Shown here piece by piece: positions 1 to 64,000 of a DNA stretch of 64,000 nt (positions are counted from its first letter, which is position 1; every line of letters starts with the position of its first letter). The notes under the pieces were generated by a model that was given only the letters and a program-made list of their open reading frames with translations, did no database searches and had not been told where the DNA came from. The position numbers were made by a program, and so were the translations under genes. This stretch comes from Pseudomonas syringae CC1557 (lineage in GTDB: Bacteria > Pseudomonadota > Gammaproteobacteria > Pseudomonadales > Pseudomonadaceae): contig NZ_CP007014.1 in assembly GCF_000452705.1 (NCBI RefSeq), positions 3,286,001-3,350,000 of the forward strand, written 5' to 3'.

Positions 1-57
1 ATCGACTTCAGCGGCACGTACGACGACTACCTGCGCAGCCAGGGCGTTACGTTTTAA
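1..57 (+). CDS. C-terminal end of an ABC-F family ATPase (partial)
   Basis: Only the last 18 codons and a TAA stop are present. The peptide (IDFSGTYDDYLRSQGVTF) resembles the C-terminus of YbiT-type ABC-F proteins, where an F-x-G-(T/N)-Y-(D/E)-(D/E)-(Y/F)-L motif closes the second nucleotide-binding domain. ABC-F proteins are soluble ATPases that act on the ribosome and do not transport. The start lies outside the window, so family membership rests on this short tail plus the strong terminator that follows. Confidence 0.6.
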   Translation: MDFSGTYDDYLRSQGVTF

Positions 58-82
58 GCCTTACTGACTTTCCGGCGACACT

Positions 83-112
83 AAAAAGCCCTGTCTCGTG
101 ACAGGGCTTTTT
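83..112. terminator. Rho-independent terminator, bidirectional
   Basis: A perfect 13-bp stem (83-95 with 100-112) around the tetraloop TCGT. The stem is A-rich on the left and T-rich on the right, so a T-run follows the GC core on both strands. It can end the ABC-F gene (+) and the convergent lactonase gene (-), whose stop is at 127. Confidence 0.9.
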
Positions 113-126
113 GTTTACCGACTGTT

Positions 127-1260
127 TTACGAGCCTGGCTGACTCAGCATTTCGATCCAGAGTGCGCCCTTCCCCGATGGCGCCTCGCTGACCCGCTGCA
201 AGGCACCGTTCGCCCCGATGGCGTAGCTGCCGACCTTGTCGCTTTTCTCTCCGCTGACCAACAACCAGCGCCCATTGGGCGACACGGCGATATTGCGCGG
301 CTGTTTTTCCTGAACCGGATAGTTTTCAACGAACGTGACCTTGCCACTGGCCGGTTCGACCTTGAATACCGAGACACTGCTGCTGGTTCGCTCGCTGACA
401 AACAGCCATTTGCCATCCGGTGCAATGCGTATGTCGGCGGCCCAGATGCGCGGCGTCGGGTCATCCTTGAGGTCGTTGTTACGCGCATCACGTGCTTGTC
501 CGGGGGCCAGTTTCAAGCGCTCTGGAATGCCATCGGCATGGCTCACCTGCTTCAGCGCGCCAGTCTTGTCGTTGATCGCGAAGGCGGTCACTGTGCCGCT
601 CATTTCACCCACCACGTACAGAAACTTTCCATCCGCCGAGAACGCCAGATGGCGCGGCCCGGTTTTGTCCGGAAGCGTCACGTAACCTTCGCCGATGGGC
701 AACAGCTTGCCGTCTCTGGGCGCCAGGCGGAATTGCAGGACGCGGTCAACACCGAGGTTCCCGGCGTATACAAATCGGTTGCTGGGGTCTGTGCGCACCG
801 AATGCGCGTGCATGCCGGTCTTGTACGTGGCAATGCTGTCGCTGGGGCGGTGCTGCGCGTCAATCGGCTGAACGCTGAGCAGATCGGCACCGTAGGACGC
901 ACCGAACAGAAAGCGCCCACTGCGGTCCGTCGACAAGTAGGCCAGACTTTCCGCGAGCGGCGCCTGACCGAGCGGCTTGAGATGCCCGGTTCCCGGCTCT
1001 ATCGTGAAACTCAGCACTTGATAGGGCTTGGCGCGTAACGCGGCGAACAGGGCCTTGCCGTCCGGGGAAATAGCCATAGGGTTGACCTGGTCACCTGCCT
1101 GGGTCTGTTCGACCAGGCTTAGCGCCCCGCTCTTCTCGTCGAGACGGTACTGTGAGATGAGCCCGTCTGCGGGGCTGGAGATGTAAGCAAAGGTAGAGGC
1201 CTGAACAGGCGCACCGAACGAACAGCCGACCGCAGCGGCCAGCAAGAGGAATTTTCTCAT
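127..1260 (-). CDS. Exported lactonase-family seven-bladed beta-propeller protein
   Basis: A 377-residue protein read from the ATG at 1260. This start is preferred over the upstream in-frame codon at 1338 because it gives a typical signal peptide (MRKFLLLAAAVGCSFGAPVQA) and has AAAAAGG just upstream. The mature part shows repeated propeller blades of the 6-phosphogluconolactonase/3-carboxymuconate cyclase family (PF10282), with recurring patterns such as AISPDGKALF, AFSADGKFLYVV, RIAPDGKWLFVSE and AVSPNGRWLLVSG. Family members open sugar lactones or have unknown roles; an export signal suggests a periplasmic function. The gene is divergent from an MFS transporter gene and has an A-rich Crc-type motif before its ribosome binding site. 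The substrate cannot be told from sequence. Confidence 0.85.
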   Translation of the reverse strand: MRKFLLLAAAVGCSFGAPVQASTFAYISSPADGLISQYRLDEKSGALSLVEQTQAGDQVNPMAISPDGKALFAALRAKPYQVLSFTIEPGTGHLKPLGQAPLAESLAYLSTDRSGRFLFGASYGADLLSVQPIDAQHRPSDSIATYKTGMHAHSVRTDPSNRFVYAGNLGVDRVLQFRLAPRDGKLLPIGEGYVTLPDKTGPRHLAFSADGKFLYVVGEMSGTVTAFAINDKTGALKQVSHADGIPERLKLAPGQARDARNNDLKDDPTPRIWAADIRIAPDGKWLFVSERTSSSVSVFKVEPASGKVTFVENYPVQEKQPRNIAVSPNGRWLLVSGEKSDKVGSYAIGANGALQRVSEAPSGKGALWIEMLSQPGS

Positions 1261-1263
1261 GAA

Positions 1264-1279
1264 AGACCTTTTTGTTATT
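1264..1279 (-). promoter_or_regulatory. Candidate Crc/Hfq A-rich motif beside the lactonase ribosome binding site
   Basis: On the minus strand the leader reads AATAACAA (1279-1272) directly followed by AAAAGG (Shine-Dalgarno, about 1271-1266). AATAACAA fits the AANAANAA pattern used by Hfq with Crc to block translation in Pseudomonas. Function is inferred from pattern and position. Confidence 0.45.
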
Positions 1280-1424
1280 GTGTTGTAGTCAGTCATCCTA
1301 TGACCATCCCTGCAGATCGGCAACTGCCGTCTGATCATCCTGATAAAACCGTTAGCCTGCTTTCATTTATTCACGGCGCACGCCATCATGGGGGCACTCC
1401 CACCGCCTGCCAGCGAAGAGTCCA

Positions 1425-2609
1425 ATGTCTGTCGCGCAACCCGGTTCCACGACGATTACTCTGCAAATTGTCTCCATTGTTTTCTATACCTTCATCGCCT
1501 TCCTGTGCATCGGCTTACCTATTGCCGTATTGCCGGGTTACGTGCATGACCAGTTGGGTTTCAGCCCGCTGATTGCCGGGATGGCCATCGCCTCGCAATA
1601 CCTTGCGACCCTGCTCAGCCGCCCCTTTGCAGGCCGGGCAACGGACACGCTGGGCAGCAAACGCTCTATTGTGTTCGGCCTGTGGGGCATCTGCATCAGC
1701 GGCGCACTGACTTTGCTGGCGACGCTGTTAGAGGATTTTCCAGCGACCAGCCTGTCGATCCTGATCGTAGCCCGACTGTTTCTCGGTGTATCCCAAGGGC
1801 TCATCGGCGTTGGCACCATCAATTGGTGCATCGGCAAGGTCGGTGCGGAACACACCGCGCGCTCGATCTCCTGGAACGGCATTGCCTCCTACGGCGCGAT
1901 TGCCATTGGCGCACCAATGGGCGTGCTGATCATTGATGCAGTGGGTTTCAACAGCCTGGGCATCGCCTTGATGGTCATGGCCGGAGCAGCGCTGGTCCTG
2001 ATCCGCAACAAACCTCCGGTGCCGGTCATCGTCGGCGAACGCCTGCCGTACTGGTCGGTGTTCGGCCGGATCGCGCCCTATGGCATGGGCCTGACCTTAT
2101 CCTCCATCGGTTACGGCACGCTGACCACGTTCATTACCCTCTTCTACCTGAGCCGCGGCTGGGAAGGCGCGGCGTATTGCCTGAGCATGTTTGGCGTGTG
2201 TTTCATCCTCGCGCGCCTGATGTTCATCGGCGCCATCAACCGCTTTGGCGGCTACAGCACCGCTATCGCATGCATGGCTGTCGAAACCTGCGGGTTGTTG
2301 ATGCTCTGGCTGTCGCCGAATATCGGCTTTGCACTGGCAGGTGCCGGGCTGACCGGTGTGGGCCTGTCGCTGGTCTACCCGGCGCTGGGTGTGGAAGCCA
2401 TCAAACGCGTACCGCCGCCCAGTCGTGGCGCCGGACTGAGTGCCTACGCAGTGTTCTTCGATCTGGCGTTGGCCATTGCAGGCCCTGTGATGGGTGCCAT
2501 CGCCCTCGGTCAGGGCTATGACTGGATCTTCTTTTACGCATCCCTGCTGTCGATCTGTGCGCTGGGGCTTGCGCTCTGGCTGTCCCGTCACACCCGTCCG
2601 CAATCCTGA
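1425..2609 (+). CDS. MFS transporter, YhhS/YfcJ-like
   Basis: A 394-residue integral membrane protein with about 12 hydrophobic segments. The loop after TM2 carries a typical MFS motif A (roughly residues 66-78, SRPFAGRATDTLG then SKR), and the overall sequence resembles the YhhS/YfcJ group of 12-TM exporters. The substrate is unknown; members of this group have been linked to arabinose or drug export. The ATG at 1425 has a weak GAAGAG ribosome binding site. It is divergent from the lactonase gene and is followed by the convergent glg operon. No helix-breaking lesion is visible. Confidence 0.82.
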   Translation: MSVAQPGSTTITLQIVSIVFYTFIAFLCIGLPIAVLPGYVHDQLGFSPLIAGMAIASQYLATLLSRPFAGRATDTLGSKRSIVFGLWGICISGALTLLATLLEDFPATSLSILIVARLFLGVSQGLIGVGTINWCIGKVGAEHTARSISWNGIASYGAIAIGAPMGVLIIDAVGFNSLGIALMVMAGAALVLIRNKPPVPVIVGERLPYWSVFGRIAPYGMGLTLSSIGYGTLTTFITLFYLSRGWEGAAYCLSMFGVCFILARLMFIGAINRFGGYSTAIACMAVETCGLLMLWLSPNIGFALAGAGLTGVGLSLVYPALGVEAIKRVPPPSRGAGLSAYAVFFDLALAIAGPVMGAIALGQGYDWIFFYASLLSICALGLALWLSRHTRPQS

Positions 2610-2772
2610 AATCCTCAATTGCCTTGCCTTGATCACTTGATCAGGACCGAGCATCAATCAACGACGGCCAGTTTTGGCGCTGGGACAGTGGCGAAGATTT
2701 CCGGAGATACGAACCTGTACCGGGAGATCGATTACAACTGCGACTTGCCCATTAACGATCAGACCGGAAAAA

Positions 2773-2799
2773 GCGCCAGCCTGGGAGGCAGGCTGGCGC
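2773..2799 (-). terminator. Rho-independent terminator of the glgE-treS-glgB operon
   Basis: An 11-bp GC-rich stem (2773-2783 with 2789-2799) with a 5-base loop. Reading leftward, the minus strand continues as TTTTTCC, giving the T-run. It lies about 25 bp past the glgB stop codon. Confidence 0.85.
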
Positions 2800-2822
2800 G
2801 GTCACGCGATAGCAGTTGCGAC

Positions 2823-5053
<2,231 letters not shown>

Positions 5054-5057
<4 letters not shown>

Positions 5058-8000
5058 ATTGGCTCTCCATCAGACGGTTGCAGCAATCCACGCAAGCCCT
5101 GCAAAGGTACCGCCAGCCAGGCTGGCCGGTTCTCGGCTTCGTAGATCACTTCATAAGCAGCTTTTTCAAGGGTGAACAGTTCCAGCGCAGCGTCCTCCCC
5201 TTTTGCATCTTTCCAGGCATGGGCCATTTCAGCCGTTGCCGAACGATAGCCTTCGATGAAGGCTGCACGCGCCTGCGACAGGTACGTCTCGGCGACTCGC
5301 TTGCGAGCCGCGGCGGCCTCTGGCGACGTATCAACGCTCTGCGCACTGCGCACGGCCATGGCGGCGGCGTAGTCGAACGAACGCAGAACACCGCTGACGT
5401 CCTTTAACGGGCTGTGCTTGGCACGACGCTCTTCAAGCGCACGGGCCGGTTCACCCTCGAAATCGATCAGATAGGCATCGCCCTTGACCACCAGCACCTG
5501 CCCCAGGTGCAGGTCACCGTGCACACGAATGCGCAGGCCGCCCGCAGAATGCTTGGCGAGGCTGTCGACCCGCTGGCGGATCTGCTTGCGATGCGCCAGC
5601 AAATCACTGACCAGTTGCTGATCATCTTTATCGAGATCGCCCTTGCGCTGCTCCAGCAACTGCAGCGCACGCTCAAGCTGAGCGTTGACGCTGGTTGCAG
5701 ACGCCTTGCCGTCCGCCACGCTGGTGACCTCAACGGCAAAGTCAGGGTTATCGGTCGGTGCCGCGAGAATCTGGTGCATTTCACCAAGGCGCTGGCCCAG
5801 GCTGCGCGAGAAGTCCGCCAGTTCAAGCAGCGCGTTGTAATGCTGCTCCAGCCCGGAAACACCGTGCGCCAACTCGTCGCGAACTGCACGTTCGAGGTTG
5901 TTTTGCGTCCATTCCCAGGCATCGCCCTGATTGCTCAGATAGCCTTGGGCGATCATCAGCAGATTCGGCTTGCCGTCATTGCCGACCCGCACCAGCGAGC
6001 CCAGCAACGGCGAAATGTTCTTGAAGCCGGCCTGGGTCAGAAACGCGCCCATTTCCAGCTCCGGGTGCGTCCCGGCGCTGACCTTGCGGATCAGCTTGAG
6101 CACCAGGCTGCTGCCCACCACAACCGAACTGTTGGACTGTTCGGCGGAGAGATAACGTACTTCCGACTCATCGTTCAGGCCCAGCGGCGCAAGTTGCGAA
6201 CTCTGTTCGAAACGCAGCTCGCCATCGACGCACGAGATCACGGTCTGCGACTGCATGCCCTTGATAACGGCGCGGATGAAGGTTTCAAGGGTGAACGCAT
6301 CGGTAATCAGGCCGACATCGCGACTGCGGCGCACTCTGGCGAGCGCCAGCTGTTGCGGCAATGCACTGCTGATGTCGTCTTCGGCCAGCAAACCAAAAGG
6401 TAACTGATAACGCTCGGTCTGCCCGCCTGCGGTGACTTCGATTTCACTGAGCAAGACGGGATTGGTCGCGTCGCCAAAGCGTACGGCGTAGGCGATGTGG
6501 ACCTGCTCGATAGGCTTGTCCTTGCCGCCGAACCAGCGTCGTTTCGGCAAGTAATTCGCCAGCGAGGTGTTTTCCATGGTGCCGCGCAGCGGTTCATCGA
6601 GCAGTTCTTCAAGATGCTTCTTGAGCACCAGGGTCGGGAAGTCCGGCATGCTTTGCGCGGGTTCAACGTGCCAACTGGGCATTTGATTCTCCGAAGCCAG
6701 TAGAAACCAATAAAAACCATACGGCGGGAGCGTCAGCAGATAGCTCAACTGGCCGATAGGCGGAAATGCACTGCCGCCGAGCATTTCGACAGGGACGGTG
6801 CCCGCGTACGCCGACAACTCAAGTTCGGCAGCCTGAGCCGCGCTGGAAACGTTGGCCACGCACAGCACAATCTCGTTGTGGCCGTCAGGCGCAGTGTATT
6901 CACGGGTGTAGGCAAGAATGCGCCGGTTCGACGGCGAGAGCATTTTCAGCGTGCCGCGGCCGAATGCCTTTTGCTGTTTACGCACCGCCAGCATGCGCCG
7001 GTTCCAGTTCAGCAGCGAATGCGGGTCGCGCTCCTGACTCTCGACGTTGACCGATTGAAAACCGTACAGCGGGTCCATGATCGGCGGCAGCACCAGGCTG
7101 GCCGGGTCGGCGCGCGAGAATCCGCCGTTACGGTCGATGGACCATTGCATCGGGGTTCGTACACCGTCCCGGTCGCCCAGATAGATGTTGTCGCCCATGC
7201 CGATTTCATCGCCGTAATAAAGGGTCGGCGTGCCCGGCATCGACAGCAGCATGCTGTTGAGCAGTTCGACGCGACGACGATCACGGGCCACCAGCGGCGC
7301 CAGACGACGGCGAATCCCCAGGTTGATCCGCGCTCGGCGGTCGGCTGCGTAGTAATTCCACAGGTAATCGCGCTCACGGTCCGTGACCATTTCCAGGGTC
7401 AGTTCATCGTGGTTGCGCAGGAAAATCGCCCATTGGCAGTTTTCCGGAATTTCCGGGGTCTGCCGCAAAATGTCGGTAATCGGAAAGCGGTCTTCCTGCG
7501 CCAGCGCCATGTACATGCGTGGCATCAGCGGGAAGTGAAAGGCCATGTGACATTCGTCACCGTCTGGCCCCTTGCTGTCACCGAAATACAGCTGCGTGTC
7601 CTCGGGCCATTGGTTGGCCTCGGCCAGCAGCATGCGGTCCGGGTAATTCGCGTCGATCTCGGCACGAATACGCTTGAGCACCTGATGGGTTTCCGGCAGG
7701 TTCTCGTTATTGGTGCCGTCCCGCTCGATCAGGTACGGGATGGCATCCAGACGCAGCCCGTCGATGCCCAAATCCAGCCAGAAACGCATGACTTCAAGGA
7801 CCGCTTCCAGCACGTGCGGGTTGTCAAAGTTCAGGTCCGGCTGGTGAGAATAGAAGCGATGCCAGAAATACTGGCCCGCAACCGGGTCCCAGGTCCAGTT
7901 CGAGGTTTCGGTGTCGAGAAAGATGATGCGTGTGCCGTCGTACTTCTGATCGGTGTCCGACCAGACGTAAAAATCCCGTGCCTTCGAACCCGGCTTGGCA

Positions 8001-8380
8001 TTGCGCGCCTTCTGAAACCAGGGATGCTGGTCAGAGGTGTGGTTGATGACCAGCTCGCTGATCACCCGCAGGCCGCGCTTGTGAGCCTGAGCGATAAAGC
8101 GCTTTGCATCGGCCATGGTGCCGTAATCCGTATGCACATCACGGTATTCCGAGATGTCATAGCCATCGTCCCGACGGGGCGAGGGATAAAACGGTAACAG
8201 CCAGATGGTGTTGACGCCCAGCGCGGCAATGTAGTCGAGCTTCTCGATCAGCCCTGCAAAGTCGCCGATGCCGTCGTTGTTGGCATCGAAGAACGACTTC
8301 ACGTGAACCTGATAGATCACCGCATCCTTGTACCAGAGCGGGTCTTTGATAAATGTCGCTTCACCGGGTTTCTTAGCCAT
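5054..8380 (-). CDS. treS: Trehalose synthase - maltokinase fusion
   Basis: 1108 residues. The ATG at 8380 is chosen over an in-frame upstream codon at 8431 because AAGGAG sits 8 bases before it. Residues about 1-550 are a GH13 trehalose synthase interconverting trehalose and maltose, with nucleophile D212 (GLRLD), acid/base E254 (LLAEANQW) and RNHDE for region IV. The remaining half is a maltokinase (Mak/Pep2): [12 protein letters not shown] starts its N-cap and [11 protein letters not shown] with the following [19 protein letters not shown] loop is the kinase catalytic core. Together the two halves turn trehalose into maltose 1-phosphate, the GlgE donor. Such fusions are known in pseudomonads. 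The gene lies 19 bp after glgE and overlaps glgB. Confidence 0.96.
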
Positions 8381-8399
8381 TGCTGACTCCTTGGGAGTG

Positions 8400-10418
8400 T
8401 TATTGCGCGGCCTGGATACGCCAGATTCCAAACGGTTGCGACGGGTCGAGACGCGTATGCTGGTACTTGCCGTACCAAGTCCAGCGGTGCCCGGTCATCA
8501 GGTCTTCGCCCGAAGTCGCGGCGTCGTCCGGCAGGCCCATCTCCCAAAGCGGCAATTCAAAATCCGCTTCCTGTGCGTTATGCGGATCGAGATTGATGGC
8601 AACCAGGATGAAGTTGCTGCCATCTGCGCTGCGTTTGCCGAAGTACAGAATGTTGTCGTTCCACGCGGTGTACAGCTTCAGCCCCAGGTGCGTTTGCAAA
8701 GCCGGGTTCTGTCTGCGAATACGATTGAGCTGGGCAATCTCGGCAATGATATTGCCGGGCGCCGTGAAATCGCGCACACGGATTTCGTACTTCTCAGAGT
8801 CCAGATACTCTTCCTTGCCGGGAATCGGTGCCGCTTCGCACAGTTCGAAACCGGAGTACATGCCCCACAGCCCCGAGCCCATGGTCGCCAGCGCCGCACG
8901 GATCAGAAAGCCCGGCCGCCCCGACTCATGCAGGAAACGCGGATTGATGTCCGGCGTGTTGACGAAGAAGTTCGGGCGATAGCAATCGCGCCATGGCACT
9001 TGGTTGAGTTCGGTGAAATATTCCGCCAGCTCGGCCTTGGTATTGCGCCATGTGAAATAGGTGTAACTCTGGGTGTAACCAACCTTGCCCAGACGCGCCA
9101 TCATCGCTGGCTTGGTGAACGCTTCAGCGAGGAACATCACTTCCGGGTGCTGACTGCGCACTTCGCCGATCATCCACTGCCAGAACGGCAGCGGTTTGGT
9201 GTGGGGGTTATCGACGCGGAAAATTTTCACGCCTTCCTTGACCCAGCCCAGCACGATGTCACGCAATTCCAGCCACAGGCCCGGAATGGCATCCGGCGCG
9301 TAGAAATCGACGTTGACGATGTCCTGATACTTTTTCGGCGGGTTTTCCGCGTAGCGGATGGTGCCGTCCGGACGCCACGAGAACCAGCCTGGATGCTGCT
9401 TGAGCCACGGGTGGTCCTGCGAACATTGAATGGCGAAGTCGAGCGCGATTTCCAGACCATGATCCGCAGCGGCTTTCACCAGATTGCGGAAGTCTTCAAG
9501 ACTGCCCAATTGCGGGTGAATGGCGTCATGGCCGCCGTCTTCGCTGCCGATTGCGTATGGGCTGCCTGGATCATCCTGGCCAGCCGTCAGCGAGTTGTTC
9601 GGACCTTTGCGGTGCGCGCGACCAATAGGATGAATCGGCGGGAAATACAACACGTCGAAACCCATGTCGCGAATCACCGGCAAGCGCGAGTGGACGTCGT
9701 TGAAGGTGCCATGGCGTGCCTTGTCATCGGTGATCGAGCGGGGAAACAACTCGTACCAGCTGGCAAACTGCGCCAGTTCACGCTCGACATCCAGCGGGTA
9801 TTCCAGGCTGCGGCTGAGGAATGCATGATTGTCGGCCTGCTTCATCAGGCCAGCGGTATCGCTGTGCAGCAGCAGCGCGACCTGTTCGGTGCCATCGGAG
9901 CGGCCAAACCGTTCCAGCAGGCCTTCGATCTGCTGACGCAGCTGATCATGACTGCGTTCGGCAGCCTTGCTCAGATGAATACGGCCTTCTTCAAGCTCCA
10001 GATCGATGGGCACGCCTGCACCGAACTTCTTTTCCAGTTCATAGCAGTAGCTGCCAAATTGATCGATCCAGGCTTCAAGCTGGAACACATGACGACTGAC
10101 AGAAGTCGGGGTGAACTCACCGACCCAACTGTCGTTGCCCAACTCGTGCAACGGAGCGCTCTGCCAGACCTCTTCATCGGCAGCGCGCCAGCGCACATTG
10201 ACGGCCATCTTGTCGTGGCCGTCCGCGTAGACCTTACTGGTGACTGTAACCGGTTGCCCGATGATCGCCTTGGCCGCAAACATCCCGCCGTCTATCACAG
10301 GCAACGTGTCTTCGATCACGATGCGTGGCAGTTGTAGCGCCTGGGTCAGTGACAAGGGTTGGGTCGGGTGCGGTACATCGGTGGCCAGGGAATCCGGACC
10401 GTATGGCTGTTCATTCAT
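8400..10418 (-). CDS. glgE: Alpha-1,4-glucan:maltose-1-phosphate maltosyltransferase
   Basis: 672 residues, the normal size for GlgE (GH13_3). The enzyme transfers maltosyl units from maltose 1-phosphate to the end of alpha-1,4-glucans. Signature stretches are PPIHPIGRAHRKGPNNSL (about 260-277), RVDNPHTKPLPFWQW with nucleophile D403, and MFLAEAFTKP with acid/base E432. The 29-residue spacing of these two matches that of characterised GlgE enzymes. The N-terminal domain (about 30-200) is the all-beta N-domain with helical insert. The start has GAGGAG 9 bases upstream. First gene of the leftward operon with treS/mak and glgB; an AlgU-like promoter lies about 120 bp upstream. Confidence 0.96.
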   Translation of the reverse strand: MNEQPYGPDSLATDVPHPTQPLSLTQALQLPRIVIEDTLPVIDGGMFAAKAIIGQPVTVTSKVYADGHDKMAVNVRWRAADEEVWQSAPLHELGNDSWVGEFTPTSVSRHVFQLEAWIDQFGSYCYELEKKFGAGVPIDLELEEGRIHLSKAAERSHDQLRQQIEGLLERFGRSDGTEQVALLLHSDTAGLMKQADNHAFLSRSLEYPLDVERELAQFASWYELFPRSITDDKARHGTFNDVHSRLPVIRDMGFDVLYFPPIHPIGRAHRKGPNNSLTAGQDDPGSPYAIGSEDGGHDAIHPQLGSLEDFRNLVKAAADHGLEIALDFAIQCSQDHPWLKQHPGWFSWRPDGTIRYAENPPKKYQDIVNVDFYAPDAIPGLWLELRDIVLGWVKEGVKIFRVDNPHTKPLPFWQWMIGEVRSQHPEVMFLAEAFTKPAMMARLGKVGYTQSYTYFTWRNTKAELAEYFTELNQVPWRDCYRPNFFVNTPDINPRFLHESGRPGFLIRAALATMGSGLWGMYSGFELCEAAPIPGKEEYLDSEKYEIRVRDFTAPGNIIAEIAQLNRIRRQNPALQTHLGLKLYTAWNDNILYFGKRSADGSNFILVAINLDPHNAQEADFELPLWEMGLPDDAATSGEDLMTGHRWTWYGKYQHTRLDPSQPFGIWRIQAAQ

Positions 10419-10537
10419 CGAGCATCACTCCTCACGCCCCAGGGACGCTCCTGTGCATTCCATGCAATGGAAAAATTGACGGTATGGCAGCGCACGACCA
10501 CAGAGTCCCAAGGGCTCGTCTGTTTCGCTGCCTAGAT

Positions 10538-10564
10538 TCCGAGCAGACATCAGGGTGAAAGTTC
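10538..10564 (-). promoter_or_regulatory. Putative AlgU (sigma-22) promoter for glgE-treS-glgB
   Basis: On the minus strand GAACTT (10564-10559), a 16-base spacer and TCGGA (10542-10538). The consensus for AlgU/RpoE-type promoters is GAACTT-N16/17-TCTGA, so the -35 box is perfect and the -10 box matches 4 of 5. It would give a leader of about 110 bases before the glgE ATG. Osmotic induction of trehalose genes makes this biologically sensible, but it is inferred from pattern only. Confidence 0.55.
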
Positions 10565-10879
10565 AAAGGTTTTATGGCAGCTTGCGAAGCGCGTCAGAGC
10601 ATAGCCCAGCCGGAAATGTTTGAGTTGGTCACGCCAGACTGGCCCCCTGGATGAACCTGACGCGATACATAATCTGATTTTGATTCTGGCCGAAGGCCGT
10701 GGGAGCGTACCGGGCGACGCTTTGCATATTCGTGAAGGCGGTAGATGAAATAACGATGCTGAAACGGAGCTGTTGTTGGTAGCGGTGAATTGTTTACAAG
10801 GATGCCTGAATCAACAAATCAATTGAATCATCCCAAAAACAGACAGGTCGAACGCAGTACCAACAAGGAGGCTGCAACC
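10565..10879. other. Intergenic stretch between glg operon promoter and proline-rich gene
   Basis: No convincing ORF or RNA gene. A short GGCCGAAGGCC palindrome lies near 10695. No clear sigma-70 promoter for the following small gene could be picked. Confidence 0.4.
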
Positions 10880-11059
10880 ATGACCCTGCCCATTCCGCCT
10901 GTAGCACCTGATCCGAATATCGACAATCCGGTACTGCCCGGCACGCCACCCAGACCCGATAACGAGCCACCGCCGCCGATGCCACCGGTTATAGATCCGC
11001 CCGAGGAAAACCCTCCAGTGGGTGACCCGCCGGCCGAAGAGCCTCCCGTGGTTGTCTGA
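10880..11059 (+). CDS. Small proline-rich protein
   Basis: A 59-residue protein of unknown function, chosen to start at the ATG at 10880 because AAGGAG (10865-10870) lies 9 bases upstream. Proline makes up more than a third of the residues, in runs such as EPPPPMPPVIDPPEE, with many Asp and Glu. There is no signal peptide or hydrophobic segment, so it is expected to be an extended, acidic, soluble polypeptide. An excellent ribosome binding site and a strongly biased composition argue that it is a real gene and not a chance ORF. The neighbouring SDR gene converges on it. Confidence 0.65.
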   Translation: MTLPIPPVAPDPNIDNPVLPGTPPRPDNEPPPPMPPVIDPPEENPPVGDPPAEEPPVVV

Positions 11060-11113
11060 CCGCGCGCTGACCTGACGCTGAAGCTATCCATGCCATGTCG
11101 TAGCTGGATACCC

Positions 11114-11860
11114 TCAGCGTCCCCCCGCCACATCAATAAATGTTCCGGTCGCATAAGACGCCTGATCCGACAGCAACCAGATGATGGCTTCGGCTACCTC
11201 CTCCGGAGTACCGCCACGGCCCATGGGCAGTGCGCCTTCGAGTTTACTGACGCGGAGCGGATCGCCACTCAGGGCGTGAAAGTCGGTGAAAATGAAGCCT
11301 GGCCTTACGGCATTGACGCGAATGCCCTCCCCGGCCACTTCCCTGGAAAGCCCGATGGTGAAGGTATCAAGTGCGCCCTTGGACGCCGCGTAGTCGACGT
11401 ACTCACCCGCCGAACCGAGGCGTGCCGCCAGCGAAGACACGTTGACGATGCTGCCGCCATGCCCACCATGTCGCGGCAACATGCGCAGCAGCGCGTGCTT
11501 GCTGCACAGCATGGGCCCTACCACGTTGTTCATCATCATCTTGAGCATGCGAAATTCCGACATGTCCTCGACTCTGGAGGCCTGTGCCAGCGTCCCTGCG
11601 TTGTTGACCAGATGCGTGACACGCCCCAGCTCCGCGTCGACTCTGGCGAACAGACGGATGATTTCATCCTCGTTGCTGACATCGGCCTGCATCGTGATCG
11701 CATGCGCACCCTGCGCCCTGACCTGTGCGGCAGTTTTTTCCGCCGAGGCACGGTCGGACATGTAATTGATGCAGATCCGGTAACCGTGTGTTGCAGCCAG
11801 ACGCGCCGTCGCCGCGCCTATCCCGCGCGAACCGCCGGTGATGATGAGGACTTTTTCCAT
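11114..11860 (-). CDS. SDR family oxidoreductase (classical)
   Basis: 248 residues, a complete Rossmann-fold short-chain dehydrogenase. The cofactor motif TGGSRGIG is at 8-15, NNAG at 86-89, the catalytic serine in VNVSS at about 142, and YAASK gives Y157 and K161. The C-terminus ends in the usual (T)GxFIDVAGG pattern. R37 after the second strand (YMSDRASAE) is compatible with NADP preference. It resembles YgfF-like sugar or steroid dehydrogenases, but the substrate is unknown. It is a single leftward gene between the proline-rich gene and the cyclic-di-GMP gene. Confidence 0.88.
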   Translation of the reverse strand: MEKVLIITGGSRGIGAATARLAATHGYRICINYMSDRASAEKTAAQVRAQGAHAITMQADVSNEDEIIRLFARVDAELGRVTHLVNNAGTLAQASRVEDMSEFRMLKMMMNNVVGPMLCSKHALLRMLPRHGGHGGSIVNVSSLAARLGSAGEYVDYAASKGALDTFTIGLSREVAGEGIRVNAVRPGFIFTDFHALSGDPLRVSKLEGALPMGRGGTPEEVAEAIIWLLSDQASYATGTFIDVAGGR

Positions 11861-11974
11861 GTTCAGTCTCGTAAATGTTTCCTGAAGTCAGCAATTAGTC
11901 TGGCCTGAGACCCGCAGCGCGGCCAAAGGTGACTGATCGTGCCAGCGTTTGCGATCCAGCGCCATCGAAGCGTT

Positions 11975-14092
11975 TCAGAAAGCTGACGCTTTGTTATCCG
12001 GATCATGTGCATTGAGCGCGATTCTTGACTCGGCCGTGCGGATATCCGCGATAAACTGCTGTGCAGGCAACGGGTGCCCGAGCAGAAAACCCTGCAAGGA
12101 ATCGCATCCCAGGTGCGTCAGAAAACGCTGCTGGAGCGGGGTTTCTACGCCTTCGGCGACGATGCGCAAATTCAATGCCTGCCCCACCGCGACGATCGCC
12201 GACACAATAGCCGCATCGTCGGTATCGTGTTCCAGATCGCGAACGAAGCCACGATCGATCTTGATCTCGTTGGCGGGCAGTCGTTTGAGGTACATCAGGC
12301 TGGAGTAACCCGTACCAAAATCATCGATCGACAGGTCCAGGCCCATCTCTGACAGCCTGTTCAGGACGCCGAGACTGGCATCCGCGTCGTCCATGGCGGT
12401 GGTTTCGGTAATTTCCAGCGTCAGGCAGTTGGCCGGCAGTTGATGACGCGCCAAGGTGTCCGCAACGGTGGCAACCAGACCGGAATGGCGGAATTGCAAC
12501 GCCGACAGGTTGACCGAAATGCGCCAGTGCGAATACCCCTCGGTGTACCACTCATGCATCTGCCGGCAGGCTTCGTCCAACACCCACTCACCGATCTGAA
12601 TGATCAACCCGGTTTTCTCGGCCATGGCAATGAACAGATCAGGTCCCAGTACTCCACGCTCCGGATGATTCCAGCGCAACAGGGCTTCGGCGCCGACAGG
12701 CAGCCCGGTCAGGGCGTCAAATTTGGGCTGATAGTAAAGACAGAAGTGCTTTTGCTTGAGTGCGGTGCGCAAATCCTGCGACAGCTGCAACTGGTTGCGC
12801 GCATTGCAGTTCATCGATACTTCAAAAAAACTGTGGCCGTTCTTGCCTGCCGCTTTGGTGTGATACATGGCTGCGTCGGCGTTGACCAACAGTTCGTGCT
12901 GGGTTGCACCATGGCCTGGATAGATGCAAATGCCGATGCTGAGCGAAATCTGCAACTGGTGCTCACCAATCAGGAACGGATTGCTGATCTCGCTGACCTG
13001 GCGGTTCGCCACCGTCAGCGCATCCTGTTGATCGTCAAGTTCGATAAGCAGGACAAACTCGTCACCGCCGACTCTGGCCAGCGTGTCTTGCCGGTTCACG
13101 TTTTGACGCAGGCGCAATGCCACCTGACGCAACAGCAGATCACCCGTGTGGTGGCCGAAGGCGTCATTCACCGGCTTGAAGCCATCCAGATCCATGAACA
13201 TCAAGGCAAAACACCCCCCCGTCTCATCGGCCCTGGTCATGGCCTGCTCGACACGCTCCGCGAGCAGCACCCGGTTGGGCAGCCCGGTGAGGTTGTCGTG
13301 CATCGCCAGATGGGTGAGTTCCTGATTGGCCTGGTTCAGGGAGTTGGCCAGCACCGCCGTGCGCGCCTCAAGATGAGCGTCCAGAATACAAGCGAACAGT
13401 GTGAGGCTCAGGACCGTCAGGCTGGCAACCAGCACCACCCGGTCCAGCCCGTTACGGCTCAGCCCGTTGACCAGCGCCCCACAAAAGCTGCCTTCGGCAA
13501 AGTTGGCCGCCGCCATGCCGATGTAGTGCATGCCCACTACGGCGAGGCCCAGCACCACGGCCGCGCCCGCGCGTACCAGAAACCTGCGAGGCCGCTGATA
13601 GCGAAGCCGGAACGCGATCCACAATCCCGCCGCCGACGCTACTACGGCGATCACCAGTGACAGTGCGAACAGTACCGGCGTGTATTCGATAGCTGGCTGC
13701 ATGCGCATGGCCGCCATGCCGGTGTAATGCGTTGCGCTGATACCCAGCCCCAGCAATAAGGCTCCCAGACTCAGCTGCAGTAGCGAAAGCTGCGGTTGTA
13801 CGAAGAGCCACAGGGTGAATCCAGATGACAGGACGATGATCGACAGCGAGAGCAACAGGAGTGGCACGTCATAGCCGAGGTCGATGGGCAAGACGAAGGC
13901 CAGCATACCGATGAAGTGCGTTGACCAGGTACCGACACCCATCGCAAAAGCGCCGCCGACAATCCAGAGATACACCGCCCGGCCCTGGGCAGAGCTGATT
14001 CGGCCGGCGAGATCAAATGCGGTGTAGGAAGCAAGGATCGCAACGAAAATGGAAAGAACGACAAGCGAGGGTGAATAACTGCCAATCAACAT
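11975..14092 (-). CDS. MHYT-GGDEF-EAL cyclic-di-GMP turnover protein
   Basis: 705 residues. The N-terminal 240 residues hold seven hydrophobic helices with three MHYT repeats (THFIGM near 59, THYTGM near 121, MHYIGM near 187), a proposed copper-mediated gas-sensing membrane domain. A diguanylate cyclase domain follows with an intact GGDEF motif at 342-346, then a phosphodiesterase domain with EAL at 469-471 and the downstream ITET, DDFGTGYSS and EGVET motifs. Both output domains therefore look catalytically competent. The architecture is that of P. aeruginosa MucR (alginate control) and NbdA; NbdA has a degenerate GGDEF, so MucR is the closer match. Orthology is not proven here. Confidence 0.92.
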   Translation of the reverse strand: MLIGSYSPSLVVLSIFVAILASYTAFDLAGRISSAQGRAVYLWIVGGAFAMGVGTWSTHFIGMLAFVLPIDLGYDVPLLLLSLSIIVLSSGFTLWLFVQPQLSLLQLSLGALLLGLGISATHYTGMAAMRMQPAIEYTPVLFALSLVIAVVASAAGLWIAFRLRYQRPRRFLVRAGAAVVLGLAVVGMHYIGMAAANFAEGSFCGALVNGLSRNGLDRVVLVASLTVLSLTLFACILDAHLEARTAVLANSLNQANQELTHLAMHDNLTGLPNRVLLAERVEQAMTRADETGGCFALMFMDLDGFKPVNDAFGHHTGDLLLRQVALRLRQNVNRQDTLARVGGDEFVLLIELDDQQDALTVANRQVSEISNPFLIGEHQLQISLSIGICIYPGHGATQHELLVNADAAMYHTKAAGKNGHSFFEVSMNCNARNQLQLSQDLRTALKQKHFCLYYQPKFDALTGLPVGAEALLRWNHPERGVLGPDLFIAMAEKTGLIIQIGEWVLDEACRQMHEWYTEGYSHWRISVNLSALQFRHSGLVATVADTLARHQLPANCLTLEITETTAMDDADASLGVLNRLSEMGLDLSIDDFGTGYSSLMYLKRLPANEIKIDRGFVRDLEHDTDDAAIVSAIVAVGQALNLRIVAEGVETPLQQRFLTHLGCDSLQGFLLGHPLPAQQFIADIRTAESRIALNAHDPDNKASAF

Positions 14093-14261
14093 AGACGCAC
14101 CTGAAACCCAATGAGCGCGTCCGTGCCGTTCTTATGCGCTGATTGTACGCAATAGCTGCTGAATGTCGCGGCTGCTGGTCGAAAAGACTGGCAGTACGCC
14201 ATTAATTTTGCAGTTACCAGCGATAGATAAAGAAAACTTGCTCTTTATCGCTTCAGCAGGC

Positions 14262-15725
14262 TTATTCCTTCAGTGTCATATCACGCTCGGCATCCCAGCC
14301 GCCACCCAATGCAGCGATCAGTTGCACACTGGCGAGCAATCGGCTTTGCAGTACGTTGAGCACACTACGCTCATTGCTCAGCGCAGTAGCCTGCACGTTG
14401 ACGACGTCCAGATAGCCGATCAGGCCAGCCTTGTACTGGTTGTTGGTGAGGCGCAGCGAATCACGCGCGGACACCAGCGCTTCCTGACGCACCGCAGCTT
14501 CGTCTTCATAGACCTTGAGCTGGATAAGGTAGTTTTCGACTTCCTGAAAACCGTTGAGCACCGTCTGGCGGTATTGCGCAACCGTCTGGTCATACAAGGC
14601 TTCGGTACGCTCCACCTCTGCCGAACGTCGCCCCCCGTCGAACAGGGTCAGGGCCAGTTGCGGCCCAACCGACCAGAAACGGTTGGGCAAGCTGATCCAG
14701 TTGGCGAAGGTACTGCTGTTGTAGCCACCGCTCATGCTCAGGGTAAAGTCCGGATAGTAAGCCGCCTTGGCGACCCCGATGTTGGCGTTGGCGCCCATCA
14801 CCGAACGTTCTGCCGCGGCGATATCAGGCCTGCGCTCTAATAACTGCGATGGCAGCCCCGGCGGGATATCCGGCAAATGAGGAATAGTCGTGCTGGCCGG
14901 CAGGCTGAAGTCAGCCGGTGCCACGCCCATCAACACCGCAATGGCGTTCTCGTATTGCGCGCGCTGCCAGGCAAGATCGATCAGGTCGGCCTGCGTACTT
15001 TTCAGCTGGGTCTGCGCCTGGGCAACCGAATCACGTCCGGAAATACCGGCGCGGTACTGATTCTGGGTCAGGGTCAGGGAGCGCTGGTAGGCATCGACGG
15101 TGGACTCCAGCAAACGCTTCTGTTCGTCGATTACCCGCAATTGCAGGTAATTCTGGACCAGTTCCGATTGCAGGCTCAGGCGCATAGCGGCCAAGTCAGC
15201 AAGGCTGGCCTGCGCGTTCGCTGTGTCGGCTTCCAGGCCACGGCGCAGTTTACCCCAGACATCGGCTTCCCAACTGACGCCCAACTGGGCGTTGTAGCTG
15301 TTACGAATGCCCGAAGCACTGGTCCCGTTGCTCGACGTCCCGGAGCCCTGCCCTGAACGTGTCTTGCCGGTCGTCAGGTCCAGGCTCGGCATGAAGGCCG
15401 CTCTGGAACTGCGCACCAGCGCCTGCGCCTGGCGGTATTGCGCTTCGTACTGGGCCACCGTCTGGTTGGAGGTGTTCAAGCGCTCGACCAATGCGTTCAG
15501 GTCCTTGTCACCGTACACCTGCCACCAGGAGCCCTTGGCCATTGAGTCGCCGGGGGTCGCTGCGCGCCAGCCCTGAACCGCCTTGAACTGCACAGGCGCG
15601 GCCATGGTTGGCCGCTGATAATCCGGTCCGACCGAGCAGGCGCTGAGAAAAGCGATACAGACTGCCAGCCCGAGCGGGCGAATCAGCCATTCTGGACGGG
15701 ATGTAAAAGCCGGGCGTTCGGTCAT
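14262..15725 (-). CDS. opmB: Outer-membrane efflux lipoprotein of the Mux RND system
   Basis: 487 residues, NodT-type outer-membrane factor. A lipobox FLSAC places the lipidated cysteine at C30, followed by SVGPDYQRP, the classic start of mature OprM-like channels. Two OEP repeats with long coiled-coil helices follow (about 75-270 and 285-480). It forms the trimeric tunnel of a tripartite pump. The start overlaps the upstream inner-membrane pump gene by 4 bp (15722-15725), making it the last gene of the operon. The symbol is given by gene order (muxABC-opmB). Confidence 0.9.
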   Translation of the reverse strand: MTERPAFTSRPEWLIRPLGLAVCIAFLSACSVGPDYQRPTMAAPVQFKAVQGWRAATPGDSMAKGSWWQVYGDKDLNALVERLNTSNQTVAQYEAQYRQAQALVRSSRAAFMPSLDLTTGKTRSGQGSGTSSNGTSASGIRNSYNAQLGVSWEADVWGKLRRGLEADTANAQASLADLAAMRLSLQSELVQNYLQLRVIDEQKRLLESTVDAYQRSLTLTQNQYRAGISGRDSVAQAQTQLKSTQADLIDLAWQRAQYENAIAVLMGVAPADFSLPASTTIPHLPDIPPGLPSQLLERRPDIAAAERSVMGANANIGVAKAAYYPDFTLSMSGGYNSSTFANWISLPNRFWSVGPQLALTLFDGGRRSAEVERTEALYDQTVAQYRQTVLNGFQEVENYLIQLKVYEDEAAVRQEALVSARDSLRLTNNQYKAGLIGYLDVVNVQATALSNERSVLNVLQSRLLASVQLIAALGGGWDAERDMTLKE

Positions 15726-18700
15726 AGCGGAGTTTCCAGAGCGGCATCAGTGCGCACGCCACGCCATTTACTGAAGCGATGGCGCAGACGATCAAGATAA
15801 AGGTAAACCACAGGCGTGGTGTAAAGCGTCAGGATCTGACTGAAGATCAGGCCGCCAATAATGGTCAGGCCCAGCGGCTTGCGCATTTCGGCACCTTCGG
15901 CCGTACTGAGCAGCAGTGGCAAGGCACCGAGAATCGCTGCCATGGTAGTCATCAGAATGGGCCGCAGACGCTGCAGACAGGCATTGCGGATCGACTCCTC
16001 GGGCGCCATGCCCTGCTCGCGCTCAAGGTGCAGCGCCAGATCGATCATCATGATGGCGTTCTTTTTCACCACGCCGATCAGCAGAAACAGCCCCAGCAGG
16101 GATATCAGGCTGAACTCGCTGCCGACCACATAGATCGTCAGCAAGGCGCCGACGCCCGCCGATGGCAGAGTCGAGAGAATGGTCAGCGGGTGAATGTAGC
16201 TTTCATAGAGAATCCCCAGCACCAGATACACCGCGAGCAGCGCTCCAAGAATCATCCAGGGCTGGCTTTTCTGGGTCGCGGCGAACGCATCCGCAGTGCC
16301 CGCCATTTTGGTGATGATGTCCGCTGGCAGCCCGATCGCCGCAATGGCCCGCTCGATGGCGACGTTGGCCTTGTCCAGGCTGGCACCTTCTGCCAGGTCA
16401 AAGGAGATGTTTTCAGCGGCGAACTGCCCGTCATGGGAAACCCGGTCGTTGGCCAGACTGCGTTCGTAATGGGCAATGCTGGACAACGGCACACGCTGAC
16501 CATCTGCGGTGATGACCTGAACCTGCTCAAGTGTCACCGGGTCCTGCGCATATTTGGGATTGACCTCCATGACCACCTTGTACTGATTGAGGCTGTCGTA
16601 AATGGTCGACACCTGGCGCTGGCTGTAGGCATTGTTGAGCACTGCAGTCACCATGTTCATGTCGATGCCCAGCCGCTTGGCAGTGTCGCGGTTGACCACC
16701 AGCGTCACTTGCTGCGCGCCGCGCCCTTCCCGGGCATCGATGGCGGTCAGCTCGGGGACTGACTTGAGTGCCGCGACGATCTTCGGGTACCACTGGCGCA
16801 GGCTGGTCAGGTCGGCGCTCTGCACGATGTACTGGTACTGCGAGCTGGTCTGCTCGCGCCCCCCACCCAATTGCAGGTCTTGATCAGGCGCGAGAAACAA
16901 TCGCCCGCCCGGTACATGCGGCAACGTCTTGCGCAGGCGCTCGACGACTTTTTCCGCCGACAGCTTGCGCTCGGCAATCGGCACCAGACGCACGATCATG
17001 AACGCGTTATTGGTGCCGCTGCTGCCGCCGATGAACCCGGCAACGCTCTCTACCGCAGGGTCGGCCAGTACGGCACGGCGGAATTGCTCCATCTTCGGCT
17101 GCATCACCGAAAACGACAGACCGTCGTCGCCACGGACGAAACCCATCAGTTGCCCGGTGTCCTGCTGCGGCAGAAACGTCTTGGGCACCACCACGTACAG
17201 CGCGATGTTGACGATGACAGTGATCAACAGGCTGATCAGTGTCAGGCGCGGATGGCGAAACACCCAGCCCAGCGAACGGTCGTAACCTGCCACCATGCGG
17301 TCATTAACCCGCTCACTCCAGCGCTGAAAGGCGTTCTCGCCGCTGGCTTCACGTGGCTTCAACCAGCGGGCGCAAAGCATGGGAGTCAGCGTCAGCGACA
17401 CGATCAACGAGACGATGATCGCCACCGACAAAGTGATGGAAAACTCGCGAAACAGACTCTCTACCAGCCCGCCCATGAACAGGATGGAAATGAACACCGC
17501 AACCAGCGAGACGTTCATCGAGAGCAAGGTGAACCCTACCTCTTTGGCCCCCAGAAACGCCGCTTTCATAGGGTCCAGACCGTTATGAATGTGTCGGGAA
17601 ATATTTTCCAGCACCACGATGGCGTCGTCGACCACGAGACCGGTCGCGAGGATAAGGGCCATCAGTGACAGATTGTTCAGGGAAAAGCCGAACAGGTGCA
17701 TGATTGCGAAGGTGCCGACCAGGGACACCGGAACCGCCAGTGTAGGAATGAGCGAGGCACGAAAGCTGCCAAGGAACAGAAAAACCACCATCACCACCAG
17801 AATCACGGCGATCAGCAGAGTCATTTCAGCTTCGTGCAGCGTCGCCTTGATCACCGGCGAGCGGTCCATGGCGATCTCCAGCCTTACACTGGCGGGCAGC
17901 ACGGCCCGCAAGGCTGGCAATTGCGCCTTTATCTGCGCAACGGTCTCGATGATGTTGGCACCCGCCTGACGGTTGACGACCAACAGCACGGCCTGGTCGT
18001 TATTGAAGAAGCCGCTGTTGTAACGGTCTTCCACCGCATCGCTGACCTTGGCGACGTCCTTCAGACGCAGGGTTGCGCCATCCTTGTAGCGAATGATCAA
18101 CGGTGCGTAGTCAGCGGCTTTTTCCAGCTGATCGTTGGCCTGAACCTGCCAGTTATGCAGGTCATCCTCGACAAAACCCTTAGGCCTGCGCACGTTGGTC
18201 CCGGTAATCGCAGTGCGCACGTCATCCAGCGATACGCCGTACTGGGAAAGCATCTGCGGTTCCAGCTCGATGCGCACGGCGGGCAGCGAACTGCCGCCGA
18301 TCTGCACCTCGCCGACCCCCGAAACCTGCGACAGGCTCTGCGACAGGATGGTCGAGGCCAGGTCGTAAAGCTGGCCTTTTTCCAACACTGTCGAGGTCAT
18401 CGACAGCACCATGATCGGGGCCTGAGACGGGTTGACCTTCTTGTAGGTCGGCATGCTGCGCATCCCGCTCGGCAGCAGATTGCGCGAGGCATTGATGGCC
18501 GCCTGCACTTCGCGCGCAGCGCCATTGATGTCGCGGTCGAGATCGAACTGCAGAATGATCCGCGTCGTGCCCTGGCTCGAATTGCTGGTCATGGTGTTGA
18601 CCCCGGCAATACTGCCCAGTGAGCGTTCGAGCGGCGTTGCCACGGTGGACGCCATGATTTCCGGGCTGGCCCCGGCGAGGCTCGCCGAGACCACAATGAC

Positions 18701-18829
18701 CGGGAAATCCATGTTCGGCAAAGGCGCTACCGGCAACAACCTGAAACTGACCGCGCCCAGCAGCATGATCGCCAGGCTCAGCAGGACGGTCGCAACCGGG
18801 CGACGGATAAAGGGCGCGGACAGGTTCAT
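15722..18829 (-). CDS. muxC: RND efflux inner-membrane pump subunit MuxC/MdtC-like
   Basis: 1035 residues with the two-fold repeat of the HAE-1 RND family: two sets of six TM helices and two large periplasmic loops. TM4 carries the proton-relay pair in [14 protein letters not shown], and TM10 the partner lysine in [15 protein letters not shown]. It is paired with a second, different RND subunit, as in MdtBC of E. coli and MuxBC of P. aeruginosa, which work as heterotrimers. Start and stop codons overlap both neighbours by 4 bp. MuxABC-OpmB substrates known elsewhere include novobiocin, macrolides and aztreonam; here they are inferred. Confidence 0.93.
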
Positions 18830-21800
18830 GCGTCAGCCTGTGGCGAGCGGTCCGGTGCAGCGGGCTTACGACTCCAGCGCTGTCCAAGACGGTCGAAATA
18901 CAGATAGATCACTGGCGTGGTAAACAGCGTCAGGACCTGGCTGAGCAGCAGGCCGCCGACCATCACCAGACCCAGCGGCTGGCGCAACTCGGCGCCTGAA
19001 CCGCTCGCCAGCATCAGCGGAATGGCGCCGAACAGCGCGGCCAGGGTGGTCATCAGAATCGGCCGGAAGCGCAGCAGCGCCGCTTCGTAAATCGCCGTTT
19101 CCGGATCGACGCCGCGATTGCGTTCGGCATCCAGCGCGAAGTCGATCATCATGATCGCGTTCTTCTTGACGATACCGATCAGCAGAATGATGCCGATGAT
19201 CGCGATCATTCCCAGATCGTTGCCGCTGATCAACAGCGCCAGCAAGGCCCCGACCGCAGCCGAAGGCAGCGTCGAGAGGATGGTGATCGGGTGGATGTAG
19301 CTCTCGTAGAGCACACCCAGCACGATGTACATGGTCACCACCGCCGCCAGCACCAGCAACAGGGTGCTGGACAGCGAGGCCTGAAATGCTTCGGCCGCGC
19401 CCTGGAACCGGGTCTGCACGCCAATCGGCATGCCGATGTCCTTCTGCACCTGCTCGATCACTTCAACGGCCTTGCCCAACGCAACGCCAGGTGCAAGGTT
19501 GAAAGACATCATCACCGCCGGAAACTGCCCGAGGTGGGTAATCGCCAACTGTGCCTGACGCTGCTCGACCCGGGCCAGACTGGACAGTTTGACCTGTGCA
19601 CCATCGGTGGTCTTGACGTGAATCTGATCAAGCGCCGCAGGACCGAGTTCGCTGGCGGACGCCGCCTGCAAGACCACACGGTACTGGCTGGCCTGAGTGT
19701 AAATGGTTGATATCTGCCGCTGGCCGAATGCGTCATACAGCGCATCGGTGATATTGGCCACCGTCACCCCGACCCGGCTGGCTGCGTCGCGATCAATATT
19801 CAGATACACCTGCAACCCCTTGTCCTGCAGGTCACTGGCCACGTCGGTCAGCTCGGAACGCTTGCCCAGCGCGTCGACCAGCGTCTGACTCCACTTGCTC
19901 AGCAACTCGGCATCGGGGGATGACATGCTGAACTGATACTGGGTACGGCTGACACGGTCTTCAATGGTCAGATCCTGTACCGGCTGCATGAACAGACGGA
20001 TGTCCGACAGCTTGTCGACCTGCGGCTGCAGGCGCTGGATGACTTCGGTGGCGGTGAGATCACGCTCGCCATGTGGCTTGAGGTTGATCAGCAGGCGTCC
20101 GCTGTTGAGCGTCGCATTGTCGCCGTCCACACCAATGTACGAGGACAGGCTGACCACCGCCGGGTCCTGGAGAATAATGTCCGCCAATGCCTGCTGGCGC
20201 TCGCTCATGGCCGCAAACGAGACTGATTGCGGCGCTTCGGAAATACCCTGGATGACGCCGGTATCCTGCACCGGAAAGAAACCCTTGGGCACCGCGATGT
20301 ACAGCAGGACGGTCAGGGCCAGCGTCGCGATGGCAACCAGCAGCGTCAGTGGCTGATGCTTGAGCACCCAGCGCAGCCTGCCAGCATACAGATCAATCAG
20401 CCAGTCGATCCACGCGCCACTGGCCTTGTAGAAACGGCTCTGCTCTTCCTCTTTCGGCTCGCGCTTGAGCAGGCGCGCGCACATCATCGGTGTCAGTGTC
20501 AGCGAGACCACCAGCGAGATGAGGATGGCAACCGCCAGGGTGATGGCAAACTCGCGGAACAGGCGCCCCACTACATCTGCCATGAACAGCAGCGGGATCA
20601 ACACTGCAATCAGCGACAGGGTCAGGGAAATCAGGGTGAAGCCGATCTGCTTTGCGCCTTTCAGCGCAGCCTGCATGGGCGTTTCGCCTTCCTCGATGTG
20701 CCGGGAGATGTTTTCCAGCATCACGATGGCGTCGTCCACCACGAAACCGGTGGCGATGGTCATCGCCATCAGTGTCAGGTTGTTGATCGAGAAACCGGCG
20801 AGGTACATGACGCCGAACGTCCCGACCAGCGACAGCGGCACAGCAATCGAAGGGATGATGGTCGCGCTGAAGCGCCGCAGGAACAGGAACGTCACCAGCA
20901 CCACCAGCACGATGGCGATCAGCAATTCATGCTGAACATCGGTCACCGACGCCCGAATGGTCTGGGTACGGTCGGTCAACACCACAACGTCCAGGCCTGC
21001 TGGAAGGTTATTGGTGATGCCCGGCAGCATGGCCTTGATCCGGTCGACGACCTCGATAACATTGGCGCCCGGCTGACGTTGAATATTAAGCAAGACGGCC
21101 TGACTGCGATTGGCCCAGGCGGCCAGTCGTTCGTTCTCCGCACCGCCGACAATTTCCGCGACGTCTTTCAGACGCAACGGCGCGCCGTCCTTGTAGGCCA
21201 GAATCAGGTTGGCGTATTCCTCGGGAGACTTGAGCTGGTCATTGGCATCGAGCATCGAGACCCGGGTCGGCCCGTCGAAGTTGCCCTTGGGCTGATTCAC
21301 GTTGGACGCACTGATAAGCGTGCGTACATCGGACAGATTGAGGCTGTTGGCTGCCAACGCCTCGGGGTTGACCTTGATCCTGACTGCCTGGCGTTGCCCA
21401 CCCGCAATACTGACCATGCCGACGCCGCTGATCTGCGAAATCTTCTGCGCCATGCGCGTGTCGACCAGGTCATTCAGCTTGGGCAACAGCATGGTTTTGG
21501 AGGTGATGGCAAGGGTCAGCACCGGCGTGTCGGCCGGGTTCACCTTGTTGTACACCGGCGGGGCCGGAAGATCGGTGGGTAGCAGGTTGGTGGCCGCATT
21601 GATCGCTGCCTGCACTTGCTGCTCGGCCACATCCATATTGATTTCGAGGCTGAAACGCAGGGTGATCACCGATGCGCCCCCCGAACTGGTAGACGCCATC
21701 TGAGTGAGCCCGGGCATCTGCCCGAACTGGCGCTCCAGCGGCGCAGTGACAGAACTGGTCATTACCTGCGGGCTGGCACCGGGGTACAGCGTCATCACGC

Positions 21801-21936
21801 GAATGGTCGGATAATCCACCTGCGGCAAGGCCGAAACCGGCAGCAAGGTGTAGGCGATGAGACCGGCCAGAACGATGGCCAGCATGCTCAGCGTAGTGGC
21901 TACCGGACGCAGGATGAACAGGCGCGACATGTTCAT
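18826..21936 (-). CDS. muxB: RND efflux inner-membrane pump subunit MuxB/MdtB-like
   Basis: 1036 residues, complete HAE-1 RND protein with 12 predicted TM helices. The proton-relay aspartates are in [14 protein letters not shown] and the TM10 lysine in [18 protein letters not shown]. Sequence similarity to MuxC is clear, but the two differ throughout, so this is the ancient paralogous pair typical of the MdtBC type and not a recent duplication. It overlaps muxA and muxC by 4 bp each. Confidence 0.93.
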
Positions 21937-23231
21937 ACGTTTGGTTTTTCCACCTTGCCAAGCACTGCCGACTTGTCAGTGCCGCTGCCCGGCTTGCCGT
22001 GCAACTTCTCAACCGGGCTTGCCGGTACATCCTTGCTATCGTTGACCACTTCCACGTCAGCGCCATCGCGCAGACGATCCGTGCCTTCGAGTACTACCCG
22101 CTCGCCTACCGCCAGACCTTCGGTGATGACCGTCGATGTTTCGTCGCTCGGGCCGGTTTTCAACAGCTTGAGTTTGACCTTCTTGTCGCCGTCCAGCACA
22201 TAAACGAACGTGCCGTCGTTTCCGAACTGCACAGCCGCCGTTGGCACCAGAACTGCGTGTCGAAGGGTATCCGCACGCAGGCGCACGTTGACGAACTGGT
22301 TGGGAAACAGTATTTCGTCACCGTTATCGAAACGGGCCTTGAACTTCAGGGTGCCGGTCGCCACGTCGATCTGGTTGTCGAGGCTGGCGAGCACACCGGT
22401 CGCCTGCATTTTCGTGTCGCCGCGGTCCCACGCTTCGACGGGCAGCTTTTCGCCGGTGCGATAGCGGGCTATGACCTTGGACAGGTCTTTCTCGGGCAGT
22501 GTGAAGTTGACCGAAATGGGCTGGGTCTGGGTAATCACCGCCAGCGCAGTGGTGTCGTTGGCGGCAACCAGATTGCCGACATCCAGCTGTTTTAGGCCTA
22601 CCCGCCCCGCAATCGGAGACCGGATGCGGGCAAAGTCCAGGTTCAGCTTCGCTTCAGCCACCGCGGCCTGGTTGGTCTTGATCGTGCCCTGGTACTGATT
22701 CACCAGCGACTCGGCGGTGTCCAGTGTCTGCTTGGCGATACTGTCTTCGGCAAACAGCCCACGGTAACGCTGCACATCGAGCTGAGCATTCTTGAGCAAC
22801 GCCTGATTGGTGGCCAGCGTGCCTTCGGCCTGCTGCAAGGCGACTTGATAGCTGCGTGGGTCGATTTCTGCCAACAGATCACCGGCCTTGACCATCTGCC
22901 CTTCCTGGAAGTAGATCTTGACCAGTTCGCCCGCCACCCGGCTGCGCACATTGATGGTGTTCATCGCCGTGACAGTGCCGAGCGCCTTGTAGTAGATCGG
23001 AAAATCGCCCTCGGTCGCTGGAGCCACGCGCACCGGGACAGCCACCGCCGATGCACCGAAACCAGGTCGGGCCATCCCGCCGCCCGCCTTCTTGCTCTCG
23101 GCCCCCTTGCCGGGTGTGGATGCAGGCCAGAGCCACCAGCACAGGGCAACGATGACCACAAGGACCAACAAACTGATCAACCAGCGACGGGATTTACGAG
23201 GGCCAGACGATTGCATGAATAAATCAACCAT
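21933..23231 (-). CDS. muxA: RND periplasmic adaptor MuxA/MdtA-like
   Basis: About 432 residues from the ATG at 23231 (MVDLFMQSS); an ATG five codons later (23216) is equally possible and neither has a good ribosome binding site. A TTG further upstream (23288) is unlikely. A membrane anchor ([22 protein letters not shown]) is followed by the barrel-sandwich (lipoyl-like) domain, an alpha hairpin and the beta-barrel of the HlyD/MdtA family. It links the inner-membrane pump to the outer-membrane channel. The first gene of the operon: its stop overlaps the muxB start by 4 bp. Confidence 0.9.
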
Positions 23232-23341
23232 TACGGGTGGGGGGTTGTTCAGAAGGCAGAACAATAAGCACAGATACGTGACAAGCAAAGCGCCTTTACC
23301 AAGCGCTTACTTAATAAACGTACACAGCACGAACAGAATAA

Positions 23342-23363
23342 CGGCCTGAGTGGTATCAGGCCG
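23342..23363 (-). terminator. Putative terminator of tpx
   Basis: An 8-bp GC-rich stem (23342-23349 with 23356-23363) and a 6-base loop. On the minus strand it is followed by TTATTCTG, a poor T-run, so efficiency is uncertain. Confidence 0.55.
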
Positions 23364-23381
23364 CCAATGTGTTGCGGAACG

Positions 23382-23882
23382 TTACTTCAATACAGCCAAT
23401 GCAGCGTCGTAGTTCGGTTCTTCAGCAATTTCCTTGACCAGTTCGCTGTGCAGGACATTGTCGTTTTCGTCGAGCACGACCACTGCGCGTGCGGTCAGGC
23501 CTTTCAATGGGCCGTCGGCAATGGCAACGCCGTAGTGCTGGCTGAAATCGGCACTGCGGAACGAGGAAAGATTCTGCACGTTTTCCAGACCTTCAGAACC
23601 GCAGAAGCGTGCCTGGGCGAAAGGCAGGTCGGCGGAGACGCACAGGACAACCGCATTGCTCAGTTCGTTTGCCTGGGCGTTGAACTTACGGACCGACGTA
23701 GCGCAGGTCGGCGTATCGACACTCGGAAAGATGTTCAGCACTTTGCGCTTGCCTGCAAAATCGGCCAGGGTCACGTCGGACAAGTTGGCAGCGGTCAGGG
23801 TAAAGGCAGGTGCCTTCTTGCCAGCGGCAGGCAGCTCGCCATTGACTTGAACCGGACCGCCTTTGAGAGTCACTTGGGCCAT
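23382..23882 (-). CDS. tpx: Thiol peroxidase (atypical 2-Cys peroxiredoxin)
   Basis: 166 residues, full family length. The peroxidatic cysteine is C60 in [12 protein letters not shown] and the resolving cysteine C94 in FAQARFC, the spacing typical of Tpx (C61/C95 in E. coli). It reduces hydrogen and alkyl peroxides with electrons from thioredoxin. It has no signal peptide, so it is cytoplasmic by sequence. A single gene between the mux operon and a LysR regulator. The start has AAGGA about 10 bases upstream. Confidence 0.96.
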
Positions 23883-23971
23883 GAAACATATTCCTTATTA
23901 AAAATGGGTAAAGAGCCGGAAGTTAAACACGAAAGTGGCTTCTGGCCTATATCGGAAAATTCCGAATTTGC

Positions 23972-24889
23972 TCAGGAAACCAGTCTGTCCCGAATATCTG
24001 GGTGGGCGCACAACTCCACCAGCCAATCGACAAATACCCGCACCCTTCGCGACAATTGTCGATGTGGCGGATAAAGCGCGGTCAAGGGCAAGGCCGGCGG
24101 GCGATACTCGCGTAACACCTCGACCAGCGCGCCACTGCGTAGTTGTGTAGCAATATGATAACGAGGCACCTGTACCAGGCCGAAGCCCGCTTCGCAGGCA
24201 GCCACATACCCCTCCGCACTGTTGACCGACACCGAGCAGGTCATGCCGTGATCACCGGCAAGGCCATCGGCCATGAACTCCAGGCCATAACGTTTGCTGG
24301 TGCTGGCAGAAAAGTATTCAATCACCTGATGCTGCGCCAGGTCATGCAGATCCCGCGGCGTGCCGTATCTGTCGAGATAGTCTCGACTGGCGCAGGTAAT
24401 CTGGGTCAGGTTGCCCAATGGTCTGGCGACCAGCGTGTCGTCCAGCGCATCGCCAGCGCGCAGCACACAATCCACACCTTCACGTATCAGGTCGACCGGC
24501 CTGTCGCTCATGCCGATCTCAAGACTTACCTGGGGGTAGCGCCGGGTGAACTCGGGCAAGGCCGGGATCACGATCATACGGCCGAGGCTCACCGGTAAAT
24601 CAACCCGCAGCAAGCCCTTGGGTTCAGCCCCCTTGGAAGAGAAGGCAGCTTCGGCGTCGTCCAGATCGGCAAGCAGGCTGACGCACCGCTGGTAATAGGC
24701 TTTGCCATCTGGCGTGGTGCTGACCTGCCGCGTGGTGCGCTGCAGCAATTGCACGCCCAGATGCGCCTCCAATTGCTTGATCAGGATCGTCACTGATGCT
24801 CGCGGCAGGTGCAGGCTGTCGGCAGCCTTGGCAAAGCCGCCCAGTTCGACGATACGGGTGAATACGCGCATGGCGTTGAATCGATCCAT
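23972..24889 (-). CDS. LysR-family transcriptional regulator
   Basis: 305 residues. A winged helix-turn-helix occupies about residues 1-60 (FTRIVELGGFAKAADSLHLPRASVTILIKQLE), followed by a LysR substrate domain (about 90-295). It resembles the large group of LysR proteins that start MDRFNAMRVF and often control nearby oxidoreductases. No divergent partner lies directly beside it, since tamB and tpx are both on the same strand, so its target is unknown. Confidence 0.88.
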   Translation of the reverse strand: MDRFNAMRVFTRIVELGGFAKAADSLHLPRASVTILIKQLEAHLGVQLLQRTTRQVSTTPDGKAYYQRCVSLLADLDDAEAAFSSKGAEPKGLLRVDLPVSLGRMIVIPALPEFTRRYPQVSLEIGMSDRPVDLIREGVDCVLRAGDALDDTLVARPLGNLTQITCASRDYLDRYGTPRDLHDLAQHQVIEYFSASTSKRYGLEFMADGLAGDHGMTCSVSVNSAEGYVAACEAGFGLVQVPRYHIATQLRSGALVEVLREYRPPALPLTALYPPHRQLSRRVRVFVDWLVELCAHPDIRDRLVS

Positions 24890-24994
24890 GATTACCGGAA
24901 GCCTGGGTTCAAGGAGTGTGTGAGGATCACACGGTGTTTAGCAGGGTAAACCGGTTGAGCCGAGCACCAGCAACAGCTAAGCGCCCGGCCCTCG

Positions 24995-27900
24995 TCAGAA
25001 GTCTCTTTTATAGAAAATATCCAGCGAACTGGCAACACCGCTCGCCGCCTCAAGGTATACCCGTTTACTCAGCAGGTAGCGCAAGGCAATGGTACTGGCC
25101 GGTTCAAAAACACCCACACCATAGCGCAGGCTGAGCTTTTCGGTGATCTTGCCGCTGGCCACCACATTGGTCTTGTCGCCCGTGCCCGTTGTATCCAGTT
25201 CAAAATCCTTGATGCCCAGGTTGTCAGCAAGTTTGCCGGTGGTCGAAGAACTGCCCGCAACACCCAGCGCCAGTGCCGCCTGAGCGACCATGTTGTTGTC
25301 TTCGCCGGAGGTGCTCAAGGGCCTGCCCATGACCAGATACGACAAAGCCTGCTCCTGACTCATCGCCGGTTCGGAGAACACTTCGGTGGTGGGCTGATCG
25401 GCGCTGCCGGTCAGACGAATGCCCGCAATAACGTCATCCGTCTGCCGGATGGCTTCGATATCCAGGTAAGGCTGGTCGACAGGACCGGCGAAAAGTAGCC
25501 TGGCCTTACGAATGGTCAAACGCTGCCCATAGGCGCGATAGCGTCCGTCGTTAAGATTCAGCTCGCCACGGGTGTCCAGGTTGTCACCGATGTGTACACG
25601 TCCGACCAGGTTGGCAGTGAGCCCAAAGCCGCTGAAGCTGAGTTTGTCCTGCCCGACAATCACGTCGATATCCATGCCCACCGCCAGCGGCGGCGCGCCC
25701 TGCTCGGTCTGCTGGCCGACAATCACCGTGTCACCCGACAGTTTGACGGTGGACGGTGGCAACTCGCGCACGGTTATCGTGCCCTTGGGGACCAGCACCT
25801 TGCCGGAGATGGCCAGCCGGTCGCCCTGCATGGAGATTTTCAGATCAGGGGCGGCTTCTACGGCGGCGTAAGGTTCAACGTTGATGGGCAACTGGGAACC
25901 CTTGAGGCTGACGTCAACCATCAGGCTCTGCCCCCACGCCACCTGCCCCCCTATTGTGCCCTGACCGGCGCTGCCACTTTTCCAGCCACCGTTGATCTGC
26001 ACGCTTTCACCTGCGATCAGCGCCTGGACCCTGAGGTCGTGCAGCTCCATCGGCAACTCTGGCCCTGCGACTTCACCGCCATCAAGGTTTACGCTGCCAT
26101 TCACCAGCGGCGCCAGCAAACTGCCCGACAATCGACCGGTGCCGTTCAAGCGCCCATTGAGCTTTTGCACGGTGGGTGCGAAAGGCCGTGCCACCGAGAT
26201 ATCCAGCCCGGAGAGACTGAAATCACCCGACAAGGTCTTGTCTTTGGCCAGCGGATCGATCTGCGCATTCAAAAGCAGCCTTCCCAGCTTGCCGCCCTCG
26301 AAATCCACACGCGAGTCGATGCGTTTGGGGGTCATGGTGCTGCTGAGTTTCAGCGTCTGATACGGGAAATCCAGCCATTGATCGTTGTTACGAACCCGTA
26401 GCGTACCGCCCCCCGCATCGACCGTGATCTGACCGCTGGGGCCTGCCGCCGGGATATCCAGTTGCACATCGGCATTCAGGGCGCCCCTCCAGGCAAAATC
26501 CTTGGGCATCCATTGCGCGAGGCTGTCGAGCGGAAAATTCTTCAACTGATAACGTATATGTGGCTCCGGCATCAGACGCTGGTCACCGCCACACAGGCTG
26601 GCAGAACCAGAGAGCCAGCAGTGCGCGCCGAAGTTGAGCCTGCCATCAGCGAAGCGTTCGATCTTCGCCGGTTGCTGCAGACGCCAGTTCTGGCCGCCGC
26701 TCTGTACAGTGCCGCTGGCCAGACGACCGCGCCAGTTGCCTTGATCGAGGCCGCCGTCCAGCCCCATCGCCAGTTTGAGCAGCGGGCCTTGCAGGTCGAG
26801 CTTCAATTGCTGGGCCTTGAGCGTGCCTTGCCCGTCAACCTGCAAAGTGCCCAGTGCTGTATCGCCTGCCTGAATGCCTGTGCCCTTCAGGTTGATGGTT
26901 GCGCGCTGCGCGGGGTCAAGTCTGCCGTCAAGCGTCAGGCTTTGCAGGCGATTGTCCTGCAACGCGAGCTGACTGCCCTGCAACGCCAGTTTACCCTCGG
27001 GGGCTTGTGGTGTTCCCGCCAGATCAAGTCGGCCTTTGATCTGCCCTTGCAAACGCGGCCATAGCTGGCCCAGACGCGGCAGATCAAGATCAAGTTGGCC
27101 TTTCAAACGCTGCTGCAAACTGCCAGTGCCCTGAATGTGGTTGTCGCCCAGCCTGATATTCAGACTGCTGACGTTCCATTGCTGATCACGGCCATCAGCC
27201 TTGGCTTGCAGTAACGCTGGCTGACCGCGCAACCGACCTTTCAAATCCAGGTCGGCGGTCAGTTCAAGCTGCTCATTCTTTAACTGTCCCTGGCTGCGCA
27301 ACGCACCGGCCAGCTTGCCGGGCAGCTCGGCGACCCAGAACGAAGGGTCAAGTGCAGTGAGGTCGAGCGCCGTGTCCCAGCCAATGCCGTCGGCGAATTT
27401 CAGGTTCATGTGGCCGCTGGCCTTGCCCTGCCCTGCGACCAGTTCCAGTTGCGGCAGGTGAATCTCCTGAAGATTGCCGCTGAACGGGCTGACCAGTGTG
27501 AACGCTCCGGCCGGACCTTTGAGACTGGCGTTGAAGTTGCCGAGGTAATTGCCATCGGTGTAGGAAATTTCACCCTTGAAGGCGTGCAGCGATACTTGCG
27601 GCTCGGACGGCAACGGATAAAGCCGCTGCCAGGGAAAGTCCAGCCAGTCGATGCTGGCATCAGCGGAAAACCCATTTTGCCAATTCAGCTTGCCGTTGAT
27701 GGCCAGACGCTGCTGATCACTGGCGCTGAGGTCCAGCCCGGCAATGGTTGCGCCTTTGGCGTCCGCACGCCCTTGCAACGCCAGCGCGACCGGGCCTTTC
27801 TCGGCGGGCAGGCTGGCTGTTCCGTTAATCAGATAGCCCGTATCGAGATTGCCCTCGGCGGTCAGCAGCAACTGGTCGAGTTGCAGCGTATCGGGCAGCG

Positions 27901-28669
27901 CAGAACTGGGCTTGAAATGCTCTGAAGTCAGTTTCAGCCGTGCGGGGAGATGTTCCGCCAGCGGTTGCAACTCTCCGTTCAGGACGCCCGGCAGATAACC
28001 GCTGCTGTCAGCCTTGAGTTGCAGGGTCTTCAGCACGTCACCCTGAATATCCAGCGCCAGCGTCCAGGCCTGACCGTCCTGCGGCGGCAGTTGCAGTTGA
28101 CCCTGGGCGCTCAACGGCCAATCACCTTCGGGCTTGAGCAGGCCGTTGAGGTCCAGCACCAACGCGTCGCGCTGCAAGTGCGCACTGTCGATCTGCAAGC
28201 CTTCAGCGGTCCAGTGCGCAGCCAATTTCAAATCACGTAACTGTTCGACGCCGTCGAGCTGCAGGCTGCCAAGCTGTACATCACCCAGTTTTAACGCCAA
28301 TGGCAGGTTGAGCGTGGGCAGACTGACAGGGCCGCTAGTGCCCGGCTCGTTGCTCGGCGGGAAGTGCAACAGGACTTGTCCGGCATGCAAACGGTCGATG
28401 CACAGCGTCATTTTCAACAGACAGGCAGGCGTCCACGCAAAGTCGGCAGATTGAACCTCGACGCGGTCCTCGCCTTGCTGCCATATGAGTCGATCTGCAC
28501 TCCACTGCCCGCCCAGTCGCCCCTGAAAGTTGTCCAGTTGCAGTCCCGGTATGCGGGTGAGCGCCCAGCGGCTGCCAGACTGAGTACCCAGCAGTAACCC
28601 GGCGCCGACAATCACCAGCAGCAGCAAGCCTAATAGGCTCAGCCCCACAATCTTTGCGCCGCGCTTCAT
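24995..28669 (-). CDS. tamB: Translocation and assembly module subunit TamB
   Basis: About 1224 residues. The ATG at 28669 is preferred over an in-frame TTG at 28684 because AGGG lies 6 bases upstream. An N-terminal inner-membrane anchor (residues about 9-30, VGLSLLGLLLLVIVGAGLLL) is followed by a very long beta-taco periplasmic body and a C-terminal TamB/DUF490 domain (about the last 350 residues) ending in KRVYLEAASGVASSLDIFYKRDF, the segment that engages TamA. It spans the periplasm to help lipid transport and outer-membrane protein insertion. It lies 11 bp downstream of tamA. Slightly shorter than the E. coli protein (1259). Confidence 0.93.
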   Translation of the reverse strand: MKRGAKIVGLSLLGLLLLVIVGAGLLLGTQSGSRWALTRIPGLQLDNFQGRLGGQWSADRLIWQQGEDRVEVQSADFAWTPACLLKMTLCIDRLHAGQVLLHFPPSNEPGTSGPVSLPTLNLPLALKLGDVQLGSLQLDGVEQLRDLKLAAHWTAEGLQIDSAHLQRDALVLDLNGLLKPEGDWPLSAQGQLQLPPQDGQAWTLALDIQGDVLKTLQLKADSSGYLPGVLNGELQPLAEHLPARLKLTSEHFKPSSALPDTLQLDQLLLTAEGNLDTGYLINGTASLPAEKGPVALALQGRADAKGATIAGLDLSASDQQRLAINGKLNWQNGFSADASIDWLDFPWQRLYPLPSEPQVSLHAFKGEISYTDGNYLGNFNASLKGPAGAFTLVSPFSGNLQEIHLPQLELVAGQGKASGHMNLKFADGIGWDTALDLTALDPSFWVAELPGKLAGALRSQGQLKNEQLELTADLDLKGRLRGQPALLQAKADGRDQQWNVSSLNIRLGDNHIQGTGSLQQRLKGQLDLDLPRLGQLWPRLQGQIKGRLDLAGTPQAPEGKLALQGSQLALQDNRLQSLTLDGRLDPAQRATINLKGTGIQAGDTALGTLQVDGQGTLKAQQLKLDLQGPLLKLAMGLDGGLDQGNWRGRLASGTVQSGGQNWRLQQPAKIERFADGRLNFGAHCWLSGSASLCGGDQRLMPEPHIRYQLKNFPLDSLAQWMPKDFAWRGALNADVQLDIPAAGPSGQITVDAGGGTLRVRNNDQWLDFPYQTLKLSSTMTPKRIDSRVDFEGGKLGRLLLNAQIDPLAKDKTLSGDFSLSGLDISVARPFAPTVQKLNGRLNGTGRLSGSLLAPLVNGSVNLDGGEVAGPELPMELHDLRVQALIAGESVQINGGWKSGSAGQGTIGGQVAWGQSLMVDVSLKGSQLPINVEPYAAVEAAPDLKISMQGDRLAISGKVLVPKGTITVRELPPSTVKLSGDTVIVGQQTEQGAPPLAVGMDIDVIVGQDKLSFSGFGLTANLVGRVHIGDNLDTRGELNLNDGRYRAYGQRLTIRKARLLFAGPVDQPYLDIEAIRQTDDVIAGIRLTGSADQPTTEVFSEPAMSQEQALSYLVMGRPLSTSGEDNNMVAQAALALGVAGSSSTTGKLADNLGIKDFELDTTGTGDKTNVVASGKITEKLSLRYGVGVFEPASTIALRYLLSKRVYLEAASGVASSLDIFYKRDF

Positions 28670-28680
28670 ATGCACCCTGT

Positions 28681-30405
28681 TCAAAGCTCCGGCCCCATTG
28701 AGAAATGCAGGCGGATTCCACCGTCATCGTCCAGCCCGTGCGCCAGATCGAGACGCAATGGCCCTACCGGTGAAACCCAGCGCACCCCAAAGCCGACTCC
28801 GGTCTTCAGGTCTGGCCGGTCCAGATTGTTGAACGAGTTACCTTGGTCGACAAAAGTCGCCAGCCGCCACTTTTCGGCGATCGAATACTGGTATTCGACA
28901 CTGCCTGCAAACATATAGCGGCCACCGATGCGATCGCCGTCGGAGTTGGTCGGTGAGAGTTTCTGATAGTCATAGCCGCGCACGCTCTGATCGCCACCGG
29001 CAAAAAAGCGCAGCGAAGGCGGTATCGAGGTGTAACCGTCAGTGAGGTTGCCGCCGAGTTGCACGCGGCCCAGGAAGCGATGGTTCTGGGCAACCGTGGT
29101 CAGGCCTTTGAGCAACACGTTGGCATGCACCAGGTTGGCGTCCGACAACATGCCCTCCTTGGCCACCTGGGTGTCGAATTGCAGACGATAGCCGTGACTC
29201 GGGTCGATCCGATTGTCACTGCGCAGGTACGAGTAACTGATGCCCGGCATCAGCAGCGTACTCAGGCCCGCGTCGTCACCCAGCCGGTATTCTTCACGTT
29301 GCCATTTCAGGGAAATGACCCGCTCCCAGCCGCTAGGCAGTTTGCTGTGCCATTCCGGCCCGGCAGTCAGCAGCTTGCTGAGGCTGTCAGTGCCGGCAAT
29401 CTCTTCATATTGATAGCCACCGGCGTAACGCATCTTGTCGGTCAACGGCGGATCGAGCGGTACGTCGTACCACAAGCCAACGTTTTGCCGGGGCGCGGAA
29501 ATTTCCGACTCCAGGCCGTAGCTGTGGCCCTGCGGGTTGGCCCAGTGACGGGTCCAGTTGGCTTTGCCGCGTGGTCCCACGTCGGTGGAATAGCCCAGAC
29601 CCAGACCCATGGTGCGCGGCTTGCGGGTTTCAAGCTGGACGGTAACCGGAATCACATCATTCACCGCCGCCGTCGGTGCTGCATCGACACGCACACCTTC
29701 AAAATAACCGCTGGCCTGCATGTCCTGAGTCAGCTCGGCGATCAGTTGCGAGTCGTAGGGCGTGTTTGCCTTGAATGGCACCATACGCTTGAGCAGGTCT
29801 TCATCGAAGGGCGTGTTGCCGCTGAACTTCACTTGCCCCAGCGTGTAGCGTGGACCGCTGTCGTAGACCAGTTCGATATCGGCGACGCCGGCTCGCGGGT
29901 CGATGGCCAGGCGCTGGCGAGTGAAACGGCCGCTGAAAAAACCATAACGCGATGCCTGATTCTGAATCAGGCGCTTGGCATCTTCGTAATTACCGTGGTT
30001 AAGCACTGCGCCGGTTTTGAGCGCATCGCTCTTCGGCACTTTGAATGCGTCGAGCGACGCAGCAGGACCATCGACCCGGATGACGACATTGCGCAGGTGA
30101 ATCGGCTCGCCCGGCTTGATGTTGATGACCAGCCGTGGCTCGGGGCCGTCCTGAATTTCGCTGTCGATCTGCGCCTGATAATAGCCCAGCGCCTGCGCTG
30201 CCTTTTCCGCCTGCTGCTCGGCACCCAGGCTGAAGTTGCGCAGGGCCTTGGCGTCACGCTCGCCCAAATCGCCCACATAGCCCTCAACGTTGGCCTTGAG
30301 TTGCGGGTTGGCGGGCTCGACCCGGACATCCAGACGGGCTTCGGCCAACGCCGTTGCGCTCATGGAAATCAGGACCAGGCTGCTGAATAGCTTGAAAATT
30401 TTCAT
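28681..30405 (-). CDS. tamA: Outer-membrane assembly protein TamA (Omp85 family)
   Basis: 574 residues from the ATG at 30405, which gives a signal peptide (MKIFKLFSSLVLISMSATALA). An in-frame GTG at 30450 would add 15 non-leader residues. Three POTRA domains (about 20-255) precede a 16-strand beta-barrel. The barrel has the Omp85 motif VRGYDYQKLSP and ends on RLHFSMGPEL. It pairs with TamB in one operon. Its partner and the two-gene layout match TamAB of proteobacteria. Confidence 0.93.
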   Translation of the reverse strand: MKIFKLFSSLVLISMSATALAEARLDVRVEPANPQLKANVEGYVGDLGERDAKALRNFSLGAEQQAEKAAQALGYYQAQIDSEIQDGPEPRLVINIKPGEPIHLRNVVIRVDGPAASLDAFKVPKSDALKTGAVLNHGNYEDAKRLIQNQASRYGFFSGRFTRQRLAIDPRAGVADIELVYDSGPRYTLGQVKFSGNTPFDEDLLKRMVPFKANTPYDSQLIAELTQDMQASGYFEGVRVDAAPTAAVNDVIPVTVQLETRKPRTMGLGLGYSTDVGPRGKANWTRHWANPQGHSYGLESEISAPRQNVGLWYDVPLDPPLTDKMRYAGGYQYEEIAGTDSLSKLLTAGPEWHSKLPSGWERVISLKWQREEYRLGDDAGLSTLLMPGISYSYLRSDNRIDPSHGYRLQFDTQVAKEGMLSDANLVHANVLLKGLTTVAQNHRFLGRVQLGGNLTDGYTSIPPSLRFFAGGDQSVRGYDYQKLSPTNSDGDRIGGRYMFAGSVEYQYSIAEKWRLATFVDQGNSFNNLDRPDLKTGVGFGVRWVSPVGPLRLDLAHGLDDDGGIRLHFSMGPEL

Positions 30406-30463
30406 GGGCGTGGATGCTATCACGATCGACAGGCTGCACTGGAAGCCCACGAATTGGCGAATA

Positions 30464-31135
30464 TCAAACCGTTGCGTCAGGGACCGGCAGTGAGACCTGA
30501 GGGTTCGGATGAAAGAACACGTGTTCGCGAACGGGTCCTACAGCAATCTCTCCAATTTCCTCGTAGCCTTGTCGCTTGTAGAACTCGAAATAACGTGGAT
30601 TTCCGGTATCGACGACAATGCCTTGCGAGTTTTCGTCTACCGCACACCAGTCGTGCAATGCTGCAAGCAGTCGCTCACTCAAGTCCTGGCCGAGTTTCTG
30701 GCCCTGGTATTCCGGATCAAGCCCGATCAGCGGCAGGACATGCGCGGTTTCCGACGGCACGCAGGCCAGTACAGCGTTGTAATACGCCAGGTAGCGCTGG
30801 GTACAACCCAGACCGGTGTCCATGACCATGCGCAGACGCCAAGCCCAGCTTTCGGTGACACCCAGGCGACGCTGTGGCGGCGCAACCAGTGCAACACCGA
30901 CCAGACGATCTTCCAGGAACAGACCGAGCGCAGGCTGGTTCTGCAGGAAATGCTGTTTGACCAAATGGCGAATGGTCGCCAGCACGCGCTGCTCGTACCC
31001 TTCACGCTCAGCGTTGAACAGGTAAGCGAACGTCGGGTCGTGCCGATAAGCCCTGAACAGCAAGGCACGGGTTTCACGGGAATAACCGCTGTCGAGTTGG
31101 CGGATTTCGCCCGTGATGGCAACAGGTAGGGACAT
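30464..31135 (-). CDS. GNAT-family N-acetyltransferase
   Basis: 223 residues with a GNAT fold. The acetyl-CoA loop appears as LDPEYQGQKLGQDLSERLL (about 139-157), and the terminal strand as YKRQGYEEIGEIAVGP. The residues before residue 90 form the variable acceptor half. The acceptor is unknown. It is transcribed in the same direction as tamAB and may share transcription, though about 60 bp separates it from the tamA start. It is divergent from exonuclease III. Confidence 0.85.
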   Translation of the reverse strand: MSLPVAITGEIRQLDSGYSRETRALLFRAYRHDPTFAYLFNAEREGYEQRVLATIRHLVKQHFLQNQPALGLFLEDRLVGVALVAPPQRRLGVTESWAWRLRMVMDTGLGCTQRYLAYYNAVLACVPSETAHVLPLIGLDPEYQGQKLGQDLSERLLAALHDWCAVDENSQGIVVDTGNPRYFEFYKRQGYEEIGEIAVGPVREHVFFHPNPQVSLPVPDATV

Positions 31136-31322
31136 AAAGGGCCTCGTGGCAAAGGAACTGCGTCTGGCGCAGCAGTTGTAGCAGCAGGCTTTCGAGTGAT
31201 GGTGATTGAGAACAGTTCCAATGAATTGTCCGAGCCTGCGTCACTCTCGTGTCCGACGGCGCTGGTTCTCGATCGGCAGGTCAGCTAGCATCGCGGTTTG
31301 TTTTGCTCAGGACCGCTGTTTT

Positions 31323-32135
31323 ATGAAAATCGTCTCGTTCAACATCAATGGGCTGCGCGCTCGACCGCATCAATTGGCGGCGCTGATCGAAAAGCACCAG
31401 CCTGACGTGATCGGTCTTCAGGAAACCAAGGTCTCGGACGAGCAATTCCCCTACGCGGACATCGAAGCGCTGGGCTATCACGTGCATTTTCATGGCCAGA
31501 AAGGCCATTACGGGGTCGCCCTGCTGTCGCGCAATGCGCCGCTGGAACTGCACAAGGGCTTTGAAGGTGATAACGAGGAATCCCAGAAGCGCTTCATCTG
31601 GGGTACCTACGCCGACAGCAATGGCCAGCCGGTCACCATCATGAATGGCTATTTCCCGCAGGGCGAAAGTCGCGATCATCCGACCAAGTTTCCAGCCAAA
31701 CAGCGTTTTTATGAAGACCTTCAGGCGTTGCTGGAAAGCCGCTTCAGCAACGAGCAACCGCTGATCGTCATGGGCGATGTGAACATCTCGCCGCAGGACT
31801 GTGACATTGGTATCGGTGCCGACAATGCCAAGCGCTGGCTGAAAACCGGCAAGTGCAGTTTTTTGCCGGAAGAACGCGAATGGATGGAGCGTCTGAAAAA
31901 TTGGGGACTGGTGGACAGTTTTCGTTACCTGCACCCGGAGGTCAGCGACCGGTTCAGCTGGTTCGACTACCGCAGTCGCGGCTTTGAAGACGAGCCGAAA
32001 CGCGGCCTGCGCATCGACCTGATCATGACCTCGACCGGTTTGCAGCCACGCATCAAAGCCGCAGGGGTGGACTACGATTTGCGCAGCATGGAAAAACCAT
32101 CGGATCACGCACCTATCTGGCTCGAACTGAGCTGA
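31323..32135 (+). CDS. xthA: Exodeoxyribonuclease III
   Basis: 270 residues, the E. coli length. The in-frame start is the ATG at 31323 with AGGA about 10 bases upstream; earlier in-frame codons lack family similarity. Catalytic residues of the EEP fold are visible: N7 (SFNINGLR), E34 (LQETK), D152 and N154 ([13 protein letters not shown]), and the histidine of SDHAPIW near the C-terminus. It is an AP endonuclease and 3'-5' exonuclease in base-excision repair. Stands alone between divergent GNAT and the PstS-like gene. Confidence 0.94.
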
Positions 32136-32207
32136 TCCGGCGCTCTTTGCACCGGCCTGCCCGTTAAATAAAGCAGGTCGGTATCTAAACGCCCAATAAC
32201 CGCTCAA

Positions 32208-32236
32208 CTGTCATATTCCAGCAACTTATCTGTCTT
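32208..32236 (+). promoter_or_regulatory. Partial Pho box upstream of the PstS-like/OmpA gene
   Basis: Three 7-base units at an 11-bp period: CTGTCAT (32208-32214, perfect), CAGCAAC (32219-32225, poor) and CTGTCTT (32230-32236, one mismatch). PhoB binds tandem CTGTCAT units at this period. The middle unit is weak and no clear -10 box was found, so this is a candidate only. Confidence 0.4.
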
Positions 32237-32262
32237 AATCTCCCGGCACTCTCCCGTGATTC

Positions 32263-33618
32263 ATGGTGACGCTGATGCTGCGCGCTCTGCTAACGGCGCT
32301 GATCCTGTCCAGCGCCACCCTGCCCCTGGTTGCGCGGGCGACGTTGCCTGTCCCCGCCAACGATATGCCGGCCTTGCGTATTCAAGGGTCCAACACCATC
32401 AATGCCGAACTCGGACCTGCGCTGGTCGAAGGAATGCTGCGTCAGCAAGGCATGCAAGCGGTGCAGAGCGTGCCAGGAACTGCGCTCAACGAGCAGCGAG
32501 TGGTCGGCACTTCCGCATCGGGTCAAACGGTCAGCGTCGAGGTTGCCGCACATGGTTCAGGCACCGGGTTCACTGCGTTAAAAGCTGGTAATGCTGACAT
32601 TGCCGCTTCTTCACGACCAATCAAGGACCAGGAAGCCCGAGAGCTGGCCAGCCTTGGTGATCTCAAAAGCGCCGCAGGTGAGCAAATAATTGCGATTGAT
32701 GGCGTTGCGGTGATTGTCCATCCCGGCAACCCGCTGCGGCAGCTGGATACGCTGCAACTGGCACGTATTTTCAGCGGCGAAGTCAGGGACTGGAGCGAAG
32801 TGGGTGGCAATCCGGGCGCCATTCATCTGTATGTTCGTGACGAAAAGTCCGGCACCTACGAAACCTTCAAGGAACTGGTACTGGCCAAATATGGCAAGAA
32901 CCTGTCCAGCGCTGCGGTACGCTTCGAGTCCAGCGAGCAATTGTCCGATGAGGTCAGCAAGGACCCCAATGGCGTGGGCTTTACCGGCCTCCCTTCAATC
33001 AGGCACGCCAGAGCGGTGGCCATTGCCGACGGTGAATCCCGGCCGATGTCGCCGACCGTCAGCCTGATCGCTACCGAGGACTATCCGTTGTCGCGGCGGC
33101 TTTATCTGTATGTGCCGCCTGCCGCACATCAACGCTGGGCGCAGGCACTGGTGCGTTTTGCGCAGAGCGCCGAGGGTCAGGCCATCGTGGCTCAGGAAGG
33201 TTTTGTCGCGCAGACCGTGCAGGCGCTCAAGGTTCAGCCCACGGCCCAGATGCCTGCCGACTATCAAGCGCTGACCCGCAAGGCCGAGCGGCTTTCGGTC
33301 AATTTTCGCTTCGCGCAGGGCAGCGCCAGGCTGGATAACAAGGCCCAGCAAGACCTCAAGCGTGTCGTTGATTACCTGAAGGCCAATGACCGCCTCGCCC
33401 AGCACGTGACACTGGTCGGCTTCGGCGACGCCAAGAGCGATCCGGCACGTGCAGCACTGCTATCGCGGCTGCGGGCCATGGCCGTACGCCGCGAGCTGCT
33501 GAAGAGCGGCGTGACCTTCCGCGAGATTCTTGGCCTGGGCGACGAGATGCCAGTGGCGACCAATGACATGGACGACGGCCGGATCAAGAACCGTCGCGTC
33601 GAAGTCTGGGTGCAGTAG
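32263..33618 (+). CDS. Exported phosphate-binding-like / OmpA-domain fusion protein
   Basis: 451 residues. A signal peptide (LRALLTALILSSATLPLVARA) leads into a PstS-like type II binding domain (about 38-320) with IQGSNTINAELGPALVEGML at its start, SGTGFTALKAGNADIAASSR, and KSGTYETFKELVL. An OmpA peptidoglycan-binding domain (about 340-451) follows, with NFRFAQGSARLDNKAQQDL and the closing NRRVEVWV. The fusion suggests a phosphate sensor or binder tethered to the cell wall. The ATG at 32263 and the one at 32275 are both possible; the latter has GGTGA at the right distance. A Pho-box-like repeat lies upstream. Confidence 0.85.
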   Translation: MVTLMLRALLTALILSSATLPLVARATLPVPANDMPALRIQGSNTINAELGPALVEGMLRQQGMQAVQSVPGTALNEQRVVGTSASGQTVSVEVAAHGSGTGFTALKAGNADIAASSRPIKDQEARELASLGDLKSAAGEQIIAIDGVAVIVHPGNPLRQLDTLQLARIFSGEVRDWSEVGGNPGAIHLYVRDEKSGTYETFKELVLAKYGKNLSSAAVRFESSEQLSDEVSKDPNGVGFTGLPSIRHARAVAIADGESRPMSPTVSLIATEDYPLSRRLYLYVPPAAHQRWAQALVRFAQSAEGQAIVAQEGFVAQTVQALKVQPTAQMPADYQALTRKAERLSVNFRFAQGSARLDNKAQQDLKRVVDYLKANDRLAQHVTLVGFGDAKSDPARAALLSRLRAMAVRRELLKSGVTFREILGLGDEMPVATNDMDDGRIKNRRVEVWVQ

Positions 33619-33630
33619 CTCGCTGGCTGT

Positions 33631-34860
33631 TCAGGGCCGACTGCGCGACAGCTCCGCAGGCAGGTACTTGCCCAGTTCGAACTTGCCGACCGCTGCGCGA
33701 TGCACCTCATCCGGGCCATCGGCCAGCCGCAGGGTGCGCTGCATGGCGTACATGTAGGCCAACGGGAAATCATTGGAAACCCCGGCACCGCCATGCATCT
33801 GGATCGCCCGGTCGATGACGCTCAGGGCAACGTTCGGCGCGACCACCTTGATCTGCGCAATTTCGCTTTTGGCGACTTTGTTACCCACAGTGTCCATCAT
33901 ATAGGCAGCTTTCAGGGTCAGCAGCCTGGCCATATCGATCTCCATCCGTGAGTCAGCGATTTTATCGATGTTGCCGCCCAGCCTTGCCAGCGGCTTACCG
34001 AATGCGACGCGGTCGATGGCGCGCTTGCACATCAGTTCAAGCGCCCTTTCAGCCATGCCAATGGAACGCATGCAGTGATGAATTCGCCCTGGGCCCAGAC
34101 GTCCCTGAGCGATCTCGAAACCTCGGCCCTCGCCCAGCAACACGTTTTCATAAGGCACCCGCACATTGTCGAAGAGCACTTCGGCATGCCCGTGGGGCGC
34201 GTCGTCATAACCAAATACCGGCAACGGCCGGACGATCTTCACCCCGGGCGTATCGACCGGCACCAGAATCATGGAGTGTTGCTGATGGCGCGGCCCGTCG
34301 GGGTTGCTCAGGCCCATGAAGATCAGAATTTTGCAGCGCGGGTCACAGGCACCGGAAGTCCACCATTTACGTCCGTTGATGACCCATTCATCGCCATCAC
34401 GCGCGGCGCGTGCGGCCATGTTGGTCGCATCCGAAGACGCCACATCGGGCTCGGTCATCGCAAAAGCCGAACGAATCTCGCCGCGCAACAGCGGTTCAAG
34501 CCACTGTTTTTTCTGCTCATCGCGGGCATAGCGCACCAGCACCTCCATGTTGCCGGTGTCAGGCGCAGAGCAGTTGAACGGCTCCGGCCCCAGCAGCGAG
34601 CGACCCATGATTTCCGCCAGCGGCGCGTACTCCAGATTGCTCAGCCCGGCGCCCAGTTCCGACTCGGGCAAAAACAGATTCCACAGACCTTCGGCTTTTG
34701 CCCTGGCCTTGAGTTCTTCCATGATTGCGGTGGGCTGCCAGCGGTCACCGTCGGCCACTTGCTGTTCGAAGACTGGCTCGGCGGGATACACGTAAGCATC
34801 CATGAACGCCGTGACGCGCTCACGCAGTGCCTGCACTTTCGGGGAGTACGCGAAATCCAT
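33631..34860 (-). CDS. Acyl-CoA dehydrogenase, ACAD10/11-like
   Basis: 409 residues with the full acyl-CoA dehydrogenase fold: N-terminal helical domain, central beta domain with [15 protein letters not shown] and [11 protein letters not shown] (FAD and substrate contacts), and C-terminal four-helix domain with [19 protein letters not shown]. The style ([18 protein letters not shown]) matches the ACAD10/ACAD11 group acting on branched or 4-hydroxy long acyl-CoAs, not the short-chain enzymes. It is convergent with the PstS/OmpA gene and divergent from a LysR gene that may control it. Confidence 0.88.
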
Positions 34861-34956
34861 GGGCCGCTACCTTCTCGATCAGAGTGTCGATGTCGTGAAG
34901 GTGATGCTAAAGAACCCCCAGTCATTTATCTAATCTATTCTCGGCGTGTATAAACA

Positions 34957-34975
34957 TTCATAACCGATATATGAT
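34957..34975. promoter_or_regulatory. LysR-type palindrome between acyl-CoA dehydrogenase and lysR genes
   Basis: TCATA (34958-34962) and TATGA (34970-34974) form an inverted repeat, with a T-N11-A pattern (34957/34969) inside the divergent intergenic region. This is the expected place for an autoregulatory LysR site. Short arms keep confidence modest. Confidence 0.35.
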
Positions 34976-35045
34976 CGATCAACGCTGTGTCACGTCCCGC
35001 CCTGATAAACAGCGAACCACAATAACAGTACGAGGCCCCCCAGCC

Positions 35046-35966
35046 ATGAACCTGAGCAAGGTCGATCTCAACCTATTCATTGTCTTCGACGCCATCTACA
35101 CCGAGGCCAATCTGACCCGCGCCGGGCAAATCGTCGGCATCACCCAGCCAGCCGTTTCCAATGCACTGGCGCGCTTGCGCGAAACCTTCAACGACCCGTT
35201 GTTCGTGCGCACTGCACAAGGCATGGTGCCGACGCCCATGGCGCAGAACATCATCGGCCCGGTACGCAATGCGCTTTCACTGCTCAGGGTCTCGGTGCAG
35301 GAGAGCCGCATATTCAATCCATTGCAGGCCAACAAGAACTACCGCATCAGCATGACCGACCTGACCGAAGCGGTGATCCTGCCTGCGCTGTTCCAGCGGC
35401 TGCGACGCCTGGCCCCCACGGTTACCATTGAGAGCTTTCTGTCCAAGCGTCGTGAAACCACCAAGGAACTGGCCGCCGGACGCCTGGATTTCGCCGTGGA
35501 TGCGCCGCTCAACACTGACCCGCAGGTACGTCACGTCAAGCTGATGGAAGACCGCTATGTGTGCAGCATGCGCAAAGCCCATCCACTGGCAGGCAAGGCT
35601 TGCCTGACGCTGGATGATTACCTGGCGCAGGCGCATATTCATATCTCCAGCCGCCGCAGCGGGCTGGGCCATGTGGACCTTGCGCTGGGCAAGATGGGCA
35701 TTCAGCGCAAGATCGCGCTGCGCTCGCAGCATTACCTCATGGCGACCCAGGTATTACAGCAGACCGACATGGTCATGACGGTGCCGGAGCGCTTCGCCCG
35801 CCGCAACGATCTTCATTATGTGCACCTGCCGATCAATGACGTTCCCTCGGTCGAAACCCATCTCTACTGGCACGAAAGCACTGATCAGGATCCCGCCAAT
35901 CGCTGGATGCGCGAGCAGATCATCGAGCTGGCGCAGCGGGTAGTCGCTCAGGAAAAAACCTCATAA
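35046..35966 (+). CDS. LysR-family transcriptional regulator
   Basis: 306 residues from the ATG at 35046, with GAGG about 11 bases upstream. HTH domain at about 5-65 (LFIVFDAIYTEANLTRAGQIVGITQPAVSNALARLRETF), then a substrate-binding domain. The MNLSKVDLNLFIVFDAI start and NDPLFVRTAQGMVPTPMA stretch place it in the NodD/LeuO-like branch. The divergent acyl-CoA dehydrogenase gene 185 bp away is the likeliest target. The next gene downstream is liuR. Confidence 0.88.
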   Translation: MNLSKVDLNLFIVFDAIYTEANLTRAGQIVGITQPAVSNALARLRETFNDPLFVRTAQGMVPTPMAQNIIGPVRNALSLLRVSVQESRIFNPLQANKNYRISMTDLTEAVILPALFQRLRRLAPTVTIESFLSKRRETTKELAAGRLDFAVDAPLNTDPQVRHVKLMEDRYVCSMRKAHPLAGKACLTLDDYLAQAHIHISSRRSGLGHVDLALGKMGIQRKIALRSQHYLMATQVLQQTDMVMTVPERFARRNDLHYVHLPINDVPSVETHLYWHESTDQDPANRWMREQIIELAQRVVAQEKTS

Positions 35967-35967
35967 T

Positions 35968-36035
35968 CGACATTAAAATAATTAGATAAATTATTGAATA
36001 TAAATAATTTATTTAAATTAATTAATGTAATTTCG
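35968..36035. other. AT-rich spacer with a 10-bp inverted repeat
   Basis: About 68 bases of nearly pure A and T following the lysR stop. It contains a perfect 10-bp inverted repeat, ATAAATTATT (35986-35995) and AATAATTTAT (36003-36012), with a 7-base loop. It stands out sharply from the GC-rich surroundings. It could be a binding site for a nucleoid protein such as MvaT, or an inefficient terminator of the lysR gene. Confidence 0.5.
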
Positions 36036-36079
36036 AGGTTTTATCCACCCCGTATGGAAAGACACGCCGGGCAAGTTGC

Positions 36080-36095
36080 TTGACGTATACGTAAA
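36080..36095 (+). promoter_or_regulatory. LiuR operator in the liuR-hmgL promoter
   Basis: TTGACGTATACGTAAA is a near-perfect 16-bp dyad. The same dyad occurs before liuA in its perfect form, and both resemble the LiuR motif reported from comparative genomics. TTGACG serves as a -35 box, with TAGGTT (36103-36108) 17 bases on as a possible -10, so the operator overlaps the promoter as is usual for MerR proteins. Confidence 0.8.
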
Positions 36096-36135
36096 GCAAC
36101 CGTAGGTTAGAAACCAAGCCCCGCCGAGTACCGTC

Positions 36136-36528
36136 ATGAGCAGTCACACTTACAGCATTTCCGAGCTCGCACGCGAGCTGGACATCACCACCCGTGCCAT
36201 CCGCTTTTATGAAGAACAAGGCATGCTCAGCCCTGAACGAAAGGGCCTGGAGCGCATTTATTCGGCGCGTGACAAGGTCACCCTGAAATTGATCCTGCGC
36301 GGCAAGCGGATCGGCTTTTCACTGGCCGAATGCAAGGAGCTGATTTCGCTGTACGACCCGAGCGGTGGCAATCAAAAACAATTGCAGACCATGCTCGGAA
36401 AGATCACCGAGCGTCGTGCGCAACTGGAACAGCAATTGCTGGACATCCAGCAGATGCAATTGGAACTGGACACCGCCGAAGAGCGTTGCCGCGCCGAGCT
36501 CGATAAAACCGCCGCCACGTCACACTGA
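36136..36528 (+). CDS. liuR: MerR-family regulator of leucine/isovalerate degradation
   Basis: 130 residues. N-terminal MerR winged HTH (YSISELARELDITTRAIRFYEEQGML, about 6-31) followed by RIYSARDKVTLKLILRGKRIGFSLAECKELI and a C-terminal dimerising coiled coil (about 80-120). No conserved metal-binding cysteine cluster is present, as expected for an acyl-CoA-sensing type. Its place directly upstream of hmgL, with the shared dyad before both liuR and liuA, identifies it as LiuR. It is expected to bind TTTACGTTAACGTAAA-like sites and to be relieved by a leucine catabolite. Confidence 0.9.
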   Translation: MSSHTYSISELARELDITTRAIRFYEEQGMLSPERKGLERIYSARDKVTLKLILRGKRIGFSLAECKELISLYDPSGGNQKQLQTMLGKITERRAQLEQQLLDIQQMQLELDTAEERCRAELDKTAATSH

Positions 36529-36544
36529 CCCTGCAGGCACCGCC

Positions 36545-37444
36545 ATGTCACTCCCGCAAAAAGTGAAAATCGTCGAAGTCGGTCCGCGTGACGGCCTGCA
36601 AAACGAGACACTGCCGATCAGTGTCGAGGCCAAGGTACGCCTGGTCGACGACCTGAGCGCTGCCGGATTTGGCCACATCGAAGCGGGCAGTTTCGTGTCC
36701 GCCAGATGGGTGCCGCAAATGGCGGGCTCGGCCCAGGTACTTGCGCAGATTCAGCGCCGTGAGGGCGTTATTTATTCGGCCCTGACGCCAAATCTCAGGG
36801 GGTTCGAAGATGCGCTGGCAGCCGGCGCTGGAGAAGTCGCAGTCTTCGCCGCAGCAAGTGAAGCATTCTCTCAGCGCAACCTGAACTGCTCGATCAGCGA
36901 AAGCCTGGAGCGCTTTGCACCAATCATGGCGGCTGCCCGCCTGTATGGCTTGCGGGTCCGGGGTTATGTGTCCTGCGTATTGGGTTGCCCTTATGAGGGC
37001 GATGTGGCATCTGAACAGGTCGCCGCGGTTGCCAACGAGCTGCACGCCATGGGCTGTTATGAGATTTCGCTGGGAGACACCATCGGCATCGGCACGCCCG
37101 GAGCCGCCCGCGCCCTCTTCAGCGCTGTGGCGGCACACATTCCACGTGGCAAGCTGGCCGGACACTTTCACGACACCTACGGCCAGGCGCTGGCGAATAT
37201 CTTCGCCAGTCTGGAAGAAGGCATCCAGGTATTCGACAGCTCAGTCGCAGGTCTGGGTGGCTGTCCTTACGCCAAGGGTGCGAGCGGCAATGTCGCCACC
37301 GAAGACGTGCTTTACATGTTGCAAGGGCTGGGTATCGAGACCGGCGTTGATCTTGATCAGGTTATCAAGGCCGGCCAGCGAATTTGCGAAGTGCTGGGAC
37401 GCAGCAATGGCTCGCGCGTAGCCAAAGCCAGGCTGTCAGCCTGA
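36545..37444 (+). CDS. liuE: Hydroxymethylglutaryl-CoA lyase
   Basis: 299 residues, the bacterial HMG-CoA lyase length (also named hmgL or mvaB). TIM barrel of the DRE-TIM family with VGPRDGLQNE (R15, D16) at its start, HFHDTYGQALAN as metal-binding histidines, and catalytic C240 in GLGGCPYAKGASGN. It splits HMG-CoA into acetyl-CoA and acetoacetate, the last step of leucine degradation. It starts 17 bp after the liuR stop, so the two are one transcript. In P. aeruginosa liuE ends the liuABCDE operon; here it is moved to the front and cut off from liuABCD by a small RNA gene. Confidence 0.94.
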   Translation: MSLPQKVKIVEVGPRDGLQNETLPISVEAKVRLVDDLSAAGFGHIEAGSFVSARWVPQMAGSAQVLAQIQRREGVIYSALTPNLRGFEDALAAGAGEVAVFAAASEAFSQRNLNCSISESLERFAPIMAAARLYGLRVRGYVSCVLGCPYEGDVASEQVAAVANELHAMGCYEISLGDTIGIGTPGAARALFSAVAAHIPRGKLAGHFHDTYGQALANIFASLEEGIQVFDSSVAGLGGCPYAKGASGNVATEDVLYMLQGLGIETGVDLDQVIKAGQRICEVLGRSNGSRVAKARLSA

Positions 37445-37460
37445 CAACCGTCACCGGTCG

Positions 37461-37529
37461 GTAACAGGGTGCGACACATTGTCACGGAGTGTTACCCTGA
37501 CCGCGTCCTGTCGAGACAAACGGGTAACA
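37461..37529 (+). promoter_or_regulatory. CbrB-type upstream activator sites
   Basis: Three copies of the GTAACA/TGTTAC element: GTAACA at 37461-37466, TGTTAC at 37490-37495 and GTAACA at 37524-37529. They lie about 110-180 bp upstream of the predicted start of the Crc RNA. CbrB, the NtrC-type activator of crc RNAs, binds such elements upstream of sigma-54 promoters. Pattern-based. Confidence 0.6.
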
Positions 37530-37612
37530 CGGAAACAACCGACAACAGAATCAGACAACCCGATGCACGAAAAAAAACTTCAAATGCCCGGTTTCAGGGG
37601 CTTTGAAAAAAC

Positions 37613-37628
37613 TGGCACGGGTCCTGCT
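37613..37628 (+). promoter_or_regulatory. Sigma-54 (RpoN) promoter of the Crc RNA
   Basis: TGGCACGGGTCCTGCT matches the -24/-12 consensus, with GG (37614-37615) and GC (37626-37627) exactly 10 bases apart. The predicted start is about 12 bases on, near 37639. Confidence 0.85.
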
Positions 37629-37638
37629 ATATTCTTTG

Positions 37639-38022
37639 TACAACAAGAATAAAAGCATGTAGCAACTCAATAAAAACAATACGTATCGACTCTGATATAA
37701 CAAGAACAACACGGACAGAGACGTAGCTAACAGATTTTTTTGGAGTGGACAGCTTTTCTGAACCGCTTGCCTTGGCAGGTCGTTCGCAGCCAGACAGAGA
37801 ACAATAAAACTGCCCCGAGGCAGCCCCCGTACTGGTTGGATCAATGTGATGAAAGTGGCATCAGCGCTCAAAAAAATACGTTTGCTCTTGATCCTGTTTA
37901 GGGATCGCTCAAAAAAGATGTGAAGGGCCAGGTCGCCAAAAACAACAACAGGCCTCCCTACAAACAAAAAAGAGCATAGCAACATACCTTGAAGGGGAGC
38001 CCAGGCTCCCCTTCGTGCTTTC
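37639..38022 (+). ncRNA. crcX: Crc-sequestering small RNA, CrcZ/CrcX/CrcY family
   Basis: A region of about 380 bases with no credible ORF, a sigma-54 promoter with CbrB-like sites and a terminator hairpin. It carries at least six A-rich Hfq/Crc motifs: AACAAGAATAAAA at 37642, CAATAAAAACAAT at 37668, AACAAGAACAACA at 37699, AACAATAAAAC at 37800, AAAAACAACAACA at 37938 and ACAAACAAAAAAG at 37960. Short GC hairpins lie between them (for instance CTGCC/GGCAG near 37810). These RNAs titrate Hfq away from mRNAs to relieve carbon catabolite repression. CrcZ follows cbrB; here the neighbour is the HMG-CoA lyase gene, as for crcY of P. putida, and in P. syringae the second member is crcX. The family is nearly certain; the exact symbol is inferred. 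Confidence 0.85.
37991..38014 (+). terminator. Terminator of the Crc RNA
   Basis: A perfect 10-bp stem GAAGGGGAGC/GCTCCCCTTC (37991-38000 with 38005-38014) and CCAG loop, followed by GTGCTTT. The T-run is short, but the hairpin is very stable. Confidence 0.75.
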
Positions 38023-38075
38023 CGGGATTTGACAGACTTTCATTGTGCCGGCCCTCCACGCTCAGCGTTATACAC

Positions 38076-38118
38076 GCGCCTTCCTGGGCGCGAGCCGGGT
38101 GACGCTTCGCCTGCTCGC
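38076..38118. repeat. REP-like imperfect hairpin element
   Basis: Two nested dyads, GCGCC/GGCGC (38076-38080 with 38087-38091) and GCGAGCCGG/CCTGCTCGC (38090-38098 with 38110-38118, one mismatch). The GCTCGCGAAG part resembles Pseudomonas intergenic REP repeats. Only one copy is seen in this window. Confidence 0.35.
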
Positions 38119-38205
38119 GAAGAGGCTGGTACACACCGCCGCTGTCGCAACCTCCTGAAGCTCTTACAGCGCTTAAACAGAACGTTGACAGTCCACACCC
38201 GCAGG

Positions 38206-38221
38206 TTTACGTTAACGTAAA
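38206..38221 (+). promoter_or_regulatory. LiuR operator of liuABCD
   Basis: TTTACGTTAACGTAAA is a perfect 16-bp palindrome about 55 bp before liuA. It shares its core with the liuR operator at 36080. A consensus -35 TTGACA lies at 38185-38190, so LiuR bound here would cover the -10 region. Confidence 0.85.
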
Positions 38222-38251
38222 GGTAATAGCCGATCGTTCAGAACGACATCC

Positions 38252-38266
38252 AAGAATAAAACAGGA
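38252..38266 (+). promoter_or_regulatory. Crc/Hfq-type motif next to the liuA ribosome binding site
   Basis: AAGAATAA (38252-38259) matches AANAANAA exactly and lies 3 bases before the Shine-Dalgarno AGGA (38263-38266). Hfq with Crc bound here would block ribosome entry on liuA. Function inferred. Confidence 0.6.
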
Positions 38267-38275
38267 ACGCTGCCC

Positions 38276-39439
38276 ATGAGTTACCCCAGCCTTAACTTCG
38301 CCTTGGGCGAAACCATCGACATGCTGTGCGATCAGTTGCAATCGTTCGTCGCCGCAGAGCTCTCCCCTCGCGCCGCGCAGATTGACAAGGACAACCTGTT
38401 CCCGGCCGACATGTGGCGCAAATTCGGTGAGATGGGCGTGCTCGGCATCACTGTCAGCGAGGAATATGGCGGCGCGGGTCTCGGGTATCTGGCGCATGTG
38501 GTAGCCATGGAAGAGATCAGTCGTGGCTCGGCGTCGGTGGCGCTGTCCTACGGCGCGCACTCTAACCTCTGCGTCAATCAGATCAACCGCAACGGCAACC
38601 CCGAACAGAAAGCCCGTTACCTGCCCAGGCTGATCAGCGGCGAGCACGTTGGCGCACTGGCCATGAGCGAACCCAATGCCGGCTCGGATGTGGTGTCGAT
38701 GAAGCTGCGGGCCGACAAGCGCGGCGACCGTTACATCCTCAATGGCAGCAAAACCTGGATCACCAACGGGCCGGACGCCAACACGTACGTGATCTACGCC
38801 AAGACCGACGTGGAGAAAGCAGCACATGGCATCAGCGCGTTCATCGTCGAACGCGACTGGAAAGGATTTTCTCGCGGCAGCAAGTTCGACAAGCTTGGCA
38901 TGCGCGGCTCCAACACCTGCGAACTGTTCTTCGACGATGTAGAAGTGCCGGAAGAGAACCTGCTGGGCGTGCTCGACGGCGGCGTACGGGTATTGATGAG
39001 TGGCCTGGATTACGAGCGCGTGGTCCTCTCCGGCGGGCCAACCGGGATCATGCAGGCCTGCATGGACGTGGTCGTCCCCTACATTCATGACCGCAAGCAG
39101 TTCGGCCAGAGTATCGGCGAGTTTCAGCTGATTCAGGGCAAGGTTGCCGACATGTACACCCAACTCAATGCCAGCCGAGCTTATCTGTACGCCGTCGCCC
39201 AAGCCTGTGATCGTGGCGAAACCACGCGCAAGGATGCAGCAGGCGTGATCCTGTACAGCGCCGAGCGGGCGACCCAGATGGCGCTGGATGCCATTCAGAT
39301 TCTCGGCGGCAATGGCTACATCAACGAGTTTCCGGCCGGTCGACTGTTACGCGATGCCAAGCTCTACGAGATCGGCGCAGGCACCAGCGAAATCCGCCGC
39401 ATGCTCATTGGTCGCGAACTGTTCAACGAAACCCGTTGA
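38276..39439 (+). CDS. liuA: Isovaleryl-CoA dehydrogenase
   Basis: 387 residues, typical length. It oxidises isovaleryl-CoA to 3-methylcrotonyl-CoA with FAD and electron-transfer flavoprotein. Visible are [14 protein letters not shown] and [15 protein letters not shown] (FAD/substrate contacts), catalytic glutamate E247 in [13 protein letters not shown] at the isovaleryl-specific position, and [34 protein letters not shown] at the C-terminus. First gene of liuABCD, with a LiuR palindrome and a Crc motif in its leader. Confidence 0.96.
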
Positions 39440-39452
39440 TTCCGGAGTCCTC

Positions 39453-41060
39453 ATGGCCATCCTGCACACCCGAATCAATCCGCGCTCCACAGAGTTTTCG
39501 CTCAACCATGCCGCGCTGCTGCAACAGGTCGAAGCCTTGCGCAGCCTATTGAACAACGTCCGCCAGGGCGGCGGGCCAAAAGCCCAGGAACGCCACACTT
39601 CGCGAGGCAAGTTGCTGCCGCGTGAGCGTATCAAGCGCTTGCTGGACACGGGCTCGCCGTTTCTGGAAATCGGCCAGTTGGCCGCGCACGACGTGTATGG
39701 CGAAGACGTCCCGGCTGCTGGGGTAATTGTCGGCATCGGCCGCGTCGAAGGCGTTGAATGCATGATCATTGCCAATGACGCCACAGTCAAAGGCGGTTCC
39801 TATTACCCGCTGACCGTCAAAAAACACCTGCGTGCGCAGACCATCGCCCAGCAGAATCGCCTGCCGTGCATCTATCTGGTGGACTCCGGCGGCGCCAACC
39901 TGCCGCGTCAGGACGAGGTGTTTCCGGATCGCGAACACTTCGGGCGCATCTTCTTCAATCAGGCCAACATGAGCGCCCAGGGCATTGCCCAGATTGCCGT
40001 GGTCATGGGCTCCTGCACCGCAGGCGGGGCCTATGTACCGGCCATGGCCGACGAAGCGATCATGGTGCGCAAGCAAGCGACGATCTTTCTCGCCGGGCCG
40101 CCGCTGGTCAAAGCCGCCACCGGCGAGGTAGTGAGCGCCGAGGACCTGGGCGGTGCCGACGTGCATTGCCGCACGTCCGGGGTGGCCGATCATTACGCAG
40201 AAAGCGACGAGCACGCACTGGCGCTGGCACGACGCAGTGTCGCCAACCTCAACTGGCGCAAGCAGGGTCAGTTGAACGTCATCGCCCCCATCGCTCCGCT
40301 GTACGCCAGTGACGAGCTGTACGGCATTATTCCGACCGACAGCAAGCAGCCGTTTGACGTGCGGGAAATCATCGCCCGGCTGGTGGACGGTTCGGTATTC
40401 GATGAATTCAAGGCGCTGTTCGGCACCACGCTGGTCTGCGGTTTTGCTCATCTGCACGGTTACCCGATCGCCATTCTGGCCAACAATGGCATCCTGTTCG
40501 CCGAGGCCGCTCAAAAAGGCGCGCATTTCATCGAGCTGGCGTGCCAGCGCGGGATTCCACTGCTGTTCCTGCAGAACATCACTGGTTTCATGGTTGGTCA
40601 GAAGTACGAAGCGGGTGGCATCGCCAAGCATGGCGCCAAGCTGGTGACCGCAGTGGCCTGCGCCAGAGTACCGAAATTCACGGTAATCATCGGCGGCAGT
40701 TTCGGGGCCGGCAACTACGGCATGTGCGGCCGCGCTTACGACCCGCGTTTTCTGTGGATGTGGCCCAACGCGCGAATCGGCGTGATGGGCGGCGAGCAGG
40801 CGGCGGGCGTGCTGGTGCAGGTCAAGTGCGAACAGGCCGAACGCGCCGGCCAGGCCTTCAGCCCGCAGCAGCAGGCCGAGTTGAAACAGCCGATCCTCGA
40901 TCAGTATGAACATCAGGGCCATCCGTATTACTCCAGCGCCCGGCTGTGGGACGACGGCGTCATCGACCCGGCACAGACCCGCGAGATCCTGGCACTCGCC
41001 CTCTCCGCTTCGCTCAATGCGCCTATCGAACCCACTACCTTCGGCCTGTTCCGCATGTAA
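39453..41060 (+). CDS. liuB: 3-methylcrotonyl-CoA carboxylase, carboxyltransferase (beta) subunit
   Basis: 535 residues from the ATG at 39453, with CGGAG upstream. Two crotonase-fold carboxyltransferase halves: N-terminal (about 55-285, with [20 protein letters not shown]) and C-terminal (about 300-530, with [19 protein letters not shown] and [10 protein letters not shown]). It passes the carboxyl group from carboxybiotin of the LiuD subunit to 3-methylcrotonyl-CoA. Sits 13 bp after liuA. Confidence 0.96.
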
Positions 41061-41075
41061 GCGGGGAAAATAACC

Positions 41076-41930
41076 ATGACCTCATTCGTCACCATAGAAC
41101 TGCTCGAAGACCCGCGAGGTTTCGCCACACTCTGGCTGAACCGTGCGGACAAGAACAATGCATTCAATGCGCATATGATTCGTGAATTGATCATTGCGCT
41201 GGACCAGGTACAAGCCAATTCCAGCCTGCGTTTTTTGCTGCTCCGTGGCCGCGGCCGACACTTCAGTGCCGGGGCTGATCTGACCTGGATGCAGCAGGCC
41301 GCCGACCTGGATTACAACACCAACCTGGACGATGCACGCGAGCTGGCCGAGCTGATGTACAACCTCGCCAGATTGAAGCTGCCCACTCTGGCCGTGGTGC
41401 AGGGCGCGGCGTTTGGCGGTGCGCTGGGCCTGATCAGTTGCTGTGACATGGCCATCGCAGCCGAAAACGCACAGTTTTGCCTGTCCGAGGTGCGCATCGG
41501 CCTTGCCCCGGCGGTTATAAGCCCGTTCGTGGTTCAGGCCATTGGGGAACGCGCAGCACGACGTTATGCACTGACCGCAGAGCGCTTCGACGGCCAGCGC
41601 GCACAACAAATCGGCCTGATCGCCGAGTGCTACGCGGACACCGAGCTGGAGACCCGAACACTTGAATGGATCGAGAACCTGCTGCTCAACAGCCCGCAGG
41701 CCATGCGCGTCAGCAAGGAATTGCTGCGTGAAGTGGGCAGCGGCGAATTGACGCCTGCGTTGCGTCGTTACTGCGAAAACGCCATTGCGCGCATCCGCAC
41801 CAGCGCCGAAGGCCAGGAAGGCCTGCGCGCCTTTCTGCAAAAGCGCGCGCCGGGCTGGCAACGTCTGTCGGATGAGCATCCTGGCGAACGCTCTGCCCTG
41901 ACCGAAACACACAAGGATTCGCAACCATGA
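41076..41930 (+). CDS. liuC: Methylglutaconyl-CoA hydratase (crotonase family)
   Basis: 284 residues. The crotonase oxyanion-hole stretches are HFSAGADLTWM (about 65-75) and GAAFGGALGLISCCDMAIA (about 110-128), with the general base region CLSEVRIGLAPAVISP. It hydrates 3-methylglutaconyl-CoA to HMG-CoA. Its last codons overlap the liuD start by 4 bp. A tail of about 20 residues after the normal crotonase end (HPGERSALTETHKDSQP) is unusual but in keeping with LiuC-like proteins. Confidence 0.93.
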   Translation: MTSFVTIELLEDPRGFATLWLNRADKNNAFNAHMIRELIIALDQVQANSSLRFLLLRGRGRHFSAGADLTWMQQAADLDYNTNLDDARELAELMYNLARLKLPTLAVVQGAAFGGALGLISCCDMAIAAENAQFCLSEVRIGLAPAVISPFVVQAIGERAARRYALTAERFDGQRAQQIGLIAECYADTELETRTLEWIENLLLNSPQAMRVSKELLREVGSGELTPALRRYCENAIARIRTSAEGQEGLRAFLQKRAPGWQRLSDEHPGERSALTETHKDSQP

Positions 41931-43876
41931 GTACGCCAGAGCTGAACACGCTGCTGATCGCCAATCGGGGTGAAATAGCCTGTCGCATCATGCGCAGCGC
42001 CAAAAAGATGGGGCTGACCACGGTTGCAGTGCACAGCGCCATTGACCGGGATGCACGTCACAGCCGTGAAGCGGATGTCTGCGTGGATCTGGGGGGAAGC
42101 AAGGCATCTGACAACTACCTGATGATCGACAAGCTGATAGACGCCGCATTGGCCAGCGGTGCCCAGGCGATCCATCCCGGTTATGGTTTTCTGTCCGAAA
42201 ATGCTGACTTCGCGCAGGCCATTGAAGACGCCGGGCTGATTTTTCTCGGCCCGCCCGCCTCGGCCATCAATGCCATGGGCAGCAAATCCGCAGCAAAATC
42301 GCTGATGGAATACGCTGGCGTGCCGTTGGTGCCGGGCTATCACGGTGCCGCGCAGGATATCGAAACATTCGCTGCAGCGGCCGAAAGCATTGGCTATCCG
42401 GTATTGCTGAAGGCGACCGCTGGCGGCGGTGGCAAAGGTATGAAAGTGGTCGACCAGGCCAGCGAACTGACCGAAGCGCTGGCGTCCGCTCAGCGTGAGG
42501 CGCAGTCGTCGTTCGGCGATGCGCGAATGCTGGTGGAAAAATATGTATTGTCGCCGCGCCATGTCGAGATTCAGGTGTTTGCCGATCAGCACGGTCATTG
42601 CCTGTACCTCAACGAACGCGACTGCTCGATTCAGCGTCGCCACCAGAAAGTGGTCGAAGAAGCGCCCGCACCGGGCCTGACGCCTGAACTGCGCCGAGCA
42701 ATGGGCGAAGCGGCAGTCAAGGCGGCACAGGCGATTGGCTACGTGGGCGCAGGTACTGTGGAGTTCCTGCTCGACGCACGCGGCGAGTTTTTCTTCATGG
42801 AAATGAACACCCGCCTGCAAGTCGAACACCCGGTGACCGAATACATCACGGGGCTGGATCTGGTCGAGTGGCAGATACGCGTGGCGCGCGGTGAACACCT
42901 GCCGATCACTCAGGAGCAGGTTCCGCTGATCGGGCATGCCATCGAAGTACGGCTTTACGCCGAAGACCCGGCCAACGACTTCCTGCCAGCGACCGGGACG
43001 CTGAATCTGTATCGCGAGCCCGCCCATGGCGTTGGCAGGCGTGTGGACAGCGGCGTGGCCGAGGGTGACAGCGTTTCACCCTTTTACGACCCGATGCTCG
43101 GCAAGCTGATCGCCTGGGGCGAGACGCGCGAAGAGGCGCGTCTCCGACTGCTGGGCATGCTCGATGAGTTCGCCGTGGGCGGCGTCAGGACCAACCTCGC
43201 GTTCCTGCGGCGCATCATCGCCCATCCGGCATTTGCCGCCGCTGAACTGGACACCGGTTTCATCCCGCGCCATCAGTCACACCTGCTGCCTGAAACCGCC
43301 GAGCCTACAGAGGCGTTCTGGCAGGCGGCTGCCGAAGCGTTCAGCCAAAGCGAACCGACGCGCATCAGTCCGTCCGACCCGCACTCACCCTGGTCGGCCA
43401 CGAACGGCTTCCGTGCAGGAATGCCAGCAGAGACCGATCTGCAATTAAGTTGCAGCGGCCAGACCCGAGCCGTCCGCCTGCACAACAGCAACGCATCATT
43501 GTTCAGGCTGGATGGGGAGCAGTTGCGCATTGATTGCAATGGGGTGCGCCATCAGCATCTGGCGATCAGACGCGGCAGTACGCTTTATCTCAAATGGCAG
43601 GGCGATCTGCACACCATCGTTCAAGCCGACCCGATTGCCCAGGCCGAGCCAGGTCATGATCAGCAAGGCAGCCTGATTGCACCCATGAATGGCAGCATCG
43701 TGCGCGTGCTGGTCGAGGTGGGACAGACCGTCGACGCCGGCGCGCAACTGGTCGTGCTGGAGGCGATGAAGATGGAGCACAGTATCCGCGCAGCCAGCAC
43801 AGGGGTGATCACCGCGTTGTACTGCCGCGAGGGCGAGATGGTCAATGAAGGCGCGGTGCTGGTGGAGATGAGCTGA
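41927..43876 (+). CDS. liuD: 3-methylcrotonyl-CoA carboxylase, biotin-containing (alpha) subunit
   Basis: 649 residues. Biotin carboxylase N-domain (about 8-118), ATP-grasp (about 120-320, with KATAGGGGKGMK and FMEMNTRLQVEHPVTE), a C-terminal biotin-carboxylase domain, a BT linker domain, and a biotinyl domain at the end with EAMKMEH, biotinyl lysine K615. It carboxylates its own biotin with bicarbonate and ATP for LiuB. Last gene of liuABCD. Confidence 0.96.
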   Translation: MSTPELNTLLIANRGEIACRIMRSAKKMGLTTVAVHSAIDRDARHSREADVCVDLGGSKASDNYLMIDKLIDAALASGAQAIHPGYGFLSENADFAQAIEDAGLIFLGPPASAINAMGSKSAAKSLMEYAGVPLVPGYHGAAQDIETFAAAAESIGYPVLLKATAGGGGKGMKVVDQASELTEALASAQREAQSSFGDARMLVEKYVLSPRHVEIQVFADQHGHCLYLNERDCSIQRRHQKVVEEAPAPGLTPELRRAMGEAAVKAAQAIGYVGAGTVEFLLDARGEFFFMEMNTRLQVEHPVTEYITGLDLVEWQIRVARGEHLPITQEQVPLIGHAIEVRLYAEDPANDFLPATGTLNLYREPAHGVGRRVDSGVAEGDSVSPFYDPMLGKLIAWGETREEARLRLLGMLDEFAVGGVRTNLAFLRRIIAHPAFAAAELDTGFIPRHQSHLLPETAEPTEAFWQAAAEAFSQSEPTRISPSDPHSPWSATNGFRAGMPAETDLQLSCSGQTRAVRLHNSNASLFRLDGEQLRIDCNGVRHQHLAIRRGSTLYLKWQGDLHTIVQADPIAQAEPGHDQQGSLIAPMNGSIVRVLVEVGQTVDAGAQLVVLEAMKMEHSIRAASTGVITALYCREGEMVNEGAVLVEMS

Positions 43877-43913
43877 TTCAGCCGTGCGTGCAGAACACGA
43901 GCCTTGCTCAAAC

Positions 43914-43944
43914 AAAAACGCCCTAGCCAGACCAGAGCGTTTTC
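43914..43944. terminator. Bidirectional terminator between liuD and nfuA
   Basis: A 10-bp stem (43915-43924 with 43934-43943, one mismatch) and a 9-base loop. T-rich ends on both strands (CGTTTTCT rightward, CGTTTTTGTTTG leftward) allow it to serve the convergent genes. Confidence 0.75.
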
Positions 43945-43959
43945 TGCAGCAGAAACGCC

Positions 43960-44553
43960 TTAGTAGTAAGCGTTTTCTTTCTGTGTGTGGTCGGTTACAT
44001 CGCGAACGCCCGACAGCTCGGGAATACGCTCAAGCAACGTGCGCTCGATACCTTCCCTAAGGGTGACATCGGCCTGACCACACCCCTGGCAACCGCCGCC
44101 GAATTGCAGAACGGCGATGTTCTTCGCTTCCTCTTCAACCACGTCGATCAGGGTGACCTGACCACCGTGGCTGGCAAGGCCCGGGTTGATTTCGGTTTGC
44201 AGGTAATAATTGATGCGCTCGTTGATCGGACTGTCGGCACTGACCATCGGAACCTTGGCGTTCGGAGCCTTGATGGTCAACTGGCCGCCCATGCGGTCGG
44301 TGGCGTAGTCGACGACGGCATCATCCAGAAAAGCCTCGCTGAAGCCGTCGATCCAGGCCGTGAAGCTTTTCAGGCCGATGGCCTTGTCATCAGCTTTCTC
44401 TTCGCCCGGCTTGCAGTAGGCAATACAGGTTTCGGCGTACTGAGTGCCGGGCTGGGTGATAAACACGCGGATGCCGATGCCTGGGGTATTCTGCTTTTCC
44501 AGCAGATCGGCCAGATAATCGTGGGCGGCATCGGTAATAGTGATAGCGGTCAT
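43960..44553 (-). CDS. nfuA: Fe/S biogenesis protein NfuA
   Basis: 197 residues from the ATG at 44553 with GAGGAA upstream; the reading frame extends 18 codons further but without family similarity. An N-terminal degenerate A-type domain (about 1-95; ETCIAYC lacks the full A-type cysteine set) is joined to a C-terminal NifU-like domain with CQGC (C155, C158). It carries [4Fe-4S] clusters to target proteins under iron or oxidative stress. Converges with liuD. Confidence 0.95.
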
Positions 44554-44623
44554 GAAAATTCCTCGCAGACGTGCGTGCAGTTTACGCCAATCGACCGCCG
44601 CGCACAAAGTCCCAGTATTTTTG

Positions 44624-45646
44624 TCAGGATAACGCCTGCGCCTGACCGACCTGCCGCCGTCCGTCCAGCCAACCCTTTATTCGCTGATAAAGGCCCTTCT
44701 CGATCCACTCGTAACTGATCCATGCGCCGATGGCGATGATCGGTACACAGAACGCGAATACCACATAAGGACTGAGGCCGAAGCGCTGTGCCATCAGCAA
44801 GCCCCCGTACAGCACCAGCACGTGCAGCAGGTACACCGAATAGGAGCAGTCACCCAGCATTTTGAGCAGGCGGCTGCCGTTGAAATACGGTTCAAGGGAA
44901 ATGCACGACAGCACGATCAGCGCACTGGGCAGGCCCCAGTTGAGCAACCGCTGCTCATTGGTCAGGTTATTGATCGCATACAGCCCGACAGCGATACCCG
45001 CCAGTGGCAACCATAGAGCGTTTCGTATCAGACCACGGCGATAGAGGATGCCAATGCCGATACCCAGCAGGAACTCGTAAACAATGTCATTGCCGTAGAA
45101 GCGACTGATAAGTCCAGCCTTGGCCAGCACCTCACTGACGGCGAACAGTGCCGCCGCAATGATCAGAGGTCGATGGCGCTGCTCAAACAGAAACACCATC
45201 GAAAACAACAGATAGAAGAACATTTCGTAATTGAGCGTCCAGCCGACATTGAGCGTCGGGTACAGCCCATAGCCACCAGGGTTTTCCGACGGAATAAAGA
45301 TCAGCGACAGGAGGAAGTTCTGCCAACCGATGACCTGGTGCGGCAGCATCGGTGCTGCGATCAGTAGCAACAACCCCATGGCGGCGGTGTACAGCCAATA
45401 GGCCGGGACGATTCTGATCAGGCGGTGGAGGATGAAGCGCCGCGCGGGCATTTCCTTGTTTTGCGTAGAGAGAAATATCACCAGGCCGCTGATGACAAAG
45501 AAGATATCGACGCCGACTGCGCCCTTGGAGACAAAGAACTGGCCGATCGGACCGCTGGCCTTGAAGTCAAAAAAAATCTGCATGAAGTGGTGACACACTA
45601 CAACCCACGCAGCAAATGCCCGTAAGGCCTGAACCGAAATCAACAT
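44624..45646 (-). CDS. OafA/YrhL-type membrane acyltransferase
   Basis: 340 residues from the ATG at 45646 with AGAGGA at 8 bases (a GTG one codon earlier is less likely). About 10 TM helices of the acyltransferase-3 family, with the diagnostic R-x(8-10)-H pattern in [16 protein letters not shown] and [13 protein letters not shown]. Such enzymes O-acylate surface sugars (O-antigen, exopolysaccharide, peptidoglycan). No SGNH domain follows. No polysaccharide genes are nearby, so the acceptor is unknown. Confidence 0.87.
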
Positions 45647-45888
45647 CACTGAATCCTCTACTGCCTGACCATCAACCCTGTACCTGAAAAACCGAGTGGC
45701 ACACGGCGCGCACCATTTCCGACCACGGTTTTAGAAAAAAGATCGCAAAAAACCCTTCTCGTTCAGGAAACGACGATGGCCGCAGGCCATGTTCTGTAAG
45801 GGTTGCAGCCCTGCACACCTTTAAACACGATAGTAAATACAGTGCGTGCCAGAAACAGTGCAGCGTCATGGAAGACACCGTATCGCAA
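45647..45888. other. Non-coding stretch upstream of metH
   Basis: Part of the 341-bp gap between the acyltransferase and metH. It contains small dyads (GGCCGCAGGCC, AGGG/CCCT near 45800) but no riboswitch signature I recognise. I looked for a cobalamin box and found none. Confidence 0.4.
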
Positions 45889-45905
45889 CATGAATGAATT
45901 TCATG
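45889..45905 (+). promoter_or_regulatory. MetR-type operator upstream of metH
   Basis: CATGAA (45889-45894) and TTCATG (45900-45905) form a perfect 6-bp-arm palindrome around 5 bases. The core TGAA-N5-TTCA is exactly the MetR consensus known from enterobacteria. It lies about 85 bp before the metH ATG, and a -10-like TATCAT is at 45943-45948. Confidence 0.6.
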
Positions 45906-45987
45906 CAAAAGGCTCATCAGCACCAAAAGCGTTCCGGTTTGTTATCATCGCGTTCTTTAAAGCATCGACCTTCTCAAGGTAGCCCCC

Positions 45988-48900
45988 ATGTCTGACCGCA
46001 GCGCCCGCCAGCAAGCCTTCCTCAACGCTCTCAAACAGCGGATTCTGATCCTCGATGGCGGCATGGGCACGATGATCCAGAGCTACCGTCTTGAAGAGCA
46101 GGATTATCGGGGCAAGCGTTTCGCTGACTGGCCAAGCGACGTCAAAGGCAACAATGACCTGCTGATCCTGAGCCGTCCCGATGTGATTGGCGCAATTGAA
46201 AAGGCCTACCTTGATGCGGGCGCCGACATTCTCGAAACCAACACCTTCAACGCCACTCAGGTATCCCAGGCCGATTACGGCATGGAATCGATCGTCTACG
46301 AGCTGAACGTCGAGGGCGCCCGTCTGGCGCGTAAGGTGGCAGACGCCAAGACACTCGAAACCCCTGACAAACCGCGTTTTGTCGCCGGTGTTCTGGGCCC
46401 GACCAGCCGCACCTGCTCGCTGTCACCCGACGTCAACAACCCCGGCTATCGCAACGTCACCTTCGATGAGCTGGTAGAGAATTACACCGAAGCGACCAAG
46501 GGCCTGATCGAAGGCGGCTCCGACCTGATCCTGATCGAAACCATTTTCGACACACTCAACGCCAAGGCGGCGATCTTCGCCGTGCAGGGCGTGTTCGAAG
46601 AGCTGGGTTTCGAGCTGCCGATCATGATCTCCGGCACCATCACCGATGCCTCGGGGCGCACCCTGTCCGGGCAAACCACTGAAGCTTTCTGGAACTCGAT
46701 CAGCCACGCCAAACCGATATCGGTCGGCCTGAACTGCGCACTGGGTGCCAGCGAACTGCGCCCGTATCTGCAAGAACTGGCCAACAAGGCCAATACGCAT
46801 GTGTCTGCGCACCCCAACGCCGGTCTGCCCAACGCCTTCGGCGAATACGACGAGCAGCCGAGCCAGACCGCGAAGATCATCGAAGAATTCGCGCAAAGCG
46901 GCTTTTTGAATATTGTCGGCGGCTGCTGCGGCACCACGCCTGCGCACATCAAAGCGATTGCCGAAGCCGTCTCCGGCTATGCACCGCGTGAGATTCCGGA
47001 CATTCCGAAAGCCTGCCGTCTGTCCGGCCTCGAACCGTTCACCATTGATCGCCAGTCGCTGTTCATCAACGTCGGCGAGCGCACCAACATCACCGGTTCC
47101 GCACGCTTTGCCCGCCTGATCCGTGAAGACAACTACACCGAGGCCCTGGAAGTCGCCCTGCAACAGGTCGAAGCCGGTGCCCAGGTGATCGACATCAACA
47201 TGGACGAAGGGATGCTCGACTCGAAGAAGGCCATGGTGACCTTCCTCAACCTGATCGCCGGCGAGCCGGATATTTCCCGCGTGCCGATCATGATCGACTC
47301 CTCCAAATGGGAGGTGATCGAAGCCGGCCTGAAGTGCATTCAAGGCAAGGGTATCGTCAACTCCATCAGCATGAAGGAAGGCGTCGAGCAGTTCATCCAT
47401 CATGCTCGCCTGTGCAAGCGTTATGGCGCTGCGGTGGTGGTCATGGCCTTCGATGAGCAGGGCCAGGCCGATACCGAGGCGCGCAAGAAGGAAATCTGCA
47501 AGCGTTCCTACGACATTCTGGTCAATGAAGTGGGCTTCCCGCCGGAAGACATCATCTTTGACCCGAACATCTTCGCCATCGCCACCGGCATCGAAGAACA
47601 CAACAACTATGCCGTGGACTTCATCAACGCCTGTGCCTACATCCGTGATGAACTGCCCTACGCCCTGACCTCGGGCGGGGTGTCCAACGTCTCGTTCTCG
47701 TTCCGCGGCAACAACCCGGTGCGCGAGGCAATCCACTCGGTTTTTCTGCTGCACGCGATCCGCAATGGCCTGAGCATGGGCATCGTCAACGCCGGGCAGC
47801 TGGAAATTTACGACCAGATCCCGGCCGAACTGCGTGATTGCGTCGAAGACGTAGTACTCAACCGCACAGCGGACGGCACCGATGCACTGCTGGCTATTGC
47901 CGACAAGTACAAGGGCGACGGCAGCGTAAAGGAAGCCGAGACCGAGGAGTGGCGCAGCTGGCCGGTCAATCAAAGGCTGGAACACGCACTGGTCAAGGGC
48001 ATTACCACGCACATCGTTCAGGACACCGAAGAGTCACGCCTGGGGTTCAACCGGCCTATCGAAGTGATCGAAGGCCCGCTGATGTCAGGCATGAACGTGG
48101 TCGGCGATCTGTTCGGCGCGGGCAAGATGTTCCTGCCGCAGGTGGTCAAGTCCGCACGTGTCATGAAACAAGCGGTGGCGCACCTGATCCCGTTCATCGA
48201 GCTGGAAAAAGGCGACAAGCCTGAAGCCAAGGGCAAGATTCTGATGGCGACGGTCAAGGGTGACGTGCACGACATCGGCAAGAACATTGTCGGCGTGGTG
48301 CTGGGCTGCAATGGCTACGACATTGTCGATCTGGGCGTGATGGTGCCTGCCGAGAAAATCCTGCAGGTCGCTCGCGACGAGAAGTGCGACATCATCGGCC
48401 TGTCCGGGCTGATCACTCCATCGCTGGACGAGATGGTGCATGTTGCCCGGGAAATGCAACGTCAGGATTTCCACTTGCCGTTGATGATCGGCGGTGCGAC
48501 CACTTCCAAGGCACACACTGCGGTCAAGATCGAACCCAAATACAGCAACGACGCGGTGATCTACGTGACCGATGCGTCGCGTGCTGTGGGCGTCGCGACT
48601 CAGTTGCTGTCGAAAGAGCTGAAACCGGCGTTTATTGAAAAGACCCGCCTGGAATACATAGAAGTGCGTGAGCGCACCTCGGCCCGCAGTGCGCGCACCG
48701 AACGCCTGAGCTACGGCGCAGCGGTGGCGAAGAAGCCGCAGTTCGACTGGGAAAACTACACCCCTGCCCAACCGACTTTCACCGGAACCCGCGTCTTGCA
48801 GGACATTGATCTGAACGTGCTGGCCGAGTACATCGACTGGACACCGTTCTTCATTTCCTGGGACCTGGCCGGCAAGTACCCGCGCATCCTCACCGACGAA

Positions 48901-49707
48901 GTGGTCGGCGAGGCTGCCACCGCACTGTTCGAAGACGCCCAGCAGATGCTGCGCAAGCTGATCGATGAGAAACTGATCAGCGCCCGCGCCGTGTTCGGTT
49001 TCTGGCCAGCCAATCAGGTCAATGATGATGATCTGGAAGTCTACGGTGACAACGGCAAACCGCTGGCAAAACTCCATCATTTGCGTCAGCAGACCATAAA
49101 GCCTGACGGCAAGCCGAACTTCTCGCTGGCTGACTTCGTCGCGCCCAGGGACAGCGGCCTGACCGACTACATTGGCGGTTTCATCACCACTGCCGGTATT
49201 GGTGCCGAAGAAGTTGCCAAGGCCTATCAGGACAAAGGCGACGACTACAACTCGATCATGGTCAAAGCGCTCGCAGACCGTCTTGCCGAAGCCTGCGCCG
49301 AATGGCTGCACCAGCAGGTGCGCAAGGAATACTGGGGCTACGCCAAAGAGGAAGCGCTGGACAACGAAGCGCTGATCAAGGAGCAATACATGGGCATCCG
49401 CCCTGCTCCCGGCTATCCGGCATGTCCCGATCACACTGAAAAGGCCACCCTGTTCGCGCTGCTCGATCCATTGCCTGAAGGCACTCCGGAGCATACGCCG
49501 GGCAAAAGTGGCGTATTCCTCACCGAGAGCTACGCAATGTTCCCTGCGGCGGCAGTCAGCGGCTGGTACTTCGCCCATCCGCAGGCGCAGTATTTTGCGG
49601 TGGGAAAGGTCGACAAGGATCAGGTCGAAAGCTACACAGCCCGCAAGGGTCAGGACTTGAGCATCACCGAGCGCTGGCTGGCGCCCAACCTGGGTTACGA
49701 CGAGTAA
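45988..49707 (+). CDS. metH: Cobalamin-dependent methionine synthase
   Basis: 1239 residues, all four modules present: homocysteine-binding barrel (about 15-330, with zinc cysteines in GLNCALG and [11 protein letters not shown]), methyltetrahydrofolate-binding barrel (about 360-620, starting [16 protein letters not shown]), B12 domain (about 655-900, with cobalt ligand H761 in GDVHDIGKN) and C-terminal SAM-binding reactivation domain (to 1239, [12 protein letters not shown]). It methylates homocysteine. The start has AAGG 8 bases before the ATG, inside a small ACCTT/AAGGT hairpin (45968-45980) that could tune translation. Confidence 0.98.
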
Positions 49708-49759
49708 GGCGTTCAAGAGCTCAGCCGGCGCAGGTTCGGCTGCAGCCTGAAGCGATTGC

Positions 49760-50857
49760 TTACCGGCTCTGGGCTGCGGTGGCCGGGAGCATGCTTTTAA
49801 GCGAGAACGGCGACGGTTCACCTGGCACCTTCAGGTCGAACGCTCGAGTATCCAGTTGATAGCGCTCGTTACGAGTCGCCTCCAGAAAGCGCTGAGTATC
49901 CTGCGGTTCGACCAACTGCAAGACATCAACAGCTTGATCGCCCAACGGCTGACGCGCGGTCGGCTGGGCGACATCGTAACGATGCAGCAGAATGATCGCC
50001 CAGCCTCCCAGCGTGAAATGGCCGGCGGCGACCACACTGAGACTGCCATTCAATTGCGCCTGCAATGACAGGCCAGTGCCATTGATCGCACTGAACAGAA
50101 CATCCCTGCCCGGCATGCCGCCACGCTCTCGCAAGGCGTCCATGGCGCCGAATGCCATCAGTTCATTGGCCGACCATACCAGACGAACCTCAGGGTGACG
50201 TTTGAATAGCACGCGAGCTTGCTCCAGCGCCCTGTCGCGCCGCCATCCGCCCAGTACGATTTGCCGCAGATGCACCTCGGGATGTTCTGCCACAGCACGT
50301 AACATGCCCTTTTCACGCGACAGCGAAACCGCGGTGGTATTGGTTCCCGAGAAGGCCAGCATTTCAACCGTCTGCCCCCTGGTAACCTGAGGCGCAAGGC
50401 TGATAAGACGCTTGGCGGTCATGTAACCGCCCTCCTCGTCATTGCCGATCAGGCTGCCAATGAAATCCGGATAGCGGGCGCGCAGGTCGCCGAGAATAAG
50501 CGCCTGGTCTGCGGTCAGCGTGTTATTGACCGCAAACAGCTTCACCCCGCTGCCTGAAGACAGGCGCAGAATCTCAGGAGCCACGTTCAGCTCATTGGAA
50601 AACAACAGGTAATCCGGTCGCTCGTTGCCCAGCAGCGTTTCCCGCGCCATACGGATCAAGGTTCGTGTGTCGCGATCGGTGTAGAGAATTTTAAGCGACA
50701 TGCCCGTAGTGCTGGCAGCCGTCTGCATGACTCTCGAATAGCTCGCCCAATAGCCGTCGGTTTCAGCACCGGGGCTTATGAACACCACCGACGCGGCACC
50801 TGACGCAGCGGACCACAACCAGCCGAACACGATCAGCCATCGGACACACACCTTCAT
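49760..50857 (-). CDS. Orphan periplasmic sugar-binding-like protein
   Basis: 365 residues. A signal peptide (MKVCVRWLIVFGWLWSAASGAA) is followed by a two-lobe PBP type I fold of the Peripla_BP_4 group (like RbsB), seen in VVFISPGAETDGYWASYSRVMQ and LVWSANELMAFGAMDALRERG. No permease or ATPase gene lies beside it, so it probably feeds a receptor or serves a sensor rather than its own transporter. Convergent with metH. Ligand not predictable. Confidence 0.78.
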   Translation of the reverse strand: MKVCVRWLIVFGWLWSAASGAASVVFISPGAETDGYWASYSRVMQTAASTTGMSLKILYTDRDTRTLIRMARETLLGNERPDYLLFSNELNVAPEILRLSSGSGVKLFAVNNTLTADQALILGDLRARYPDFIGSLIGNDEEGGYMTAKRLISLAPQVTRGQTVEMLAFSGTNTTAVSLSREKGMLRAVAEHPEVHLRQIVLGGWRRDRALEQARVLFKRHPEVRLVWSANELMAFGAMDALRERGGMPGRDVLFSAINGTGLSLQAQLNGSLSVVAAGHFTLGGWAIILLHRYDVAQPTARQPLGDQAVDVLQLVEPQDTQRFLEATRNERYQLDTRAFDLKVPGEPSPFSLKSMLPATAAQSR

Positions 50858-50959
50858 ACACTTGAACCTTGAGACAACCGCGATTGATCGCTTTACAAGC
50901 GAGCTATCGGCAGCAACTACAGGGATCTGGAGGCTGCGGACAAATCTTTATTCAGCACG

Positions 50960-51073
50960 CTACCGGCTGCTGACCCAGAACAGTGCGGCAGCAATGGCCA
51001 GAATCACAATGAAAAGAATGGCCCAGGCATCAACGGACTTACCTGGCTTGGTCAGTTTAGGGTGCTTGCTCAT
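50960..51073 (-). CDS. Small single-TM membrane protein
   Basis: 37 residues: a basic hydrophilic head (MSKHPKLTKPGKSVD) and one TM helix (AWAILFIVILAIAAALFWV). The ATG at 51073 has AGAGG 8 bases upstream, an excellent ribosome binding site, which argues for a real gene. It lies between the sugar-binding-like gene and cysI and has no assigned function. Confidence 0.7.
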   Translation of the reverse strand: MSKHPKLTKPGKSVDAWAILFIVILAIAAALFWVSSR

Positions 51074-51418
51074 CGCATCGCCTCTTGTCGGTCTTGTGGG
51101 TGATTGCACATGAAAGGATCGGTATGACCACCTGTACGCAAGGTGGGCATCCTCAGTAAAGTCGAGTCTTGACCACACGGCAAGCAGGGATATGAACAGA
51201 CGCCGAATTGCTTATCGCTTTTAGTGATTTGCATATATATAAACATCACTTTTATCGATATCTGCAAACTGCTATCGTCGCCTCCGCTCCCCAGGGAGTG
51301 CGCGGCCGTGCGCGCAGAATTGACCAGATGAAGCAGGCAGACAGCGAACGACAGCCATTGCTGCCCGGACTTCACGCCACTGACCTGCTTCATGACGAAG
51401 CCTGAGAACAGGACCTAT
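51074..51418. other. Intergenic region upstream of cysI
   Basis: 345 bp. An AT-rich block near 51229-51243 (GCATATATATAAAC) is flanked by AGTGAT (51223) and ATCACT (51245), a short inverted repeat that may hold the cysI promoter or an operator. No ORF or RNA is seen. Confidence 0.35.
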
Positions 51419-53077
51419 ATGTACGTATACGACGATTACGATCAGAGGATCATCGAGGACCGCGTCAAGCAGTTCCGGGATCAGACCCGACGCTATCTGG
51501 CCGGGGAACTGAGCGAGGAAGAGTTTCGACCGTTGCGCCTGCAAAACGGGCTGTATATTCAGCGTTTCGCGCCAATGCTGCGCGTCGCCGTACCGTACGG
51601 CCAGCTGACCTCGCGTCAGGCGCGCATGATGGCGAAAATTGCCCGCGACTACGACAAGGGCTATGCGCACATCAGCACCCGTCAGAACGTACAGTTCAAC
51701 TGGCCTGCGCTTGAAGACGTGCCGGATATTCTGGCCGAACTGGCGACCGTGCAGATGCACGCCATCCAGACCAGTGGCAACTGCCTGCGCAACGTAACCA
51801 CCGACCAGTTTGCCGGCGTTGCAGCCGATGAACTGATCGACCCGCGGCCGTGGTGTGAAATCGTTCGTCAGTGGACTACATTCCATCCGGAGTTCGCCTA
51901 CCTGCCGCGCAAGTTCAAGATTGCGATCAACGGCTCGACCCGCGACCGCGCAGCGATCGAAGTCCATGATATCGGTCTTGAGCCGGTGCATAACGAGGCG
52001 GGCGAGCTGGGTTTCCGCGTACTCGTCGGTGGCGGCCTGGGCCGTACGCCGGTAGTCGGTGCGTTCATCAATGAATTCCTGCCGTGGCAAGACCTGCTGA
52101 GCTACCTGGACGCCATTCTGCGCGTCTACAACCGCTACGGTCGTCGCGACAACAAGTACAAGGCGCGCATCAAGATTCTGGTCAAGGCGCTGACTCCCGA
52201 GGTGTTCGCAGCGAAAGTCGACGCGGAAATGGTCCACTTGCGTGGCGGCCAGACCACCCTGACCGAAGCCGAAGTGCAACGCGTCTCGCGGCATTTTGTC
52301 GACCCCGAATACAAAGCCCTCAGCGATCAGCACGCTGAACTGGCGGCGCTGGACGCTCAACACCCAGGCTTCGCACGCTGGCGTCAACGCAATGTGCTGG
52401 CCCACAAGAAGCCGGGCTACATTGCGGTAACCCTGTCGCTCAAGCCGACCGGCGTTGCCCCTGGCGATCTGACCGACAAACAGCTCGATGCCGTCGCCGA
52501 TCTGGCCGACCGTTACAGCTTCGGTCAGCTGCGCACCTCCCACGAGCAGAACGTCATCCTCGCTGATGTCGAGCAGGCCCAGCTGTTCACGCTGTGGAAC
52601 GAGCTGCGCGAAAACGGTTTCGCGACCCCGAACATCGGCCTGCTGACCGACATCATCTGCTGCCCGGGCGGTGATTTCTGCTCGCTGGCCAACGCCAAGT
52701 CGATACCGATTGCCGAATCCATCCAGCGCCGCTTCGACGATCTGGATTACCTGTTCGATATCGGTGAGCTGGACCTGAACATTTCCGGCTGCATGAACGC
52801 CTGCGGCCACCATCACGTCGGCCACATCGGCATTCTGGGCGTGGACAAGAAAGGCGAAGAGTTCTACCAGGTTTCTCTCGGCGGCAGTGCCAGCCGTGAT
52901 GCCAGCCTCGGCAAGATCCTCGGCCCGTCTTTTGCCCAGGACGTGATGCCGGACGTGATCGAGAAGCTGATCGACGTGTATGTCGAAAAACGTAACGAAG
53001 ACGAGCGCTTCATCGACACTTATCAGCGTATCGGCATTGACCCTTTCAAGGAGCGCGTCTATGCAGCGAATCATTAA
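51419..53077 (+). CDS. cysI: Sulfite/nitrite reductase hemoprotein
   Basis: 552 residues from the ATG at 51419 with CAGGA upstream; an in-frame ATG 27 bases earlier has no ribosome binding site. Two ferredoxin-like/siroheme halves, with the [4Fe-4S]-siroheme ligands C415-x5-C421 (CPGGDFC) and C458-x3-C462 (CMNAC). It is a single-chain ferredoxin-type enzyme reducing sulfite to sulfide in assimilation. The last 17 bp overlap the next gene. Confidence 0.94.
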   Translation: MYVYDDYDQRIIEDRVKQFRDQTRRYLAGELSEEEFRPLRLQNGLYIQRFAPMLRVAVPYGQLTSRQARMMAKIARDYDKGYAHISTRQNVQFNWPALEDVPDILAELATVQMHAIQTSGNCLRNVTTDQFAGVAADELIDPRPWCEIVRQWTTFHPEFAYLPRKFKIAINGSTRDRAAIEVHDIGLEPVHNEAGELGFRVLVGGGLGRTPVVGAFINEFLPWQDLLSYLDAILRVYNRYGRRDNKYKARIKILVKALTPEVFAAKVDAEMVHLRGGQTTLTEAEVQRVSRHFVDPEYKALSDQHAELAALDAQHPGFARWRQRNVLAHKKPGYIAVTLSLKPTGVAPGDLTDKQLDAVADLADRYSFGQLRTSHEQNVILADVEQAQLFTLWNELRENGFATPNIGLLTDIICCPGGDFCSLANAKSIPIAESIQRRFDDLDYLFDIGELDLNISGCMNACGHHHVGHIGILGVDKKGEEFYQVSLGGSASRDASLGKILGPSFAQDVMPDVIEKLIDVYVEKRNEDERFIDTYQRIGIDPFKERVYAANH

Positions 53078-53555
53078 AAACAACGAGGTCATCGACGAAA
53101 CCTGGCACTTGCTGCCCAAGGAGACGACCTTTGAAAGCCTGTCCAACTGCGATGACCTGATTGTTCCGCTGGCGCTGTGGCGCGAGCATGCGCACGCCCT
53201 CAAGGCACGCGACGGCGGCTTGGGTGTGTGGCTGGACAGTGACGAAGAAGCCGAAGAAATCGGTGCCGATGTCGATCAGTTTCAGGTGATTGCCCTGAAC
53301 TTCCCGGCCTTCACCGACGGTCGCAGCTTCTCCAACGCCCGCCTGCTACGTGATCGTTATGGTTACAAGGGCGAGTTGCGGGCGATTGGCGATGTGCTGC
53401 GCGATCAGCTGTTCTACATGCGCCGCTGCGGTTTTGATGCCTTTGCGGTGCGTGCGGATAAAGATCCGTATGAAGCGCTGGAAGGACTGAAGGATTTTTC
53501 CGTGACGTACCAGGCTGCTGCCGATGAGCCGCTGCCGTTGTTCCGCAGGCGCTGA
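53061..53555 (+). CDS. DUF934 family protein (sulfur assimilation partner of CysI)
   Basis: 164 residues. The ATG at 53061 lies inside the end of cysI (17-bp overlap), so the two are translationally coupled. DUF934 proteins regularly follow cysI in pseudomonads and are presumed to help sulfite reduction, though the role is unproven. Conserved FPAFTDGRSFSNARLLRDRYGYKGELRAIGDVLRDQ is the family core (about 75-120). Confidence 0.9.
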   Translation: MQRIIKNNEVIDETWHLLPKETTFESLSNCDDLIVPLALWREHAHALKARDGGLGVWLDSDEEAEEIGADVDQFQVIALNFPAFTDGRSFSNARLLRDRYGYKGELRAIGDVLRDQLFYMRRCGFDAFAVRADKDPYEALEGLKDFSVTYQAAADEPLPLFRRR

Positions 53556-53597
53556 AAGGCGCCTTCATTCTCGTCACTCAGTCACATGTACAAGCCC

Positions 53598-53625
53598 CGA
53601 TGAGCCCTGAGAACAGGGCTCATCG
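53598..53625. terminator. Perfect hairpin between convergent cysI-DUF934 and sohB
   Basis: A perfect 12-bp stem (53598-53609 with 53614-53625) with an AGAA tetraloop. No T-run follows on either strand, so it could protect mRNA ends or act as a weak bidirectional terminator. Confidence 0.55.
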
Positions 53626-53666
53626 CATTGGCCGATAGGCACGGATGCCTTTCCGCCAGGCGGCGC

Positions 53667-54689
53667 TTACCAGAACCGCTGCTGAGTCAAACGTCCCCAC
53701 CACTTGTCAGCCATCTGGTCCACTGACGTGGCGGCAGCCATGCCCATGCGTTCCTGCAGGCTTTTGCGCTGAACATAGTGCAGGTGGAACACGTCAGCTT
53801 CCTTGGCACGCTCGGCCAGGTACTCGTCACTGGTCTTCAACTCGTCGACCAGCAGCTTGTCGATTGCCGCCATGCCCAGCCACACTTCGCCAGTCGCCAC
53901 TTCATCGATGGACAGTTGCGGGCGATAGCTGGCAACGAAGTTCTTGAACAGGTCGTGGGTGATGTCCAGATCCTGCTGAAATTTCTCACGACCCTTTTCG
54001 GTGTTTTCGCCAAACACGGTCAGCGTGCGCTTGTACTCACCCGCCGTAAGGACTTCGAAATCGATATCGTGTTTTTTCAACAGGCGATTCACGTTCGGCA
54101 ACTGCGCCACGACACCGATCGAGCCCAGAATCGCGAAGGGTGCGCTGATGATCTTGGTGCCGATGCAGGCCATCATGTAGCCGCCGCTAGCAGCCACCTT
54201 GTCGATGCACACGGTCAGCGGAATGCCCGCCTGACGAATACGCGCCAGCTGTGAAGAAGCCAGACCGTAGCTGTGAACCATGCCACCGCCGCTTTCCAGA
54301 CGCAGAACCACCTCGTCCCTGTCAGTGGCGAGCGTCAGCAGCGCGGTGATCTCGTGGCGCATGCTTTCAGTGGCAGACGCCTTGATGTCACCGTCGAAAT
54401 CCAGAACGTAGACACGAGACTTGGGCTCGGCCAGCTTTTTCTCTTTCTTTAGCGCCTTGCCCTGCTCCTTGCGCAGTGCCTTGAGGCGGTCTTTATCCAG
54501 CAGCGATTGCTCAAGGCGGTCACGCAGGCCTTTGTAGAAGTCATTGAGGCGCGTGACCTGCAATTGGCCGGCTGATTTGCGACGGCCCTTGCCACGCATG
54601 GACGCAATGGCAACCAGCACCACAACGATGGCGATCACCAGCGTCACGGTCCTGGCCAGAAAACTTGCGTAATCGACAACAAAATCCAC
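53667..54689 (-). CDS. sohB: Inner-membrane serine peptidase SohB (S49 family)
   Basis: 340 residues. One N-terminal TM helix (about 10-30), a cytoplasmic lysine-rich linker and a coiled segment (to about 90), then the S49 peptidase domain. Catalytic dyad S168 (KVAASGGY) and K220 (TAGEYKRTL) match E. coli SohB (S178/K230) in spacing. It belongs to the signal-peptide peptidase group. Convergent with cysI. Confidence 0.92.
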   Translation of the reverse strand: MDFVVDYASFLARTVTLVIAIVVVLVAIASMRGKGRRKSAGQLQVTRLNDFYKGLRDRLEQSLLDKDRLKALRKEQGKALKKEKKLAEPKSRVYVLDFDGDIKASATESMRHEITALLTLATDRDEVVLRLESGGGMVHSYGLASSQLARIRQAGIPLTVCIDKVAASGGYMMACIGTKIISAPFAILGSIGVVAQLPNVNRLLKKHDIDFEVLTAGEYKRTLTVFGENTEKGREKFQQDLDITHDLFKNFVASYRPQLSIDEVATGEVWLGMAAIDKLLVDELKTSDEYLAERAKEADVFHLHYVQRKSLQERMGMAAATSVDQMADKWWGRLTQQRFW

Positions 54690-54830
54690 GATTGTTCCTC
54701 ACTTGCGTTATGCCCTTACCAATCAAGGGCAGCGATGATTGCAGCATACCGGCGCCCTGTAAGGTTCACCAGCGGGCGGTCCGTAACAAACCATTAAAAC
54801 GATGATTTCAAACGAGCGTATGTTTTTTCA

Positions 54831-54858
54831 TTGACAGCTTCCCGGCATCCCTCATAAC
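54831..54858 (+). promoter_or_regulatory. Putative sigma-70 promoter of the histidine phosphatase gene
   Basis: A consensus -35 TTGACA (54831-54836), a 16-bp spacer and CATAAC (54853-54858, 4 of 6). It gives a short leader of about 28 bases before the GTG start. Confidence 0.5.
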
Positions 54859-54892
54859 CTCGCCAGACCTTCATCGTACCGAGACGACGGAC

Positions 54893-55603
54893 GTGGGCAG
54901 CATCTACCTGATACGACATGGCCAGGCCTCATTTGGTGCAGACGATTACGACGTCCTGTCGCCTGTGGGCATTCGTCAGGCGCAGGTGCTGGGCACACAC
55001 CTTGTCGATCTGGGCCTGACGTTCGACCGCTGCCTGTCGGGCAAGCTGCTTCGTCAGCAGGACACCGCCCGGCACGCACTGGCGCGGTACGCCGAGGCCG
55101 GGCACCACATACCCGTCGTCGAGACTGACAGCGCCTTCGACGAATTCGATGCCGAAGGCGTGATTCGTGCGCTGATCCCGGCCATGCTTGCTGAAGAACC
55201 CGAAGCCCTGAACATCCTGCGCAACGCCGCAGAAGATCGCGCCGGGTTTCAGCGGTTGTTTTCCCTGATTACCCGCCGCTGGCTAAGCGGCCAGCACGAT
55301 ACCGCCGGGCTGCAAAGCTGGGCGGCCTTCGTAGCGCGTGTGCAGGCAGGCCTGGACAGAATTCTGGAGACCGCAGGCCCGCATGAGCGCATTGCCGTGT
55401 TCACTTCCGGCGGCACTATCACCGCCCTGCTGCATCTGATTACCGACATGCCCGCCCAACAGGCGTTCGAGCTTCATTGGCATATCGTCAATACGTCGCT
55501 GCATCAACTCAAATTCAAAGGTAACCAGGTCAGCCTGGCTTCCTTCAACAGTTATACGCACCTGCAATTGCTGAAGACTCCGGAACTCATCACTTACCGT
55601 TAA
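54893..55603 (+). CDS. Histidine phosphatase superfamily protein
   Basis: 236 residues from a GTG at 54893. This start is chosen because the family begins a few residues before the LIRHGQAS motif and no upstream ATG fits. The catalytic histidine is H9 of the RHG motif. The following FDEFDAEGVIRALIP and TSGGTITALLH segments fit the phosphoglycerate-mutase-like fold. Substrate unknown. It heads a rightward group with an SCP2 gene. Confidence 0.88.
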   Translation: MGSIYLIRHGQASFGADDYDVLSPVGIRQAQVLGTHLVDLGLTFDRCLSGKLLRQQDTARHALARYAEAGHHIPVVETDSAFDEFDAEGVIRALIPAMLAEEPEALNILRNAAEDRAGFQRLFSLITRRWLSGQHDTAGLQSWAAFVARVQAGLDRILETAGPHERIAVFTSGGTITALLHLITDMPAQQAFELHWHIVNTSLHQLKFKGNQVSLASFNSYTHLQLLKTPELITYR

Positions 55604-55657
55604 TCCCCGTACATCGCGCCCCTGCGGACGCGTAACTCACCCTGAAAGGATCAAGAC

Positions 55658-55975
55658 ATGACCTCAGTAGACGACGCCGTGAAGACCATGCAAGCCAAGT
55701 TCAACCCAGCGGCTGCTGCCGGTCTGGACCTTGTTTTCGGCTTCAACATCACCGACGAAGACAAACACTACGCGCTGATCGTCAAGGACAGCACGTGCGA
55801 ACTGCAGGAAGGTGAAAACCCTGACGCCAACGTGACACTGGTCATGGACAGCACAACCCTGAAGGGCATCGTCAGCGGCGAAACCGACGGCATGCAGGCG
55901 TTCATGGGTGGCAAACTGCGCGCCGAAGGCGACATGATGCTGGCCATGAAGCTCAGCGAGCTGTTTCCGGTATAA
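55658..55975 (+). CDS. SCP2 sterol-carrier-domain protein
   Basis: 105 residues, a single SCP2 lipid-binding domain (about 5-100), with DANVTLVMDSTTLKGIVSGETDGMQAFMGGKLRAEGDMMLAMKL as its core. Such domains bind acyl-CoAs or lipids. It is 55 bp downstream of the phosphatase gene and ends at a strong terminator. AAGGA precedes the ATG. Confidence 0.88.
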   Translation: MTSVDDAVKTMQAKFNPAAAAGLDLVFGFNITDEDKHYALIVKDSTCELQEGENPDANVTLVMDSTTLKGIVSGETDGMQAFMGGKLRAEGDMMLAMKLSELFPV

Positions 55976-55996
55976 AAGCCCGGTACGTTGCACCAT

Positions 55997-56025
55997 AACC
56001 GAAGCTGACCGCTTCGGTTTTTTTT
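55997..56025 (+). terminator. Rho-independent terminator after the SCP2 gene
   Basis: A perfect 9-bp stem AACCGAAGC/GCTTCGGTT (55997-56005 with 56011-56019), a 5-base loop and a run of eight T. Confidence 0.95.
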
Positions 56026-56111
56026 GGCCTGCCTGAACAGGGATCAGGGCTACTGATTGCCCGGCAACACGCTGACCTATAAGGCTGTTACGCAGTTGCT
56101 GGCAGGCGGGG

Positions 56112-56136
56112 GAATCATTAGATTAGTCAATGATTC
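56112..56136 (+). promoter_or_regulatory. Operator-like inverted repeat upstream of the APH-SDR pair
   Basis: A perfect 8-bp inverted repeat GAATCATT (56112-56119) and AATGATTC (56129-56136) with a 9-base spacer, 32 bp before the ATG at 56168. CATAAT (56145-56150) may be the -10 box, so a bound repressor would block initiation. The regulator is unknown. Confidence 0.55.
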
Positions 56137-56167
56137 TATCGGACCATAATAAGCGCAAGGGATAGAC

Positions 56168-57235
56168 ATGGCACTGACCGATCAATCCACCGAGATTCGT
56201 CCAGGCGAAGAACTGGACGTTTCCATCATTGATCCGTATTTGAAGGCGCATATCCCGGCGCTGGACGGCACCCCGATCATCAGCCAGTTTCCTGGCGGCG
56301 CGTCAAACCTGACTTACCTGATCCAGTATCCTGACAGAGAGCTGGTGCTGCGCCGTCCGCCCTTCGGGCACAAGGCCAGGTCAGCGCACGACATGGGCCG
56401 CGAGTATCGAATCCTCAACCAGCTCAAGGACGCCTTTCCCTATTGCCCGCAGGCTTACCTGCACTGCACCGATCCATCGGTGATCGGCTCGGATTTCTAC
56501 GTCATGCAGCGCGTCAAGGGTGTCATTCTGCGCTCCGACCTGCCGCCGCAGCTGGGCCTGAGTGCGCAGCAGACAGAAGATTTGTGCAAGGGCTTCATCG
56601 ACAAACTGGTAGACCTGCATAAAGTCGACTATCAGGCGTGCAGGCTGGGTGATCTGGGAAAACCGCAGGGGTATGTGCAGCGACAGATTAGCGGCTGGTC
56701 CGAACGCTACGAAAAAGCCATGACTCCGGACGCTCCGGCCTGGGAGCAAGTCAAGGCCTGGCTGGTAGCGAAAATGCCTGCCGACTCGCCTATCTCAAGC
56801 ATCGTGCACAACGACTATCGCTTCGACAATGTGATCCTCGACCCGGAGAACCCGATGCGCATCATCGGCGTTCTGGACTGGGAACTGACCACCCTGGGTG
56901 ATCCACTGATGGATCTGGGCAACACCCTCGCCTACTGGATTCAGGCAGACGATCCTGCCCCCGTGCAGTTGATGCGCCGTCAGCCGAGCAATGCGCCCGG
57001 CATGCTGACACGGCAGGCGTTCGTCGATTACTACGCCGAACGCGCGGGCATCCGCATCGACAATTTCGACTTTTACTACACCTACGGCCTGTTTCGTCTG
57101 GCCGGTATCGTGCAACAGATCTATTACCGTTTCTTTCATGGCCAGACTCAGGACAAACGCTTCGCCCAGTTCATTCACATGAACAGGCTGCTGGAGCAAA
57201 TGAGCCTGGCGGTGATCGCCAAATCCAGCCTTTGA
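56168..57235 (+). CDS. APH-like phosphotransferase, ACAD10/11 N-terminal type
   Basis: 355 residues. The aminoglycoside-phosphotransferase fold shows an N-lobe with FPGGASNLTYLIQYPDRELVLRR and a catalytic HNDYRFDNVILDP loop followed by LDWELTTLGDP (Mg binding). This clade corresponds to the kinase half of human ACAD10/11 and of bacterial LvaA-type enzymes, which phosphorylate 4-hydroxyacyl-CoAs and not antibiotics. It heads a two-gene operon with an SDR gene 23 bp downstream. Confidence 0.88.
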   Translation: MALTDQSTEIRPGEELDVSIIDPYLKAHIPALDGTPIISQFPGGASNLTYLIQYPDRELVLRRPPFGHKARSAHDMGREYRILNQLKDAFPYCPQAYLHCTDPSVIGSDFYVMQRVKGVILRSDLPPQLGLSAQQTEDLCKGFIDKLVDLHKVDYQACRLGDLGKPQGYVQRQISGWSERYEKAMTPDAPAWEQVKAWLVAKMPADSPISSIVHNDYRFDNVILDPENPMRIIGVLDWELTTLGDPLMDLGNTLAYWIQADDPAPVQLMRRQPSNAPGMLTRQAFVDYYAERAGIRIDNFDFYYTYGLFRLAGIVQQIYYRFFHGQTQDKRFAQFIHMNRLLEQMSLAVIAKSSL

Positions 57236-57258
57236 CGGCGCCAAGATCAGGAACTGAT

Positions 57259-58026
57259 ATGTCCAGAACCCAGCTTTTCGACCTCGACGGTAAAATCGCC
57301 TTCGTTTCAGGCGCCAGCCGCGGTATCGGCGAGGCCATTGCCAGACTGCTTGCCCAGCAAGGCGCGCACGTTATTGTTTCAAGCCGCAAGCTCGACAGCT
57401 GCCAGGCGGTCGCTGATGCAATCACTGCCGAGGGCGGCCAGGCCACGGCAATGGCCTGCCACATCGGCGAAATGGAGCAGATAACCAGCGTATTTACGCA
57501 GGTTCGCCAGCAGTTCGGCCGGTTGGACATTCTGGTCAACAACGCCGCCACCAACCCGCAATTCTGCAACGTGCTGGACACTGACCTCAGTGCCTTCCAG
57601 AAGACCGTGGACGTGAACATCCGTGGCTATTTTTTCATGTCTGTCGAAGCAGGCAAGCTGATGCGGGAAAGCGGCGGTGGCAGCATCATCAACGTCGCGT
57701 CGATCAATGCGGTGTCGCCGGGAGCCTATCAGGGGGTCTACTCGATGACCAAAGCCGCGGTGGTCAACATGACCAAAGTGTTTGCCAAGGAGTGCGCAGA
57801 GTTCGGTATTCGCTGCAACGCCTTGTTGCCAGGACTGACCGACACCAAATTCGCCTCGGCGCTGGTCAAAAACGACGCCATTCTTAGCCTTGCCCTTTCG
57901 CAGATTCCCCTGAAACGCGTCGCGGCACCCAGTGAAATGGCTGGCGCGGTACTGTATCTCGCGAGCGAAGCGTCCAGCTATACCACGGGAGTAGCGTTGA
58001 ATGTCGATGGCGGATTTCTGTCCTGA
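57259..58026 (+). CDS. SDR family oxidoreductase
   Basis: 255 residues from the ATG at 57259 with AGGA upstream. Classical SDR motifs: SGASRGIG (17-24), NNAA (94-97), catalytic serine at about 148, YSMTK giving Y161 and K165, and a C-terminal TGVALNVDGG. Co-transcribed with the APH-like kinase, so a hydroxyacyl- or ketoacyl-CoA substrate is likely. Typical of dehydrogenases that work with acyl-CoA catabolism. Confidence 0.9.
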   Translation: MSRTQLFDLDGKIAFVSGASRGIGEAIARLLAQQGAHVIVSSRKLDSCQAVADAITAEGGQATAMACHIGEMEQITSVFTQVRQQFGRLDILVNNAATNPQFCNVLDTDLSAFQKTVDVNIRGYFFMSVEAGKLMRESGGGSIINVASINAVSPGAYQGVYSMTKAAVVNMTKVFAKECAEFGIRCNALLPGLTDTKFASALVKNDAILSLALSQIPLKRVAAPSEMAGAVLYLASEASSYTTGVALNVDGGFLS

Positions 58027-58093
58027 TCAATACCCACTCAAGATAATGAATTAATTTTCCATTATTAATTTAATTGGAATATATTTTCCGCAT

Positions 58094-58114
58094 AACAACA
58101 ATCCTTTCTGGAGA
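58094..58114 (+). promoter_or_regulatory. Canonical Crc/Hfq motif upstream of the Gfo/Idh/MocA gene
   Basis: AACAACAA (58094-58101) lies 7 bases before the Shine-Dalgarno TGGAGA (58109-58114) and 18 bases before the ATG. It is the textbook CA motif of catabolite-repressed Pseudomonas mRNAs. The surrounding DNA is AT-rich. Confidence 0.6.
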
Positions 58115-58119
58115 CTGTC

Positions 58120-59271
58120 ATGCGGGAAAACCATCCTTCTGTTGCTTTACCGGAACTGGGCATCGGCCTGATCGGCACCGGCTTCATGGGCCGAGCCCAT
58201 GCGCTGGCGTTCGGCAATGCCAACGCAGCCCTTGAGCTGCCAGCCCGCATTCGGCTGGTGGCAGTGGCCGACTCTGACAGCGTGCGAGCCGAGCACTGCG
58301 CGCAGGCATGGGGCTTCGATCGCAGCCATGCTGACTGGAAGCAACTGATCCAGGATCCTCACGTGCAGATCGTCGCGATCACCACGCCCAACCATTTGCA
58401 TTACCCCATGGCCATGGCCGCCATCGCTGCGGGCAAGGCGGTTTACTGCGAAAAGCCGCTGGCGGTCAGTCTGGCTGAGGCCGATGAAATGCGCCTCAGT
58501 GCCAAAGCGGCCGGCGTAGTGACCAAAGTCGGTTACAACTATCAGCACAACCCGATGATCGGACTGGCCAAAGACCTGATCGACGCGGGCGAACTGGGCG
58601 ATATCGTCAGCTTTCAGGGTGAGTTCAGCGAAGACTTCATGGGCAACCCGGCATCTCCCTGGTCATGGCGCTGCGATGCCGCGCACGCAGGCGGCGCACT
58701 GGCTGATCTGGGCAGTCATTTGCTGGGCATGGCGCGTTATCTGGTGGGCGATGTCGAAGCAGTCTGCGCCGATTGCAGCACCGTACACCGCCAGCGTCCC
58801 GCCAGTTCGGGCAGCCACGAAATGCGCACCATCGCAGTCGACGACCAGACGCATGCACTGCTGCGCTTTACCAACGGCGCGCGCGGGACCTTCAGCAGCA
58901 GTTGGCTCAAGCACGGTTACAAGAATCACTTGAGTTTTGAAATCAGCGGCACCCTTGGCACCCTGACATTTGATCAGGAGCGCTTGAACGAATTACGCGT
59001 TTATCGGGCAGGCGCATCGGGCCGCGATGGTTTTCAGCGTCTGCTGGCAGGCCCCGCCCAGCCCGGTTATGCCGCCTTCTGCCCCGCCCCCGGTCATCAA
59101 CTGGGTTACAACGAGCTCAAGGCACTTGAAGTACAGGCGCTGATTCAGGCGGTATGCGGGCATAGCAGCCGTGGTCCCGACTTCGAAGAGGCCTGGCAGA
59201 TCGAACGCCTGGCGACGGCCATCCGCTGTGCGGCGGCCGAGCAACGCTGGGTCGCTCTTGAAGATATCTGA
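58120..59271 (+). CDS. Gfo/Idh/MocA family oxidoreductase
   Basis: 383 residues. N-terminal Rossmann domain with GIGLIGTGFMGRAHA (14-28) and the EKPLAV signature (near residue 112), then a C-terminal alpha/beta domain. Family members oxidise sugars, inositols or sugar amines. The SWRCDAAHAGGALADLGSHLLGMARYLVGD part is typical of substrate-binding strands. It stands alone after the SDR gene with its own leader, which carries a Crc/Hfq motif. Confidence 0.9.
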   Translation: MRENHPSVALPELGIGLIGTGFMGRAHALAFGNANAALELPARIRLVAVADSDSVRAEHCAQAWGFDRSHADWKQLIQDPHVQIVAITTPNHLHYPMAMAAIAAGKAVYCEKPLAVSLAEADEMRLSAKAAGVVTKVGYNYQHNPMIGLAKDLIDAGELGDIVSFQGEFSEDFMGNPASPWSWRCDAAHAGGALADLGSHLLGMARYLVGDVEAVCADCSTVHRQRPASSGSHEMRTIAVDDQTHALLRFTNGARGTFSSSWLKHGYKNHLSFEISGTLGTLTFDQERLNELRVYRAGASGRDGFQRLLAGPAQPGYAAFCPAPGHQLGYNELKALEVQALIQAVCGHSSRGPDFEEAWQIERLATAIRCAAAEQRWVALEDI

Positions 59272-59364
59272 CTTCCTGAGAGGGCTGGCGAGGGTTAGAA
59301 TGCGCCACGTTCCGGCAGCTCTTTCTGCCTCTTGCCGCTTTTCTCTCTATAAGCCCCTCTCGTC

Positions 59365-60144
59365 ATGCCATTTGAACTCAGCGTCGACCTGACCACCCTC
59401 GCCATCCTTGCCGTCGTGGCCTTTTTAGCGGGCTTCATCGACGCCATTGCGGGCGGCGGCGGATTGCTCACGACACCGGCGCTCATGACGGCCGGGCTGC
59501 CACCGCATCTGGTGCTGGGAACCAACAAGCTCAGTTCGACCTTCGGCTCGGCCACGGCCAGCTTCACGTTCTACCGGCGCAAGCTGTTTCATCCACGCCA
59601 GTGGGTGCATGCCATAGTCGGGACCGCTGTCGGCGCGGCCATCGGCGCTGTCATAGCCCATTATCTGCCTGCCGAATGGCTGAACCAGATGCTGCCGGTG
59701 ATTGTGTTCGGCTGCGGGCTGTACCTGCTGTTTGGTGGTACGCCCAAGGCGCCACTGGACAGCGACGCGCCGATCAAAAAGAAATGGCAGTTACCACAGG
59801 GCCTGGGGCTGGGTTTTTATGACGGCGTCGCCGGACCGGGCACCGGCGCTTTCTGGACAGTCAGTACGCTGCTGCTGTACCCGGTGGATCTGGTCAAGGC
59901 CAGCGGCGTGGCGCGCAGCATGAACTTCGTCAGCAATGCGGTGGCGCTGTCAGTGTTCATGTTTTCCGGTCAGGTGGATTACATCATCGGCCTCAGCATG
60001 GGCCTGGCAGTCATGCTCGGCGCCTACTTTGGCGCAGGAACCGCTATCAAGGGCGGCGCCAAATTCATCCGCCCGGTGTTCATTACCGTCGTGCTCGGGC
60101 TGACCGTGCGTCTAGCCTGGCAGCACTGGTTCGGCGGTGCCTGA
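59365..60144 (+). CDS. TauE/SafE-family membrane exporter
   Basis: 259 residues, eight or so TM helices, with the family's inverted repeat: [15 protein letters not shown] near residue 26 and the second-half [12 protein letters not shown] near residue 151. Members export sulfoacetate, sulfite or related organic anions. Its 3' end overlaps the convergent nudC gene by 33 bp. Substrate not predictable. Confidence 0.9.
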
Positions 60145-60948
60145 GCGCTGTGACAGGTAGGCTTCGATCAGATAGCGGGCGATAGAGCGGTTGGCCGGCA
60201 GTGCTGGCAGATCATCGATATGAAACCAGCGCGCGTCCTCGATCTCTTCTTCCTGCGGCACGATGTCGCCGCTGTCGTATTCGGCATGAAAGCCCAGCAT
60301 CATCGAGTGCGGAAACGGCCAGCACTGACTGCCCAGGTACTTCAGATTCTTGATCCTGACCTGCACCTCTTCCATCACTTCACGGTGTACGCACTCTTCC
60401 GCTGACTCACCGGGTTCTACAAAACCGGCCAGCGCGCTGTACATGCCGGTGACGAAGCGCGGCGAACGGGCCAGCAGAATTTCATCGCCACGGGTAACCA
60501 GCACGATCATGCTTGGAGAAATACGCGGATACAGACGCAGTTTGTCGTGCGCGCAGTACATCGCCCGTTCGCCGGGGATCTGCACCGTCGGCCGGCCACA
60601 GGCGCCACAGAATCGATGCTCTCTGGCCCATGTGCTGACCTGTGCAGCGTACCCAAGCATCTGAAATATGGCGAAGTCGCCTTCCATCATGAACTGGCGC
60701 AAGCCCTGCCAGGCGCAGCCCTCGACCGCGACGCACTCCTCCAGCACCAGCAAATACACAGGCTCGCCGTCCAGATAACCGATGCCATGCTCGCTCTGCA
60801 CCGGCAGGTTCAGCCTGCTCAGCCAGGCTCTGGGAAACATCACGCCATTGGCGTCGAGCAGGAAGCCCTGATCGCTATGGACCACGGCCAGCCCCTCTTT
60901 GGCCTCGACATCCAGAACTGCTGTAGTCCAACGCACCGGGCGCGTCAT
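60112..60948 (-). CDS. nudC: NADH pyrophosphatase NudC (Nudix)
   Basis: 278 residues from the ATG at 60948 with AAGGAG 7 bases upstream. An N-terminal domain, zinc ribbon (RFCGACG then MYCAHD), and Nudix box [21 protein letters not shown]. The downstream [14 protein letters not shown] is the NudC signature, with C in place of the usual P. The fourth zinc cysteine seen in E. coli (C-x2-C) is replaced by aspartate (CAHD), a point to check. It hydrolyses NAD(H) and removes NAD caps from RNA in other bacteria. Confidence 0.9.
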
Positions 60949-60987
60949 GGAAAAACTCCTTTGTCTGCACACAAACATTGTGCTGCT

Positions 60988-61800
60988 TTAATTATCGAAT
61001 ACCGGCTTCTGCTTGCTCATGTGCGCAACCATCGCCAATTTGAGATCGGGCGATTGCAACATGGCGGCGTTCCAGATGGCAACGTGTTCGAGCCCATCTT
61101 CGACCCGGTGATCACGCATATAGCTGATCATCTGCTTGGTACCTTCGATGGCGATCGGTGACTTGCCTGCGATTTCCCGCGCCAGCGCAAATACACCCTC
61201 CAACAGACCTGCATGATCATCGAAGGTGCAATTGACCAGTCCGATTCGCTGCGCCTCTTCGGCACCGACAGTGCGTCCGGTATAGGCCAGCTCGCGCAAC
61301 ATGCCATCGCCAATAATCCGCGGCAGACGCTGCAAGGTACCGACATCGGCAGCCATGCCCATATCGATTTCACGAATCGCGAATTGCGCATCGGCAGCGG
61401 CGTAGCGCATGTCACAGGCCGAGATCAGATCGATGGCGCCGCCCAGGCAATAGCCCTGAATGGCAGCCAGCACCGGCTTGCGACAATGGTCGACGGCGGT
61501 AAACGAAGCCTGCATGTCGAGGATCTTGCGCCTGAGCAGTCGCGCATTGCGGCCTGCGTCGTCGCCCATCTGGTTAGCGACTGAAGCCAGCAATGCCAGA
61601 TCGATACCTGAAGAGAAGTGCTTGCCAGCGCCGCTCAGCACCACGACGCGAACCTCATCGTTGCGCTCTATCCAGTCGAATATCTCGATAATTTCGGTCC
61701 AGAATGCCGCGTTCATGGCATTGACCTTGTCAGCCCTGTTGATCTGCACATGAGCAATGCAGTCGGCCAGTTCGACCTTGAAGGCCTGGTAATTGAGCAT
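60988..61800 (-). CDS. Crotonase family, delta3,5-delta2,4-dienoyl-CoA isomerase-like
   Basis: 270 residues. Oxyanion-hole segments HFSSGIDLALL and GYCLGGAIDLISACDMRYA are present. The stretch EIDMGMAADVGTLQRLPRIIG is characteristic of ECH1-type dienoyl-CoA isomerases (acidic residues at E and D positions), setting it apart from plain enoyl-CoA hydratases. It would help beta-oxidation of unsaturated fatty acids. It lies leftward beside nudC, with about 40 bp between them. Confidence 0.88.
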   Translation of the reverse strand: MLNYQAFKVELADCIAHVQINRADKVNAMNAAFWTEIIEIFDWIERNDEVRVVVLSGAGKHFSSGIDLALLASVANQMGDDAGRNARLLRRKILDMQASFTAVDHCRKPVLAAIQGYCLGGAIDLISACDMRYAAADAQFAIREIDMGMAADVGTLQRLPRIIGDGMLRELAYTGRTVGAEEAQRIGLVNCTFDDHAGLLEGVFALAREIAGKSPIAIEGTKQMISYMRDHRVEDGLEHVAIWNAAMLQSPDLKLAMVAHMSKQKPVFDN

Positions 61801-61916
61801 CGCGTCATCCTTAAACAGGTCAAAGCCCGGAAGAGAAACTATAACAACACCACTATAACTATCGTAAGCAGACTGAACTGACTTTTTCCGGACCCTGAAC
61901 CACTCATTTGAATAGC

Positions 61917-61969
61917 TATAATCGCAACAACAACCACAAATAGTGTGAACCGCCAGTACATAGGGCGGT
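61917..61969 (+). promoter_or_regulatory. Promoter and structured leader of the KaiC-like gene
   Basis: A perfect -10 TATAAT (61917-61922) in the RpoS-style context GCTATAAT, with no good -35. The transcript would start near AACAACAACC (61926-61935), which includes a Crc/Hfq motif, and then form a 6-bp hairpin ACCGCC/GGCGGT (61949-61954 with 61964-61969). The leader is about 90 bases. Confidence 0.5.
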
Positions 61970-62018
61970 CCAGAGTTAAGCGGTAATAAAACCTACATGG
62001 GTTATCAGAGGGCGATAC

Positions 62019-63503
62019 TTGAATACGTCAAAAGCGGCAACCGGGATTGAAGGTCTGGACAACATCCTTTCAGGGGGTTTTTCACGCAATCATGTTTTCC
62101 TTCTTGAAGGCGAACCCGGAACCGGCAAGACAACCGTAGCACTTCAGTTTTTACAAGCGGGAGCGGATGCGGGTGAAGTGTCGTTATACATCACCCTGTC
62201 CGAAACCGAACACGAGCTTCGCGAAGGCGCGGCGTCGCACGGCTGGGTACTGGCTGACGAGATCAATATTTTCGAACTGACACCGCCCGAGAACCTGCTC
62301 GACTCCGATCACCATCAGAGCCTGCTCTACTCGTCTGACCTGGAGCTGGGTGAGGCCACTCGCCACATCTTCGAGGTGGTCGAGCGTGTCAAACCTTCGC
62401 GGGTGGTGATCGACAGCCTTTCGGAAATCCGCCTGCTGGCGCAGAGTTCCTTGCGTTATCGTCGTCAGATACTTGCAATCAAGCATTACTTCAATCGCTA
62501 CAACGCGACGGTACTGCTGCTGGATGACCTGACCACCGATGCGCTCGACAAGACTGTCCACAGTGTCGCCCACGGCGTGATCCGCCTGGAATCGCTGACG
62601 CCGATCTACGGTGCCGAGCGCAGACGCGTGAAAATCGTCAAATACAGGGGCCAGAAGTACCGGGGCGGCTATCACGACTTCACCATCGCCCACGGCGGCA
62701 TACAGGTTTTCCCGCGTCTGGTGGCGGCCGAATACCGCTCGGACTTCCCGCGCATACAGATGAGCAGCGGGATCGAGGGACTCGACAAGCTGCTGGGCGG
62801 TGGGATCGAGAGTGGTTCCAGCACGCTGATACTCGGGCCGGCCGGTACGGGCAAATCCCTGATATCGCTAGTGTTTGCGGTGCAGGCTGTTGCGCGCGGC
62901 GAGCGAGTCGGTCTGTTTATATTCGATGAAGAGATGGGACTGCTGTTCGAGCGCATGCTCAAGCTCGGGATTGACCTTCGCGCACTGCAGGACACCGGCA
63001 ACCTGCTGATTGAACAAATCGACGCGGCTGAACTGTCTCCCGGCGAATTCGCCCATCGGGTACGAAGCGCGGTGGACCGCAAGCAGATAAAAACCGTGAT
63101 TATTGACAGTATCAATGGTTACCAGGCCGCCATGCCTGAAGAAAGCGCGCTGATTTTGCACATGCACGAGCTTTTGCTGTATCTCAATCGCCAAGGCGCC
63201 TCGACATTCATCACTGTTGCGCAGCATGGGCTCGTGGGTGACATGCGGTCTCCGGTCGATATCACCTATCTCGCCGACAGCGTAATCCTGCTGCGCTACT
63301 TCGAGGCCCTGGGTCAGGTGCGTCGGGCTGTTTCGGTTATCAAGAAGCGTACAGGCACGCACGAATCGACCATCCGCGAATACCGTATCAGCTCGAATGG
63401 CTTGACCATCGGCGAGCCACTGGACGCCTTCCAAGGCGTGTTGGGCGGTATTCCGAATTATATGGGTGACAAAAAGCCTCTCCTGGTGGACGAAGATCTG
63501 TGA
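62019..63503 (+). CDS. Two-domain KaiC-like ATPase
   Basis: 494 residues from a TTG at 62019, selected because GAGGG lies about 8 bases upstream and the family's SKAATGIEGLDNILSGG start follows at once. Two RecA-like KaiC domains: Walker A GEPGTGKTT at 31-39 and GPAGTGKS at 273-280. Walker-B-like VVIDSLSEIRLL and TVIIDSINGY and the catalytic glutamates after each P-loop are present. No KaiA or KaiB is nearby; it pairs instead with a sensor kinase whose GTG overlaps its stop (GTGA). In non-cyanobacteria such KaiC proteins serve stress signalling. Confidence 0.92.
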   Translation: MNTSKAATGIEGLDNILSGGFSRNHVFLLEGEPGTGKTTVALQFLQAGADAGEVSLYITLSETEHELREGAASHGWVLADEINIFELTPPENLLDSDHHQSLLYSSDLELGEATRHIFEVVERVKPSRVVIDSLSEIRLLAQSSLRYRRQILAIKHYFNRYNATVLLLDDLTTDALDKTVHSVAHGVIRLESLTPIYGAERRRVKIVKYRGQKYRGGYHDFTIAHGGIQVFPRLVAAEYRSDFPRIQMSSGIEGLDKLLGGGIESGSSTLILGPAGTGKSLISLVFAVQAVARGERVGLFIFDEEMGLLFERMLKLGIDLRALQDTGNLLIEQIDAAELSPGEFAHRVRSAVDRKQIKTVIIDSINGYQAAMPEESALILHMHELLLYLNRQGASTFITVAQHGLVGDMRSPVDITYLADSVILLRYFEALGQVRRAVSVIKKRTGTHESTIREYRISSNGLTIGEPLDAFQGVLGGIPNYMGDKKPLLVDEDL

Positions 63504-64000
63504 GTATTTCGGGTCAATTATCCGAACGCGCAATCATTCTCGCGCCCCGTGGACGAGACAACCAGATTGCCCTGCGCATACTCGATGAAGCGGGCTTCCC
63601 GGCAGCAGTGGTTAACGACCTGACGGAGCTGGTCAAAGAGCTGGCTGCCGGGGCGGGCCTTGCGGTGATTGCCGATGAGGCGCTGCAAAATAACGATATC
63701 AACCCGCTGTTGAAAGTACTGGAAGAGCAACCGGCATGGTCTGACTTGCCCATCGTCCTGCTCACTCACCACGGCGGGCCGGAACACAATCCATCCGCCC
63801 GTCTGGGTAACCTCCTCGGCAATGTGACGTTTCTGGAACGACCGTTTCATCCTGTGACACTGGTCAGTCTGGTGACCACAGCAGTGCGCGGTCGGAGACG
63901 CCAATATGAAGCCAGGGCGCGCATTGAAGATCTGCACGAAAGCGAGCGCAGCCTGCAGAATGCCCTGAAAGCAGGACGTCTCGGCTCGTGGCAATTGCAA
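63500..64000 (+). CDS. Sensor kinase-like protein, N-terminal part (runs off window)
   Basis: At least 167 codons, open at the right edge. It starts with a GTG at 63500 that overlaps the stop of the KaiC-like gene (GTGA), so the two are translationally coupled. The first 125 residues look like a divergent receiver-like domain (VLLTHHGG then FLERPFHPVTL, the REC beta5-alpha5 pattern), with no clear phospho-acceptor aspartate. A coiled coil (about 130-155) leads to LQNALKAGRLGSWQL, the start of a PAS domain. It is presumably a hybrid histidine kinase; the catalytic part is outside. Confidence 0.75.
   Translation, partial: MSISGQLSERAIILAPRGRDNQIALRILDEAGFPAAVVNDLTELVKELAAGAGLAVIADEALQNNDINPLLKVLEEQPAWSDLPIVLLTHHGGPEHNPSARLGNLLGNVTFLERPFHPVTLVSLVTTAVRGRRRQYEARARIEDLHESERSLQNALKAGRLGSWQLQ

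Follow-up and report, generated by a model that had tools for sequence, protein, structure and literature searches.

An RNA of the CrcZ/CrcY/CrcX family is encoded in the window, the whole stretch of 64,000 nucleotides of Pseudomonas syringae CC1557 DNA that was analysed, and we identify its locus, with a probability of about 0.95, as crcY, an orthologue of P. putida crcY that encodes an ordinary CrcY regulatory RNA. The Rfam model CrcZ (RF01675) matches positions 37640-38046 of the plus strand from end to end (model positions 1-398 of 398), with 317.8 bits for a gathering score of 95, and this is the sole Rfam match at or above the gathering scores within the 64-kb window. The sequence-only reading, made from the letters of the DNA, had claimed a Crc-family small RNA here and had proposed a covariance search; the full-length match bears this claim out. 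The RNA family, its control by CbrB and RpoN and the P. putida mvaB linkage are already in print, and CrcZ, CrcY and CrcX are all reported in P. syringae (PMC6296734; PMC8871633). What is added here is modest: the crcY subtype, its tie to the liuR-liuE gene order, and a LiuR-like operator and an Hfq/Crc-type site before liuA. A literature search returned no paper pairing CrcY with liuE, for which mvaB is an alternative name. The features of the locus are as follows.

36080..36095, plus strand: LiuR-like operator TTGACGTATACGTAAA before liuR.
36136..36528, plus strand: liuR, MerR-family regulator (Pfam MerR_1 and MerR-DNA-bind; named by position).
36545..37444, plus strand: liuE/mvaB, HMG-CoA lyase (NF004283, 485.3 bits, cut-off 246).
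37461..37466, plus strand: GTAACA, extra upstream CbrB-like subsite (exact; at about -179, partly conserved).
37490..37495, plus strand: TGTTAC, CbrB-like subsite (exact; at -150, conserved in most crcY promoters).
37524..37529, plus strand: GTAACA, CbrB-like subsite (exact; at -116, conserved in most crcY promoters).
37613..37629, plus strand: putative sigma-54 promoter (GG-N10-GC), TGGCACGGGTCCTGCTA, from the sequence, with GG at -26.
37640..38046, plus strand: crcY small RNA, as delimited by its match to Rfam RF01675.
37642..37970, plus strand: six A-rich AANAANAA Hfq/Crc-type clusters from a motif scan (37642-37652, 37669-37679, 37699-37709, 37800-37807, 37938-37948 and 37963-37970).
37992..38013, plus strand: closing G+C-rich hairpin, from the sequence.
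38185..38213, plus strand: putative liuA sigma-70 promoter, TTGACA-N17-TACGTT, overlapping the LiuR-like operator.
38206..38221, plus strand: LiuR-like operator TTTACGTTAACGTAAA before liuA.
38252..38259, plus strand: A-rich Hfq/Crc-type site AAGAATAA, at -24 of liuA.
38276..39439, plus strand: liuA, acyl-CoA dehydrogenase (Pfam acyl-CoA dehydrogenase domains; isovaleryl-CoA dehydrogenase by position).
39453..43876, plus strand: liuB, liuC and liuD (named by position).

The 5.81-Mb genome contains three RF01675 matches over the cut-off (352.7, 317.8 and 304.6 bits), so that this Pseudomonas is confirmed to have three RNAs of the CrcZ family, with each copy told apart. One copy (L001) lies between cbrB and pcnB and is crcZ; the window copy, between liuE (mvaB) and liuA, does not hold that position. 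Another (L003) lies between an opposite-strand choline-type ABC binding protein gene and a gene without a Pfam or NCBIfam match, and holds the crcX-type position, as given by a working definition made here (a choX/hydX-linked position together with the tree group) that differs in origin from the published one; the window copy falls outside this definition. Its own place, after mvaB/liuE, is the one that marks the crcY subtype. P. putida makes a longer PP3539-mvaB-crcY transcript that is then processed, as stated in the Azotobacter paper (PMC6292655), and because its position matches that of this transcript we name the window copy crcY; like CrcY of P. putida KT2440, it follows the HMG-CoA lyase gene (PMC6292655). 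The earlier proposal of a crcX/crcY type is thus upheld and, through position and tree, narrowed to crcY.

The tree was built from 104 copies (the three of this genome, those of ten named loci, those of the loci from L114 on, and all crcZ-type copies), with identical sequences and rows under 300 nt left out. The crcZ copies form one separate group (100/100), the window copy lies inside a group of nine liuE-linked rows (100/100), and L003 groups with most of the choX/hydX-linked copies. The window copy shares with CrcZ (cbrB-crcZ-pcnB) the Rfam family, the promoter type and the number of A-rich clusters, but differs in locus and tree group, whereas the crcX-type L003 is of the same family and on the crcY side of the tree, but has different neighbours and mostly its own tree group. 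In a review, the P. syringae RNAs that depend on RpoN and CbrB are given as crcZ and crcX (PMC8657755), and the liu-linked copy of P. syringae relatives may have been published as crcX, which would then be the right name. We consider this improbable, since the position is that of P. putida mvaB-crcY (PMC6292655) and the tree joins the window copy, and not L003, to the liuE-linked copies.

Within the tree, the crcX-type rows are nested in the crcY side, where they join the syringae-type crcY at 100/98, and the putida-type and fluorescens-type crcY fall outside this grouping. Because of this nesting, the tree suggests that crcX is likely a later duplicate of crcY, short of proof given a midpoint root, a bootstrap that had not settled, a program warning of long branches (L131, L049, L167 and L118) and two crcX-placed rows (L161 and L180) that group with crcY rows. 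The crcY of one record titled P. viridiflava (L011) groups with P. paralactis (100/100) and not with the syringae type, and this isolate is possibly mislabelled.

The RNA itself carries the sites expected of a Crc-family member. Six AANAANAA clusters occur in 37640-38022, for a shuffle mean of 0.82, and none of 2000 shuffles reached six, in agreement with the earlier count of at least six A-rich Hfq/Crc motifs. The stricter form AAYAAYAA fits only two of the six clusters, a number reached by 13 of 2000 shuffles. When both strands were scanned in 383-nt windows with a step of 50, all those with more than two clusters overlapped the crcY locus. The number is conserved: of 77 crcY-type rows, 72 have six clusters, four have five and one has seven. 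The claim that about 380 bases are free of open reading frames holds for the plus strand, where the ORF list contains none of at least 100 aa within the RNA, but not for the other, where an antisense frame of 144 aa is present (37551-37985, minus strand). We rejected this frame as a protein gene because relatives do not preserve its length: across 11 close copies, the longest stretch of the RNA that is open in the antisense direction ranges between 72 and 134 codons, as expected of a by-product of an A-rich RNA.

The closing hairpin that had been described was located at 37992-38013, and the RNA probably ends near 38013-38025. No clean T run follows the hairpin, and a terminator scan of the plus strand listed nothing there. 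Since the crcZ and crcX-type copies of this genome and the other copies inspected (22 rows) end in a similar hairpin and tail, a closing hairpin without a canonical T run looks like a trait of the family.

Upstream, the elements that the sequence-only reading had named were all recovered, namely the GG-N10-GC box, here a putative sigma-54 promoter, and three exact GTAACA/TGTTAC elements. The latter, starting at 37461, 37490 and 37524, are the only trio within 70 nt among 13 exact copies across the window, and two or more subsites occurred in 0 of 200000 random 70-mer draws (starts 37381-37539 skipped). An alignment of 15 promoters shows the -150 and -116 subsites conserved in most and the 37461 subsite in some. 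By their sequence, the -150 and -116 elements would qualify as CbrB subsites, short of the full F1/R1/R2 layout. In P. putida, CbrB activates crcZ and crcY through sigma-54 promoters, and its subsites have been mapped in both (PMC6296734). The conserved pair here is 34 nt apart, more than the 20-25 bp between neighbouring subsites in the published description (PMC6296734), which counts against the crcY reading. P. putida crcY is also assisted by IHF (PMC6296734). Among nine promoters scanned, an IHF-like site was exact in L006, L010 and L016 and had one mismatch in L003 and L009, and the window promoter, L004, L005 and L001 showed none even when one mismatch was allowed; its absence from the window promoter is a point against control like that of P. 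putida crcY. An ANR box like the one reported in the P. ogarae F113 crcY promoter (PMC12552145) was not found in five promoters (L001-L005).

Both promoter elements are widely kept in the family. In counts that include the window itself, near-identical species and two copies twice (overlapping loci L150/L158), GG-N10-GC lies at -18 to -36 in 77 of 77 crcY-type rows and at least two exact CbrB subsites are present in 71 of them; the corresponding numbers are 35 and 35 of 35 for crcZ-type rows, 24 and 23 of 24 for crcX-type rows, and 6 and 5 of 7 for rows outside the neighbour classes.

With three copies in the genome, one is dispensable, and a broken copy is known in another genome (G082), so the window RNA might be a decayed or inactive copy. 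This is very improbable for a full-length match with an intact promoter box, all six sites and conservation in relatives.

To place the locus among other gene orders, we used the named loci that a liuE search had returned, namely the best 80 of at least 592 confirmed, which reach well beyond Pseudomonas. In 26 of them liuR ends at most 800 nt before liuE, and a Crc RNA follows liuE in all 26; in 48, liuD precedes liuE, and in six neither gene is found there. Searches with nhmmer (three queries) found no Crc RNA after liuE in any of the other 54 named loci, nor did scanning 11 loci from the 48 with liuD before liuE against Rfam. The earlier statement that the RNA splits liuR-liuE from liuABCD is thus right as geography, but the arrangement is not peculiar to this DNA. 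From this clean division, crcY seems to have travelled with the rearranged leucine cluster. Because the 80 loci share ancestry, this link is a correlation with few independent events, and some observations run counter to a strict link: nine Crc RNA rows lie outside the neighbour classes, several of which group with crcY in the tree, and one Azotobacter liuE locus (L047) showed no Crc RNA, in a genus where crcY is reported for A. vinelandii (PMC6292655). Among the matches listed, the named liuE genes of P. alliivorans (87%) and P. asturiensis (86%) come closest. Searched against plasmids, 36600-38800 gave 69 matching records, and among the 20 matches listed only part of liuA was covered.

The cluster around crcY was assigned mostly by position. 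NCBIfam identifies the middle gene, liuC, as a gamma-carboxygeranoyl-CoA hydratase (525.6 bits, cut-off 426) and the others as carboxylase parts, and liuR has no NCBIfam model above the cut-off. The 16-mer TTNACGTNNACGTNAA, which we take to be the LiuR-type pattern, occurs twice on the plus strand of the window, before liuR (36080) and before liuA (38206). Across the named loci, counting the liuR genes whose locus extends more than 200 nt before them, it precedes 26 of 28, and the two liuR genes lacking it (L038 and L039) are both outside the liuR-liuE order. The LiuR-like operator is found before liuA in 34 of 34 leaders of Crc-RNA loci (L150/L158 counted twice) versus 0 of 28 of those without a Crc RNA; in many of these 28 loci liuR precedes liuA. 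The putative sigma-70 promoter is not listed by the promoter scan, and its TTGACA lies 17-18 nt before the LiuR-like operator in 21 of 25 rows.

The liuA leader also carries the A-rich Hfq/Crc-type site, and none was found between -40 and +20 of the other five liu genes. Such a site occurs at most 60 nt before liuA in 27 of 34 Crc-RNA loci versus 13 of 28 loci without a Crc RNA, and because these 13 carry one, it does not set crcY loci apart. The P. aeruginosa genes liuA, liuB, liuC and liuR act as Crc targets (PMC6235884), and a review describes CrcZ as relieving Crc/Hfq on liu mRNAs (PMC8871633).

Spacing raises another reading, in which the sigma-54 transcript would continue into liuA and the RNA would also serve the leucine operon as a CbrB-dependent leader. 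liuA starts 229 nt past the Rfam match and 262 nt past the hairpin, the T run between crcY and liuA is weak, and the same review notes that P. aeruginosa LiuD expression needs CbrB and that liuRABCDE is suspected of having a sigma-N promoter (PMC8871633). Against this, a TTGACA and a LiuR-like operator of its own precede liuA, with the conservation given above, and the crcZ and crcX-type copies also end in a like hairpin without a T run. The distance also varies: of the 26 named crcY loci, those of P. asturiensis, P. alliivorans and P. capsici have liuA 110-117 nt past the end of the match and nine have it 1.8-2.2 kb past that end, and liuA was not seen in the fetched flank of 14, so that it is at least 1.8 kb off or not seen in 23 of 26. 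We therefore regard a transcript shared with liuA as unlikely. The putida-type crcY loci, compared instead of the KT2440 record, share the sigma-54 box, the CbrB subsites and the A-rich clusters with the window; whereas liuA directly follows crcY here, none was seen in their downstream flank (about 5.4 kb; 0.6 kb in L028). A repeat-like inverted sequence, seen by eye at 38080-38130 between crcY and liuA, is absent from the corresponding gap of P. alliivorans (L005).

The partner genes are present in the genome, namely hfq and rpoN together with genes like crc, cbrA and cbrB. Among PDB entries, the Crc-like gene (L205) matches 2myi best (516.5 bits; deposited as exodeoxyribonuclease III), followed by 4jg3, catabolite repression control protein (476.8 bits); a pyrE-like ORF, recognised by eye, adjoins it. 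CbrB was recognised through its sigma-54 activator domain, and the 984-aa ORF before the cbrB-like gene was taken as CbrA by eye only. The window contains a nuclease-like gene of Pfam PF03372 (31206-32135, L201), about 5.5 kb from crcY, which we rejected as crc: it belongs to the Crc fold family, but L205 is taken as Crc.

In relatives, CrcZ, CrcY and CrcX are described as sequestering Hfq and Crc, and by analogy we infer transcription of the window RNA, its dependence on CbrB and RpoN, the sequestration of Hfq/Crc and an effect on liuA. When the preferred carbon source is gone, phosphorylated CbrB would bind the TGTTAC/GTAACA subsites and activate the sigma-54 promoter; the RNA, about 380 nt long, would offer its six A-rich sites to Hfq and Crc, and once these are soaked up, target mRNAs would be freed from repression. 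The adjacent liuA, with the same kind of site at -24, is a likely local target.

A self-contained leucine feed-forward loop in the syringae-type cluster is speculation to which we give an outside chance. In such a loop, lifting of LiuR repression would drive liuR-liuE, read-through from liuR-liuE and processing would yield extra CrcY besides the CbrB-driven RNA, and CrcY would release the adjoining liuA mRNA from Hfq/Crc. Leucine supply would then be an input to the switch of global carbon repression, and this would be why crcY goes with the rearranged liuR-liuE order. For P. putida a leucine signal is spoken against, because the upstream promoters of PP3539-mvaB-crcY are described as constitutive (PMC6292655).

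At the scale of the genus, 296 of 298 genomes contain at least one RF01675 match, and the two without one are 73 and 77% complete. From our reading of the table, most genomes carry two matches and 31 besides this one carry at least three; copies were taken from 28 of these 31 (G051, G252 and G287 left out). Copy number varies further in a few genomes. The broken copy of G082 (L140/L141) consists of two adjoining partial matches (87.4 and 51.3 bits) among four matches in that genome. G151 has four full-length Crc RNA copies (L144, L151, L160 and L169), three of which cluster on the crcY side, two of these without liuE within 700 nt upstream. G086 has a tandem pair of Crc RNA copies between liuE and liuA (L150, 1503-2550) and a third copy between cbrB and pcnB (L167).
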